From contig NHNW01000066.1 of assembly GCA_002786025.1 (NCBI GenBank), positions 62,001 to 126,000 of the forward strand: a DNA stretch of 64,000 bases, given 5' to 3'. The notes under the pieces are model-generated. The model made no database searches. It worked only from the letters and a program-made list of their open reading frames with translations, and was not told the DNA's origin. Positions 1 through 64,000 of this stretch are shown in pieces. How positions within the stretch are numbered: position 1 is the first letter of the stretch; every line of letters starts with the position of its first letter. Source of the stretch: Zasmidium citrigriseum (lineage: Eukaryota > Ascomycota > Dothideomycetes > Mycosphaerellales > Mycosphaerellaceae). Made by a program: the position numbers and the translations under genes.

Positions 1-122
1 CCCAAGCTCCCGCCGTCCAAGAAACGACGAGTGGATCGGTGTACATCATCCCGCATCATGCCCACATGATCACTCGCCAGAATCACATGCCCATTGTTCC
101 CGACCAGGAGACCAAATCTCAT
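1..122 (-). CDS. Possible partial protein at left window edge
   Basis: A minus-strand frame opens at an ATG at 120-122 and stays open to the window edge, giving about 40 residues that begin MRFGLLVGNNGHVIL. The frame also runs 10 codons upstream of the ATG to a stop whose last two bases could be a splice acceptor, so this may be an internal exon rather than a true start. The residue composition looks protein-like, but the segment is too short to assign to a family. It could also be a chance open frame downstream of the kinase gene. Confidence 0.28.
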   Translation of the reverse strand, partial: MRFGLLVGNNGHVILASDHVGMMRDDVHRSTRRFLDGGSL

Positions 123-268
123 GTCTTCGAAAAATACACTGCTATCACTCTATCCCTTCACATGAGTTTCAATACCAGTATGGAGAGCATTTTGGCACAA
201 GAAAGCTCGTATCCAAGGAAGCCAGCCACGCACGCAGCCGAGATATCAACAATCACTCCATTTTCACG

Positions 269-1121
269 CTATATCACACCATGCATGCTGCTCCGTCTCC
301 TCTCGTCCTCCGCCTCATCCCTCTCTTTATCAATCCCCTGCTGTTCAGGAGTCCACTTCTTATCCTCCTTCGAATATATCATCTCATGGACTTCCAGCCT
401 TCCATCGACAATCTCCCGTCCATTCACAAGATCATTCTCATCCGCTCTCTTCGCAGCATCCTGCTCATCTGTTGCAATCCCGCTTGCGACGTGTCGAGAT
501 ATCAGTCTCTTCCTCGCCGTCTCTTCAGGCACATCCACGAACCACAGTTCGTCCATGAGTTCTGCTGCCTCTTTCCATTCAGGCGCTCCTGTACCCAGCG
601 AGAGGTAATTTCCCTCCATGACTATTATGCGTGCGGTTTTGCGGATGGGTATGTCATCTTCTACGGGATCTTTCACTGCATGATCGAAGCTGGGGGCGTA
701 GATTGTGCCTGTCTCAGGACAGATTGGTTCTCGCAGTTTCTTGACGAGGGAGAGGAATGCTGGCGCGTCGAATGTGAAGGCTGCTCCTCTTCGTGCATGG
801 GCGCTTCGAGCGTCGGGCATGGCGTCAAGCTGGGCGCGCGTGAGATGGTAGCCGTCCATGGGCAGGAAGGTCGCAATGGACGCTTCTGAGGCTCGTGCGA
901 GGGACTTGGACTTCCATAGCTCGTTGAGACCGTCTGCAACCTTTGCGGCGAGAGTTGTCTTGCCTGGTGGACTGTCAACCTGAAGACCAGCAACGCCGAA
1001 GATGAGATCTCTCACCTGACCCAGGAATACCGCTCACAGCAACCAAATACCTCTTACTCTGCGGCAAGTCCTGAAATTTCACCCACACCTTCTTCACCAA
1101 CCTGTCCACCTGATCGTCCAT
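269..1121 (-). CDS. P-loop kinase of the uridine kinase/YFH7-like superfamily
   Basis: Two exons (1016-1121 and 269-963) separated by a 52-base intron encode about 266 residues. The intron splits the Walker A motif: exon 1 ends in V-S-G-I-P-G-S and exon 2 continues G-K-T-T-L-A, which fixes both splice sites. Downstream, F-L-P-M-D-G-Y-H and V-M-E-G-N-Y match the substrate-binding and Walker B-like regions of the phosphoribulokinase/uridine kinase family, and a lid-like basic segment (E-T-A-R-K-R-L-I-S-R-H) follows. Family knowledge suggests ATP-dependent phosphorylation of a small metabolite. The yeast protein YFH7 and the bacterial FrcK/YggC group are the nearest relatives I can name, and the substrate is unknown. 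There is no signal peptide, so it is probably cytosolic. It is divergent from the carboxylesterase at 1850. Confidence 0.82.
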
Positions 1122-1849
1122 GTTCACAGAGCTCGCGTGAGCAGATTCGATGAGCTGTCAGGGCGGGGATTGCGGGTGGATTGCTTCGCACAGGCTTGAA
1201 AATTCGTCAACGGGAGAAGGACACTGCAAACATTGCAATATATGCCCGTCTACGCTGGCGGAGCAGGATGACCGCATGGTGGGCTGTTATCGTGCTGGCA
1301 CAGGGCGACAAGCCGCCGTGCTTTTTTGTTTCGTAACCCCCGAGCTGATCCACAATCCCAGCCAGAGCGAAGGGTGGGGTGATCTGCGCCCTCCTCGCAA
1401 CTTCTTCACCTCCAACACCTTCTTCTTGACAACGCCATCACCTCCATACTCGCGTCGTAGCTATGGCCTGCCGTGAAGAAGACGAGCAAGAGATGAAACA
1501 AACGGAATTACGTTACGAGAACGCCATGCAGAGGCCAAAAGCTTGTGGACTTCGCCAACATGCTTTCCTCTCGCATTGCACGGTGCGATCGACTCCCGTG
1601 CTACGTACCCGACTTGGTAGTCTCTTCTTTCTGAGCCTATATCAAGTGCCGGAGCTTGCTGCCTCGGTAGTCATCACCATGCCTTCTACTCTGACTGGAA
1701 GACTGCCATGACCGAGTCGCCAGGCTACGTGAAGCGACTCTCTGGCGCTGTGGATGTTGCCGACATGGAAGAAAAGAAAGGAAGAGCAAAGCAGCCTTAA
1801 ACGGCCTCACGCCTGCTTTCGCGTTGAGGTAGGTCGATACTCACTCAAC
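1122..1849. other. Intergenic region between divergent genes
   Basis: These 728 bases separate the divergent kinase and carboxylesterase start codons. Open frames of 82-108 codons occur on the plus strand but show no domain signal and are rich in Pro, Ser and Cys. I see no supported gene. The region presumably holds both promoters. Confidence 0.5.
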
Positions 1850-3880
1850 ATGTTCGTACTTACTGCTCTTTCCCTTTCACTGGCCGGCTTGGTGCTGGCG
1901 GCACCTCAGTCTCTGGGCGATGTTGTCAACGGATCTCCACAGGTCACTCTCGACTATGCCACCTTTCGTGGGACCAACAACTTCATCGGGGTGAACAGCT
2001 TCCTGGGGATGCCATTTGCGAAAGCTGGGCGATTGCAGAATCCCGTCGTTTACAACTCCACGGACAAGCTAGCCGGTGTTCAGGATGCGACCAAGTATGG
2101 CAAAGCCTGCCCTCAGCAAGAAGCCACGGCGACTCAATTCGCGCCTGGTCAATCGCAAGCCAATGCCGTCCTCGCGGCGATCGAGCAAGTCGCCTTTGCG
2201 CCCATCTCAAACCAAGGCGAGGACTGTCTCACCATCAACGTCCAGATGCCGGACAATGTTACCTCGACGGACAAGCTGCCTGTCTTGGTGTGGATCTTTG
2301 GCGGCGGCTTTCAACTGGGCTCTTCGGCCTCGCTGGGTGCTGAGTTGACAGCCATCCAAGGCCTCATCTATCAAGGAGCCCGCATTGTCCAGAGGTCTAT
2401 GGAAATGGGCCAGCCGATCATCTTTGTCTCGGCGAACTACCGACTAAACGCCTTCGGCACCCTCGCATCTCAAGAGGTCACAGATGCCGATGTTTCCAAC
2501 CTGATGCTGAAGGATCAAAGAGAAGCAATGCGTTGGGTACAGAAATACATTGGGAAATTCGGAGGCGACAAGTCGAAGGTGACCATCTTTGGAGAGAGTG
2601 CTGGCTCTGTCTCCGTGGCTACTCAGATGGTGCTCAACGGCGGTGATAACGAAGGACTCTTTCGAGCGGCCATCATGGCTTCAGGGGGCATTCTCAAGCT
2701 GTTGGATTATCACCGCGGCCAGGGGACTTTCGACTTTGTAAGCCGCTATTACAGAACAGTTGAGGCATTTGTCTGACTATTGAACAGATCGCTCAGAAAT
2801 CCAGATGCGGTTCGGCGGCAGACAAACTTGCATGTTTGCGAACGGCGGATTACAATCTCATCTACAATGCTGTCCAGCAGGTCCCGAACTTCTTCTCGTA
2901 CACTGGTCTCGCCGTGCCATGGGAAGTCAGGTGAGACTGACAGTGAGCAACCTGGCCCAGACAAGGCTGACTTCTTTGAGACCCGATGGCAAGTTCCTTC
3001 CAGCTTCGCCTCATACACTCCTGCGCCAGGGCAAGATTGCGAATGTGCCGTATATCATTGGAGATATGTGAGTTGAAGCCACATCAAGTTTCCCTGGAAG
3101 TACACTGACCTAGTGTGACATTCAGGAAGGATGAAGGCACAATCTTCAGTCTGACACCGCAGAGCAACATGACAACGGATGAGGACTTTCAAGCATTCTG
3201 TACGCCATTGAAGGAGGATTTCGCCATTCCTCTCGCTGACAGCACGCAGGGAGAACGAACTACTTCCCCCAGCTCAGCGCCGCACAAGTGAAAGCATTCA
3301 CCGATCTCTACTCACAAGACCCAGCCAAAGGTTCCCCCTTCGACACAGGAGACCTCAACGCCATCGGCCCGCAATACAAACGCCTCGCCGCTGCCCAGGG
3401 CGATTACATGGTAGATCTCCCTCCCTTTCCCAAGACACCATACCGGTACTTACATCTCCCCAGTTCCAATCCGGCCGCCGCGACCTCCTCAACTACACCT
3501 CCTCCCGCCAACCCGCCTACACCTACCTCATCGAACAATCCGCCTACATCATCGGGCAACTCGCCCCTTTCACCTCCATCACCGGCTATCCCATCGTCGG
3601 ATCTTTTCACGCTTCGGATGTGATTCTTAATGACTTTGGACTTGTTCCCCCTGCGGTGAGCAAGAATACGCTGAATATTATGTCGACGTATATTGCGTTT
3701 GTGAATACATTGGATCCGAATAACCACGGATTGGCGAATCTACCCCGTTGGCCGAAGTGGGATCCTCAGAACAAAGGGATGTTCAAGTTCAATGAGAGTG
3801 GGTGTAGTATTATCAAGGACGATTATCGGGAGAGGGAGATGGCGTTTGTTAATGAGAGGGCGGATGTTTATATGTCGTAG
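1850..3880 (+). CDS. Secreted type-B carboxylesterase/lipase
   Basis: Six exons (1850-2737, 2788-2930, 2981-3067, 3126-3199, 3250-3410, 3464-3880) give about 589 residues, a normal length for fungal COesterase proteins. The start is the ATG followed by a hydrophobic signal peptide (MFVLTALSLSLAGLVLAA). The alpha/beta-hydrolase triad is complete: Ser250 in G-E-S-A-G-S, Glu376 in K-D-E-G-T and His500 in G-S-F-H-A-S-D. The oxyanion-hole segment I-F-G-G-G-F is also present. Each intron was placed by restoring the conserved family sequence, for example R-P-D-G-K-F-L after intron 2 and the K-D-E-G-T-I-F-S block after intron 3. Carboxylic ester hydrolysis outside the cell is the expected role. The natural ester is unknown. 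Confidence 0.92.
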
Positions 3881-4018
3881 CTGTTGATGCACAGACACGG
3901 TAAAAGCATGGGCCAAACGCCCTCGAGAAAGCCTGGAACGGTCAGGGGTTGTGGATCGCGTTACGCGAGACGCGAACTTCTGTTCGCCCGCAACTTCAAC
4001 CCATCATCGAACGACAAC

Positions 4019-6037
4019 ATGTCTTTCAACGACTTACCCACCGAGCTTCTGCAGCATGTTGGAAGCTACTTGGATGCACAAAGCGCCTGTTCTCTCGGCC
4101 TGGTTAGCAGAAGCGGCCGAGTGGCGGCACTTCCTTGCATCTTTCGCAACATCCTTTTCCAGCCGCATTGCCGCTCCACGTTCGAGCACGACGTCAAGAG
4201 TCTGTCGCAAGCGTTGGAGCGCACTTTCGCCTTTGAACACGTCCGCTCGCTCGAGATTGCAGGTGAGCTGACAACCCCTCTCGGCGAATCTGCACAGCCG
4301 CAAGACGACTATCGCCATTGGTCTACTGGACATCACACAGTTGAACGGGACGACGACTTCAATTCACATTTAGCACCATGGTACGCTGATGACGACTCAT
4401 CTACTTTCGCCTACGAGGACGATGCTACCTGGCGACCTTTGGCGAAGTTGCTTGACCGGCTTACCGGACTCGAAGACCTTATCTTTGCCTCTCCTCACCA
4501 GTTCCCGCCTTGTATGTTGGAGACTCTTCATGCCCGCTTACCGCGCTGTCGATTGCACATCAAGTGCTTCTCCTTGCGGAGTCTACTCGACGGCGAAATG
4601 GATGATCACGAGTATGCACTCGCAACGTCTCCCAACCTCACCACTGCCTACATTCGCTACCGAGTCTTGACCAGGGATGAGAACGGTCGATTACAATATG
4701 ACTTCAATGACTTGGCCCTTCTGGACATGGTGTCTGGCCTCGCACCCAACTTGAAGGATGTGCGACTGGAGTTTAATCAGCCAAAGTTCTCAATCGACGA
4801 CAGAATTCTCTCCCACCAGGAACGGCACTGGGCTGGTCTTCCGCGAGAAATTCCATTCCGACAAGGTTCCCTAGACACTCTCGAGTTAGATGGCGGCAGA
4901 GACGACAATGGACCAGTGACGTCCGAACGCCTTGCCCGTTGCGCGAAGGTCACCGACTTCTCGCAACTGTCCAGACTATACATCCAGCCCCTGGATCTGT
5001 CAGCTGCCCGATGGCTTCGCAGCAATAGCCCCTTCCGCAATCTTACAACGCTCAAGTACTCAGTAAACACAATGGGGGCACCATCAATCCCACACCAGGA
5101 AGTATCTTACTTCCTCGAACGCTTACAGCCATTGCAAAGCCTCGAGGTCCAAGGCGAATTCAGCGTTTCCAACATGGTCGCTCTGGCCAAGCAACAGGGA
5201 AATTCCGCTTCCCTTCGTCGACTTCACCTCTTAACGAGGGGCGATAGGCCAGCAATTACCTCCACAGCGGGCACGATCCTAGTCATGTGTGAGGACTTCC
5301 CTGGAATTGAGGACTTGCTCCTCACACTAGAGCGAGACCTTGGCGGTCGAGATGAAGTTGCCGCGTACGAGGCTCTTGGAAAGTTCCCTCGCCTTCATAC
5401 CGCGTATCTGTTTTTGAACTGCCGCAGGTTTGACTTGATGACTCCAATCTCCGACGAAGATCTAGACGACGAGGACTACGAGGTATCGAGAGCCCCGAAG
5501 GAGACTTGGTTCGGCGACTTTGAGTCTCAAGAATATCCGACTGGGCGCGACTCCGATGCTTACCTTTTCGAGAATCGCCCCTTGTACGGCCACGTTATGG
5601 AGAGTCTGCTCAACGGCGCGATCGACCAAAGACTGGCTGTTTCAATATGGGATACAATCACTGCGGCCAAAACACCGGGTAGCACTCCACTCCGCTCGCT
5701 CAAGTTGCGTCCGATGGGCAGCTGTCAATTCGGCACTGAGATAAACACTTCCTATATGCACTTGCCGGATGCCGTTTCACAGATGGAAACGTCGTGGCAT
5801 TTAGAGCGCAGCATCCGAGATGATGAGTCACGGCCTGTAGCAAGACTGCTCTTCCAATACGGCGCCCAATACTTTCGAATAGCGGTCGAGAATTCGATGG
5901 ATGATTCTGAACTCAGCGCGGTCTTTGAAAATACTTGGCCTGGTATCATGGATGAAGGGAGGGACTGGAGGACGGATTGGCATAGTCGACCACTGTATAA
6001 TGCGGTTCCACCGATCCTTCGGATTCCGTGGTGTTGA
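4019..6037 (+). CDS. F-box-like protein, copy 1 of a tandem pair
   Basis: A single open frame encodes 672 residues. The chosen ATG begins M-S-F-N-D-L-P-T-E-L-L-Q-H-V, the usual start of a fungal F-box domain (residues 1-45), which would bind Skp1 in an SCF ubiquitin ligase. The rest is leucine-rich and irregular, suggesting a degenerate LRR-like substrate-recognition region, and contains no catalytic motif. It is clearly homologous to the next gene. Shared blocks include H-V-R-S-L-E-I near residue 85, H-Q-F-P-P-C-L/M near 200 and a closing S-R-P-L-W/Y-N-A-V motif ending in R-I-P-W. The target protein is unknown, and the ubiquitin-ligase role is inferred from the F-box alone. Confidence 0.8.
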   Translation: MSFNDLPTELLQHVGSYLDAQSACSLGLVSRSGRVAALPCIFRNILFQPHCRSTFEHDVKSLSQALERTFAFEHVRSLEIAGELTTPLGESAQPQDDYRHWSTGHHTVERDDDFNSHLAPWYADDDSSTFAYEDDATWRPLAKLLDRLTGLEDLIFASPHQFPPCMLETLHARLPRCRLHIKCFSLRSLLDGEMDDHEYALATSPNLTTAYIRYRVLTRDENGRLQYDFNDLALLDMVSGLAPNLKDVRLEFNQPKFSIDDRILSHQERHWAGLPREIPFRQGSLDTLELDGGRDDNGPVTSERLARCAKVTDFSQLSRLYIQPLDLSAARWLRSNSPFRNLTTLKYSVNTMGAPSIPHQEVSYFLERLQPLQSLEVQGEFSVSNMVALAKQQGNSASLRRLHLLTRGDRPAITSTAGTILVMCEDFPGIEDLLLTLERDLGGRDEVAAYEALGKFPRLHTAYLFLNCRRFDLMTPISDEDLDDEDYEVSRAPKETWFGDFESQEYPTGRDSDAYLFENRPLYGHVMESLLNGAIDQRLAVSIWDTITAAKTPGSTPLRSLKLRPMGSCQFGTEINTSYMHLPDAVSQMETSWHLERSIRDDESRPVARLLFQYGAQYFRIAVENSMDDSELSAVFENTWPGIMDEGRDWRTDWHSRPLYNAVPPILRIPWC

Positions 6038-6315
6038 GCTGGAGAAAGGGATGATGTCGTTACAAGAGAGGTCTCCAATTCTTTCTGCGGTATCTGGCAA
6101 CCCCTGTAATAAAGTGTGATGGATATGCGCAGATCAGAACAAATAAGGTTTGCATGGCGTGACACCCTTGACGCACGAGTCAAGACCTCAGGAGTTCAAC
6201 TTCGACAGCTTCACCTTCCTTCCTCGTTCAACAGACAATCTTCTTGCATCATCAGCGGAATCGCATTCTACCACCAACACTTCCTCGACAATTGTATTCG
6301 CCCCTGCACGGCAAC

Positions 6316-8253
6316 ATGCCGACTACCGATCTCGAAGGCTTACCAGCTGAACTGCTCGAGCTTGTTGCTGGAGAATTGGACAGTTCGTCATTGCTGTCTT
6401 TCGGACTCGCCAGTAAGACATGTCGAACAGCCGCGGTATCTGGAATCTTTCGGAGTGTTCTGCTAGACCTGAGCAGATCAGACATGGAGAAGGATGTTGC
6501 GCGCTTCTCCCAGGCTCTCAAACGATCAGGCGCTTTTAAACATGTTCGCTCACTCGAGATCGAGGGACTACTTTGGGGAGCCAGAAAAGCCGACCACATT
6601 CCATGGTCTACGCAACGCTATACACGTCCCTGGTCGGGCAACTCCGTCCTGGGCAGAAGCGGAGAGCTAAAGACAGCTGCCTTTACCTATAAAGACAATG
6701 CGGCCTGGATACCACTGGCGCGACTATTGGCGAAACTGACTGGCCTCAGAGATCTGCTGTTCTATAGTCATCATCAGTTCCCACCCTGCTTACTGAAAGT
6801 ACTACATGCACACCTGCCAAGCTGCAGATTGCGTATCAAAGACTTCAACCTCAGGAGCCTCCTCGACGACTCGGTGGACCCTTACGAACTCGAATTGATC
6901 GCCTCGCCTCAATTAAGGAGTATCAGTACTGTATGCCGCGTTCACGATCATGATGATGAAGATGATTTCCAAGACTTTGCGCTTCTGGACATTCTCTCGT
7001 CGGATCTCGCACCGGGGTTGGCGGAGGTACACCTGTCTTTCTTCAGCTTGGGTGATGATTTGCGAGGAAGCTGGCGTGGGCTCTTCCGCAATAACGTCAA
7101 AGCTGCCGCCACGGAGCTACGACGTCTGGACCTGCTGGAGATCGAGCGAGACGTGGATGACTCCAGTTGTGTAACACCGAAAATCTTGGGGCGTTTGGCG
7201 CTTGCGATTGACTTCTCACATCTGAAGACCCTTCGTCTTGGAGATGTGACGGAAGAAGCCCTGGACTGGCTTTGTGCCCTTCCGCCCATGCACAAGCTCC
7301 AGGCGCTCAAAATCAACTTCGATGTTATTGAAGGCGACGTGCCGATCGAGAAATTCTCTCATTTCTTGACCAGCTTGCCGCCCCTTCACGAGCTCGAAGT
7401 CGTGGGGTTCTTTGACGAAGAAGCTCTCTGGGATCTATGCTGCCAGCAAAAGGATCGTGCTCCTCTGCGTCGACTTAGTCTCTACGACGGTAATTGTACC
7501 AACACCATGACGTTGCAATGCAAGCACATAATATGGCTTAACAAGTACTGTCCCAACATCGAGGATCTTCGGATAATGGTACAGCGTTATTTCGGAGATT
7601 GGGAAGAGGTCCAGGCCTATCGCCATTTAGGAAAACTATCACAACTTCACAGCCTTCACCTTTCTCTGGACTGTGCGCTCACTTTCCCTATCGAGCAATC
7701 AGTCGATGGTGCAAACGAATCGCAACAGACCGCGGCGTCGGAGTCATGGTTTGAAGACTTTGAAGGACATATATTCGTCCCCGATCGAGTCAGAAACGAA
7801 GACGAACTTCGACTACGCAACGGGCATGCTGTGAAAAGGATTGTCAACTCTGCCGTTGACGAGAGCCTTGCCAGTGCCATATGGGACACGATTACGGCCG
7901 GCAAAGCGGAGAACAGCGTGCCGCTGCAAACTCTCAGGCTGCGTCCAGATGAACAGAGAGCCAGTCCAGACGAGCTCCCGGTGAGGAGTTTCCTTGGTTA
8001 TTTGAAGGTTGCGTGGGATATCGAGGCGAGCATTCGCGACGACGTAGCGAGACCGACTGTGAGGCAGCATTCTGATAATCGCCGTTGGCCGCGAGCCAGA
8101 CTCCCGCTGCAGCCGAATGTTGCCGCAATCTACGAGCGTATTTGGCCTGGAATCCTCAGTCAAGGACACGATCCCAAGAATTGGAAGCCATTCTGGCGCA
8201 GTAGACCGCTATGGAATGCGGTTGCGATGGTCGACCGGATTCCCTGGGTTTGA
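6316..8253 (+). CDS. F-box-like protein, copy 2 of a tandem pair
   Basis: A single open frame encodes 645 residues, starting M-P-T-T-D-L-E-G-L-P-A-E-L-L-E-L-V. The N-terminal F-box-like segment (about residues 5-50) and the leucine-rich remainder run collinear with the gene 279 bases upstream, and the C termini end R-I-P-W-V and R-I-P-W-C respectively. The two share architecture, but by eye most positions outside the blocks differ, so the duplication looks old. Upstream in-frame codons exist from 6244, but the chosen ATG places the F-box at the N terminus exactly as in copy 1. It is probably an adaptor for protein turnover; substrates are unknown. Confidence 0.8.
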   Translation: MPTTDLEGLPAELLELVAGELDSSSLLSFGLASKTCRTAAVSGIFRSVLLDLSRSDMEKDVARFSQALKRSGAFKHVRSLEIEGLLWGARKADHIPWSTQRYTRPWSGNSVLGRSGELKTAAFTYKDNAAWIPLARLLAKLTGLRDLLFYSHHQFPPCLLKVLHAHLPSCRLRIKDFNLRSLLDDSVDPYELELIASPQLRSISTVCRVHDHDDEDDFQDFALLDILSSDLAPGLAEVHLSFFSLGDDLRGSWRGLFRNNVKAAATELRRLDLLEIERDVDDSSCVTPKILGRLALAIDFSHLKTLRLGDVTEEALDWLCALPPMHKLQALKINFDVIEGDVPIEKFSHFLTSLPPLHELEVVGFFDEEALWDLCCQQKDRAPLRRLSLYDGNCTNTMTLQCKHIIWLNKYCPNIEDLRIMVQRYFGDWEEVQAYRHLGKLSQLHSLHLSLDCALTFPIEQSVDGANESQQTAASESWFEDFEGHIFVPDRVRNEDELRLRNGHAVKRIVNSAVDESLASAIWDTITAGKAENSVPLQTLRLRPDEQRASPDELPVRSFLGYLKVAWDIEASIRDDVARPTVRQHSDNRRWPRARLPLQPNVAAIYERIWPGILSQGHDPKNWKPFWRSRPLWNAVAMVDRIPWV

Positions 8254-8564
8254 GGCTCGAAGCCCGTTCGGACGACCATCCACCCAGAAAGCTTGGAAGC
8301 ACAAGCATTTGAAAAGATCAAGACATAGTGTTTGATTGCGGTCATTTGATCCGAGTCGTCACAGTTATAGCTTTCATCGAGTTCATCGCCGCCAGAACTG
8401 CGGTTGATCACCAAAGAGACAAAGGTGGAGGACAGACCAACCTTGATGGTCTCGTACACCTTGATGGACGAACATCACCGTACCTGACATGAGAGCCATG
8501 TCATTCCTCGAGACTCGCACGGCCAACCCAAAGATTCTGCAAATCGATCGTGCCATTATCAAGA
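8254..8564. other. Intergenic region
   Basis: These 311 bases lie between the second F-box-like gene and the FAD protein. They hold several short overlapping open frames on both strands without domain signal. The promoter of the downstream gene is expected here. Confidence 0.4.
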
Positions 8565-10386
8565 ATGGCATCCTCAAGAAAAGACAGCCTCTCACCAACC
8601 CGCGAAGACGCCCTCCCATTCATCCACGATGTGATCATCGTCGGAGCCGGACCATGTGGCCTCGCCGTAGCAGCCCGCCTGCGTGAGCAAACACCCTCAG
8701 CACTCTTCACCGACGAAGAACACCACCGCTACCACTGGATCAACAAGCACGCCTCGCATGCCACGATCAAGAACTCCAAGACCGGGCAAACCCGTGGCTG
8801 CGAACCCAATAAGGGCAAGAATGCATTTCAGCCTTCGATACTGGTCCTGGACAGCTCAGGGAATACTTGGATGTCGAAATGGAATAAGCTCTTCTCTATG
8901 CTTGAGATCTCGCATTTGAGGAGTCCGATGTTCTTTCATCCGGATCCTCATGATCGAGATGGACTGCTGGCGTATGCACACAAAGAGGGAAGGGAGTGTG
9001 AGTGTTTGGAGATTGCAGGCTGTGTTGGGAAAGAGATCAGCAAGCATCAGATGAAGAAGAAGCGGGCGAGGAGAGGACCTGGAGAACAGTGAGTACACAA
9101 AGCCAGCTCGGGGTGATGCATCGCTGATGAAGTCTTGGCAGAGCTCGACCAACCATCACCATCGACGAACGAGATCGGAAAGACTACTTCGCACCTCCAA
9201 GTGATCTCTTTCAGAACTACTGCGCCTGGATCGCCGAGCGATACGGCCTATGCGACGAAGACTTGATCCAGCAGGCTTCTGTTTCGGAAATCGATTACGA
9301 CTTCATTCCGCAACTCTGCCCAGATGAGAAGCTTTTCACCGTGCAGACAGATGGGTCGACGTACTACGCTCGGAGTGTGGTTTTGGCTGTAGGAGCGGGA
9401 AACGCACCCTCAATACCGAAGCCTTTCCCCCAGACCGGATGTCCTTGTGCTTGTCATGCTTTCCAGCCTTTGGACCAGGCTCTGTCGGCGAGGGTTCGGG
9501 CGAGGAAGCCGACGAACGTGATGGTGATTGGAGGTGGTTTGACGAGTGCCCAAGTGGCTGATCGAGCTTTGAGGAGAGGAGCCAGTCGAGTGTACCATCT
9601 GATGAGAGGGCCGATGAAAGGTAAGCTTCATATTGTTGGAAATGAGCCATGTTCGCTGATGAGGCCCCAGTGAAACCGTTCGATGTCGACCTGAGCTGGA
9701 TGGGCAAGTTCCGCAATCACGAGAAAGCCTCGTTCTGGTCCGCGGATACAGATGAAGGTACGTCTCCCACACCATCCTTCTGCTCCTTCGTACTTACCTT
9801 CTTCCCAGAACGCTCCGACCTCGTCAAATCCGCTCGAGGCGGCGGCAGCATCACGCCACGCTTCGCAAAGATCCTCGACGCCCATATCCGCACGGGCAAA
9901 CTCTCGGTCCACACGCACACAACAGTCACCCATTCGAATTACTCCCCCATCGACCAAACCTGGACCATCGAAACCTCCCCACCCATCCCCGATCTGCCCC
10001 AAATCCACTACATCTACTTTGCCACCGGCGTGCAAAGCGACTTTGAGAAACTCCCCTACCTCCAGAAGATCGTCGACAAGTATCCCGTGGAGTCATTCGA
10101 TGGCTTGCCGGCGCTGACGGATGATCTCATGTGGAAGAGTGATGTCCCGCTTTTCATGACGGGCAGGTTTGCGGCGCTGAGGGTTGGGCCTGGGGCGGCG
10201 AATCTTGAGGGCGCGAGGTTGGGTGCCGAGAGGATCGTTTGGGGATTGCAGGATGTTTTTGGGCAGAGTGAGCATGGTGGCGATGCCGGGGGAAGTGACG
10301 AGGAAGGGGAAGAGTTGAGGTCTGGGTTGAGGTATGCGAGTGGGATTGGGAGTCGGTTTGAGAGTTTGGCGGAGGTAGATGAATAG
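8565..10386 (+). CDS. FAD/NAD(P)-binding monooxygenase-like protein
   Basis: Four exons (8565-9088, 9142-9620, 9671-9757, 9809-10386) encode about 555 residues. A first Rossmann dinucleotide fold is seen at V-I-I-V-G-A-G-P-C-G-L-A and a second at V-M-V-I-G-G-G-L-T-S-A-Q. The stretch W-M-S-K-W-N-K-L-F followed by I-S-H-L-R-S-P-M-F-F-H-P-D-P is typical of a fungal group distantly related to L-ornithine N5-monooxygenases and OSGIN-type proteins. A late F-A-T-G-V segment fits the ATG-type motif of such flavoproteins. All three introns were confirmed by frame continuity. It probably uses FAD and NAD(P)H to oxidise a small substrate. The substrate is unknown, and assignment to siderophore synthesis is not supported. 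Confidence 0.82.
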
Positions 10387-11553
10387 ATGATGGAATCGTA
10401 TCCGCATTTGGGTTGATGCCATTGACTTTGGTCTGTCTCCTTTGGTCTCCTCGGCATTCGTATGCTCGTACGGACAGAAGCTTGGTAGGTACGGTGTCTC
10501 TCTTCGTGGCTGACTGGTACGAGCATCCTCTACTCATGTCGTGCATATATAAGAGGCCGCCGCCTATCTCGCATTTGTTGCCATCGCAAGATGTCTCGGA
10601 GATTGTTCCGTGTATGTAGGACTTCGTACTTCCTTCCCTGCTCACGACATGTGACGTCGCACCTCCACTGCCGCCTGCCGCCGACCCCTTTGTTCTCCCC
10701 CGACTTCATCTCATCGATCAGACTGCCGTCAAGCCAGACAAGGCACGGCGCAATGCGGAGACTTTCAGCCTCACATGGCCCAAGATCTTGGGTCCTGGCA
10801 TCTGACGTCGGATGTCTCTTGCTCGACAGCGTAACCCGGTCTGGATGCTGGTTGGCAAACCCGATTACGACCGTGACAGAAGCTTCCTGCTGCAAACCTC
10901 CCACACGATCATGTCGTCGCACAGCTCTGCTGAAAGGAGCAAATGGCGAAGAGTTTGAGGAAGAACGTTGAAGCACGCAATGAATCCGAACGAGCACGAC
11001 TTTTGACGTTCTCGCCGGCTGGGACCGATTTATCCGTGGACGTGTGTGGACTACCGACTGCTCTGGCCAGGGGGTTTTAGAGTTCGCCTTATCATGGTAC
11101 CAGCAAACACACGCCCGCCCACACTCGTGCGAATTGATGAAGAAGACGGCGTCGAAGCGAATTGAAGTGTTCAGCCATTGACGCGTCGTCCAAGCCCGCC
11201 TGCTGCACGCTGCTGCATTCCACGTCGACTCGGAAGGCGGTGCAGCTGCAGGTCCAGCCTTGTGAGACCCGCCTCGACGCCTGAACGCCACATCGGTTCC
11301 TTCAGCGATACTTCCACTGGATCGCGCTTGGCAGCGACGGGCTTGGCCCCATCCACCGCGCAGGAACCCAATCAGCGCACGCAGCAATCTTCGCAAAAAC
11401 ACGGTGCCAGCGTGGCCTTGGGCGCCCCGCGGAGGGAGGCCAGCATGCCAGGAGGCTCACCAGCGACTTCACTCTTCTCCGACAAGACCTGCGATGCCCG
11501 TCTGTCCTGCGCAGAGCGGCTGCCTCGATGACCACATCCCGCCGTGAGAGTCA
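10387..11553. other. Long intergenic stretch with an isolated TATA-like element
   Basis: I find no convincing gene in 1.17 kb. A perfect TATA-like element (TATATAA, about 10546-10552) is followed by an ATG at 10591 and, 21 bases later, a consensus GTATGT splice donor. The encoded peptide has no recognisable family. A 290-codon frame on the minus strand (10530-11402) is Arg/Ser-rich and featureless. The segment may hold an unrecognised short gene, a non-coding transcript or a long 5' untranslated region of the glycosyltransferase at 11554. Confidence 0.35.
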
Positions 11554-13380
11554 ATGCTGAACCTACAACGCCTGCGAACACTCTCGGGCGGCCAGGGAAA
11601 CGACCGGAACGCTTTTTGGCGCCTGCTGTCCTCGAAACCCGCCAAATTCATCGCCACGGGCCTCCTGGCCGTCTCCTTCGCCCTCGTCTGGTTGCGCGTG
11701 TTTCATACCTCGCACCATGCCACCGGTCCGATCCCGCAGATAATCGACGACATCCAGCATCTTCAAATCCCGAGCGTCCACAATACACCCACTGTGCCGC
11801 TGAAGGGAAATGCGCGACTTCACCTTTTGGTCCCGGCGACCAGCACGAATCCCGATCTTTGCAAGCTACTTCTTTCAGCACAGATATTAGGCTATCCGAC
11901 TCCGGTATTAATTAATTATGGCGATCATGAAGTCTGGGATGCCTACGTCCAGCATCTTGCCAAGGTTGAAGGCATTCTTCATTACCTGGAACAACTCGAG
12001 ACTTCAGAGGACTATGTGGAGGATTTAGTTCTAATAGTCGATGGGTGAGATGTGCCCGCAAATTTTTGCCGCGACAGTTGCTGACGGAGTTTCAGGTACG
12101 ACATCTGGTTCCAGCTACGGCCGGATGTGCTCATTAAGCGATTTTACGAGATCAATGCCGCTGCAAATGCGCGCGCGATTGAAACATACGGAGAAGATCT
12201 AGTGACGAAACATGACATCCGGCAAACCATCGTGTTTGGTCCGGATAAGATTTGCTGGCCGGTTGATTTCAGCAGACCGGCATGCTGGGCCGTGCCGACC
12301 AGTCCGCTGCCTGAGACTGCGTTTGGACCACGAGTGAACGACACAGAAGACCGCAGCAAGAACCAGGCCCGATGGTTGAACAGCGGGACAGTATTGGGAA
12401 GCGCCCAGGATTTGAAGGAAGTTTTTGCCGCCACTTTGGAGGCCATCAACACCAACCACACGACCGACTCGGATCAATTCTACTTTGCAAACATTTTTGG
12501 AGAACAGGAGTATGCCCGCTTGAGTCGCAAGCCAGAAATGCTTGAGGAAGCGAAGCAAGTGAAGTACTTCGACAATGAGGATGAGAGTGAAGGATTCCGA
12601 GCAGAGCCAGATCTTCAAGATAAGAAGACTGAGTACCACATTGGAATCGACTACTACTCGTCCATGTTCCAGACGCTGGCGTTCTGGAAACAACACATCT
12701 CATGGTCGCGAGCCGCTGACTCGTTCAGGGCACCCACGGAGAGCAGCCCCTATCACATTCCCCTACCCGAAGACATTCAGCAGTCCACACCGCCTTTCGA
12801 ATCTATGAAATATGGGATGGATACCGCTACCCTCCCTTCTTCGTGGGCTGAAGTGGATCTGGCTTATAACGTTATTACGAAGCAGCAGCCGGTGCTTTTA
12901 CATGTGACCGGAAACCCGGACGAGAAGCGATATCGAGGCTACTGGTGGAAACGGATATGGTTCCAGGCAAAGGCTGAGCAGCTCCGCCTCGCCAGCCAGA
13001 ATGTCGATCAAAACCAAATCTCATCGAAGCCAATTGGAGGCTACATGTGGTACAACGCACAAGGCGACGAAGACGAAGTGAGCGCTGTCAACAAGGGCGG
13101 TGCGTGGACGGATCGGCGAGGATGGCTCAGCTGGAAGCGGCTATGCAAGGCTCAAGAATGGGATTTGTATTTCGTGCCCGATAACGAACTCTGGCATCCA
13201 AAGCCACGGCCGCCAGAAGAAGACAATCCAGCACCACCGCCGGAAGAGGAGCCGCCGGCAGAAGAGCCTCCTCCAGAAGAGCCTCCTTCAGACGAACGGG
13301 ATTCTTCCCCAGCGGGCGAAGCTCCGGGGCAGCCGGCAGTGCAGCGAAGAACCAGAAAATCAAGAGCCGAAGCTCGATAG
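11554..13380 (+). CDS. Type II membrane glycosyltransferase (PLOD-GT-like), paralogue A
   Basis: Two exons (11554-12044, 12096-13380) encode about 591 residues. A short cytosolic N terminus is followed by one membrane anchor (about residues 29-48) and a lumenal catalytic region. The intron lies inside V-D-G|Y-D-I-W-F-Q, the most conserved block of this fungal family, which resembles the glycosyltransferase domain of procollagen lysyl hydroxylase/galactosyltransferase. Other family blocks are L-L-V-P-A-T near 92, W-L-N-S-G-T near 270, D-S-D-Q-F-Y-F near 306 and Y-H-I-G-I-D-Y-Y near 366. Unlike paralogues B and C, this copy ends in about 50 residues of Pro/Glu-rich low-complexity sequence. Golgi sugar transfer is inferred from architecture; donor and acceptor are unknown. 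Confidence 0.72.
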
Positions 13381-13719
13381 TAACTATCGGCCCGCTGGGC
13401 TTTGCGAGAGGCCGGTCATGACTGAGAGCGAATAGATAGATAGAGCCGCGCATCTATACCCCATTTTGCATCGTTTACGGAAAGACTTCAGGCCTCGGTT
13501 TCGCGCTTCCGCTGGGATATGGCCGCCGGGGAAGGCGGGTTGGTAGTGTAAGTGCCGACTTGGTACACCGCCCTATGGACCACGTGAACGATTTATTGAC
13601 CCCTGAATGACGTTCAGTACAACACCTTCACCGGAGTGTCCTGATAAGAAATTGATATATATTTGTACGGCCAAGACGAAGTGTGAGACATTCATGATGT
13701 GCATTGACAACTTGCAGAT
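13381..13719. promoter_or_regulatory. Intergenic region with TATA-like element before the MFS gene
   Basis: This 339-base gap contains an alternating AT tract (about 13656-13663, ATATATAT), 57 bases before the MFS start codon, a plausible TATA position. A short gatagata run near 13433 is the only repeat seen. Confidence 0.35.
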
Positions 13720-15168
13720 ATGGATTCTATTCTCTTCAGACCTTTCACATGGTTCCTCCGAGAGTTCGGATGGAATTCAATTCACGCCACGGGCAAGAAC
13801 GCATACATCATTATCTTTTCTCGCATGCTGCGCATGTTCGCTCATGGCGCCGTCACATTGATTCTTGGTGAGACATTGGTCAACTCAAGCCTCAATCAAA
13901 CACTGACCAATTCTTCAGCTCCCTTCCTCGCCTCCCTCAACGTCTCAGACCACTACATCGGCCTCTTCATGACCCTCACCCTCCTGGGCGACGTCTTCCT
14001 CGGCATGTACCTAACCCTCATCGCCGACCGCTTCGGCCGGCGAAAAGTCCTCCTCCTCGGATCTTGCATGATGATCCTGACCGGCTTCGTCTTCGCCACT
14101 TCTGACTCCTACTGGCTCCTCCTCATCGCGGCCATCTTCGGCGTCGTCAGTGTCACGGGTACGGATTTCGGTCCTTTCCGCTCGGTCGAGGAGAGTATCA
14201 ATTCGGAGCTTGCGACGACGGTGACGAGGGCGGATGTGTTTACTTGGTATATTACGCTTGGGTTGGCGGGGAGTGCGGTGGGGAGTGAGGTTTGTGGGAG
14301 AGTTGTGGAGTTGTTGAAAGGGACAAGGGGGTGGAAAGTCGACCAGGCGTATCGTTTGGTGTTCTGTCTTTATGCGGTTGTTGGTGTGATTAACGCGGGT
14401 ATGGTGTTGTGGCTCGGGGAGGTGTGTGAGATGAAGGGTAGGGAGGGTGGGTATGAATCAGTCTCGCAAGATGAAAGAGAAGGGAGGGACGATATTGAGA
14501 TGGCCGACGTTTCTGCACCCGACGCTGGAACGGCCAGACAAGACAAGGCGAAACGGACTTGCACGAGCCGATTCTCGACCATCTCACCACCAACCCTCGC
14601 GATCATCTACAAACTCTGGATCTTGCTCGCCATCGACTCGATCGCAGAGGGCATGGCGCCCTACGCACTCACCGTCTACTACATGGATCAGAAGTTCCAT
14701 CCAGGCAAAGCCACTCTCGGAGACGTCACATCTGTGGCATACTTCCTCAGCGCGGCCTCGTCCATCTTCGCCGGTTCTCTGGCTCGACGATTCGGACTGG
14801 TCAACACAATGGTCTTCTCCCACGGTCCTTCATCTGCGGCAATATTGCTTTTCTCGCTGCCGAACAACTTCATCTTGACGGTTGCGCTTCTGCTTACCCG
14901 GACTGGTTTGCAGAATGTCGATCAAGCTCCGCGGGGCGCTTTTATCGCTGCTGTCTCAAGACCTGATGAGCGTACGGCTGTGCTGGGGATTGCCGGCATG
15001 TTGAGGACTGTGGCTGCCATGCCGGGACCTTTCGTCACTGGTATGTTGGCTGATCGAGGACTGTTTGGATGGGCTTTTGTGATTGCGGGAGCGGTACGTC
15101 TGGCGTACGACGTTGGGCTGTATGTGATGTTCTCTGGGCTCGAGTTGCCGAAGAACGAGAGCGGCTGA
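13720..15168 (+). CDS. Major facilitator superfamily transporter
   Basis: The frame is open across 482 codons, but a 51-base in-frame intron (13868-13918: GTGAGA donor, CACTGAC branch, TTCAG acceptor) very likely interrupts it. Removing it joins V-T-L-I-L to A-P-F-L-A-S-L and yields about 465 residues with clean membrane helices. The loop 2-3 signature A-D-R-F-G-R-R-K follows G-M-Y-L-T-L-I, as expected for MFS proteins. A long acidic cytosolic loop separates the two six-helix halves. The second half contains S-L-A-R-R-F-G in the equivalent loop. The substrate is unknown. The gene sits beside a Zn2Cys6 regulator, a common arrangement for inducible transport. Confidence 0.85.
   Translation: MDSILFRPFTWFLREFGWNSIHATGKNAYIIIFSRMLRMFAHGAVTLILGETLVNSSLNQTLTNSSAPFLASLNVSDHYIGLFMTLTLLGDVFLGMYLTLIADRFGRRKVLLLGSCMMILTGFVFATSDSYWLLLIAAIFGVVSVTGTDFGPFRSVEESINSELATTVTRADVFTWYITLGLAGSAVGSEVCGRVVELLKGTRGWKVDQAYRLVFCLYAVVGVINAGMVLWLGEVCEMKGREGGYESVSQDEREGRDDIEMADVSAPDAGTARQDKAKRTCTSRFSTISPPTLAIIYKLWILLAIDSIAEGMAPYALTVYYMDQKFHPGKATLGDVTSVAYFLSAASSIFAGSLARRFGLVNTMVFSHGPSSAAILLFSLPNNFILTVALLLTRTGLQNVDQAPRGAFIAAVSRPDERTAVLGIAGMLRTVAAMPGPFVTGMLADRGLFGWAFVIAGAVRLAYDVGLYVMFSGLELPKNESG
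13868..13918 (+). other. Probable 51-base in-frame intron in the MFS gene
   Basis: The intron has GTGAGA at the 5' end, CACTGAC as branch site and TTCAG at the 3' end. It is a multiple of three with no stop, so it is invisible in a six-frame translation. Keeping it would insert the polar N-S-S-L-N-Q-T-L-T-N-S-S segment into a membrane helix. Confidence 0.75.
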
Positions 15169-15396
15169 ACATTCGCCGCTTCAATGACGAGTGTGATGAA
15201 GGTGTTCGGCGACAGAACAACTGCCGACTTCAGAGACATGCCGTCCGGCCCGTGAACGATGCGGTGTATCGACCGTCATCGGCTTGCTGACTGTGCAAGA
15301 TTGAGTTCGATCGGCGCCGTGCAGCTGAACGACTTCGAGGGGGATCCACTACTACTGCAGCGAAGTCTTTGAGAAGAGAATCAATATGTCTGGATC

Positions 15397-17022
15397 ATGG
15401 TGAAGGCACGTGGCTGTGATAGCTGCCGTGCATCGAGAGTGAAGGTATCCTCCACAGTCTCGTCTGACTGAACCTCAATGCTGACCTCGTATAGTGTGAT
15501 AACAGAAGACCAACATGCACACGATGTGCCCGACTGCAACGAGAATGCACTGGATATCGAGATACAACAGATCTAATCATCGTTCAAGATGAGAGTCAGC
15601 CCAGTCGACCAAGCAGTGCTCCAACCACGGCCAGCAATGAGAAGCGCGATACCATTTCTCGCTCACGATATGTCCCTCCTCAACACTACGCCTCTGGCCA
15701 AAAGCTTCCCTGGCTTCGAGATGGAGCTCCAAACGAGCTACGACCTCGACTCCATGATATAGCTGTATCGCGATTCTTCGCCAACTACGTCCTTTATCCG
15801 AATCGACATATCGGAGACGACGGCTATTTGCCAGATCTACCTTACTTTTACTCACGCTCGAGCGATGGCTCGACACTCCAAAGCGCCGTCCGAGCATGTG
15901 CACTTGCCTCTTTCGCTCATGCTTCAGGACAGAGCGAACTTCTCCTGCGAGCTCGAAGGGCATACGGCGAGGCGCTGGAGAGTTTGCGAAAGAGTGTTGT
16001 GGATGTGTCCGTGATGAAGAGGGATGATACGTTGATGAGTGTGCTTGTGTTGGATTTCTTTGCTGTAAGTCTGATGTGCAATTAAGACCGTGGAAAGGTT
16101 GCTGACATGCTTGCAGCTGCTCACTGATGAGACGCCTGCGTTTCTGGGACCGCATTCTTATGCTATTGCGGATATCCTTCGGGCGAGGGGTGATCAGCAG
16201 ATACGGACTACTGTGGGTTGGAATTTGTTTCGAGTTGCGCATAGAAGAGTGGTAAGTCAACTGTGGAATGGTAGGTATATGTGTGCTGACTAATACTAGC
16301 AACATCGCCGAATGTTCAACAGAACAATCGCACAGCCCATCAACACACTGCCATGGTTCCTCGAGACCGCACCGACGCATATCGAAGCCAGGCTTGGCTA
16401 CAACGGCAACATTATCGTCAACGCTTGTCAGCGCGCCAGAGAAAATCTCGTCAATGAGAATGACTCTGCTACCATCTTGAGCACCATCGAAGGACTCCAT
16501 CGCATCGCCGTCGAGACCAGCGCGTGGACTGACCTCTTACCCTCAGGCTGGCTTCCATGGACTTGCAAGCTCGACCCTTCAAACATCAAGAACACTATGC
16601 TTGGCACCTTTGACTTCTCGCAATGTGTGCACTACAGCGATATTTGGATCGCGAATACCTGGAACTGTCATCGCACGTACCAGGTCCATCTGCACGAGAC
16701 GCTTTACGAATGTTACACCGCCGTCGTAGAGGCCAACGAACAGTCAGATCGTTTGATGACCGCCTCAAACGAGGTCTTGGAAGCGACCCAAAGTCTTCTG
16801 GACGAGATGCTGGATTCAGTCCCCTTTTTATTGGGTCTGCATCAAATCGATGCTCGGGGCAATGGAGATGAGGCAAGCTATCATCCTGAGCTTGGGTCGT
16901 ATTATGCGTTTGGAGTTACGGAGTGTGTTGGAAAATTTGCATTGTCATCGGAGTCGCAAAGGGAGCTTGCTTTGGGTTTGGGAGGGAGGATTTTGGAGAG
17001 ATGGAAGCAGAGGTCTTTGTAG
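15397..17022 (+). CDS. Zn2Cys6 fungal transcription factor
   Basis: Four exons (15397-15444, 15495-16064, 16117-16251, 16300-17022) give about 491 residues. The binuclear zinc cluster is at the N terminus: C-D-S-C, then C-D at the start of exon 2, then C-T-R-C and R-E-C, in the spacing CX2CX6CX6CX2CX6C. The first intron cuts the cluster after R-V-K, a very common intron position in this family. The remaining 400 residues resemble the fungal Zn2Cys6 regulators with a PF11951-like C-terminal region, with no clear ligand site. It should be nuclear and bind CGG-type half-sites. Neighbouring targets could be the MFS gene upstream or the amidohydrolase and Ldi-like genes downstream; this is inference from position only. 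Confidence 0.87.
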
Positions 17023-17203
17023 AAGTGAGTGGATTGAGAGGCAATGTCGATTGTTTTAGATATCATCCTCGCACTTCAGCTGTTTCGTGACGATCGAAAA
17101 TTTATAGCGTAGTCGAATCCAAAGACCCAAGCAAATCAAAGAAACCAGTACCAGTACAAGACCTCTGGACTCTACACGTATTCATGCTCATTACCACGCC
17201 CTA

Positions 17204-18277
17204 TCAAGCATCACATTGAAAATACCCGCTCAACCCAAACAACCTCTTCGCATTCTCCCTCCCCACCATCTTATACTCCCTCTCCCCAATCGCCCCCTTA
17301 ATCCCCTCCTCCTCCCCATCAAACCACCCACACCCCCTCTCAATAGTCTCATACGGATAATCCACACTAAACAACACCCTCTCAGCCCCAACCTCATCAA
17401 CCACAAACTTCAGCGCAGGCGTATAGAAATCTCCACTCGTCGTCCAGTAGACATTGTTCCGGAAGTAATGCATGATGTCGTCTTGTTTGCAGATCACGTC
17501 GCCGTTGGCCGCGGCGATGGGTTTCATGTTATCTTGGATCCAGTGGTTGATGCGCCAGAAGTCTATCGGGAGGCGTTCGCCTAGGTGGCCGACTATGAGT
17601 TGGAGGGTTGGGAAGCGGTCGAAGACGCCGGAGACGATGATTCGGAGGAGGTGTAAGGAGACTCCTGTTGCGAATTGGAATGGTGGACCGACGAGGTACT
17701 TTCCTCCCAGACCGCTGTACATCTTCTCGAAGGCCTCGTCGTGATAGCCCGCAGGTAGGGATGGGTGCAGGTAGATGGGGACGTTGAGCTCGCAGACGAC
17801 GGACCAGAAGGCGTCGTAGCGGGGGTCGTCGTAGAAGAGCCAGGTGTAGGCGTCTGGGCCGGCGTGTTGGAAGTTGTAGAGGAGGGCGCCGTGGAAGCGA
17901 AGGTCTCTGACACAGCGTCTGAGTTCGTCTCCAGCTTGGATGGGGTCATGCATGGAGAGACTTGCGAAAGCACCAAAATGCTCTCGAGAATCCTTTATTT
18001 GATCATAGAGATGATTGTTCAAGCGAGTTGCTTCTTTGGCTGCCTCGTTGGGATCGACGATCATTTGGCAGCCTGGCCCGGTGACTGAGAGGATTGTGTA
18101 TCCGATGCCGTGTTTTTGAGAGAGCTCAAGGCGTTCGCCGTGGATTGATTGCATTTGGCGGGCCCAACGAGGAATATCATCTGGAGCACATGATGCTACC
18201 CCCAGGAGCTTTCTCTTCGCTTCGACTTTATCTGGCTCTTCGTAGGCCTCTTCAAGCACGACTTTGCCGAGAAGCAT
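17204..18277 (-). CDS. Amidohydrolase-2 family, 2,3-dihydroxybenzoate/gamma-resorcylate decarboxylase type
   Basis: A single exon encodes 357 residues. I chose the ATG giving M-L-L-G-K-V-V-L-E-E-A-Y because family members start with K-V-A-L-E-E-A; an earlier in-frame ATG would add 16 residues. The metal and catalytic ligands of this decarboxylase family are all present: Glu in L-E-E-A, His in Y-L-H-P-S, His in I-V-G-H-L-G-E and Asp in F-S-V-D-Y-P. The family catalyses reversible, metal-dependent, non-oxidative decarboxylation of ortho-hydroxylated aromatic acids. The exact substrate cannot be read from sequence. It is divergent from the linalool-dehydratase-like gene, sharing a 579-base promoter region, so co-regulation is plausible. 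Confidence 0.88.
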   Translation of the reverse strand: MLLGKVVLEEAYEEPDKVEAKRKLLGVASCAPDDIPRWARQMQSIHGERLELSQKHGIGYTILSVTGPGCQMIVDPNEAAKEATRLNNHLYDQIKDSREHFGAFASLSMHDPIQAGDELRRCVRDLRFHGALLYNFQHAGPDAYTWLFYDDPRYDAFWSVVCELNVPIYLHPSLPAGYHDEAFEKMYSGLGGKYLVGPPFQFATGVSLHLLRIIVSGVFDRFPTLQLIVGHLGERLPIDFWRINHWIQDNMKPIAAANGDVICKQDDIMHYFRNNVYWTTSGDFYTPALKFVVDEVGAERVLFSVDYPYETIERGCGWFDGEEEGIKGAIGEREYKMVGRENAKRLFGLSGYFQCDA

Positions 18278-18856
18278 GATGTTGCATGATATTGTGAACC
18301 TGATGATTGGGCAAGACTGTGACAAATCGGTGTTCTGTCGTTCTGATGGGCTTCCATTCTGGACGAGAAAGTGGCATCTTTATGTAAAACATTTGAGGTC
18401 GATACAAGTCCACGGCTGAAGTGATGATCTCGGGCCTCTCTTGTGATACCGATTGAGACCGACATCGCAGAAGCAGCCTATTTGGGAAGTGCTGTTCGAG
18501 GGCATACCGAAAAGTTCAGCCTGTCGACGAGCTTTGCTTACAGCGTAGTAACTTTCAGAAGCGTTTTGGTACCTGAAAGTCAATCGCCCACGTCATGGGA
18601 AGCATTGGCTCAAGTGCCGGAGTCGGATCGTTCAGTAGACTCCTTCAGCCTCACGTTCCATGTGTCACAAAGTTTGCGCGCCAAAGTGGTATCCGATCGG
18701 CTTCACGCTCAGGAAAGCGACATCGCATGAATCCTGCCAGAACATTAGCATTCGGTAGTTGACAAGATCGGTAGTTGAAAGTTGCAACTCAACGAAGATG
18801 ACTTATTTGTACTTCCGCCGTTTCGCAATGCAATCGACCTGCATCAACCAATTCCA
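18278..18856. promoter_or_regulatory. Shared divergent promoter region
   Basis: These 579 bases lie between the divergent amidohydrolase and Ldi-like genes. No gene is supported inside. A near-duplicate cggtagttga motif occurs twice around 18753-18778. It probably holds both promoters. Confidence 0.45.
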
Positions 18857-20589
18857 ATGTCTCCTCCAAACATGAAGCACTCACTGCCATCGACTCTTCC
18901 ATTCGACGTCTCGAAACATCCCAAGCTCGACGAGAAGCAAGCAGGCCACCTGCGACATTTCCACAACATCGCATCTGCTCCAGATGGAGAATGGCCGCAC
19001 ATGGGCACGTCCGATCCAGAACAGGCTTTCGTCGATGCCTATCGATATCAGCTCGCAACGATGGCCTACGCATCTACTCTGGCGCACTACCATCGCCTGC
19101 CAGCGATGCGCTCGTTGTTCAAATCTCTGATTCGAAAGTTGATCCACAAGATGCTGTTACCTCATGTCTGGAATTATTGGTACCTGACGTCTCAGTCGGG
19201 GATTCGCCTTGATCCAGATATCAAGGAGCTAAGGAAGCCGTGGGCAGATCCAATCGTGAAGGAAAACATCATGTATAGCGGTCATCTACTACTGATGATC
19301 AGCTTGTACGCGATGCTCTTCGACGATGATGAGTTCGAGAAGGATGATAGCCTTGTCTTTGAGTGGAAGCCGATGTTTTGGGGGATGGGGTCGGAGAAGT
19401 TCACGTATTCTGCGAAGACTTTGCAAGATGCGATCTTGAAAGAGATGGAGCGAGAGCATTGGGTTGGAGTGTGCTGCGAGCCGAATATGGTGTTTGTCGT
19501 TTGCAACCAGTTTCCCGTGAGCAACAAATCCGTGCGTCGCATAATGTGGACGAAGACTGACTTGTCTTAGATCATTGCCATGAGATATAACGATGTTCGT
19601 CACGGCACGGACGTTGCGCGAAGGGTCCTGGAGCAATATTGGCCAGCAATCCAGAAGAAGAACATGATCGCAGACGATGGTCTCTTCGTGGACGCTCTCC
19701 ATGTCAGGCAGTCGGCTCCTCGGAGGGCCAAGAGTGTTGGCTTCACGGCCTGGTAAGTGGAATACCATACTCTTGGAGCATATTGCTGATATCGGGAAGG
19801 GCATGTGCTTTCATGAATTCATGGAATTCCGGATGGGTCCAGGAGAACTTCGCCCGGCAGGCTGAGGGCTACATCACGAATGTGGACGGCAAGACCAGAG
19901 TCCAAGCGCCGCTTGTTGCACAGGAGATCAGACGGCGAGTCAACGAGGACGGTGCGAATGCCAACGATGCCGAGACTGTGCGGCAAAGTAAGAAGGCCGT
20001 GGCAAATGCGGACAGCCATGAGTCCATGTTCCAGCAGCCTCTGTTCGGCTATGCTGCCCAGTGGCTTTCTGAGCTTGGTCGGACTCAAGAGCTTCAATCG
20101 CTCCTCGAAAGCATTGATGAAAAGCATGCACTAGTCTGGGAGGACGGTGGTTGCCGATATGCCAGGAATGACCGTATCATCAACGATGAGGGCGAGTGGG
20201 TGCGAATGGACCCATTCTCTGGTAATGCCGCCATCGCATACGCTCGATTGAGTGTTGCCGATGGCCAAAAGAAGATGTGGGAGCAGCCATGGACCAGAGA
20301 GCATGTCCAGCAAAGTCCGTATGTTGATGGTCTGGAGTACTGCGATGGGATCAACTGTCTTCGAGGCCAGTGGGATGAGGATCGGAACGCCATGTTTGTG
20401 ACGCTCAAGAGCTCGCAGAGCGGAGCGGTCAGATTCAGTGTCCGGAAACTACCCAAAGGTGTCTATGGCATCTATTGGGGTGGTTTTCTTGCTGAGGTAC
20501 GTGGATTGGAAGCTGGAGGAAGCGTCGACGTTGAACACACCTTTCTCGAGGGCGAAGAGATGGACCTAGTCGTTTGGAAGTCGACATAG
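18857..20589 (+). CDS. Linalool dehydratase/isomerase-like (Ldi domain) protein
   Basis: Three exons (18857-19516, 19571-19752, 19800-20589) encode about 543 residues. The pattern R-Y-Q-L-A-T-M-A-Y-A, then H-Y-H-R-L-P, M-Y-S-G-H-L, F-W-G-M-G and C-E-P-N-M-V-F-V-V-C-N-Q is, to my recollection, that of the fungal Ldi-domain family (linalool dehydratase/isomerase fold, an alpha/alpha barrel). The bacterial enzyme interconverts geraniol, linalool and myrcene. Fungal homologues are largely uncharacterised, so terpene chemistry should not be assumed. Both introns are supported by frame and by conserved W-A-C-A-F-M-N-S-W across the second junction. Upstream codons lack an ATG in frame before 18857. 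There is no signal peptide. Confidence 0.75.
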
Positions 20590-21149
20590 TGGCCTCGTAT
20601 GCCATCGCTCATGAGAGAATCGATTAGAAGTGCTTCGCATCGCAGCCAAAGCAATGGTGACGAGTGACTTGATGAGAGAGGAGTCCCAGATGGCGTCGCT
20701 CGGTCTCACGTGTTCGACGCTCTTGGCAAGAGTTTCGGTGCCAGTCAGAGCTGGAACGAACGTGCTTAGCGAGCCTGTTGATGTTCATGTGAATGATGAA
20801 GTGAAGTCAAGATTGATGAAACGCAAGCGCGTCTGACGCCCACCGCAAAGCCACGCAGTCCACGCGGCAGTTCTGCGGCCAAGACCACACGCTCCGCGGG
20901 TTCGGGAAGCCCCAAGATCCACAACCTGGATGCGGCTTGCCGGCGATCCGCTTGGCCAAGCTGAGAACAGGTGGCTTGCGCACTACGAGGAGCAACACAG
21001 GGGCTTGTGGCGCTGTGACCAGGAGTCTCGTCGACCGCGTCTCGAAGCTGTCCATGTCGACTTGCGTGGTCAGCCTCATGCGGTGACGAAAACCCAATCT
21101 TTAACGAGTGGACGATATTGGGAGGCTGGGCCAGGATAATCCAACGGGA
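20590..21149. other. Intergenic region
   Basis: These 560 bases between the Ldi-like gene and glycosyltransferase paralogue B contain only short open frames with no domain signal. It is the probable promoter of the downstream gene. Confidence 0.4.
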
Positions 21150-22936
21150 ATGGGAACGATGCGCTTACGAGCCCAATCTTGGACAGCTGGAAACGAAGAA
21201 TCCGAGACTGGAAGCCCGCGGTATGAGGCAGAGGCAGCGTTTCAACGACAATCGCTTCTCAACGAACACCAGTCCTACGTGGAAGACAGCATGCCGGATA
21301 CCGGCTGGAAGGCCATTTTTGTCAACCAGGGCAAGACTTTCTTCCTGCTACTGGCGTCCTGGGTGCTTTTTATGTTGTATATTGGATACGTAGGTGATGA
21401 TGTGAGATTTTCAAACCAGAGAGCTCTGCTGATATTCGATAGCCACGAGCATCAGATCAACCCATAGCGATAGTTGAGTCGCCATCAGAAGGAGTTCCCA
21501 GTTCAAATGCCACTCTGGAGCCGGCAAATCTACATCTCTTGATTCCCGCCTCCAAACCGGACCAGAATCTGTGCAAAGTGCTCTTGAGTGCTGGCATCCT
21601 TGGATATCCTGCACCTGTCATCGTCAACTGGGACCAGACATTTGACTCTGCGCAATATGTCGAAGGTGGATCTCATCTTGCCAAAATCTCTGGCATTAAC
21701 GACTATCTCCAACGACTAAATGGAACCCGCGATGACGATCTCGTTCTCATGGTGGATGGCTATGATATTTGGCTACAGCTCCGACCTCAGACTCTCATCG
21801 ATCGCTACTTCGCTGTCAATAAGAAAGCCGATGAGCGTCTGGGGCAAAAGATGAAGGGCCTCGCGAGAGCGAACGGCATCCGACAAGAAATCATCTTTGG
21901 CTGTCAGAAACGCTGCTGGCCATGGACGGAGAACGATCCGCCATGCTATGCTGTCCCACATTCTTCCCTTCCAAACGACGTCTACGGACCCGACACCGAC
22001 ACAGACATTGGCTACGAACCGAATCCCTACATCAAATTCCGCCCGCGGTTCATCAATTCCGGATATTCCATCGGCACCGTCCGCGCCATGAAGAAGCTCT
22101 TTACGCAAGCTCTCGAGCTCCTCCAATACGAAAAGAACATGGGCTCAGACCAGTACATCTTCTCGCACATCCTCGGTGACCAGGAAGTCTGGCGCGAAGC
22201 CGTTCGAAGAGACAGTCTCAAAAACCACGAGAAGATAATCGAGCAGCTGAAGGACTTCAACCCCAAGATCAAATTCAACCCGCAACACATCGAAGAAGTC
22301 CGCGCCAAAGCCGCCGCGCGAGAAGACAAAAACTTCGAATTCCACATCGGTCTCGACTACGCCAGTGAAATCGGCCTGAATACCGTCTTCGCCGAAGACG
22401 ACACCGAATGGCTGACCTGGTCCGATGGCCAGGAACTCCTGAAAGCGGAACAGAACCTCAACATCACAGCCGAGCACTCCCAACTCCACAACCTCTCCAC
22501 CGACATCACCTCCACAGCACCGCCCTTCTGGACCTTCAACAACGAAGAAGACCTCCCGCGCTGGACCGGCTGGACCGACGTCCCACTCTTCACCAACGTC
22601 TGGACCGGCATCGTCCCGGCCGTAATCCACCACAACGCGCACCGGGACGGCCGAAAAGCCCTGCGTGAGCAATGGTGGAATAAGATCTGGTTTCAGAAAT
22701 ACGCCCGAACTCTGTACGATGCTTGGATCTATGAGCCGCTGGTCCCGATCGCTTATAGCGGTGGGAGGGACTGGTGGCCGGCGGATCGGTGGAAGGGAGG
22801 GGGCAGGAATGGACCCAAGATTGATAGTGAGGAGGGGGCGGAGAGGTGGGTGAGGTTTGATGATATTTGTCGAGATTATCATGAGGAGGTTTTTAGGGAT
22901 GGGAAGGGGCCGTGGATCTTGCCGGAGGATCATTGA
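21150..22936 (+). CDS. Type II membrane glycosyltransferase (PLOD-GT-like), paralogue B
   Basis: Two exons (21150-21389, 21443-22936) give about 577 residues. Exon 1 encodes a 60-residue cytosolic tail and the membrane anchor (F-F-L-L-L-A-S-W-V-L-F-M-L-Y-I). Exon 2 encodes the lumenal domain. Family blocks are L-L-I-P-A-S-K, M-V-D-G-Y-D-I-W-L-Q-L-R-P, F-I-N-S-G-Y, G-S-D-Q-Y-I-F and F-H-I-G-L-D-Y. Two in-frame ATGs (21150 and 21159) are possible starts. It converges with paralogue C, with only 302 bases between their stop codons. By analogy with the PLOD/GLT25 type it may transfer a hexose in the Golgi; the acceptor is unknown. A Golgi mannosyl- or galactosyltransferase for cell-wall glycans is equally possible. 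Confidence 0.72.
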
Positions 22937-23238
22937 TTTGACTGACCATGTGAAGGAGTTGAAAGGGGAAAATGTAGGGGTATACAGCACATTCATGATG
23001 CAATGTGACGCTTTTTGTTCGGAATGAAAACAGACATCTTCGTTGAAATGGATGGCATCGCGAGGATTGCCGTGTCGACTCGTGAGCTTAGGGGTACATT
23101 CGAGAGGATGAAGAGATGTTGTTATTTGCGGTCATTTTCCCCACGGACTCAACACGTCACACATTCGCTCCAAAAAACAACCAGAGGTATCTCAAAACTC
23201 AAACACCCCCATCCAGTCTCCAAACTCAGAATACACCC
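22937..23238. other. Short convergent intergenic region
   Basis: These 302 bases separate the 3' ends of two convergent glycosyltransferase paralogues. No gene is seen. It should contain both polyadenylation regions. Confidence 0.4.
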
Positions 23239-25050
23239 TTATCGATCCGCCGGCTTCTCAACATCCCGAAACAACTCCCACTCATAATCCGCCGGACAAA
23301 GCTCATCCCAGCCAAGCCTCGTCCCCTCCGGCAAAAACGCCCCTCCTGTCGATACATCCTCCGTACTGTCTTTCGAACTCCTCTCCCTCGCATCCTCCAA
23401 CAATTTCCTCGCGTGCGGCTGCATCCACGTCATGGGCCACTGCCACGCCCGCGCACCCTTGTCACCATTGTGATGGATCATGACGGGGATGGTGTTCAGA
23501 CAGAGATTTGTGAAGAGCGGCGCTTTCTCCCAGGGTACGTCTGTGAGGGGTGGCGAGGTGGAGAGGATGTCCTGAGGGAGGGTGCCGTTGACGCGGGAGG
23601 GACAGTCGAAGAGGCCTTTGCGGTCTTTGAGCTGTTTGGTGATGTCTTTGGAGTAGGTGAGGTAGTGGGCGTCTTCTTCTGCGTTGACGGTCTGATGGCC
23701 CAGCTCAGAAAAGTAATCCAGCCCCATGCTGAATTCGTCCGGTTGGCCGGCTTTCCATTCCACAGGCTCGTGGGTAAAATCAGGATTCAAGGGATCTTTG
23801 ATGATGGTCCCTTCGAGGTGGAGAGGGACGGGCTTCTCGCGGCCGCGGACTTTGTCGTAGGAGGAGAGGTGGCGACGACGCATTACCTCGCGTTGGAATT
23901 CTTGCTCTCCTAGCATGACGTTGAAGACGGATTGGTCGCTGCCGTGGTACATGAAGTCGCTGCCGTGGCTGCCGTTGTCCCACTCGTCGAAGTCTTTGGT
24001 CTGTTCGACTTTCTCCCAGGCTCGGACGAACATGCGGCGGACGTCTTTGACGGGTCCCATGATGTAGCTTGACATAATCAGTAAGACAGGATGTGAGGAG
24101 ATCTGTAGTTACGCACCCCGAGTTCAGATACCGCTGCTTCAAGCTGGTATACTTGTTCCTCCCCATCACAGTATCCGTGTTAGCCCCGTAAAGATCATCC
24201 GGCAAGGGACTCTCGGGAATAGGATAACACGCCACAGTGTGCATCTGATTCGGCGCACAGCGTTTCCCCGCTCCAAAAATAATCGTCTGCTTGAGATTCT
24301 CCTTCTTCACGGCATTGCCCAACCGCGCCTTCAACCGCCTGTTGGCATCCGCATTCACGGCGCGGTAGCGACTGATCAGTACTTCCGGCCGAAGCTGGAA
24401 CCAGATATCTAGCGAATAATAAGGCTTGAGATCCACGTACGGGGTGTAGGACGACACACCGTAGGCGTCCATCATTAGGACCAGGTCTTCGTCTTGTGAC
24501 GAGTCCATGCTTTGGAGGTACTCGAGCGTACCGGAGATTTTGGCGACGTGGCTGCCGCCTCCAAGGAGATGGCCTGGAAGGTGAAGATGTCAGAGAGATT
24601 GTCGTCAGAGGTGGTGAAGGGGGAACCCTGTACTGACCCTGGTCGAAGGTTTCATTCCATGCTATCAAAGTCGGGGTCGGGTATCCCAGAATCGCACCTG
24701 GAAATTGTCAGTACTTCTGATGAACAGTTTTCTTCTGTACTCACCAGTCAAAAGAGTCTTGCAAAGATCAACAGCGCCGTTTGATGCGGGGAGAAGGATG
24801 TGTAGCTTCTTATCAGAAGCAGGAGTCGTCAAATCATGGGTATCATCGTGGGAAGACGTCGGAGAAGTAAACGAAAGGGCTTTCTCTCGAAGCGGAGGGT
24901 GCTGTGAGTCTAGGTCAGTACATCCGATTCTCCTTGGGATTGCTCGCATGCTCATACAAAAGTGACAGTGAGAAGGAGGAGAACCACAACAAGCGCGATG
25001 CCTCCGATAACAACAGGCCTCATGGGCCTCCGCGCCGGCTGCAAAATCAT
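23239..25050 (-). CDS. Type II membrane glycosyltransferase (PLOD-GT-like), paralogue C
   Basis: Six exons (24958-25050, 24745-24901, 24638-24697, 24460-24573, 24117-24408, 23239-24067) encode about 483 residues. Exon 1 supplies a short basic N terminus and membrane anchor (V-V-I-G-G-I-A-L-V-V-V-L-L-L-L). The lumenal part keeps L-L-P-A-S-N, M-M-D-A-Y-D-I-W-F-Q-L-R-P, Y-L-N-S-G-Y, G-S-D-Q-S-V-F and M-G-L-D-Y-F-S. The fourth intron (24409-24459) is 51 bases, in frame and stop-free, but it splits the conserved Y|D-I-W block and must be removed. It has more introns than paralogues A and B and Ala in place of the Gly of D-G-Y-D. The function is inferred as for B. Confidence 0.75.
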
Positions 25051-26190
25051 GGCCTCCCGTGTGTTATTGTTGCCAGAGGTGCATAGTACAGGATCAAACG
25101 AATGTCCCGACACTCGCTGTCGCCACTTCCCCAAGGAAAAAAGATGATGTGAGCGAAGTGAAGTCGCGAAAGGAGTCCGAGAAGAACCAGTTCCGGACAA
25201 CGCGCTACACCACAGGGTCCGCGGGGCCAACGTCAACGGGTGGCTTACAGGATCAGTTGCAGGCTCAATTTCCTCCTTGACGAGCGACCTGCAGCCGCCT
25301 TGGCAGGAACCAATCGAAGACCCATTACCAGTACGAGCGTGCCGTGGACCGAGTCGAGCCCTCGATGACTGCTCACCAATCATCAAATTTCTATTTTCTT
25401 TGCTCTGCGCCTCAGGCCGACATCATTCACCTGACGACGCCTGCATCGCAAGTGCAGCTGAGTTCAGGTTTTGATGGAGAGCTCCACGTACTGCTGTGCT
25501 GCTGGCAGCTTGGCCGGGCTGCCATCGACGTCGAAAGTGTTTCTGGTTGATTGCCGGGATATGCAAGATAGCTGCCTTCGCCACACCCACGAACGCCTAT
25601 CTGACTTGTCGTTCGCCTATTCGAATTTAGCCTGTGGCACACGATGCGGGCGACAAATGGTGGCCATGCAAGGATATTTTGGTGTGTCATCGTGCAGGTC
25701 TGGTGTCCGTGGATGTGTGGAAAACGAAGCCGTCGACTTTTGGCGGGACCGTTCTTTCTTCGGAACGATTCGAATCCACCAGGTGGACTTCACGGAAAGA
25801 ACCAACAAATTTTCTTGCGTGGATTGTGACAAGGGAGAAAAGCGTCACACGTTCATCAACATGATGCATAGTTACCGCCAAAGTACGATGGTCTTGGAGC
25901 TACTCACAAGATGATCCGGCAAGAACAGAGTCAATCTCTGGAGGACCCTCGAAATCAACAAGACTCATCGCTATTCCACTTCACAAGCAAGGCAATCGTG
26001 TATCTGTGCAGAAGAATGCAGAGAAGGCCATCCAAGCCCGTCTATCAAGAGCAGCACATCTCGCACAATGAAGGGAACACTGAGGCATGAACGTTGGCAA
26101 TCCATCATCATTCTTGGAGAAGATCCATCGAGATCACGATTTTTCGTACACTGCGAATCCCACCCATCGTGCATCTGACTCTCGCCAGCA
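25051..26190. other. Intergenic stretch without a supported gene
   Basis: These 1.14 kb hold open frames of up to 147 codons (25471-25914, plus strand). These are Cys/Arg/Ser-rich and match nothing I recognise. Overlapping frames of similar length occur on the other strand, as expected by chance. The upstream part must hold the promoter of glycosyltransferase C. Confidence 0.4.
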
Positions 26191-26592
26191 CTAACAAGGC
26201 GACGGCGTCTCAATACAAGCACAAGCCGTACTCGCAAAATTCTTTCCCAAAGCCTCCAGCGTCGAAAGCAGAGCCGCTGGCTTAGGTTGTGCCTTCTTGA
26301 CCAGAGTCGTTGGAGCAGGCTCAGGATCCGCCGTTCGCTCTGCAATTTTGACTTTCTTCTGTGCCTGTCTGCCGGTACATGCGACGGGGAAGTTCTTCGA
26401 GCACCAGGATAAGGCTGCGGTGTTGCTTGAGAGTGGTAGGATGGCTTCGTAGGGGAACTTTGTGCATACGCTGGCAGGGGTTGTTGGTGCTGGAGTTGTC
26501 GTAGTCGTTGACGTGGTTGTAGTGGTCGTTCCAGGGCCTTCTGTGGTGCCAGCGTACGCCATGGCGGCGAAGGCGAGGAGGATGAAGCGCAT
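26191..26592 (-). CDS. Small secreted Thr-rich, six-Cys protein
   Basis: A single exon encodes 133 residues. Residues 1-14 (M-R-F-I-L-L-A-F-A-A-M-A-Y-A) are a clear signal peptide. Then comes a mucin-like Thr/Pro tract (residues 15-40) likely to be O-glycosylated. Then comes a segment with six cysteines, an even number compatible with disulphides, ending at a C-terminal Cys. The part containing L-S-W-C-S-K resembles the Cys-containing N-terminal motif of many fungal secreted proteins. The role is unknown; a cell-surface or effector-like protein is possible. It lies between the glycosyltransferase block and the UstYa pair, on the opposite strand to the first UstYa gene. Confidence 0.6.
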   Translation of the reverse strand: MRFILLAFAAMAYAGTTEGPGTTTTTTSTTTTTPAPTTPASVCTKFPYEAILPLSSNTAALSWCSKNFPVACTGRQAQKKVKIAERTADPEPAPTTLVKKAQPKPAALLSTLEALGKNFASTACACIETPSPC

Positions 26593-27180
26593 CGTTGGCG
26601 AGTTTTGATGCTGTCTGTCGAGGAGATGTGGGCTGCTGGAAGCCGTTGGGTGCTTGGAAGACTTGCTAGTATTGGATGCGATTGACGACGGAATGTTGGA
26701 TGGGTGTCAGTGGACTACCTTTCTATTTGTACTGTTCCTTTCATTCTGCTTGCGGCGACTCCGCTGGCCTCGAGAACGCCAAAGGTCATGGCGTAGCGAC
26801 ATCCAGCCCGATCCATGCTGTTCTCGCCTTGGCCGTGTCTCGGGCATGGAAGTCAGAAGGCGCCTTCCGAGTGCAGCTTCGCCTGCAGCAGTTTCGAGCC
26901 AGTCATGATGGTCAAATGCCACGGAAACGTGGCCTCGCGTGGCAGGAAATGCCTATGCTTGGAGAAAGCTTGATGCAAAAGTCCGTCTGCGGTGAGACTT
27001 CAGCTGGCCAGCTTCACGCCACCAAAGTTCTGGCCGCTGCACTTTTGGTACGCTAGCCCAACAAGGCAGTAGCGACTGCCTTCAATGTTCTTCCCTTGCT
27101 CGCTATTATTGATGTGGCCTTCTTCCCACTGCCTCTATCGTTTGGCCTCTCAGCAACATCAAGCCCACTCAACTAGAAAC
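26593..27180. other. Divergent intergenic region
   Basis: These 588 bases separate the divergent secreted-protein and UstYa-1 genes. Only short unsupported frames are present. It is the probable shared promoter region. Confidence 0.4.
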
Positions 27181-28043
27181 ATGGGTGCAGAGAAGGAGAG
27201 CATATCTTTCCTCGACGAGCCCAAGGATCTGGAAGTCTCACACCCACTATGGGCGACCAAGGAAAGAAGATGGCGATTCTTCCCGAACCTCATAGCCGTG
27301 CTGAACATCATTCTCTTTCTCACATCCATCACGATCTACTGGGCATCTCGACACCCATCTGTTCCAGGACCATTTCAAACAGACATCCAGGACGCATGGT
27401 CAGCAGTGCAATACGAACAGCGAACCTTTACCGGCGCCCTCAAAGTCGACCCAACCACCAAGGACCTGTATCGCGAGAAGAACGCCGAGCACGAGTTCTT
27501 TGGAGAGCCATCGATCTTGATCGAGGATGCTTGGGATCGATTGCTGCACGGTAAGTCTACCGCTCTCGACAGAATCATCTCTTCTAAACCTGATGTTACA
27601 GATGAATTCGTCCCCATGACTGATGAAGAGGCCGCTCCATTCGAGCCTGAGCTGACAAGGCTGCCTTGGGAAGGGAAGTTCTTCTTCGAGTATGCCGATG
27701 AATTTTCCCACTTGTCAGCTTGACATCTGACCGATCCTCCAGACCCGACATGCTCCATTCGCTCCACTGCCTCAATGCGATCCGAGGCGAGCTGTCGACA
27801 TACATGTACAACTCCTCTGCGGTCGTCCGCACCTACTCGACCTCCGACCTGGCGCATCTCGAGCATTGTATGGATCGACTCCGCCAGTCGATTATGTGCT
27901 TTGGAGATTTGACACCATCGCCCTTGTACTCATGGCCTGGCTCCTCGATGGCGTTGGGTCGATCCGGTGCACATACTTGTCGCAAGTATGAGCCAATTCA
28001 GGACTGGATGGACAAGCGCAGGGCTGCGGCTCATGGCGAGTGA
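27181..28043 (+). CDS. UstYa-family (DUF3328) oxidative cyclase-like protein 1
   Basis: Three exons (27181-27550, 27602-27689, 27743-28043) encode about 252 residues. One membrane anchor lies near residues 34-53. Both family motifs are intact: H-S-L-H-C (158-162) and H-C-M-D-R-L-R-Q (194-201), the two His/Cys-containing blocks that define UstYa/UstYb-type proteins. In known systems these act with copper to oxidatively macrocyclise or modify short core peptides of secreted precursors (ustiloxin, phomopsin, asperipin, cyclochlorotine pathways). The second intron lies just before the first motif and restores E-P-D-M-L-H-S-L-H-C. It faces the second UstYa gene tail to tail, and a repeat precursor lies 2 kb away, so a role in maturing that peptide is plausible. 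Confidence 0.88.
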
Positions 28044-28280
28044 ACGGTCATCCCAGGCAATTGCGCCCAGATTGAGCTCGACTAGCTCATCGATGTGTTT
28101 CTCCGCCGATGTACAACATCTGTGTGGAGAGCTCACATGGATGCTGCGCCTTGCGTCGCGGGTACACCCTCCTCGATGATATGGAATCTGGTCCTGCTTG
28201 CCGTCGGCTAGCCTGGAGCCTCGACAAGTCCAAGGAACATGGCAAGGATTGCATGTTCTCCTTCCGCTGCCAGGGGCCCC

Positions 28281-29130
28281 TCAGTTCAGCAAGTTTCCAA
28301 CCGGCAGGCCATCTGTCCCATCATCGCACATCTTCCAAGGATCGTCCTGTCCTTCAGGCAACTCATCATCCCAATAGCAAGCAGTGTTGGCCGTGGCATA
28401 ATCCCTCAGGACGTCCCAATCCCGACACTGCCTAGTCTGGTTGAATCCACCCTTATGCCCATGGCCAGTCACAATCAAAAGATCATCACTCGCCATACAC
28501 ATCACGCTCTGCCTCAGCGCATCATAGCAGTGCATCGCATGTTCGAGGGGCTTCGTGGGCGTTCTGTTGTCTCGAATGAGGAGGTAGTCCTTTCGAAGGA
28601 CTTGGATGCAGTGGATGAGGTGGTACGCTTCGAGGGCGTAGACGACTTTGTCGGAGTGGTGGGGGTGGACGATGGTTTCGGGAAAGCCTTGTTTGGTTGC
28701 GTAGTCGATGTCGAGAGCAATTACGCCATGGCCGGAGTTGATGCCTTCCCAGGATTCGTTGGGGATCTCGAGATTATCTTCGTCCCAGAAGCGGTTGAGG
28801 AGTCCGGAGTCGAGGGCTTTGTTGCGAATGGTGCTGAGGCCGACTTTGTGAATACCGTTAGCATGTGCGATCCATGCGATGTGATCTTGACATACGCTTC
28901 GAGATCTTCGGAGGATGTTCAGCCAGTTCTGTCCGCCAGCGGATAAGAACTACGCTCTGTATAAGAATGATCAAGATCAAAAGAGTGTATGCCGCGCCAT
29001 GAAGGCAATTGGAGCTTGTCGCTCTTCGGGTCTGTCGCAGAAGTCCTTCGATTTCGTCCTGGTCGTCCTGTTCCCTGTTCACCATCGCTCCAGATTCCGT
29101 CCAATTGCGCTTCTCATCATCGGCGTACAT
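28281..29130 (-). CDS. UstYa-family (DUF3328) oxidative cyclase-like protein 2
   Basis: Two exons (28896-29130, 28281-28843) give about 265 residues. A cytosolic N terminus is followed by a membrane anchor (about 43-63) and a lumenal domain. The motifs are H-L-I-H-C (153-157) and H-C-Y-D-A-L-R-Q (183-190), both complete. The W-D-E-D-N-L-E-I-P-N-E-S-W-E-G-I-N-S-G-H-G segment is also characteristic of the family. The two UstYa proteins here differ strongly outside the motifs, like the UstYa/UstYb pairs of dikaritin clusters, so they may act sequentially or as a complex. Its start codon lies 907 bases from the precursor start, and the two are divergently transcribed. Confidence 0.88.
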
Positions 29131-30036
29131 GATGTCGAAAAGTTGAACCTCTCCTGTCTCGCCAAACCGTCAACGATCGTGTCGCATACTCCTCCAAGCT
29201 CCCCCTTCGTCCTTCAGGAAGACATCATTTCGCAAGCCCCTCTCCAACGAGGGACGAGTCACGGAGTTATAATAGAAGGATTGAAAGCCCTCCCCGGCCG
29301 AAGTGGTTCACCCATGTTTCGGAACTTGCCAACAAGGAGGCTGAAGTCAGGGTTAAGCTATAAGAGGCGTTGATCGACGGAAAGCTGGACGTTTTGGCGG
29401 TATGATGGCGATCTTCCTTTCCGGCTTCCGCTCTGGGGTACGTTTGTTTGCGGACTTTGGGGGCGGAATTGGAGGTTTTGTGGAGGATGATGATGGACTT
29501 GGGCGGAGGAAGTGGAACCCTCATTCATTCTGACTGACTTGAACAACGCAAGCATTCATGAGTCCAGAACAGAAATCATACCGGTAGTTCCTGATCGAGG
29601 ACTTGCTGCCATCTTCCTGACTCAATCCCCAAGCCTCCCATCTCAGCGAAAGCTTAACTCCCCTAATAAGCATCCACCAACTCGCCGCCACTCAGCCTCC
29701 TGGCAACGGTCGATCAATTTGGACCGGAACCGGCAAACACGTCGATGAAGTCAGATCGAAACATGTGGCATGCCACGCGCGTGTGGTAAACGCCGAGATG
29801 GGATATCAAGTTGCGAGCGCCCTGCTCCAATCTGACCCTGGAGTGTTGCTGTCTTGATATTACTCCCCTTTCGATTTGCAGAAGTCGTCTATACCGTGCG
29901 ATTTGAGGTGAGTGTTGACTGCAACTCTCGAAAAGAAGTATACTGACATGATTACCAGCACATCCACTCATTACAACCAACCAGTCCACTCATTCACGCA
30001 ACTCCATCTACTCAACCTCAACCCAAAACAACCGAA
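29131..30036. promoter_or_regulatory. Divergent region between UstYa-2 and the precursor gene
   Basis: These 906 bases lie between two divergent start codons. No supported gene is present. The last 70 bases before the precursor ATG are C/A-rich and G-poor, a common fungal 5' leader. It probably contains promoters for both genes, which would permit joint regulation. Confidence 0.45.
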
Positions 30037-30606
30037 ATGCGTTTCTCAACATCAACCCTCCTCCTAGCCCTCCTCGGCACAACCCTCGCCCTCCCCGTCG
30101 CAGACATGACGGAGACTGTCCCCGAGACCCCCGAACCACCAAAATACCACACCAACATGGCCGCCTGGAAACGCTCAGCCGAAGCCAAGAACTGCACAGG
30201 AGCGCAATGCTTCGAGCTCTGGAAGCGCAAGGAATTTCTCGCTCGTCCGTTGACGGATGGAGACGAGCCTTTGAAGCGCGAGGAGGATCCAAAGACGTTG
30301 ATTTTTTGGAAGAAGGACGCTGAGATGGAGGAGGGTGATCCGAAGACGTTGATTCTTTGGAAGAAGGACGCTGAGGCAGGACTTAGTGCTTGGAAGGAGA
30401 GAGATGCTGAGCCAGAGAGTTGTGTCGGTGCGCAGTGTTATAAGGCTTGGAGGCGTGAGAGCGAGCCTTGTACTGGTGCACAGTGCTTCAAGGCTTGGAA
30501 GGCCAGAGATGCCGAGCCAGAGCCTTGTGTTGGTGCTCAATGCTTAAAGAGTTGGAAACGATCGGCTGATGCCAATGCCGAAGCAAAGCCAGCCTATGCC
30601 TGGTAG
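30037..30606 (+). CDS. Secreted multi-repeat peptide precursor (candidate RiPP or pheromone-type)
   Basis: A single exon encodes 189 residues. Residues 1-19 are a signal peptide. The rest breaks into nine segments that each end in Trp. Eight end directly before a basic site (W44-KR, W62-KR, W91-KK, W108-KK, W119-KER, W138-RR, W154-KAR, W173-KR), and the ninth ends at the C terminus itself (Y-A-W189). Four segments share C-T/V-G-A-Q-C-x3-W (53-62, 129-138, 145-154, 164-173). Two are near-identical D-P-K-T-L-I-F/L-W units. Spacers such as D-A-E-P-E and S-A-E-A have the X-Ala/X-Pro pattern trimmed by Ste13-type dipeptidyl peptidases after Kex2 cleavage. The neighbouring UstYa pair favours a dikaritin-type RiPP. 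An alpha-factor-like pheromone is the main alternative. Confidence 0.85.
   Translation: MRFSTSTLLLALLGTTLALPVADMTETVPETPEPPKYHTNMAAWKRSAEAKNCTGAQCFELWKRKEFLARPLTDGDEPLKREEDPKTLIFWKKDAEMEEGDPKTLILWKKDAEAGLSAWKERDAEPESCVGAQCYKAWRRESEPCTGAQCFKAWKARDAEPEPCVGAQCLKSWKRSADANAEAKPAYAW
30193..30222 (+). repeat. Cys-unit 1 of the precursor
   Basis: Encodes C-T-G-A-Q-C-F-E-L-W (residues 53-62), followed by a Lys-Arg site. It is the most diverged of the four Cys-containing units and is separated from the others by about 200 bases. Confidence 0.8.
30286..30324 (+). repeat. Direct repeat unit 1, D-P-K-T-L-I-F-W type
   Basis: These 39 bases encode D-P-K-T-L-I-F-W-K-K-D-A-E. The second copy starts 51 bases downstream and differs at only two positions, indicating a recent in-frame duplication. 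Confidence 0.85.
30337..30375 (+). repeat. Direct repeat unit 2, D-P-K-T-L-I-L-W type
   Basis: Second copy of the 39-base unit. One of its two substitutions changes Phe to Leu before the terminal Trp, and the Lys-Lys site is unchanged. Confidence 0.85.
30421..30450 (+). repeat. Cys-unit 2 of the precursor
   Basis: Encodes C-V-G-A-Q-C-Y-K-A-W (129-138), preceded by D-A-E-P-E-S and followed by Arg-Arg. It is the only Cys unit with Tyr, the residue linked in most known dikaritins. Confidence 0.85.
30469..30498 (+). repeat. Cys-unit 3 of the precursor
   Basis: Encodes C-T-G-A-Q-C-F-K-A-W (145-154), preceded by E-S-E-P and followed by Lys-Ala-Arg. Confidence 0.85.
30526..30555 (+). repeat. Cys-unit 4 of the precursor
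   Basis: Encodes C-V-G-A-Q-C-L-K-S-W (164-173), preceded by D-A-E-P-E-P and followed by Lys-Arg. Confidence 0.85.
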
Positions 30607-30800
30607 TTGCAAGGCTGTAGTCCCGACGACAAGGATGGCCTAGGCATGAACAGAGTCTATGATTTGTTAGCTGATGTCTTACAGAGTATTACAGTCCATT
30701 GCGTCACAGAATAGCTAGGCAAAGGCGCTGGTCGTTGAAATCTATACATTAGCGTACATGCTGTCGTGCCTCAAGAGTGGAGTTGTGGTACAAATTTACC

Positions 30801-32213
30801 TCACACCCTCGCCATCAACCTCCTATCCCTCGCCAACCTCGCGACTGTTAGTAGCAACCCACCGACAACCAACATCGCAGCAGCGAAACAGCTGAGTGCC
30901 ACATATCCATTTTCAACCAGCTGACCCGCAATGGGCGTGCCGAACAAGCCCGTCAAGCTCACACTCGCCATGACAATCCCCACGCCCGCTCCATGCGTCT
31001 CGTCAGTCGTCAAGCTCGTTGCACAAACCAACTGCAAGCTTAATATCGCCCCACTGATGAATCCATAGGCAATAGACCAGACAATCAGGCCTGCCAGGTT
31101 GGTAGCAGCCGTCCAGCAGAAGACGACAATAGCGCTGCCGAAAGACGAGACGACGAGGACGTTGAAGGGCCCAAGGCGGTCAGCGACGAGACCGGGGAGG
31201 ATGCGCCCGAAGAGCGAGGCGCCATTCAGAGCCGAGAGAAGGTAGAATGCCGTGGATTCCGATATGCCCTGCGAGACGGCGTATGTCGAGATGTAGAAAA
31301 GTGGCGAGAAGAAGCCGAAAAAGGAGAAGGCCAGCCCAAGACAGAGGAATATGAAAGCTGGATGTTTCAGACCAGAGAGGTCCTTCTTCGTTTTCGTGTT
31401 GGTCTTGCCCTCTTGTTCATCTTTCTTGTGCTTCGGCTCGACTGGCTTGCGGACGAAAACGATCACCACAGCCAGCAAGGGAAGCATGATGAAACCCACG
31501 ATCCTCAACGACCAGCCGAAATCAATGTCGTCTTTGTTGAGCAGCTGGTCGAGAGCAATGGGCCAAATGACACCACCGAGTGATGATCCCGCGATCGTGC
31601 AGCCTTGTGCGAGTGCTCGGTTCTTCTTGAAATGCAGAGGTATGACCGTTGCGGCTGGGATTGTAACGAACGACATACCGATCCCCAGAAGAACGCCCTG
31701 GCTAAGGAAGAACTGGTAGTACTTCCGGGACAGGGATATCATGAAGACGGCAATGAGCTCGCATACGGCGCCGAAGGCGATAGGGACTGTAGGCCCATAT
31801 CGATCTGCGAGAAAGCCTGCGGGTGCTGCGCAGGCGAAGAGGATAAAGCTGGCGAAGGATCCGATCCAGGAGATCTGGAAGTTCGATTCGTCTGGCAGGT
31901 AATGTGCTGTGTAGTATTGCTACAAGAAAAGTCAGTGTAAGCCTGTAGGAAAAAATGGTATGGTAGTCGAACCTGGAAAACACCGTAAGCGTTCATGAAG
32001 CCGACTGTGACGAACAGGGCCAGACAGCCCGCGAGCATTGTCGCTATCGATCGAACACTATCCAGTCAGAGATGCATGAGTGCAGTCAGCGCTCTGCACT
32101 CACTTGAACTCAGATGGAGCAGATTCGTCCCGGTCAATTTGTTGTTCATTCGTCGCATTGTCGACATGCTTCTCGTCGATGATCTCTTCCACTGCCTCTG
32201 GTCTTGGGTCCAT
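30801..32213 (-). CDS. MFS monocarboxylate-type transporter
   Basis: Three exons (32104-32213, 31973-32057, 30801-31919) give about 437 residues. The acidic N terminus precedes twelve predicted helices. M-L-A-G-C-L-A-L-F-V-T-V-G-F-M-N-A-Y-G-V-F-Q-Q-Y-Y opens helix 1, the typical start of fungal MCT-like (MCH/SLC16-type) carriers, and A-D-R-Y-G-P-T follows helix 2. The second intron has a weak GTTCGA donor but the protein continuity is exact. Relatives in fungal biosynthetic clusters are often export or uptake carriers of carboxylated metabolites; the substrate here is unknown. It converges with the precursor gene (194 bases between stop codons) and its start is 220 bases from the regulator gene's stop. 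Confidence 0.87.
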
Positions 32214-32433
32214 GGCTGCAGTATCGTTGGCTCAACAATTGTTTCTTTTGCTGCAGACCAGATGCAGCATTAATGTTCCACTATAAAGAAGTCTTCTCTG
32301 CTGTACCGACCGCATGCTCCATGGACGTGGCTTGCAAGCTCGGATTGTCCGTGGCGAAGGATTCGCAAGCCATGGAAGCTCCACCAGAACAGCTCCCTCC
32401 TTCCAATCACAATGTCATGCCCGCGCCCCTTGC

Positions 32434-34745
32434 TCAAAGGATATGCATGTCGAGATCCTGCAAGAGTGCCTCCCAGTCTTGGGTATCCAGCATCTGGCCC
32501 TGGTCGATGAAGTCCTGCCACATACCGCCGTCGAATTCCAATCCACGATCTGTAGGGTATGGATTCGCCGCTACGGACGGAGCAGTGGTTGTATATGTGG
32601 AGGTTCCATTAGATTGCTGTGGGTACGTTTGGCCGTGGGAGAAGTAGCCGGCTCCATTCGATAGCACGGACTGTCCGGCATCAGGTGCTCTCGCCGCGTT
32701 CGCGTTCGGTAATTTGATATGATGCTTCCTCAGGACCGCCAAAAGAGAGTCCGAGAACTGGGCACCCATCTCAGAGGCATCCTTCGTTTGCTCTATTATG
32801 TTGAGGGCTTCGCGCACTTCTGCAAGCCGCTGTTGGTCGTTGTCGCCCTTGTTCACGCAGATGTCCATGACTAGCACAACGGTTGCATAGAAGATGTGGA
32901 GCATGATACCTATCGAATTAGCATTCCCTCACAGATCATCTTGCTGTGAACTTGTACCTACCTCCAAGTTTCAAATGAGATCTTAGGAAGACATGCTCTT
33001 CGTCCAGGACGGATTGGCGGATCTTGAAAACATTCCGCGCAGACTCGATGCCAACATTCCGTGAGAAGTTGAAGCGGGGGTTGAACTTCGCTCGGATAAG
33101 GAATGGTAGATGCAACTTGCACCGCATGGTGTTGATCATTTGATTGGCCATCACACGCTGGTTGTCCATCTGTGTGGTGAAGGCATCTCCGTATTCCATC
33201 CGAAGCTGAGTCCCAGAAACATCGAAGCGGAGGAAGCGAGGCATGTTGCGAAGGATGTTGTCGAACTTGGAGTCCATACTTGTGACCAAGTCGTAGTTGA
33301 CCTGATCCAGATCGCTGTAGCACCAAACAGTGTCCGAGATCTCTCTACAAACGCCCGCGAGCTTGATTCGGTGGAGATAGTAGCTCATCACAGTAGGTTC
33401 CAAGGGACTGCGTGTGAACTCTGGTCCTTGAGTATTGAGGTCGTCTCGGGTGAGATTGCGTGGCTGACTTGTAGCGATCTGATGGGGATGAATGGAGTAC
33501 ATCCCTTCTTGGGGTCCTCGTATGTACGATAGCAGCCTGACAGAATGTAAATGTAAAGCAAGGTCAGATTAGGGGTCATACATACCAGTCAGTGCAGGAT
33601 AGATGCCACCACACCTTTCTCCCAACTTCCTTCTCGATAACGCCAGCCTGGGTCAGGTCCGATGTTCGTGTAGCTTTCGCATCAAGCTTGTGCAGGCCCT
33701 GGTCTCGAGCCATAGCAAGGCCAGTGGCATGCATCATTCGCACTCTGAATGTAAAGCCCTCGACGTGGTAGAAAAGAAACGTCATCATAACGCAGGCTTG
33801 GACGGCTTCGAGCGAAGTCTCCTTGGTAGACACTCGCACCTGCTCAATCGCATAAAGGGCCTGTCTTGCCCACTCGGTGGAAGCTTTGTTAGCTGATGTC
33901 TGGTCTCCAAAAATGTCTGGGCCTCGATGGAATCCAATGACCCAGTAGAAACCGACGCTGGCGCATATGCTTAAGATGAGTGCCAGCGCACCTGGTTCAG
34001 TCTTGTCCATTGCTTGAATCTGCGAGTAGACTCGGTCGAAAGTGTTGCGTGTATGTTCGACATGCATGACATGCTGCATCGCATCCAGATGGTCTGCGTA
34101 TACATTCAGAAAACGGATAGCCACATCGTAGGGCGGCACCTCGATGGAATGAGTCCTTGGTGGACGATAGTCATTGGAGGCGAGCTGGTCGTCACTCTGG
34201 ATGTTCACAACTAATCGCTCGCTGAACTGGGGGAGCTGATAGATGTCAGTCGATTGAGGATCAGCGGCAGTTAGTTGAGGCTTGCCGTCAACTCTGAGCG
34301 AGTGCCGATGGCCTCCAGCCAATGGGAGTCCTCTTCCGCCTTGTCACCGTCTGTTCTCGGGCGCGGAGGCGTCGACGCGGCTGTAGACGTTGAGGGGTAG
34401 TTCAGAGGAGCGAGAGGTGGCAGGGTCTGCTGGCCGTATACGGTTTGTTCCAGCCTCTCCAGCCGAGCCTTGATGATTCGGTTCTCTGCTCGGAGGTCAT
34501 CGTCTTCGAGAACGGCATCGGTTGCCGGGTGTCGTTCTCCTTGATACTCGCAAGTTACGCGGCGACTGTTGCAATTGGAGCATGGTCTCTGGCGGTCGCA
34601 CTTGAGTTTCTTGACCTACAGTACAAGCATTAGCGCTTCTGTGGCCAAGCATCACATGGGGCAGGATGTTACTGACTCGGCACAGCTGGCAACTGACGGG
34701 ATCTTGACGTGGGCGGGCCCGGTCGGCTGTGCGGACAGGGGGCAT
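32434..34745 (-). CDS. Zn2Cys6 regulator with fungal-specific TF (middle homology) domain
   Basis: Clear exons are 34677-34745, from 34615 downwards, to 33586, 32962-33536 and 32434-32909. The zinc cluster reads C-Q-L-C-R in exon 1, then K-C, C-S-N-C and T-C at the start of exon 2 (CX2CX6CX5CX2CX6C), with the family-typical intron after the second Cys. The middle homology region includes V-W-W-H-L-S-C-T-D-W and G-P-Q-E-G-M-Y-S-I-H-P. Between about 34220 and 34350 the frame must shift. One solution is a 71-base intron (34222-34292) giving about 692 residues; another is a 56-base intron (34292-34347). A true frameshift is not excluded. As the regulator nearest to the precursor and between two transporters, it is a candidate pathway-specific activator. 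Confidence 0.8.
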
Positions 34746-35012
34746 GTTGGGTGGTTTGTCACCGGACGGAGCTGGTTCTTGTCATGACGGATTTGATGTT
34801 GATGCGGTTGATGAGACGCAGACGGAGCTGAAGTGGAGGTCTTCATCTCGCAAGAATAGCCGATGCTGAGTAAGCGGCTAAAGCTGCATGACTCCCGTCC
34901 CTCCTTGTCTCCGACGACATCCTCTCTTATTCATCTCTACCAAAATCTATGTTTCTTATTGTGCTGCATTACCACTTCGGTCTGCTTAACCCCAGTATCT
35001 CCTCCTCCATCA

Positions 35013-36756
35013 TCAGCCGCCTGCCGCTGCCCCAGTCAGATCGACCTTCTCATGCCTCATCAGCAACGCCGCAACTAGAAGAACGGCCCCCGCCGCCACG
35101 GCCGTGCCAAACACCCGGGCAATGGTGTATGCTATCGTGGAAATCACCTGCACCGTAGCAGCAGCAGGCGCCGAGCCGAGTACGTCCGATCCCACGCCGC
35201 CCAGCGCGGCCTCGTAGAAGGAGTCCGGCAGGCCGTACTGCCCAACAGCATCTCGCAGAAATTCGACCCCGAGATTCTGGTACAGACAGCTAGCGATGGC
35301 CAGTGCCAGCGCCGTCGTTCCGATCTGTGCCGTGTTGATGAAGCCGATGGCGTTGCTGCGGTCCTCCAGCGCCACTCGCACCGATGCCACCGCATAGGCG
35401 TTTTGGAATGTCAGTCCCGATCCCACCGCCACGAGCGCCTCGTATGCGTACACTCGCCCCGAACTGGTATCCGCGCGGATGGTGAACATCAGAGCTGACC
35501 CAACCGTCATGAACACCCCTCCAATGATATAGTAGAGCGAGTATCGTCCTGACAGTGGCAGAGTTCCCCCGGCCAGGAGCACGCAAAAGATAAAGACCAC
35601 GATGTAGGGCAGCAATCTGACTGCTGCATCCAGAGCCGAGTCTCCTCGAGTGAAGGCGAAAAGGAGGGGTATGTAGTAGATCGCAACCGCGTTTGCCGTG
35701 GCTGAAGCCGCAGTTGCAATGTAAAGCAATACTAAAGTCCTCGACTTCAGGAAGTGGATCGGGAAAATACGCTGCTCCGGGGTAGTCAGTACCGCAAAGT
35801 ACTGCTGCAAGACCAGCAGCACCAGAGCGACTCCAAAGACGGTCCAGAGGGCGATGCTCGTACCGGAGTCCCAGGCAAAGGTAGCGCCGGCGAAAGCGAT
35901 GGTTGTAATTAAGACCACTGGAACGACGGCGATCAGCAAGGCTCCTGCCCAGTCGACTGCTGACATCTTTTGCTTGAAGGACAAGTCCGGACGAGGGTCG
36001 AAAGATGGGGTGACAAAGATGTACACCGGAGCGACCAGTCCAGCAAGCGGAAGATTGATGTAGAATGCCTGCCTCTGTTTAGTACCGACGACGTCGACCA
36101 GCAGTAACCACGTACCCATCTCCAAGTCGCACTGCTAACGGAGAAAGCACCTCCGACGACCGGGCCGAGGATTGCTCCAACACCCCAGCAGACTCCAGTC
36201 AGGGCATTGTACAGTACCAATTTGTCCGGCGATCCAAGAGCAGAGATGTATGTGAGCGCTCCTAAGTACATCCCGCATCCGCCTAGGCCAGCTATTACTC
36301 GACCAACAATGAGAGCATTCATATTCGGTGCAGCTCCGCAGAGCGCGCTCCCAAGCTCAAACATCACAACCGATGTGTTGGTCAGAGTCTTGATATTGAA
36401 CAGGCCATATAGCCGCCCGACTAGCAAGATACATGACACCGAGGCCATGGGGAAGCCCAGCCCTATCCATGCGAGGTTCTCGATGTCTCCGAATGTTTCG
36501 TACGCGGCAGTCTGGACGTCTGCGGCGATGGTGGTGTCCAAGCCTGCACGAAGTCTTATGATGCTGCCCTCGCGGCCAGATATGGAGCTGACATACCGTA
36601 TAGTATAGCGCCAAGGTATAACGAGATCAAGGTCAACACCCACTGCCATGCTGGATAATGTGGCTTCTCGTCCGTCTCGACATCGTCGTCGCTCACTCTA
36701 CCGGAACGGTTCTCGTCACTGAAAGACGGCCTGTCGAGCTTTTCAACTCCATCCAT
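35013..36756 (-). CDS. MFS drug:H+ antiporter-type efflux pump (14-TM DHA2-like)
   Basis: Three exons (36597-36756, 36116-36543, 35013-36068) encode about 547 residues. An acidic N-terminal tail is followed by L-D-T-T-I-A-A-D-V-Q, the characteristic DHA2 motif D1-like segment of fungal toxin-efflux pumps. V-G-R-V-I-A-G-L-G-G-C-G, G-A-I-L-G-P-V-V-G-G-A and W-R-W-A-F-Y-I-N-L-P then follow in family order. The last intron's acceptor was chosen to restore W-R-W-A-F-Y-I-N-L-P; an earlier AG four bases from the branch A is less likely. Such pumps export secondary metabolites or xenobiotics at the plasma membrane. It is the first of three collinear minus-strand genes (pump, regulator, carrier) flanking the precursor. 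Confidence 0.9.
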
Positions 36757-37463
36757 TGCGAGAGAAAAGGGGATTCAAGGTATTATTCGACGATTGATGA
36801 CCACGAATAAAGCCGCCGACAGCTGCTTTAATATGGCTATCGTCTCGGTCCATGCTTCAGACGACTTGCAAACTTCACAGGCATTTTTCTCCACGACGGA
36901 GCGACTCTTCGCCGTGCATGCCCAGAATGGCCACGAGACTGGAGACGAACAGACTTTGCGACCCAGACAGCACTGTCGATGTTACGGCCGTTCTGAACGG
37001 TTCGAGTTTGTGAGTTTCGCTTGCCTGAGGGTTTTCGGGCGGATTACTGATACAGCTCGTTCTCGTGTTTTTTCGCTTGCCACGCACGTGAGTGTATTTG
37101 CAGGGCACGAGATCGAGTCAAAACTTAGAACCCGACTCTGTTGTCCTGTTTGAATCCTGTATGGATGGCGTACAGCATTTCCTTGGACCTCCGCAGGCAT
37201 GCCGTTGAACTTCTGGATCGGCCTGAAACTTTTCGGCTTGAAGCCGCGACGTTTTATGCTCGTTCAACTATGGGGCAGTTTCTCGGTGCAAGATGGAGTA
37301 GAGTAAGGTTGGAAAAGCGAAGAAGTTACGTGGTCAAGGCCTGAAGATCACATTTGACAGAGCCTCAGCGTCTCCCATGAAATTGTCTTGCAACACAAGA
37401 CATCGTCTTCATGCGGAAAGCTGCCGATCATCTGGACCAGATCCCTTCCACACGTCTCGATAG
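36757..37463. other. Intergenic region upstream of the efflux pump
   Basis: These 700 bases contain no supported gene. In particular, none of the three plus-strand frames carries the missing N-terminal half of the arylsulfotransferase that begins at 37464. Confidence 0.45.
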
Positions 37464-38261
37464 GCTCTGTACGGCGACGAGAGCGAAGGCACAGAAGCTT
37501 TGACCTGGGACTGGATGCACATCAACTCCGTTCAGCTTGTGGGCGAGGACTGTCTCATCTCCTGTCGGCACTTATGGTCTATCTCCATCGTCCAGCATGA
37601 AGACGTCTGGGTCCTGTGGCACTTGGATGGAGAGAACGTTAGGGACGTCAACGCTCTCCCACCAGAGGGTCCATTTCGCTGGCAGCACGATGCCCGTGCA
37701 GAGAATGTCACGTCCACAGTTCGACACCCTAGCTTGTTCGACAACCACAATGCTGCTCAAGATCACAACACCACAGAGCTTGGTCAGTCGAAGGGCTTGC
37801 TGTTGCGTGTAGACCTCTCGTCGAAGACGGCTACAGTCCAGCGCTGCCTTCTCGCACCAACGCCATACTCTGCCGACGCCATGGGTTCTTATGACCCAGA
37901 CATCGGCAATGGCACACAACTGGTTGGCTCTGGTCAAGTAGCTGCTACAAACGAATACGGTCCCGAAGGAGACTCACGCTACCACACTGTCCTCGAGTTG
38001 CCGAACGTTCTTCTGAGTTATCGAGCCTACAAGCAGATCTGGCACGCCACACCAGCTGACTGGAATTCAAGCTTGATCATTGAAGGCGGGAAAGCGTATG
38101 TGTCATGGAAAGGAGCGACGGATGTGGATCATTGGAATGTGTACACGAGAACGTCGATGGACACGTTGTATCCTGCTGGTGTTGCGGCGAAGAATGGCTT
38201 TGAGACGACCTTCGAGATCCCGTCTGGAAATGGCACGATGGTACAGGCTGGTTCTGTGTAA
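37464..38261 (+). pseudogene. N-terminally truncated arylsulfotransferase (Arylsulfotran_2-like) fragment
   Basis: An open stretch of 266 codons starts after a TAG that could be a splice acceptor. The sequence W-D-W-M-H-I-N-S-V, L-I-S-C-R-H, W-H-L-D-G, F-R-W-Q-H-D-A-R, L-F-D-N-H-N, then S-Y-R-A-Y-K-Q-I-W-H-A-T-P and a late G-F-E-T-T-F-E-I-P follows the family's C-terminal half in order. Intact members are about 500-600 residues with an N-terminal signal peptide. That half is not present in the 700 bases upstream, and the terminal A-x-D-x-x-G-x-x-L-G segment also seems lost. I infer a decayed or transposed fragment. A gene with a very long 5' intron remains possible but unsupported. Confidence 0.6.
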
Positions 38262-38754
38262 GATGGGAAGGAGGTGAGGAGATCGAATGTGGCAGCGATG
38301 TGAGATGAAGTTCGCTGAGTCTCCTTGACTTGGTGTCCACGGCCTTGGGACCGAGATCACTCGAGCGTGAAGATTGCTCATAAGCCCATCTCCAAAACCT
38401 CACAACAACGTCGACATTTCCTTTTCTGCCAAATCGATTGGGCTTCGGCCTGTTCAAATGCAGGTCAATCCTGAAGGAGCGACCTCCACCTGCATCTCCA
38501 ACCTCATTCTCCGCTCCCAGATGGGGGAAGGCCTCTTGGTTGGCTTTGTACACCAAACACCTTCGCTTGTCATTTTGCAGTCTTGGAAAAGTCTTGTCAT
38601 GTCGCTAAAACAAGAACGTATGCAACAAAATGGAGAGGCCGCCTTGGCTGCGCCTCGAACATGCAGCTGGCCGATCTGATGCCGAAGAGCTGAGCCTCAG
38701 CTGTGAAGTCGACAGACGCTTCCACATCTCCCTCCGACAAACAAATCCTCAACA
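38262..38754. other. Intergenic region
   Basis: These 493 bases between the arylsulfotransferase fragment and the HET gene contain no supported gene. They could include decayed 3' sequence of the fragment and the HET promoter. Confidence 0.35.
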
Positions 38755-40743
38755 ATGTTGAAAGAAACTCCAATATCGGCCGGCATGGCCTCGCCGACCT
38801 ACTTCGACTCAAAATCCATGGGAAGGTACAAATACAGCCCACTGTCAGACACAGAACTCACCGTCCGCCTTCTTCGCCTACTTCCCGGCCGGCGTGGCAC
38901 CCAAATCCGGATCAGCATGTCCTCTTACCGATTCAGCCCCGGCACTCATCCTCCCTACGAAGCCTTGTCCTACACCTGGGGGAATGAGAACGACAGGGTA
39001 CCTATCACGGTCTGGGATGGAGATTACTGCTGGCGCCTCGACGTAACCCGCAACTGCGAAGAAGCACTCCAAAATCTGCGGTACGCGAAACGGGAACGGG
39101 TGATGTGGATCGATGCTATCTGTATCAACCAGGCTGATGAGCTCGAGAAAAGCAACCAGGTCTCGAATATGTTGTATGTTTATCGAGTTGCTTATCGGGT
39201 AATTGCTTGGCTAGGACCGGCGGATCGAGATACGCATCTTGCTGTGGATTGGATTCGGACGCTTCATAGGAACGTTGGTCTCAAAGCTGCAACGGACGAG
39301 CTGTTCCTGAAACCCGGTGGCAACAAGGTTTATCTGACTCGAACGGGCCCTGCAATCATGAGTGCTCGACAAAGCCAGGCGTTCTATAACTTCGCCAGTC
39401 GATCTTGGTTCTCACGGCTATGGATCTGGCAAGAAGTTCGCACGCAACGATCACAAGCCGTGCTGAAGTGTGGCGGGCACCAGTTGAAGTGGGAATGCTT
39501 TCGAGTGGCGACCATCTATCTCTCGGGAAAGATGAAAGACTGGTCCCTGAATTGGCGAGATCAAGATATCCTTCTCGGGTTGTGCAACGGTGCATGGCTC
39601 CAGTCCACGGATCTGCTGGATCAGATGCGGCCTACGCATTGTCGTGATCCGAGAGATAGGATTTACGTCGCAGAGGCTCTTGGTGGTGAACCCCGACCCA
39701 TACAGCCAGACTACTCTGAGGATTGGAAAGATGTGTTTACTCGCTGGGCAAGAGAACGAATAAAAGAAGGTGACCTACGATTCCTTGAGTACAGCGGTCA
39801 CAATAGCCCAACGAAAGGCCTGCCTTCTTGGGTCCCGAACTGGAACGAACGCAACACCAAACCGAGTCTGCCAGCATACAGCGCCGCATTATACGCACAA
39901 GCTACTTGCCGAACCATTGGCCCGAAGCAACTTCGTCTTTCGGGCTTCATCGTCACCGAGCTTCAGGATGTACATGACTTTGAGTTGGACTGTCTCGGCT
40001 CCGATCCAGCCATTGAGGAATGTCTTGACCGCCTCCGCCGGCTGATCAAACTTGGCTACGCTGGCGACGGCAATCCTGAGATATTCACAGCATTCGCACG
40101 GACGCTCAATTCGGGAGACTTTCTCGAACGACACATCCCTCGAGGGCGAAACAACGTGTCAATGGGACTTCTCAAATCTAGGCTCAAAACTTTCATCGCC
40201 AAAGACACTGAAGATCCATCAGATGTAGCGGGCTTGGAGCTCGGCAGAGTGATGCATTTCTCCAGATGGTATGGACGCTCGTTCTTCAGGGGTAAAAGCG
40301 GCCAGTACGGACTCTGCTCAGACCTCGCAAAAGCAGGGGATGTAGTCGCAGTAATCTTCGGCTGCCATTGTCCCATGATCTTGCGTCCGATTCGCAGCAA
40401 CAGGTATCGAGTGATTGGCCCGGCCTACTGCGATGGTGCTGTATACGGAGAAGCCATGTTGGGAGATCTTCCGAAGCATTTTGAGTATGTACGGTACTGG
40501 GTCGGGGACAACTGGATACCGGCGTGTAGGAACAAGAATACTCGACAGGTGGTTTTCGAGGATCCTCGATTACCGCCTCTACCGCCGGATTGGATGAATA
40601 TGACACCCAAGGATCGACCGTTTGATCTGGAGTATTTGAACATACATACTGGAGAACGTCGATATGGCATGTCGGATCCACGGTGCGATGTGGACGCATT
40701 GAAGAAGAGAGGCTTGAATGTACAGGAATTGACACTGGTCTAA
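38755..40743 (+). CDS. HET-domain protein (heterokaryon-incompatibility type)
   Basis: An uninterrupted frame encodes 662 residues. The HET domain spans about residues 65-245 and contains its three usual blocks: Y-E-A-L-S-Y-T-W-G, R-V-M-W-I-D-A-I-C-I-N-Q and the later S-R-S-W-F-S-R-L-W-I-W-Q-E. A shorter L-P-S-W-V-P-N-W motif follows near residue 360, as in many such proteins. HET proteins trigger programmed cell death after non-self recognition and often combine the domain with a variable C terminus. The C terminus here has no NACHT, WD or ankyrin repeat that I can see. Such genes are common in fast-evolving accessory regions, consistent with the neighbouring truncated gene. The partner is unknown. 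Confidence 0.92.
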   Translation: MLKETPISAGMASPTYFDSKSMGRYKYSPLSDTELTVRLLRLLPGRRGTQIRISMSSYRFSPGTHPPYEALSYTWGNENDRVPITVWDGDYCWRLDVTRNCEEALQNLRYAKRERVMWIDAICINQADELEKSNQVSNMLYVYRVAYRVIAWLGPADRDTHLAVDWIRTLHRNVGLKAATDELFLKPGGNKVYLTRTGPAIMSARQSQAFYNFASRSWFSRLWIWQEVRTQRSQAVLKCGGHQLKWECFRVATIYLSGKMKDWSLNWRDQDILLGLCNGAWLQSTDLLDQMRPTHCRDPRDRIYVAEALGGEPRPIQPDYSEDWKDVFTRWARERIKEGDLRFLEYSGHNSPTKGLPSWVPNWNERNTKPSLPAYSAALYAQATCRTIGPKQLRLSGFIVTELQDVHDFELDCLGSDPAIEECLDRLRRLIKLGYAGDGNPEIFTAFARTLNSGDFLERHIPRGRNNVSMGLLKSRLKTFIAKDTEDPSDVAGLELGRVMHFSRWYGRSFFRGKSGQYGLCSDLAKAGDVVAVIFGCHCPMILRPIRSNRYRVIGPAYCDGAVYGEAMLGDLPKHFEYVRYWVGDNWIPACRNKNTRQVVFEDPRLPPLPPDWMNMTPKDRPFDLEYLNIHTGERRYGMSDPRCDVDALKKRGLNVQELTLV

Positions 40744-40749
40744 ACTAAT

Positions 40750-41720
40750 CTATACATACTTTGCAATCAAGTCCCTCAAATCCTGCTCGCTCCACTCCGG
40801 AACCCCCAACAACTGATTATCAGTCTTCTCAAAAAAGTTCCCACCCTCCCCAAAACTAACCTTAACAATAAACCCCCTCATAGCAAGCGCACTCGTATCC
40901 CCCTTCCTCAGCGCCTCCTCCGACTCCCTAACCATATCATCCGTATCAACATTCACAGTCTCAAACGTCTCCTCCGGTTTCAACTCCCTCAACAACTTTA
41001 GCATCTCCAACTGACTCGTCCCCCTCGAATGCACAAAACAATACCGATTCACCACCTCATCCTTCTTCTTCAATGCCCCGGCGACGGCTTTGCCAACGTC
41101 GTCTAATACTGTCGCGGAGATCTTCGCTTTTCCGTTATCGAACAACCGGATTGGTTGACCGTCGAAGTTTAGCAGGAGGTTTCGGTCGAGACACCAGTCT
41201 AGCAGGACGCCTTGGTTTATGATGGTGTAGGTTAGTGTTCCTGAGCTGGCGCGGGATTTGAGGTATTCTTCCATTTCGCCTTTTGGTTTCAAGGGTGGGC
41301 AATCACGGTTAATTGGGTTTCGCATGTCGGCGCCGAAAGACGAAGGAATGAAATGCGGGACATGACCTTGAGCCTCACCAACAGCCACCGTAGCATCAAT
41401 GAGGTTCTTTTGGGCGGTTAGGGCTTCGGTTCCGCGGTTGATGAGACAGACTACTGCGTCGATCTTGCCTACGGATTGGAGGGCTGTGATGAGGGTTTGT
41501 ACGGAGGAGTAGTCTGCTTCGGCGACTTGGGCGGAGGGGTAAGTTGTTTGCGTTTGCGAGGGGTTGCGGGTGAGGATTGTGACTTTGAAGTCTGCGGCGA
41601 GGAGATTGCGGATCACGGCTGGGCCTAGAGAGCCGTTGGGCTGGAGGGTGTTAGCAATGGCACATTGAATTGATGGAAAGGTATACGCACGCCGGAAACG
41701 ACAACGTGTTGGATCTTCAT
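40750..41720 (-). CDS. NmrA-like/isoflavone-reductase-type NAD(P)-binding protein A
   Basis: Two exons (41691-41720 and 40750-41640) give 306 residues. The tiny first exon encodes M-K-I-Q-H-V-V-V-S-G, and the dinucleotide-binding loop continues as P-N-G-S-L-G-P in exon 2, which confirms the 50-base intron. F-I-P-S-S-F-G-A-D and the basic L-K-P-K-G-E-M-E-E-Y segment, whose Lys is the catalytic position in PCBER/isoflavone reductases, are present. Members are either NADPH-dependent reductases of aromatic compounds or redox-sensing regulators. Which applies here cannot be told. Its stop codon lies only seven bases from the HET gene's stop, in convergent orientation, so the transcripts must overlap. 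Confidence 0.87.
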
Positions 41721-42271
41721 CTTTGCTTTTGTTAGTGTGAAGAGAGAGAGGGCGATTCGGTTGTTTGGACAATCTTCGAACGACAGCCAAGGCTTTTATA
41801 TACCGTGACTCTTTCAATCCTTCGATGTGGACGATCTTCTGTGCAACCTTTGGTACCTGCACCATGTTCAAGGCACATGGGAGACTTACCTTTCTTGGCT
41901 AGTCAGATGCAGAAACAATCCTAGCCCGGCTTTTCGGTAACATAGGGCAGAGGCAAAGCTGATGCTGAGTTCGCAATGCTGACTGTGTTCAGAAACGGAG
42001 ATAGAGACTTGTGGTGATTCAAGAGACTTGTGGTGATTCAGCAATCGTGGAAGCTCTCAAATCGTCAGACCCGGTTTCTAAATGCAGCGACGAGAGCGAC
42101 GGTGCAGCAGGTCTCGTTGAAGTCTCGGTCAAGCATTTAGCCTGTCGCCCGGAAAAGATGGTTGGCGATCTGGGCTGGTCTACGCAAAGAGCACGTTCGA
42201 GGTGCTTGTGATGCTAGCGAAACAGTAGTGAGGGACTTCTTCGACTTCAATGGTATTTTTGATCTCTTGAC
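41721..42271. other. Intergenic region
   Basis: These 551 bases lie between two minus-strand genes. A short tandem duplication (gagacttgtggtgattca, repeated around 42005-42040) is visible. No gene is supported. Confidence 0.4.
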
Positions 42272-43198
42272 CTACAACTTCTCATTCTTCTTCTTCGTCC
42301 GGAACCCACTCCTCGTGCTTCCACCATCAATCTCAATGACATTACCCGTGACATGCCCAGCACCATAGCTCGAAAGATATAGAACCAGCCCAGCAAAGTC
42401 CTCCGGCTTTCCAACTCTGCCACTAGGCTGTCCAGAAGCCAAAGTATCCATCGCCGTCTCGAAGCCGTACGCCGTCATACGGCTCGGGAAAACTCCCGGA
42501 CAGATGCAGTTGACGGTGATGTGATGCGGCATGAGCTTCGACGCCTGCATTCTGGATAGATGGATGCAAGCTGCTTTGCTAGGACCGTAGCTGAACGTTC
42601 CAGAGCCAGGAGCAGCGAGTCCACCTTCGTCGCCGACCGTCACGTCGGTGGTGATGATGCCGGCCATGCTGGCAATGTTGATGACTCTGTTGGGCATGTC
42701 TGCTGTGGCGCCTTTGGTCAGGAGGCTGTGGAGGCCGACGGTGACGTAGAAGATAGCTTTGACGTTGAGTGCCATGAGTTTGTCCCAGCCAGATTCCGGG
42801 AAGTCGTCGTATGGTGCTCCCCTGTGATGGTGTTAGCTTTGGCAGCGACAATTTGTAGAAAAGACGTACCAAGTTGCTCCAGAGTTGTTCACGAGGACAG
42901 TCAATCTGTCGGTCTTCTTCTTGACCTCAGAGACTAAAGCATCACAGCCGGCCCTGTCCTTCAAGTCCGCCACCACATACTCGCACTTTCCAGGGCCTAG
43001 GCTGTTGAGGCGAGCGGTGGTCTTCTCAAGTTCGCTTTTCTTTCGACTGGCGATGATGACACGAGAGCCGTTCTGAATGAATGCTTGGGCGGCCATCTCT
43101 CCCAATCCGGTAGCCCCGCCAGTGACCAGGACTACATGCTGCTTGAAGTTGAAGAGGTTGGAGACGCTGAGGTCTGCAGCGGTTGATGCGTGTGCCAT
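42272..43198 (-). CDS. Classical short-chain dehydrogenase/reductase
   Basis: Two exons (42870-43198, 42272-42821) encode about 292 residues. The cofactor motif T-G-G-A-T-G-L-G, N-N-S-G-A (in place of N-N-A-G), the catalytic Ser in N-I-A-S-M and Y-G-P-S-K are all present, followed by C-P-G-V-F-P-S-R-M and a closing G-N-V-I-E-I-D-G-G. This is the full set for an active classical SDR. The 48-base intron splits a Trp codon and restores A-T-W-G-A-P-Y. The arrangement resembles RhlG-type beta-ketoacyl reductases, but substrate prediction is unsafe. It lies 551 bases upstream, on the same strand, of the NmrA-like gene. Confidence 0.9.
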
Positions 43199-43417
43199 GT
43201 TTCCGTAATACGTCCGGTCTTTGCTATGTCGATCAGATGTGCAGAATTGGGAGAGGAGAAGATGGAAATGTAATCAAGAGGAGATGAAGTTGATTGAAGC
43301 CACATTGCTGTCGTTGCTACCCTCGGGAGGCGGGGACGCCTCGGCAAATCGTTGGCGGAGGAGCAATCCTCACCTCTGACATGCTCAGCACTGCTCGCGA
43401 TATCAATAATCATGCGG

Positions 43418-43846
43418 CTATTTTGCCCTCTTTGGCGAGTCGCTGCGACAGGCTCCAGTGCTGCATGAGTAGGGCGATGTGTAGAAGGGCCGGATGCAAA
43501 GGGCGTGAAGAGGTGAGGTCAGCACGCCCCCAGCAACAACGCGGCAGACACGCGACACCGTTGTGGAGCACAAAAACTCCCCTCGAACCTCCACCAGCAC
43601 TGGACTATCGTTGGTCAACACCATGGCCACTTCGATGACAGCCTCGTCCTTGCGGTCGTTCTCGAAAGGCTGCGTGGCATCGCCAGGTGAATGTCGTCCA
43701 CCCGATAAGACGCCGTTGGCAGGAGTGAAGAGGCGGATCGCGCAAAAGAAAGTGGTGGGTTTGAAGAGCATGACATTGGGGAAGTTTCCGGGGCATGATA
43801 TCGGATAATTTCGTCCAGGACGCTGCGGTTGAGGTATCCAGCTCAC
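43418..43846 (-). pseudogene. Possible remnant of a small protein gene
   Basis: The gap between the SDR and D-lactate dehydrogenase genes contains a minus-strand frame whose central part (G-V-L-S-G-G, then V-I-E-V-A-M-V-L-T-N-D-S-P-V-L-V-E-V-R-G-E-F) has an alternating beta-strand pattern vaguely like DUF3237 proteins. An ATG further upstream (about 43930) opens a frame that ends in a stop before this segment, so an intact gene would need an intron I cannot define. It may be decayed or a chance frame. I would not rely on it. Confidence 0.25.
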
Positions 43847-43945
43847 ACCGATGAAGAGCTATTGCTCGTGGAGAGTCATCTCGAACTCTTCCAGCGGAAG
43901 CTTTGGGATACCACATACACCATGCAACATGAACGTTGAAGTCCC

Positions 43946-45852
43946 CTATCCGCGATGATCTTGATGGAACCCCGTTGGCGACGAGGCATGCTCTCGACCA
44001 TCGTGATCACCAGCATCCGCGTTCTGCTCCAATCGAATCATCTTGCCGGGATTCAACAAACAGAGCGGATCGAGAGCAAGCTTCACTGCCCGCATGGCGT
44101 CTATGGTTGACTCTCCGAGCTCGTAGACGACCTGGTCTCGATACTCCAGCCCGATGCCGTGCTCGCCAGATACAGTACCCGCCATGTCCACGCTCATCTG
44201 CTGGTTATCTGAGATGAGCTTTCGCGCTTTCGCTTTCTCTGCAGCGCCGTACAGAACGGTGGCATGGAAGTTGCCTACTCGTGTCAGTATACTACTTTGC
44301 AAAGGGCACGAGAGAACTTGCCGTCGCCTACATGGCCGAGAAAGGAACCGAGGAGGTTGGACTCGTCCACTCTCTTACGACTTTCGCGAATGATATCTCC
44401 AAGCCTGGAAATCGGGACACAGGCATCAGCGCTGAGGAACTTGTCGTCTGGATCTCTCTTCAGAGCGAGTGTTGACCACAGAGCAGTCTTGCGTGCTTCC
44501 CACAATCCCTCGCCTTCTTCCTCGTCAGCAGCCAGCCTGAAAGTTGTGGAACCGTTCTTCCCAGCGATTTCTGCCACCTCTTTTGCAACGCTTTCGACTG
44601 CTTTCGGTGTCGACCCAGCGATCTTCAGGAAAAGGGTTGGCTTTTCAGGCCATTCGGTCTCGCAATAGCCGCCTTCATTGACAGCGCGCATCGTGAACTC
44701 ATCAAGGAGCTCCATAGCTTCTAGCTGATGGCCACTCTGGACGATCGACATAGCCATCCGCACGGCGTGATCGATCGTTGGAAACTGGGTAACTGCGACG
44801 CGAACGTTCTGAGGCGCTCTCGTGAGTTTCAGGTGGGCTTTCGTCACGAAACCGAGGGTACCCTCCGAGCCCGTGAACAATCTCGTCAGATCGTATCCTG
44901 AGCTGGACTTTCGTGGTCGATGTCTCGTCTGGATGACTGTGCCATCTGCGAGGACGACTTCTAGCCCCAGGACCCAGTCTTTCATCGTTCCGTAACGATA
45001 TGCGTTTGTGCCCGAGCAGCCCTGAGAGATCATCCCGCCAATCTGAGCGCCCGGTCCTGGATCTGGCGGGAAGAACATATCGTCTTTGGACAGCTTCTCA
45101 TTGAGCTCCTGATATCCCACAGAAGGCTGCACTGTCACATCCATATCGTCTTTGCGGATTTCCAGCACCTGGTTCATATGCCGGTTGAAGTCGATGCAGA
45201 CTTCTTTATGCTGTGCTGCGAGCGTCCCTTCAAGGCTTGTCCCTCCGCTGAAACCAATCATGGGGATCCTTCTGCGGTGACAGATCTTGGCGATGTCACT
45301 CACGTCTTTTGTACTGCGAGGATAGACGATCATTGACGGAATGTCGTCTTCGCGCGGAGCTGGGGACCACTCGGTGCTCGAGCGGGTTACTCGTTCGCCG
45401 TGGACGGAGCTGACGTTCTCTGCGCCGAGGATAGCCACGAAGTCTTTGTGCGCAGCTTTGAGGTTCTCTTCGGATGTGTTGTATCGGAGAGCAGGCATTG
45501 ATGCCAATGGACGAGTCGAAGCCTCCATTATGTCGAAGTCGTTGCTCGACGGCTCTTCGGCATGGGATTCTCGATGATTGTGGAGCACAAGTGCTATACC
45601 CGTCCCCACACCGAACACAGTGCATGCTACTAGCAGCCAGTCCCGGTCATGCTGTTGCTGGTGCCACTTGCTGGAAGCGACACTCGACACCTGGCGATGC
45701 TGCGAATGCCCATAGAATGGTGGTCGCGTTCCGACGGACCCACGGTTCCGGACTGGGAGGGCAGTCTTCTTCAACTTCAAAGGCCCATGCGTCACCTTTG
45801 ATGTTGCTGAAGGACTTTGACGACATACCAAGCTCCTGCCTGTCGCGAACAT
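43946..45852 (-). CDS. Mitochondrial D-lactate dehydrogenase (cytochrome), FAD-linked
   Basis: Two exons (44322-45852, 43946-44274) give about 619 residues. A basic, Ser-rich presequence and a membrane helix (W-L-L-V-A-C-T-V-F-G-V-G-T-G-I-A) precede an FAD-binding-4 domain with G-F-S-G-G-T-S-L-E-G and D-P-G-P-G-A-Q-I-G-G-M. The FAD-oxidase C-terminal domain carries L-G-H-V-G-D-G-N-F-H and G-T-V-S-G-E-H-G-I-G. The architecture matches yeast Dld1, which oxidises D-lactate to pyruvate and reduces cytochrome c at the inner membrane. The intron is of the rare GC-AG class and lies inside the conserved G-D-G-N-F-H motif. An in-frame ATG 32 codons upstream is an alternative start. It is divergent from the pyruvate decarboxylase gene. 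Confidence 0.92.
44275..44321 (-). other. GC-AG intron of the D-lactate dehydrogenase gene
   Basis: The 47-base intron begins GCAAGT and ends GAGTAG, with ACTGACA as branch site. No GT donor nearby restores the conserved D-G-N-F-H-A-T sequence, whereas the GC donor does so exactly. Confidence 0.85.
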
Positions 45853-46532
45853 CGTGAGCAGTCGATTGAGTTCAAACTTGTCGTTCCAATGTCGGGGGGG
45901 AATCGGTCGTCTCTTGTACCCTTCGACACAGCGAATCCCTCGCAGCATACGACGCCCCTTTCGCCTAGCTCATGCTCTCAATCCAGAAATGTTCATTTCA
46001 CGAGATCTTTACCGGCCTACAGAACCTCGCTTCCGAACTTCCGCACGCATCCGCTTTGCCAAAGACTTCATCGAAGTACAAACTTCTCAACATATCGTCG
46101 GCATAGGAGGATTCCCATGGCAGTCCTCCTTCTGGAATAGATACGTCTTAAGCCGAGCGACGATCAGGGCCAGGGTGGCAATTTTTAACAGCTGTGTAGT
46201 CAGCAAGCTGACGTCGCTGATCCTTCGGCTTAAGCTCAGCCTTGTGGGCATTCCGGAATCAATTCCTAAGCCGAGCATCGACAGGGGCTCGTCAATCTGA
46301 GCGCAACGACGTCGTTTGTTGGAGCATGAGATGTGGTGTTCACACCTCTCTCCGTCGAGAGTTCGTGACGGCGTCCTTTGTCATGGCACCATGGTCTCAG
46401 TATCCCTTCACATCCGCAATACGGCACTAATAAGGATAACGCTGGGTAAGATATATATCTTTCCTCGTTTCTCATCGTTGGACAAGATTGCAAGCAGTAT
46501 CCATTCAAACCTTTCCCTCACGACAAGTAACT
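45853..46532. promoter_or_regulatory. Divergent promoter region of D-lactate dehydrogenase and pyruvate decarboxylase
   Basis: These 680 bases lie between two divergent pyruvate-related genes. A TATA-like run (ATATATAT, about 46451-46458) lies some 75 bases before the decarboxylase ATG. Open frames inside are short and unsupported. Confidence 0.5.
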
Positions 46533-48510
<1,978 letters not shown>

Positions 48511-48830
48511 GTAGCTGATGCTGCCCTGGATATCGTGGGCTATCTTACGCGGTGCCGTTCTGTTCCAGTCATTGTCTCGGAAAGATGAGAAGTTTGCAAA
48601 ACAATGTCTCATGGCACACTCTACCCACCCTATGTTACATTATGATGGCGATCGGTTCCTGACTCGGTAAGCTCTTCTCCTCTAAATAGTCTCCTCGTAT
48701 TCTATCAAGATGATGACTCACATCCATGGTCTTTGCCCAGATCCACCAACATTGAACTCCTCTACCTGAACCTCCTCTCAACCACACTACAGATCATCGA
48801 ATACAACGACGCAAGGTTGCTCTTCCGACA
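48511..48830. other. Intergenic region
   Basis: These 320 bases separate two plus-strand genes. No gene or repeat is seen. A C/A-rich, G-poor leader precedes the ankyrin gene's ATG. Confidence 0.4.
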
Positions 48831-49844
48831 ATGCAGCATTCACAACTTTTCACTGCGCTGCATGAAGCAGTTTTGAAAGGAGACCGAACGGCAACACTGG
48901 CAGCCCTGGAGAACGTTCATCAACTTGAGGAGAGATCAAGATCGATGACTCCTCTCCAATCGGCCGCACATTATGGTCATTATGATCTGCTGTCCTCAAT
49001 GCTTGTAGCCGGAGCACAGGTCAACGCGGCGCCTTCAGAGTTTGGGTGCGCAATTCAAGCGGCGATTTCGTCGCTATCGTTCGACGGCGTTCCGGACTTA
49101 ATGGGACTTAAAATGGAAGAGCAGGCTCACAAGAAGAGAGCCGCTCAACTGGAAGCTGTTGCCCTTCTCCTGGAGCATGGAGCGGATCCTAATGCATCAG
49201 GTGGAGAGTTCGGGAGTCCCATTGCCGCTGCGGCTGCATTTGGTATCCCAGAGATCGTCAAGCTTCTTCTCGCAAGTGGTGCAAGTCCAGGTTCTTTGGG
49301 CGGCAGACTCGGATGTGCACTACAGGCTGCGTGCGCAAGAGGCGAAATGCCTGTGGAGTGGTGCGTCAGTCCCGCTGAGCCCGAGGACTATACGGAAGTT
49401 CAGGAGGTGCTCCTGCGCAACGGATCGCAGGTCAATTACGTGGGTGGCATATACGGTACGGCGTTAGAAGCAGCCGCGTTTCTTGGTGATACGAACACAG
49501 TTTCTAGACTGATTGAGGCAGGAGCCGATCCAAACATTCGCGCTGGCAGATATGGTTCTGCACTAGGTGCCGCTGCCGAACAAGGACACACGGGAGTGGT
49601 AAATCTTTTGTTGGACGCTGGTGCTTGCGCCAACGCCGGCGGATCGACTCACTCTAATGACGATTGGTACAAGTGGAAGGTGAAGCCCATTTCATCCTTG
49701 TTTCTAGGATATGGAGCACCATTACCAAGCAGTACTATTCCTGTGGAGGAACAGAGCATATCAGCTGTCGAGAGCCCAGCTACATTGGCCTATCGGAATG
49801 GTCATTTGGACATAGTACGAATCTTGCCAAACAAAGACGTCTAA
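48831..49844 (+). CDS. Ankyrin-repeat protein
   Basis: A single exon encodes 337 residues made almost wholly of ankyrin repeats. Clear repeat hallmarks are M-T-P-L-Q-S-A-A-H-Y-G-H near 45, L-L-E-H-G-A-D-P-N-A near 115, I-V-K-L-L-L-A-S-G-A-S near 145, L-I-E-A-G-A-D-P-N-I near 230 and V-V-N-L-L-L-D-A-G-A near 255. Several repeats have the G-G-x-F/Y-G-S/T-x-x-A-A pattern in place of T-P-L-H, a variant frequent in fungal NACHT-ankyrin proteins. There is no enzymatic or NACHT domain at the N terminus, so this may be a free-standing interaction module or a remnant of a larger protein. The partner is unknown. Confidence 0.85.
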   Translation: MQHSQLFTALHEAVLKGDRTATLAALENVHQLEERSRSMTPLQSAAHYGHYDLLSSMLVAGAQVNAAPSEFGCAIQAAISSLSFDGVPDLMGLKMEEQAHKKRAAQLEAVALLLEHGADPNASGGEFGSPIAAAAAFGIPEIVKLLLASGASPGSLGGRLGCALQAACARGEMPVEWCVSPAEPEDYTEVQEVLLRNGSQVNYVGGIYGTALEAAAFLGDTNTVSRLIEAGADPNIRAGRYGSALGAAAEQGHTGVVNLLLDAGACANAGGSTHSNDDWYKWKVKPISSLFLGYGAPLPSSTIPVEEQSISAVESPATLAYRNGHLDIVRILPNKDV

Positions 49845-50060
49845 TGAACACAGACGAGAATTCTTAACAGTCTACTTGGGATGTTGCCATGAGTGAAGTT
49901 TCCGCTGTCCAGGATGCACCGGGCTTCCTGTGAGCCTATGAACTCTAGTGAGTCTCGCCATCAGTCTGAGCCGGACCGCTGCGAGCCAGGAGACTGCTGT
50001 CTGCGAGGCTGGAAAGCAGGCCAGCCTTTGAGTAGGCGCGCCTGGAATTCAGTCCTCGCC

Positions 50061-50981
50061 TCATTCGCCATTTTCGCCGTCCTCGCTGCCGCTTGCCGAT
50101 GATGAATCCGGCTCCATAAATTTCCACGCGATAGCATGTCGACGCCAGAGACAGGCGATCTTGGTTTCATCCTCGTCATCGTCTCCGTGCTCGTGATACT
50201 GACACCAGCGAGCACTATGAATTCCTCCAGTTGTCACCTCATTGTGTGCTTTGTTATCGCAAGCCTCATGAGTGCCCTGAGGCTGACACTTCTTGCAGTT
50301 AAGAAGAGAATTTTGGCGCCTTGCGAAGATCATTGCTTGCTTGATGAACTCAGCTGGATATGTGGCGACATCCTCGGCCTCCTCGGTATCGTCTGTCACG
50401 TTGATCTCAACCTCATTGATGTAGGCGTCAACAAGGAACTTCTTCAAGAGATTCGAAGGCCCAGTGTGATCATAAACGTACTTGATCTGCTCGCTTTCCG
50501 GAAAGAGCCAGGCGTGCGGAGTCCTCATCAGCATCTTCGTCTGGATCGCCTCGAAGACACGAGCCCGATAGCCTTCGGCACTGTACTTGTCGCCGAACAT
50601 GTAGCATTCGAATAAAAATTGCCATGGCCAATTGGTGCAGTCGTTCTGGTCTCCAGCTTGTGTGATCTCGTTCAGATGGCAAAAGTCGAAGAAAGTAGCG
50701 AAGACGTCGGCAGCGACGTCCTTCAGGGTGTTCACCCTGGCACGGCTTTCACGAAACCCTCCCTCAAACAGACCACGGAAGTAGTCTGAATGTCGGCAGA
50801 TCATCTCTCTTGGCATCTTGAAGTTCTTCTTGTCTTCTGTTCCATCTGCGAGTGGGATCTTGATGGTGATCATGACTGGGTTATAGAGTTCCTCCATGTT
50901 GAAATGAGGCAACGGATAGGAGATTCGTCCTTCCAACTCGCGGACACCATCGTTTGCCGGCTCTGAGGGATGGGGAGGCAT
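50061..50981 (-). CDS. BTB/POZ-domain protein
   Basis: A single exon encodes 306 residues. The BTB fold lies at about residues 35-145: I-K-I-P-L-A-D-G-T, F-K-M-P-R-E-M-I-C-R-H-S-D-Y-F-R-G-L-F-E-G-G-F and later A-A-D-V-F-A-T-F-F-D-F-C, followed by Y-M-F-G-D-K-Y. This is the typical short fungal BTB protein. Near the C terminus is a Cys/His-bearing segment (C-K-K-C, C-D-N, W-C-Q-Y-H) that might bind zinc, followed by an acidic tail. Such proteins can act as dimerisation or Cullin-3 adaptor modules, but no specific role is known for this group. Confidence 0.8.
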   Translation of the reverse strand: MPPHPSEPANDGVRELEGRISYPLPHFNMEELYNPVMITIKIPLADGTEDKKNFKMPREMICRHSDYFRGLFEGGFRESRARVNTLKDVAADVFATFFDFCHLNEITQAGDQNDCTNWPWQFLFECYMFGDKYSAEGYRARVFEAIQTKMLMRTPHAWLFPESEQIKYVYDHTGPSNLLKKFLVDAYINEVEINVTDDTEEAEDVATYPAEFIKQAMIFARRQNSLLNCKKCQPQGTHEACDNKAHNEVTTGGIHSARWCQYHEHGDDDEDETKIACLWRRHAIAWKFMEPDSSSASGSEDGENGE

Positions 50982-51595
50982 GACTGCAGGTACGAAGTCG
51001 TTGCTCTTGCTGTTGTTCTCTGCTGGTGATTGATTAAAGGCTTCGGATAAGAGGTTTCAATGCGCTGGCATCTGAATGGCAAGCAGGAAGTTTCTCTAGG
51101 GCCATGGTGCAAAGAGAAATAGGTCATTCGAAATCCTGTCAGCACATAATGCACGACACCTCAATCACAAGGGCGCTGTAACCTACTGTGAAGTCGAGGA
51201 GTGAATGCGATTCCGTTCTGCGAGCGTCAGTACGATGGTCGTACTGTGAGGCAAACCAAACATTCGGCAGCAAGAGCTTGAAGAGGTGAAGACGATTCTC
51301 AACGCCATAGCAAAGGCATGACGAAGAGACGAATGTCGACGCATAACTGCATACTAGCTTGTTTGGCAGTCTTGCTCCCGCTCCATACGACGTGAGACAT
51401 TGATGCCTGATCTAGATTCTTCCCGTGTCGTCTTCTATGGCCAGATTCCGCGGCGATGTTCTTGCAGACGACAAGTATAGAAAATCGTGCTTCCGAGCTC
51501 CAAGTTTTGATGTCTTGTGGACAGCTGAAAAGCGTTGCCAAAGTCAGCAAGGTCGTCATGTAGAGGACGTAGGCTGCCGCATTATCGTGGACACC
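50982..51595. other. Intergenic region
   Basis: These 614 bases between the BTB and GH3 genes (both minus strand) hold no supported gene. Confidence 0.4.
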
Positions 51596-52666
51596 CTACA
51601 AAGTCTTCCTCATATCAACGATCCGCTTCGTAGATTCCTGAAACGCTGTTCGATCAAGCTTTCCACTCCGCAAAGCCGAGACAATAGCATTGACAGCATC
51701 AGACCCTTGAGTTGTATTGCGAGCAGCAGCCAAGATGATGTCCATTCCAGCGGACATGGCCAGCACTGATCTATCTCCCGTACTTCCAAAAGCACTCAGA
51801 GCACCAGCCTCGATGGCATCGCTGATCGTAACTCCGCTGAAGCCTAGACGTCCGCGAAGCTCGCCTTGGATCCAGCCCTTGCTTAAGCCAGAAGGGTACT
51901 TGTTGTCCAGCGCTGGATAGAGCGCCCACGACGGCATGACCATCTTGACCCCACTGCTGATGGCAGTCTTGTAAGGGGCTTCGTCGACGTTGCGGAGCTC
52001 TTTGAGACTGAGATTGATAGTCACAGGCTCAGCATCGGTATTTGCGTCTCGAGCTGCTGCGCCGAGACCAGGAAAGTGCTTTGCCGTGGCAAGAACTCCT
52101 TTGGACTGCATGGTCGAGATGAAAGGTCCGACGCATTTCGAGACCAGCTGCGACGTATTGCCATACGAGCGCTCAAAGTGATCCAAGAAGTCTCCAGCTT
52201 GGCGATATACGCCCAAGACAGGTGCAAGATCTCCATTCGTCTTGTACTTCGCAAAGACCTTCGCAACAGTTCCTCCAGCACTTGTCGCCGCCGCTGCAGG
52301 ATCACTGGCTTGGCCAACATCCTTTGCCGATTGCGTGGGTCCACCAGGCAGACGATTGACTTCGCCTCCTTCCTGGTCGGTGAGGATCAGAAGTGGGAAA
52401 CCTGGGTAGTTCTTTGATTTCCTGTATGTGGCCTGCAGTGAATCGATTTGAGCTGGGAGATTGTCGTTCACATTCTCGCCGAAGATGATGATGCCGCCCA
52501 GTCTGCCAGCCGTGGCAGCATCGTAGATTGCCTGTGGGATGGTGGCTCCAAGATACGACCAGATGACATGGTAGCCCGCTGATACCGAGTCGCTGGGCTG
52601 TTGTCTGATGCTCCGTGACACCGCCAGTCCGAAGCATAGCGCTGCTGAGAGGATGGATGCCTTCAT
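51596..52666 (-). CDS. Secreted glycoside hydrolase family 3 protein (beta-N-acetylhexosaminidase-like)
   Basis: A single exon encodes 356 residues. I chose the ATG giving the signal peptide M-K-A-S-I-L-S-A-A-L-C-F-G-L-A-V-S; upstream in-frame codons would bury it. The TIM-barrel GH3 features are L-T-D-Q-E-G-G-E-V near 95, A-T-A-K-H-F-P-G-L-G near 200 and the nucleophile Asp in T-I-S-D-A-I-E-A-G-A near 290. The short, single-domain form with K-H-F-P-G and without the second GH3 domain is the NagZ-type subgroup, usually acting on beta-linked N-acetylglucosamine. The secreted location suggests use on chitin or bacterial wall fragments. That substrate is an inference. Confidence 0.85.
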   Translation of the reverse strand: MKASILSAALCFGLAVSRSIRQQPSDSVSAGYHVIWSYLGATIPQAIYDAATAGRLGGIIIFGENVNDNLPAQIDSLQATYRKSKNYPGFPLLILTDQEGGEVNRLPGGPTQSAKDVGQASDPAAAATSAGGTVAKVFAKYKTNGDLAPVLGVYRQAGDFLDHFERSYGNTSQLVSKCVGPFISTMQSKGVLATAKHFPGLGAAARDANTDAEPVTINLSLKELRNVDEAPYKTAISSGVKMVMPSWALYPALDNKYPSGLSKGWIQGELRGRLGFSGVTISDAIEAGALSAFGSTGDRSVLAMSAGMDIILAAARNTTQGSDAVNAIVSALRSGKLDRTAFQESTKRIVDMRKTL

Positions 52667-53226
52667 GTTGTGTTCGCAGATGAAGATAAAGAAGATTGTG
52701 GCAGTCTCCAGGAGACGAATATTCTGGGTGTTAAGACCGGGGACTTTATCCTTTCGCTGGCGGGGACATCGTTCCGTTTTAGGAAGGTACAAGTGAATTG
52801 AGTTTGTTGATCGACAGCGGTTCGTCCCAGGATCCCTAGTCGATTAGCGTCCGTCGCCTACTGCTCGCACGTGAAATCAACAAGTTCGACGGCTCTGAAG
52901 ATATCTTGGAGGAGCCGAAAGACTGGAAAGTGGACTGATGGCGATGGTCGCGAAATGAGCGGAAAGAAGAGAAAGATGACAGAAAAGAAGGAAAGAGTTC
53001 GATCCAAGGAGGTTTCAAGTGCGAGATGCAGTGTTACCTGTACGGCATACGATACTCGCTTGAAGCCTCGCTAGCCTCGATTCGTATCCAGGCTGACCAA
53101 TAACGTCCCAAATCACATGCTCGTCCTCCGTAGAAAAGGCGGGATATCTCTCCGCTTCACAGACATAAGAGGACGGGCTGGCTGCATGCCTCGGCAGCAT
53201 CACTTAACCATTGTTGCAGCTCCAAG
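52667..53226. promoter_or_regulatory. Divergent intergenic region of GH3 and SDR genes
   Basis: These 560 bases separate divergent start codons. No gene is supported. A purine-rich stretch near 52960-53010 is the only compositional feature. Confidence 0.4.
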
Positions 53227-54357
53227 ATGGTCGCCTTGGACACAGTTCGTTCTGTCAACTCGAATCTTGTCCACAGCCAACCTATCGTCGCCGTCGTCAC
53301 TGGCGGCACAAGTGGGATTGGCGAATATACAGTCCGTGCTCTTGCGACACAGCATGGGAGGCCTGGCAAAGGCCTTCGAGTCTACCTCGTTGGGAGAAGC
53401 GACGAGTCGGCCAGGAAGGTCATCGGCGACTGCTTGGATATTTGTCCAGTTGGAGAGTTCATCTTCGTCAAGGCCAACGACCTCTCATTGTTGAAAGACG
53501 TCGATCGATGCAGCAGCGAGATCTCGAAGCTGGAGGAACAGAAATCTGGTGATTCGGAGGCGAAGATTGACATTCTTGTCATGTGTCATGCCGAGTTATT
53601 GTTTGGACCAAGACGAGGTACGTCAATCGTCGTCGTTGTTGCCATTCGACAGGCTGACGCTCGGATAGAGACGGAAGAAGGCCTCGACAAGACGATGTCG
53701 TTTCTGTATTACTCTCGCATGCGATTCATCAACAATCTCTTGCCACTGCTCCGAGCCTCATCGCTGCCAGCCCACGTCATCTCAGTCTTCGGTGCTGGAC
53801 TGGAAAAAGGCCTTCCCAAATGGCACCCGAACGACCTCTCTCTTCGTGGTCCAGAAGCATACTCCATGTCGGCATGTCGAACACATGTCATCGTCATGAC
53901 GACATTCTACTTCGAGCACCTCGCCAAGCAGAATCCTGGGAAGCTCAGTCTGACGCACGAGTTTCCCGGCTTGGTCATCACGCCGGCGTTCAAGAAGCCT
54001 TCGCTGCCGTGGTGGTTCAAAGTCATCTGGACCACGGTCCGTCCGGTGATCCATCTTTTTCGGCCGGTGGTCTCGCCTGAGGAGACTGGTGACCGAGTGC
54101 TATTTCTGTGCTCCGAAAGATATCCAGCTTGGAGTGAGTCGGGGACGCAAAAATCGGCAGGAGGTCGCCTCGAGCTTGCGATGAGTACCGACGGCGTGCG
54201 TGGAAATGGGGCGTACTCGGTGAAGCACACCGGAGAGACAAATGATATCGAAGGGACATACGCTTCCTTGAGAAAGCAAGGTTTCGCCGAGAAGATCCAG
54301 AAGCACACCGAGCAGACTTTTGCCACCATAGGAGGCGGCAAGGTCTTCAAGGACTGA
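53227..54357 (+). CDS. Atypical short-chain dehydrogenase-like protein
   Basis: The frame is open for 376 codons, but a 51-base in-frame intron (53618-53668, GTACGT donor, GCTGACG branch, GATAG acceptor) should be removed. That leaves about 359 residues and joins F-G-P-R-R to E-T-E-E-G-L-D-K, a conserved stretch of this fungal SDR group. The cofactor motif T-G-G-T-S-G-I-G is intact. At the catalytic site the sequence is A-Y-S-M-S-A-C-R: the Tyr is there, but the Lys four residues later is replaced by Ala. Members of this group are often found in secondary-metabolite clusters. Here activity may be reduced or different, or the protein may be non-catalytic. Confidence 0.8.
   Translation: MVALDTVRSVNSNLVHSQPIVAVVTGGTSGIGEYTVRALATQHGRPGKGLRVYLVGRSDESARKVIGDCLDICPVGEFIFVKANDLSLLKDVDRCSSEISKLEEQKSGDSEAKIDILVMCHAELLFGPRRGTSIVVVVAIRQADARIETEEGLDKTMSFLYYSRMRFINNLLPLLRASSLPAHVISVFGAGLEKGLPKWHPNDLSLRGPEAYSMSACRTHVIVMTTFYFEHLAKQNPGKLSLTHEFPGLVITPAFKKPSLPWWFKVIWTTVRPVIHLFRPVVSPEETGDRVLFLCSERYPAWSESGTQKSAGGRLELAMSTDGVRGNGAYSVKHTGETNDIEGTYASLRKQGFAEKIQKHTEQTFATIGGGKVFKD
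53618..53668 (+). other. Probable 51-base in-frame intron in the SDR gene
   Basis: GTACGT donor, GCTGACG branch site and GATAG acceptor bound a stop-free 51-base segment encoding an unlikely Val-rich insert (I-V-V-V-V-A-I). Excision restores a continuous SDR sequence. Confidence 0.75.
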
Positions 54358-54450
54358 GAAGTGGTGGACGTCAAAGGGCAGAGGTGTCGAAAGGGTCCAA
54401 GCAATCGCCTCAGGGTGGTGTCGATCGCCTTCGTACAGTCTCTAGAAGAC

Positions 54451-55161
54451 TCAACATGTTCCGTCTCGTGCATCACTTTTCTCCTTCTCCGGAGCCGTGT
54501 TGTTCTGCTCGTACCGAGCCTCCGCTTTCAGCCTGGCCTTCTCTCCCCAGAAAAGTCGAACAGCCCTGTCGTATCTCTGTTGCTCTTCCAGTCTTGCCTG
54601 CCAACCTTTCTCTTTCTCAACAAACTCCTCATGCCGCAGCTGCGCGCTAGTCGATTGCAAAGACACTATCGCCATGTCCACGTATGGCAAAATGTGGTGT
54701 ATCGCCACAGCGATGACGCATGCCCAAAGGACGTATTGGACACTGTCGATAGCGACGAGCGATTGGAAGTCAAGGACTCCGTTCGTGATAGCAGCTTCAT
54801 ACCAATCCAAGATTTGGTCTCGCTGACATGGCCAAGACTCTGAGGCTCTCTTTTTGCCGACCAGATTCATCATCGCCGGGCAAGAATCCGGGAACGAGTC
54901 TTTCGGCACGAAAGGGGTCCGGAACCAGAAAGGATGCATGTTGAGCCCAGTGTGCGGAAGGACGTCTATGGCGAAGCTCGTGAAGAATCTGAATGCAAAC
55001 TTAGGGCCACGTCGCCAATAATCCTCGTCGAACTTTTGGCCAGTCAAACGGCGATATATGCCGATGAAGATTGGCAGTAAGATCATCATAACGAACTCGG
55101 TTGCAAAGTAGCGGCCGTTCGAGCGGTAGGAGTGGAACTCCTTAAGAAGGCCGATGTCCAT
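54451..55161 (-). CDS. Uncharacterised membrane protein with C-terminal coiled coil
   Basis: A single exon encodes 236 residues. The start giving M-D-I-G-L-L-K-E-F-H was preferred to an upstream in-frame ATG because the upstream 50 residues look non-coding. Two hydrophobic segments are seen: F-V-M-M-I-L-L-P-I-F-I-G-I-Y near residue 24 and S-V-Q-Y-V-L-W-A-C-V-I-A-V-A-I near 140. The last 60 residues are charged and helical (E-E-F-V-E-K-E-K-G-W-Q-A-R-L-E-E-Q-Q), suggesting a coiled coil facing the cytosol. I do not recognise the family. It is convergent with the SDR gene, with 93 bases between stop codons. Confidence 0.65.
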   Translation of the reverse strand: MDIGLLKEFHSYRSNGRYFATEFVMMILLPIFIGIYRRLTGQKFDEDYWRRGPKFAFRFFTSFAIDVLPHTGLNMHPFWFRTPFVPKDSFPDSCPAMMNLVGKKRASESWPCQRDQILDWYEAAITNGVLDFQSLVAIDSVQYVLWACVIAVAIHHILPYVDMAIVSLQSTSAQLRHEEFVEKEKGWQARLEEQQRYDRAVRLFWGEKARLKAEARYEQNNTAPEKEKSDARDGTC

Positions 55162-55472
55162 GTTGGCTTTTTTTGATGAAGAATTGCAGAGTGCTAGGTA
55201 AGAATCGACCGGTAGGGCAGAAGTTGATGGTTGAGAGAGGGTCCGTTCTCGAACAAGAACTTCGTGCGGCCTTATGTGGATGATATACAGCCTGAAAATG
55301 AGGCTGTGCAAGCTCGTAAGCGGATTTATATTGTCAAGTCGTGCCTTACCTTAGGATATTTGCTTACCATCAGTCTTCTCCAACGTGACGAATGAACGGG
55401 CGCTAGATTACAAGCAGGTACCAAAGGCAGATTTTGGCGAGATTTGCTGGGCATTCAAGTCCTCGTTATCGT

Positions 55473-56533
55473 TTATACATCGATTTCGTACACCATCGCA
55501 GGTATTGTCGGATTTCCGGCCGTCCACTGATCGTAACCTCCAGTCGTCGCCACATACAGACACTTTCCGTACTCCTTCCATCTCGCCGTCGTTGGACCCG
55601 CTAGACCATCCGTCACAGGCTCACTGCTGCCATCTTCCAGCGAGATCTTCAATAGCTGGCTGTGATCCGGGTCCACAATATACGCAACACCCTTTTCCTC
55701 ATCGATCTCGAAGTCGTCTGGCGAGAGTCCTGAGGCAATGATGGTCGGGTCGCCTCTCCTCTCGCCGGTTCTTGGATCAATGGGAATGCGGGCCAGAATG
55801 CCCTGACTTGGGTTGTTGTAGTAGAGCATGCCCGGACGGACTCTAATGCCGTTGACGCCGTTTCCTTGCGAGCTGGTGTCGTTCATTGTCGGGTCGGTGA
55901 TGACGAGTCTCGGATTGCCTTTGTACACATCTACCGCCCAAATACCTCCCAAAGCTTGATCTACCATAAGCACAGTGTGATCGTTGAGAGCTGCGGCGCC
56001 GTTCAGCAAAGATTTCGGATCCGGTCCTTTGGCGATTTGTGCGACTTTAGCGGTGGCTCTCTTCGAATCCCAGTCTCCACTCCAGCCTGCTCCCCAGCCT
56101 GACTGCCAGTCTGCATTTCGAGGATGATGTCTTTGTCGCAGGTCGACTCGCCAGGTGATGCCAGTCCCAGCCGTGCACTTCAGGATGTCAGACCAGAAAA
56201 TTTGGTGAATGACTCGATGACAGAACTTACCATCAACTTGTAAATGTCACAGTACATCGTGTTTATGACGAAAAGATCTGGTCCCACGGCCGCAATGCTC
56301 ATGATGGCATCTCCGTAATCGCTGAAGTCATGTACGACTTGCTGCCTGCGGGTGACCGAATCGACCTGGTAGAGCACCGCGGCAGAAGCAGTTGCTGGAA
56401 GAATATAGCCATTGCTCCGTCTGACATCCAGATTCTCGATCCACGTCCTGTTCTCGCTGAAGACCGGCCGTGCCTTGCTCAGAGCCGTCGCAAGGGAAGC
56501 GACAGCCAGCAGAAGGAAGCCCTCCAGCCGCAT
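55473..56533 (-). CDS. Secreted SMP-30/six-bladed beta-propeller-like protein
   Basis: Two exons (56231-56533, 55473-56177) give about 335 residues. The signal peptide is M-R-L-E-G-F-L-L-L-A-V-A-S-L-A. Repeated blade-like units follow: N-G-Y-I-L-P-A-T, L-F-V-I-N-T-M, S-L-L-N-G-A-A-A-L, G-V-N-G-I-R-V-R-P-G-M-L-Y-Y, A-Y-I-V-D-P-D-H-S and C-L-Y-V-A-T-T-G-G. The N-G-I-R and D-D-F-E-I-D positions correspond to metal-site segments of gluconolactonase-like propellers. The family spans lactonases and strictosidine-synthase-like proteins, and in fungal clusters such propellers can act on biosynthetic intermediates. The specific reaction is unknown. The 53-base intron is supported by phase and by continuity. 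Confidence 0.75.
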
Positions 56534-57618
56534 TTTCGAAGTCCCGGCAGCATCACGAAAGCGAAACGCCGGCGGGGGCCACGAGGCGTCTTATACGTGA
56601 CTTGGCGGGAGCTATCTCGATTCCCTGCTCGTTGGTGTTGTTAGCGCTATATTTGAACAGAACGATCGTGTCTGAAAAGAGAAGTTCCTTTCGGTGCCGG
56701 GCCAGCGGTGGCCAGTCGTTACGTGTGCCAAGCTGCGCCGCAGATCTGCCACGCAGCGGACGACTTTCCTGCCATCGGGCCTGCGTCTTTTTATCGTAAA
56801 GCCCGCCCTGAAGCGATATGAGAGGAGATCTCGGGCCTTGGAGTCCAGACCGCGCCGCTTGGTCGCGTCTTGCCCCGCTCGTCTGCTTTGGCGTGCTGTG
56901 CCGCAGCTATGGATGACTGATGCTGTGGAGACTCCTTTCGAAATGCCTCACCCTCAGGACATGACGAGGCTTTGATATTCGGGCATCGCTCCAAATCTGA
57001 CATTGACTGGGGAGAGACTGATCTGTCATGCCTTGGAGGATTCCACATCTCTCAGGCTCGGTCCGGCGCCGACTTTCACAGCAAGCTTGAAATCTCCATT
57101 CGGATGAGGCATGAACATGAGCGGAGCTCACAAGTCTAACCTGAGAGGCAGTCTCACTGAAGCTGCTGTCGCGATGATCACAATGTCAGCAAGTGAATGA
57201 TTTCAAAGCGGTGGCTTGAGGAGGATTTGTCCTGGACGCAACCGAGCCAGAGCCGAGCGAAAACCTTCTCGCAGCAGGATCACATGCAGTCTTCTCACGA
57301 TGAAGTCTTACATCTGGTGTTGACAGTTCATATCAGCTGTTCAAATCATCGAAGCACAACTCGGAGTCTCCGTGGATCCCTGCCGTTGACTTCAGCTCCA
57401 GGAAGAGAGCTTTCACAAAAGCATTGTACAAGTCGCATGTCGGTCGATTCGCTGTCTTAAGTCCATTGATCTTTGGGCTGGAATTACTCATGTCAAGACA
57501 GGTATACATGAAGTCAGGACAAGATATTGAAGAGCTCTTCGCCGGTTTTCATCTATCTCAAGACTACTGAATGGTCCTCGATCTGTGAGAATCACAAAAG
57601 TGGCTGAACTTCTTGAGC
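56534..57618. other. Long divergent intergenic region
   Basis: These 1.09 kb lie between the propeller and NmrA-like B genes. Open frames of 70-110 codons on both strands show no domain signal. I see no repeat or RNA gene. It is large enough to hide a short spliced gene. Confidence 0.4.
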
Positions 57619-58667
57619 ATGAAATCCATACGAGTGGGCCTAGTTGGAGCGACGGGAGAGACAGGAGGATCGATCCTGCACGGACTGATTGAAGATGGAG
57701 CCTTCGTCGGTGGATAAGCTTGACAATGGAAAGCCCAACATTGCTGATGCTGCTGCAGGATATCGTTGCACTCACTCGCCCAACCTCGATGTCCAAGCAA
57801 ACCAATCTCGCTCTCAAAGCTCAGGGCGTGGAGTTAAGTCCCCTGGATCTCGAAGGTCCAGAAGACCAAATCATAGCATCACTTTCAGGGATCGACATCC
57901 TCATCTCCGCCATCGCACAATCCCAGCAACTGACCCAAATCCCACTTGCCAAAGCAGCCAAAGCAGCCGGCGTCAAACGCTTCGTGCCCTGCGGCTTCGC
58001 AACAGCCATGCCAGTCGGAGTCCATCTCTCCAGAGACCAAAAGGAGCAAGTCTACAATCTCGTCAAACGCCTCCACCTCCCATACACCATCATCGACGTT
58101 GGCTGGTGGTACCAGATCTCGTTCCCAGCGCTGCCATCCGGGAAAATCGACTATGCTGTGACCTTCCCAAACCAATACATTCCAGGAGGTGGAAACACGC
58201 CTTCGGCTTTGACGGATCTTCGAGATGTCGGGAAGTATGTCGCTAGGATTATCAAGGATGAGAGGACGCTGAATAAGATGATTTTCGTGTATAACGAGCT
58301 CTGGACTCAGAATGAGATCTGCGACGCACTCGAGAGACTCTCTGGCGAGAAGATACCACGGCGATATACCCCGGCCGAGAAGTTCAAAGACACGCTTGCT
58401 GATGTTGAAGCCAAGATCGAGGCCAATCCAAAGGATCCAGTCCTGAGGTTGCGAAAGGTGTATAACCAATATTGCCTGTCAGTGGGCATTCGAGGCGAGA
58501 ACACGCCGAACTACGCCAAGTACTTGGGATATCTGGATGGAAAGGAGCTATATCCTGATCTCAAGTTCACTTCGTACCAGAGCTATCTCGAGGAGCTCGT
58601 GAGTGGCAAGGCTGTCGGAGTTTACGATGAGATGAAGGCATTGCTTGAGAAGGCGTTTGAGGAGTGA
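57619..58667 (+). CDS. NmrA-like/isoflavone-reductase-type NAD(P)-binding protein B
   Basis: Two exons (57619-57705, 57759-58667) encode about 331 residues. Exon 1 carries the dinucleotide loop V-G-A-T-G-E-T-G-G. Exon 2 resumes D-I-V-A-L-T-R-P, the expected second strand, so the donor is GTCGGT, one of the weaker donors in this window. K-R-F-V-P-C-G-F and V-G-W-W-Y-Q are family-typical. The usual catalytic Lys region is less clear than in protein A at 40750. It may reduce an aromatic or quinone-like intermediate with NADPH. It lies about 2.1 kb from the O-methyltransferase and downstream of an SDR, which suggests a small metabolite pathway, but no synthase gene is in view. Confidence 0.85.
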
Positions 58668-58756
58668 GTGTTCGCATGGTCCAGTGCAGATTGATAACAC
58701 CCAAGAGCTGGGACGGTCGTTCCGGGAGATCGCAGTTCAATGCAGTTCGGCCGGGG

Positions 58757-59344
58757 TTAAAAGTCCATCTGCCAGTCTCCTACTCCTCTCAACGCCATCA
58801 ACGCTCCTTCATCAGGTTCCTCGTCGATGTCATGCTCTTTATCTTCGATCTCCTCGGTCTCTTGGACCTTCTCCACTTCCTCAACCTGTTCGAGTTTTGC
58901 AACCCTCTCGACCTTCGCGCCCCTCTCGATCTTCTCGACCTTCCCGGATTCCTCGACCTTCTCAAGCTTTTCAACCTTCTTGGCCACTTGCTGCTCCTCT
59001 CTCTTGGAGGTTTGCTTCTTTTCTGATCCATGACACTGACAAGGCGGAGCAACGACTTGCTGCTGCTGCTGCACCACCACGACCGGACTAACTCTCACCC
59101 TTGCGACAGCAACTTTTCTCATCTCGTCTCGCAACAGTCGTTCCTTCATCTCCACCTCTTGACGCGCTCTTCGCGCTCGTTCCCACTTCTCATCAATTTC
59201 CTTGAACCTCCTCAGTTCTTCAGGTGTCCACTCCCGATTCCAGTTCTCGCGAATCCTCAGGGAGAACTCTCGCGCGGACTTGAGGACCGACTCGTGCCAC
59301 CAGTCGAATATGCGTGTGAGCTGGCTGGAAAGGATGTAGTCCAT
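58757..59344 (-). CDS. Charged coiled-coil protein with V-E-K repeats
   Basis: A single exon encodes 195 residues. The N-terminal 70 residues contain aromatic-rich helix (I-F-D-W-W-H-E-S) followed by a charged helix. A V-V-V-V-Q-Q-Q-Q-Q linker and a C-Q-C motif come next. Residues 115-170 are a degenerate array of K-V-E-K/R-L/I-E-type units, likely a coiled coil or a flexible polyampholyte. There is no signal peptide or membrane segment. The family is unknown. The strong purine asymmetry of the repeat gives a Leu/Phe-rich frame on the other strand, which is not a gene. Confidence 0.6.
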   Translation of the reverse strand: MDYILSSQLTRIFDWWHESVLKSAREFSLRIRENWNREWTPEELRRFKEIDEKWERARRARQEVEMKERLLRDEMRKVAVARVRVSPVVVVQQQQQVVAPPCQCHGSEKKQTSKREEQQVAKKVEKLEKVEESGKVEKIERGAKVERVAKLEQVEEVEKVQETEEIEDKEHDIDEEPDEGALMALRGVGDWQMDF

Positions 59345-59698
59345 GATGGGTGGCGAGGCTGAGAATGAGACAGTATTGAGAGTATGTTGAAAGATTGCAA
59401 AGCGATGGTATTAGTATGAACTCCCGGAAATTTTTGATCTAGAGTCACTACACTCAGAGACCTCATGGCCAATTCTGAGCTCTTCGAAAGGTCAGCAGTA
59501 ACCCGAATTTTCATTGTACTGACCACGGGACTGAGGAAACCTTACCGCACTATTGAGAGCAAAGTCTGGCTCGTTCCATTGTGTCGGATCTATCTCAACA
59601 GCATGCCCTCATACTCCAACTGTGAGACACGGACACTCAGCAAGCGTTGCAGGATTCGAAGATGCAATGATCACATTCAAAATCAGCCTTCTGATTAT
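59345..59698. other. Intergenic region
   Basis: These 354 bases between two minus-strand genes contain no supported gene. Confidence 0.4.
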
Positions 59699-60993
59699 TC
59701 ACTCCGATCCAGCAACCTGAGCCTCAATAACACCATTTCCAGGACCCGGTGGATACCAAAACTTAACAATCCTAAACCCACAGCCGTTCAACAACTTCGT
59801 CCACTCCACCGCAGTCCGCTCCTTGCCACCATTGATGCAACTCACCATAACATCCATCGCACACATAGCAAAAGGAGCTTCGCTGTCAGGCAGAATCATC
59901 GTCGAAATCAGGAGCTTGCTGTACCCAGGTTGCATCGCCTCTTTGATAACTGCCAAGATCTCCTTCGACTGATCGTCGTTGTGATTGTGAAAGACGTTCT
60001 CGAGAGAGTATGTTCGCGCTCCTCGGATCGGCTGTGGAGTGAAGTAGTCGTAGCCCATCTTCTCAATCCGCTCGTCAAGCATCATTCCGCTTTTCTTAAC
60101 GTCTTCGATCACCGGAGGCAAATCCTGAAGCACCCATCGGCCGCCTGTAAAATTTACAGCCTTGCCATACTTCTCCAAGATCCCATGCAGATTCTGTCCC
60201 AACCCACCGCCTACATCAACATACACATACTCACTCTTATCGGGATCGAAGCCGTTCAGGCAAACTTCATCGTAGGGAAACCATCCAATCGGCACAGGCT
60301 GTACATCGCCGCCGAAGTACCCTTGCATGAAGGTGTTAAAGTTCTCCATCACGCCTGGCTGCTTTGACCAGTATACATAGTCACTGTCGGTTGTGTTGTG
60401 GGCGTATTGGAAGAGACCGGGGCCATGGCCTTGTGGGAGGCGGAAGTTGGTGGAGCGGTAGTAAGAGAGGGCTTGGGATAGGAGTGGAAGGCCGGAATCG
60501 TAGCTATTCGATCGTTGAGCCTGAATTGCGAAGACATTGAGATGGAGAATACTTACTGAAAGATCAAGCCCGCTCGAACAGAAGGCTGTGTCATATGACG
60601 AGTCATCGGCGTCGAGGTATACGCCTTGCTGCCATCGGTAGTCTTGGTCTCGCCGATGAAGCCCCTGGCAACAAGGATCCTGGAGATACTCGAGACTAGA
60701 CCCCTATCTGCACCGCGTTCAGATGCAATGTCTGTACTCGTCACTGGTCTCTCCGAGTTCGCAATCTTCTCAAAAAGACCAAGCTCAATCGCCAAGCGTA
60801 CGCAGGTCATGAAGACGCCACCAAAGGCGGCCGACATAGCCATCTCAGCTGGAGGCTCCAATGCCGCGTTCAGCTTGCGGGAAGCAAGTAGAAGCTGGTA
60901 AGTTGCTTGTTTGTCGGTGGTGACATCTCCTTTCGCTTTTTTCGAGATCTCGAGAATGGTTCTGATGGCTTCGTTGACGGCTTGCTTCGCCAT
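59699..60993 (-). CDS. SAM-dependent O-methyltransferase (class I, plant COMT-like)
   Basis: Two exons (60557-60993, 59699-60503) encode about 413 residues. The N-terminal winged-helix dimerisation region covers residues 1-150. The SAM-binding motif is Y-V-Y-V-D-V-G-G-G-L-G near residue 245, followed by R-W-V-L-Q-D-L-P-P-V-I and Y-S-L-E-N-V-F-H-N-H, where the last His is at the catalytic position of the family, and by L-L-I-S-T-M-I-L-P. This set defines fungal O-methyltransferases of aromatic polyketides and related phenols. The 53-base intron splits a His codon. Likely function is cytosolic methylation of a phenolic hydroxyl; the acceptor is unknown. The NmrA-like reductase and SDR nearby may belong to the same pathway. 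Confidence 0.92.
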
Positions 60994-61554
60994 TGTTGCT
61001 CTGATTGACCGGTTTCACAGCAAGGGTGAGCTGAAGTACGATACCGGAAGTTGGTGCTGGGGGGCTTTCCATAAGCTCCTGTCATCACTTGTACCTTTCT
61101 GCTGCTGGTGGGTGAGGCTGAAATTGTAGGACGGGAACCAATCCTGTGGGCGTCGATAGTTGATGTACAAAGGAGCACTGCAGGCGCCACGATGACAGTG
61201 AAGATACAGTCACGGTTGATGATTGGCGAATCCACAGACCGAACGGTAGGTGCACGATGGATGTACACTCAAAGGCACCGGCTCTTGGGAAGATCTCGTC
61301 CCACTGTGAGCTAGTCGCAAGATCTCGCAACCTTGTGTTCAGGGCAGTGGCAATCCTCGTCTGGGAATTGACACTTCGAGGAAACACATATTGGTTCTGG
61401 TCCGTGAAGCGGACAAGACTTTTAGACAGTGGGATTCGAGGAGCCCTAGCAGAGGCATGTCGATCCAGGATGATCTGTATCGGCGAGCTTTTCTGTGCAC
61501 ATGGAAGAATCTCTTGCATCGATTCCCTCGGACCACGGGCAATAGGGTATATTC
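60994..61554. other. Intergenic region
   Basis: These 561 bases lie upstream of the O-methyltransferase. A minus-strand frame of 157 codons (61085-61558) crosses it, but it overlaps the more protein-like end of the next gene and shows no domain. Confidence 0.35.
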
Positions 61555-62235
61555 TCATTCCTCTTCGATGGGCCTGATGTCGGTGGGATGATCGACCACA
61601 AAGTCGTCCTTTTCCTTTGCGCTCGGCAGACGCTTGTAGATTTCGTAATCGGGCGATCCTGCAGAGTAGCCCTATCAGTGCTGGCTCGAAGAATTGGTAG
61701 CCTTAAAAGTGTACGCATTCGTGCTCTGACTGTATTGCTTCCCGTTTTTCTTGACCCACGTGTAGTCGGGTCTGACTTGTTTCATGATTTTCTTTCGCCG
61801 CCGCATATCTCGCATGGCGGATAGGGCTGAGCCCATTGCGGATAGTCGCGCCGGGTTTTGTGGCCGAGAATGTTTGATCTCGCTCGACGAACAGGACTGA
61901 TTCTGTCGTGAAGACGAGTTCGTCGCTGTCTGTTGTAGCTGTGACAGTTCCTTGTCGTATTGAGCTTTAGGCAGCAATACATGCATGTGTACTACCAGCG
62001 GCTCTTTAGTCCAAGGAAACTTAGCGTCTCGGAAGATGGGAAATATGCACATATGCTGCATCTCCAGTCGCCGCTGTAATCCTTCGTCAACGGCGACAAA
62101 CAAGGGCTGCAGTAAAGGCTAGATTATCTCTGCGTACTTCAGCTCACCTCGCCGTAGTATTCCTTGTTGGTAGCAGTATTTGCTGTACCACGACTTGCCG
62201 TGCAGCTCGAGGGTCTCGGGCGACTTGGCCGACAT
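61555..62235 (-). CDS. Small uncharacterised basic protein, multi-exon model
   Basis: I propose three exons (62148-62235, 61731-62081, 61555-61658) giving about 180 residues. Support is the protein-like segments M-Q-H-M-C-I-F-P-I-F-R-D-A-K-F-P-W and R-P-D-Y-T-W-V-K-K-N-G-K-Q-Y, then after a 72-base intron S-P-D-Y-E-I-Y-K-R-L-P and an acidic end P-I-E-E-E. Phases fit throughout. The first intron's acceptor (GACGAAG) is weak, and the true start could lie further upstream in an exon beginning near 62456. The middle is Ser/Gln-rich and basic. I know no family for it. Confidence 0.42.
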
Positions 62236-63212
62236 CTTCTTGTTCTCTTGCAGAGTGAAGAGCCTCTTCGATTTGGACTCCTCATGGAATGTGCTCAGAC
62301 TTTTGTATAAGCCAGTACAACCAGGTCAATCCTCGAATCTGTTACCTTTGCAGGTAGATCCTCGATGTTCAGTGCGAAATGATCTCCAGAAAGGAGAAGC
62401 CTTGTTCTGGTTTGGGCCCTGTGATCCTCGACTATGGCCGGCCCGATAGCCATATCTCTACGCACTGCGTACAGCGACCTGTATTGACGAACTTGGTCTT
62501 GAATACGATTTCAAGTCAACGGAGAAGGGATTTATAGCCGCTCGGAAGATCCATATTGGCCTGACTGGTTTGGTCCCCGCCGAATTGCTATTCTTGCCAA
62601 AGTAGTGAGCTCGAGTGCATTTTCTGCCGACAGCTGACACCGAGAATCTCTTGATTTTTGAACAGTCTCGCCGGCTGCAGGATGCGTGGCAAAGGTATGG
62701 CGGCCAACGCTTGAAGTGACTGACCCGTGCAGAGCTTTTCTTATACAATTTCGATCGGAAAGCTTTTCGACGAGGTGTGATTGAGGGAAGTTGGTAGATT
62801 TCTTGGTAGCTTCCAACCTTTTCCATGGAGTCGGAACAATCGTGACGTTGGTGCTGCGCAAGGCTCCTGCCGCTTCAAGCATTACCAACTCCACGACTGG
62901 CTGGTTCCACAAGTTGACAGCACGTCAACTTCTTTTCTCGCAGATTTGGAGTCGCAAGCGCACGCATATAAATCACGCTCTCTCATCCTTCGATACTAAT
63001 TCCTCAGCATTCACGGGCGCATTATCCGCCAAGCCTCTCGGATCAACAGCCTTACGCCATCTCAGTACCCACACACATCATTCCGCCCAAGGACTTTTCG
63101 CCAGGGATAGCACGTATACCTTCGGGCTCCAAGTCCTGCTCTAGACGCCCAAAAATCTCTGCGGCTGCAGAGCCACACTGAACCTCGCCAAAGATCTAAA
63201 TTACCATTCACC
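62236..63212. other. Intergenic region
   Basis: These 977 bases contain overlapping 100-130 codon frames on both strands without domain signal. The part nearest 62236 may belong to the 5' end of the preceding minus-strand gene. A C/A-rich leader precedes the ATG at 63213. Confidence 0.35.
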
Positions 63213-63974
63213 ATGACCGCACTACGATCTCAAGAGCAAGATCTGAACGAGAACCTCCACATCCACATCAAGACTGGAGAAATGATCGGGAGCGACATGA
63301 TTGAGATTGACAATGAACAAGATGAAATGAGCGCGGTGATTGAGGTTCCAAGACAGCAACAGACCCAAGGACCCTGGAGTGGCCTGAATGAGAGAAGCAA
63401 GTCTCTGTACCTCTTCAAAGTCTGGATGCTGCAGGGCTTTCTTTGCTGCCTGATAGTCTTCCTACTGTGGGGATTCGAGATCGTGATGGAATCGCTCGTG
63501 GACAAGAGTCTCTCCGAAGAGAAGGCCGAGAAAGCCAAGAAATGGAAACTCAGCAGTTTCACCAACTCGCAGATTGCAGATGCGATATCAAGCGCGCTAC
63601 CACATACGTGCTTGCAAGTGCGTGGCTACACATTGATCCCACAACTGCTCCCAAGCACAACAAAGGAGTGCGAGGAGCTTATGGGTCTCGAATTAGCTCG
63701 GCGTTCGTGGCCAAATCAACGGGATCTCCTTCTCCAGGCATGCTCACAGACTACGTCCAGGGGATATCCGGATCTCAACACTGCGCTTGACATTCCGTGG
63801 GTTCGAAGCTTTCTCATACGATATGCGACTGGCAAAGCTCTTGACGAATGTAACGGGACTTCGAAAATGCACCTCTTTGGAGGGGATGAATCTGCGGCCC
63901 GACCAAAGGCAGCTGCTATAACTCGGGTTCAGCTCTCAGAGCTCGAGGAGAGCCTCAAGGACGGCAGAGTCTGA
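63213..63974 (+). CDS. Uncharacterised single-pass membrane protein
   Basis: A single exon encodes 253 residues. An acidic N-terminal 65 residues is followed by one strong membrane segment (L-Q-G-F-L-C-C-L-I-V-F-L-L-W-G-F, about 73-88). A charged helical linker (S-E-E-K-A-E-K-A-K-K-W-K) and a mixed domain with three cysteines come next. The family is unknown to me. The acidic tail could be cytosolic and the larger domain lumenal, or the reverse. No gene lies between it and the right edge, 26 bases after the stop. Confidence 0.6.
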   Translation: MTALRSQEQDLNENLHIHIKTGEMIGSDMIEIDNEQDEMSAVIEVPRQQQTQGPWSGLNERSKSLYLFKVWMLQGFLCCLIVFLLWGFEIVMESLVDKSLSEEKAEKAKKWKLSSFTNSQIADAISSALPHTCLQVRGYTLIPQLLPSTTKECEELMGLELARRSWPNQRDLLLQACSQTTSRGYPDLNTALDIPWVRSFLIRYATGKALDECNGTSKMHLFGGDESAARPKAAAITRVQLSELEESLKDGRV

Positions 63975-64000
63975 GCAGCTCAAGAATATGCTGCGGCCTC

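Follow-up and report, generated by a model that had tools for sequence, protein, structure and literature searches.

The question raised by this locus is whether a small repeat protein, encoded next to two UstYa-family genes, is the precursor of a modified peptide or a secreted signal that simply has oxidase genes as neighbours. The locus (Table 1) lies in a 64,000-nucleotide stretch of DNA, the whole of which is referred to here as the window. As the precursor adjoins genes of a peptide-cross-linking oxidase family, a peptide-natural-product pathway is probable. The precursor and the two UstYa oxidases probably constitute a dikaritin-type RiPP unit with an unusual core.

Table 1. Features of the locus (positions in the window)
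Feature	Position	Strand	Description or basis
UstYa-1	27181..28043	+	exons 27181-27550, 27602-27689, 27743-28043; 252 aa
UstYa-2	28281..29130	-	exons 29130-28896, 28843-28281; 265 aa
UstYa-2/precursor intergenic region	29131..30036	.	906 bp between divergent starts; contains CGG-N-CGG
Repeat precursor	30037-30606	+	189 aa, single exon, signal-like hydrophobic N-terminus, ten segments
Core unit CTGAQCFELW	30193..30222	+	precursor translation
Second unit type, DPKTLIFW and DPKTLILW, KK after each	30286..30360	+	precursor translation
Core unit CVGAQCYKAW	30421..30450	+	precursor translation
Core unit CTGAQCFKAW	30469..30498	+	precursor translation
Core unit CVGAQCLKSW	30526..30555	+	precursor translation
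MCT-like MFS carrier	30801..32213	-	Pfam, NCBIfam; 5' exons read by eye
Zn2Cys6 regulator	32434..34745	-	Zn_clus; weak Fungal_trans; exon limits approximate
DHA2-like MFS efflux pump	35013..36756	-	Pfam, NCBIfam; exon limits approximate

UstYa-family (DUF3328) proteins are defined by two HxxHC motifs (PMC10512285, PMC12048977). Both are present in UstYa-1 (HSLHC at 158 and HLEHC at 191) and in UstYa-2 (HLIHC at 153 and HAMHC at 180), and each protein has a single N-terminal hydrophobic stretch (near residues 37 and 45, respectively). Against the Pfam UstYa profile, exon 1 of UstYa-1 scored 24.5 bits, just below the 25-bit cut-off, while its exon-3 frame scored 81.1 bits and the exon-2 frame of UstYa-2 78.2 bits. 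A search of PDB with UstYa-2 gave only weak matches to CopM (E 0.03 and 0.048). The intron positions in both genes are predictions. With both frames open and two motifs in each, the first-pass annotation was right to call two intact UstYa-family genes. UstYa-2 is convergent with UstYa-1 and divergent from the precursor; the region between the divergent starts is possibly a bidirectional promoter.

The first-pass annotation had also placed a secreted repeat precursor within 1-2 kb of the UstYa genes. Such a gene is found there, starting 906 bp from the UstYa-2 start, with a signal peptide called from hydropathy only and Kex2-type sites between its repeats. Profile searches of the precursor against Pfam and NCBIfam gave no hits. 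Its segments are separated by KR, KK, RR, KER or KAR, and nine of the ten end in Trp (eight directly before a basic site and one at the protein C-terminus), the tenth ending in Leu. Trp stands before K/R in 8/9 cases, compared with a mean of 1.39 in shuffles of the precursor, none of 20,000 of which reached eight. Similarly, C-x-G-A-Q-C occurs four times, whereas 20,000 shuffles never produced it. The core consensus C-x-G-A-Q-C-x3-W that had been proposed for the units is carried by four of them; the proposal overlooked the two DPKTLI[F/L]W units and the segment ending in Leu. The spacers DA-EP-EP and DA-EP, which follow a basic site, are Ste13-type XA/XP dipeptides.

Tandem Repeats Finder (score 30) listed no repeat in positions 29900-30800, and the repeat is thus visible mainly at the protein level. 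Pairwise comparison of the four 10-codon cores gave 28 synonymous and 27 non-synonymous differing positions, to be read against 5.58 synonymous and 24.42 non-synonymous sites; this looks as if the core peptide had been kept by selection while the DNA drifted. It also bears on the idea that the cluster is decayed or silent and its product no longer made. The repeats do differ among themselves and there are odd segments in the middle of the precursor, as decay might leave them, but all three frames are intact and the changes in the core codons are mainly synonymous per site. We consider decay or silence extremely improbable.

UstYa genes and repeat-precursor-like frames also stand together outside the window. 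The genome has 43 exon-level matches to the UstYa family; eight other UstYa loci were read, and the 1.5-kb flanks of five of them contain precursor-like frames with at least two units, compared with 0/75 control loci. With a stricter detector (dibasic sites only, at least three units) the figures are 3/8 and 0/75; for three of the eight loci no repeat frame was found in the 1.5-kb flanks. In a published survey of 7878 such precursors, UstYa-family genes lay within 15 genes of 22% (PMC7329392). One of the loci in this genome (C110:177636-178343, where the frame runs into the end of the locus read) has a precursor with YTIP cores, Y-x-I-x being the core type of ustiloxin/phomopsin-like precursors (PMC7329392). 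The spacer K[A/E/D]RDAE[P/A], a pattern written after it had been sighted in both precursors, occurs eight times in 44.4 Mb and its reversed control not at all: five are in the YTIP precursor (one of them 23 bases beyond the part read), two in the window precursor and one at C72:620100. Another locus, on C119, carries a relative of UstYa-1 (43% over a 252-column alignment that spans UstYa-1 residues 37-245, with introns read through). Its second UstYa gene is convergent with that relative, the arrangement seen in the window, and a repeat frame there has KER/KAR sites. This recurrent pairing, together with the architecture of the locus, lends good support to the earlier view that the precursor and the UstYa pair form a RiPP unit.

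The same observations can be set against a different explanation, in which the UstYa pair works on something else from the neighbourhood and has nothing to do with the repeat protein, which would be linear. Non-RiPP pathways also use UstYa-family proteins (PMC12048977), and the window does contain, elsewhere, other oxidoreductases, an O-methyltransferase and Ldi-like frames. Against this, neither a PKS synthase nor an NRPS domain set turned up among the 50 frames covered by the Pfam scan (part of the window's frames), the pairing recurs in the genome and the spacer is common to the window and YTIP precursors. We judge another substrate for the UstYa pair very improbable. Counting against the dikaritin reading, the 50 scanned frames included no tyrosinase, S41 peptidase or P450.

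Membership of the three remaining genes is uncertain. The minus-strand MCT-like carrier, Zn2Cys6 regulator and DHA2-type pump of the first-pass annotation are at the positions it gave, with profile matches of these kinds, some of them below cut-off. The carrier frame (30804-31919) is above the MFS_1 cut-off and nearest to monocarboxylate transporters, below the NCBIfam cut-offs. The regulator has Zn_clus above cut-off in frame 34274-34615 and Fungal_trans below cut-off in 33579-34343. The pump has one frame (35936-36697) above the MFS_1 cut-off, nearest to DHA2 pumps but below the NCBIfam cut-off, and a second (35016-36134) with an MFS_1 match below cut-off only. However, MFS genes lie on average 7.74 genes from such precursors, compared with 3.09 for UstYa/DUF3328 genes (Umemura 2020, PMC7329392), so MFS neighbours carry little weight. 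The 8-10-mers common to the five upstream regions showed no excess over random stretches. CGG-N-CGG is present in four of the five (UstYa-1 being the one without it), a result reached by 2/500 random sets for this motif itself; since some motif among 39 classes does equally well in 41/500 sets, it is a weak hint of shared regulation. Of the single six-gene pathway proposed earlier, the precursor and the two UstYa genes are well supported as a unit, and the other three are possible members.

Alpha-pheromone cores are of the two-Cys C-x3-G-Q-x-C type or of the Pleosporales PYGxPxG type. The window core, with its spacing C-x-G-A-Q-C, has four residues between the Cys rather than six. Nevertheless, a short ring containing two Cys, Gly and Gln, the Trp at the end and the DA/EP spacers are reminiscent of alpha-pheromones (PMC6339444), and the genome contains STE2; the precursor might then be an unmodified secreted signal of this type, serving as a further mating peptide or in a hormone-like role, with the UstYa genes as mere neighbours. 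A genome search with C-x3-G-Q-x-C gave 275 matches (124 for the reversed control), of which about 100 were listed and 30 examined, so that further such repeat genes may exist. It recovered a separate alpha-pheromone-type precursor on C20, in which CGVPGQAC is repeated eight times with EA/DA spacers; none of the UstYa matches listed for the genome is on that contig. The presence of this eight-copy gene weakens the mating-pheromone reading, which had been named as a case that would refute a RiPP. K-L-R-D-A-A also occurs in the C20 precursor: K-x-R spacers are shared with the pheromone type and are not exclusive to UstYa-adjacent precursors. Conversely, the YTIP-core precursor carries XA/XP dipeptide spacers, so these are not exclusive to pheromones. 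UstYa-family genes are found near just 3/216 fungal-pheromone precursors and 0/227 yeast alpha-factor precursors (PMC7329392). Taking both sides together, we judge an unmodified pheromone-type signal improbable.

Other motif searches of the genome brought no further candidate. PYGLPIG has a single match, on C1, rejected as a pheromone gene (a 70-aa frame without repeats). W-C-x3-G-[QE]-x-C gave 15 matches, of which 12 were examined and none was in a repeat protein; W-C-x(2-4)-G-x2-C-W gave 51, and the repeat detector found nothing in 20 of them. One of the 51, on C60, was inspected by eye and proved to be a 29-aa frame with a longer frame overlapping it. C-x-G-A-Q-C itself has 21 matches compared with 4 for its control. 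Four are inside the window precursor, and none of 16 examined among the other 17 is in a visible repeat array. W-K-R-x-A-E (26 matches, 15 for the control) showed no clear family. The precursor and UstYa-2 had no relatives among viral contigs, which says little on fungi.

In the dikaritin-type reading, the N-terminal signal would take the precursor into the secretory pathway, where the two UstYa oxidases, from their family, would act on the core repeats inside the ER/Golgi lumen. A Kex2-type protease cutting at KR/RR/KK, and perhaps at K-x-R, would free the units; a carboxypeptidase and Ste13-type trimming of DA/EP could then leave approximately C-[TV]-G-A-Q-C-[FYL]-[EK]-[LAS]-W, with uncertain exact N-termini. 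The cross-links for which UstYa proteins are known are mostly centred on Tyr. Tyr, which takes the cross-link in the core of most named dikaritins, is present in only one of the four Cys cores here, whereas it occurs in 65.6% of repeats beside UstYa-family genes (PMC7329392). Victorin is an exception to the Tyr rule, its C-terminal aromatic core residue, Phe, being cyclised (PMC9233826). We tentatively put forward Trp as the residue most likely to be oxidised or cross-linked, perhaps in the manner of the victorin Phe, with the two Cys closing a small ring. A more specific proposal, which we rate as rather unlikely, is that UstYa couples the C-terminal Trp, possibly to Cys (forming a tryptathionine-like thioether) or, in the DPKTLI[F/L]W units, to a different side chain. 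This would be a fungal RiPP chemotype that lacks a conserved Tyr, built on a small ring peptide with two Cys and possibly of alpha-pheromone-type ancestry.

A constant Cys and Trp before the cleavage site would offer a direct test of what else UstYa proteins oxidise. The precursors beside UstYa genes in this genome (YTIP, DVYHAKDGGII, PPIYRPLVNVALPPSDE and more) provide a comparison set and the alpha-pheromone-type gene an outgroup. With both in one organism, a single genome allows a look at the proposed transition from a pheromone precursor to a RiPP precursor.

The core differs from those of most named dikaritins, in line with the earlier claim, and a search of titles and the starts of abstracts (figures and supplements being outside it) found no such core described among the papers listed. 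Like the window, ustiloxin and phomopsin systems have at least two UstYa-family genes next to a repeat precursor that carries a signal and Kex2-type sites, and the spacer K-x-R-D-A-E links the window to the YTIP-core precursor of its own genome. However, their core is Y-x-I-x, whereas C-x-G-A-Q-C-x3-W has no conserved Tyr, and no tyrosinase was seen in the frames scanned. Asperipin-2a is similar in needing little more than a precursor, a UstYa enzyme and a transporter (PMC12048977), but has one UstYa gene where the window has two, and the window core is not Tyr-based. The cyclised C-terminal Phe of victorin may correspond to the Trp at the end of nine of the ten segments. Alpha-pheromone precursors (Ppg1/Ccg-4 type) resemble it in repeats, two Cys, Gly/Gln and Ste13-like spacers and differ in ring size and in the UstYa neighbours; moreover, a separate pheromone-type gene is present in this genome. 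Finally, a Ccg-4 homologue of Rutstroemia lies two genes from a DUF3328 gene (PMC7329392), so that there too a repeat precursor resembling a pheromone has a UstYa-family gene close by. That precursor is homologous to a known pheromone, whereas the window precursor is pheromone-like by general features only.

The intact pair of UstYa-family genes and the adjoining repeat precursor described in the first-pass annotation were found at 27181-30606 (see table), and the three together are probably a RiPP unit of the dikaritin type. UstYa-1 and UstYa-2 are convergent with a gap of 237 bp, while the facing starts of UstYa-2 and the precursor are separated by 906 bp. Each UstYa protein includes two HxxHC motifs and a single N-terminal hydrophobic stretch. 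With 26% identity over 93 aa, the two are not a recent duplicate. A small secreted-looking protein of 133 aa with a Thr-rich stretch, without an NCBIfam match, is encoded immediately upstream of UstYa-1 (26191-26592, minus strand). Two frames at 18779-20586 (plus strand), approximately 6.6 kb upstream of UstYa-1, match the linalool dehydratase/isomerase family (PF18566). Pfam matches in the 50 window frames scanned (a selection from a longer frame list) included neither a tyrosinase nor an S41 peptidase nor a P450.

When cut at KR, KK, RR, KER and KAR, the precursor yields ten segments. Trp is the last residue in nine (immediately before the basic site in eight and at the C-terminus in one); the exception, KEFLARPLTDGDEPL-KR, has Leu there instead. 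Because Trp closes so many segments, its oxidation or cross-linking at the position preceding the cut is our leading, though tentative, guess at the chemistry. The motif C-[TV]-G-A-Q-C-[FYL]-[EK]-[LAS]-W is present in four segments, a second unit type, DPKTLI[F/L]W, in two (30286-30360), and three finish in AAW, SAW and YAW. Neither C-x-G-A-Q-C nor eight Trp preceding K/R was obtained in 20,000 shuffles of the precursor. Pairwise differences across the four cores (28 synonymous on 5.58 sites, 27 non-synonymous on 24.42 sites) are as expected if the core peptide is kept by selection; at six core positions, picked for their invariance, 18 of 18 are synonymous. In the genome searched (44.4 Mb in 148 contigs, including the window), whose gene families and introns indicate a fungus, no paralogue of the precursor was found, the sole matches having E values of 0.217 and 0.723.

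The main competing reading is a mating pheromone, which the first-pass annotation named among the outcomes that would speak against a RiPP. The DA and EP spacers and the two Cys of the precursor do resemble those of alpha-pheromones, and the receptor STE2 is present in the genome. However, a separate two-Cys alpha-pheromone-type precursor already exists on contig C20: eight of its units read (FR/IK)G[YF]IFRCGVPGQACNKR, the spacers are EA/DA, and degenerate units (CGTPGALC, CGVPGATC and CEQPGSAC) are also present. That the window precursor is a second pheromone is thus possible but less likely. C20 also carries not one of the 43 listed UstYa matches in the genome. Extracts of Le Marquer 2019 (PMC6339444) place two-Cys alpha-pheromones in Sordariomycetes, Leotiomycetes and non-Pleosporales Dothideomycetes.

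We compared eight other UstYa loci (the best eight of 43 exon-level matches, each with 1.5-kb flanks) with 75 control loci, which came from other searches, several on pheromone-like motifs, and partly overlap each other. A repeat-precursor-like frame was present in the flanks of five of the eight but in no control (hypergeometric p ~2e-6 at two or more units and 4e-5 at three or more), so that the window fits a habit of this genome. The first detector, limited to dibasic sites, gave three of eight against 0/75 at three or more units (p 6e-4). Flanks of the remaining loci, L006-L008, carry no repeat frame. Among 21 three-kb tiles of the window, the sole scoring tile was that with the precursor. 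The core of the frame called the YTIP precursor is Y-x-I-x, like those of ustiloxin and phomopsin precursors; the other four each have a different core.

Features of the window and of related loci elsewhere in the genome
Feature	Position	Strand	Remarks
UstYa-1	27181-28043	+	three predicted exons, 252 aa
UstYa-2	28281-29130	-	two predicted exons, 265 aa
Repeat precursor	30037-30606	+	189 aa
CGG-N-CGG upstream regions	29131-30036; 32214-32433; 34746-35012; 36757-37463		one or more in each
Alpha-pheromone-type precursor	C20:17689-18858 (L087-L094)	-	eight CGVPGQAC units
YTIP precursor	C110:177636-178343 (L001 2951-3658)		SPDAYTIPK units; truncated at locus edge; adjoins best UstYa match
Repeat frame	C57:664338-664967 (L002 2533-3162)		DDVYHAKDGGIIKK
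Repeat frame	C110:38046-38438 (L003 178-570)	-	PPIYRPLVNVALPPSDE
Repeat frame	C61:1446528-1446734 (L004 2-208)	-	FYVPPGADGAEAQKR, two copies only; truncated at locus edge
Repeat frame	C119:166652-167128 (L005 2-478)	-	LLNTSSLPVKERQ
UstYa pair	C119:168151-170871		convergent

The spacer pattern K[A/E/D]RDAE[P/A], composed after the spacer had been noticed in both the window and YTIP precursors, occurs eight times in the genome (control, 0): five in the YTIP precursor (one of them 23 bases beyond the locus segment), two in the window precursor and one at C72:620100. The K-x-R site alone is not diagnostic, since the C20 pheromone precursor has it as KLRDAA. A UstYa gene on C119, paired there with a second one, shares 43% identity with UstYa-1 (252-column alignment across UstYa-1 residues 37-245, with introns read through); the C119 pair is possibly a sister cluster. 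The closest relative of UstYa-2 is at C120:247099 (57% over 79 aa).

Beyond the precursor, the minus strand carries an MCT-like carrier, a Zn2Cys6 regulator and a DHA2-like pump. These had been included with the other three in a single six-gene pathway; they may or may not belong to the unit. Across five upstream regions, shared 8-10-mers showed no excess over random stretches. CGG-N-CGG, a Zn2Cys6-like spacing, occurs in four (UstYa-2/precursor, MCT, regulator and DHA2) and is absent from that of UstYa-1 (26593-27180). The same count was reached by CGG-N-CGG in 2 of 500 random sets and by any motif of this kind in 41 of 500, making it a weak hint that the minus-strand genes belong.

Dikaritins, as described in portions of three papers (PMC9233826, PMC10512285, PMC12048977), are repeat-precursor products cyclised by UstYa homologues, through Tyr-Ile links in ustiloxin and phomopsin and a C-terminal Phe link in victorin; UstYa proteins are also found outside RiPP pathways. 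Excerpts of the survey by Umemura 2020 (PMC7329392) report that, of 7878 repeat precursors, 22% have a UstYa-family gene no more than 15 genes away (mean 3.09 genes); the same holds for only 3 of the 216 fungal-pheromone precursors and for none of the 227 yeast alpha-factor precursors. In the same excerpts, Tyr is present in 65.6% of repeats beside UstYa-family genes, and type P-3 has W together with P. A precursor that, like the one in the window, has no conserved Tyr belongs to a minority but is not unheard of.
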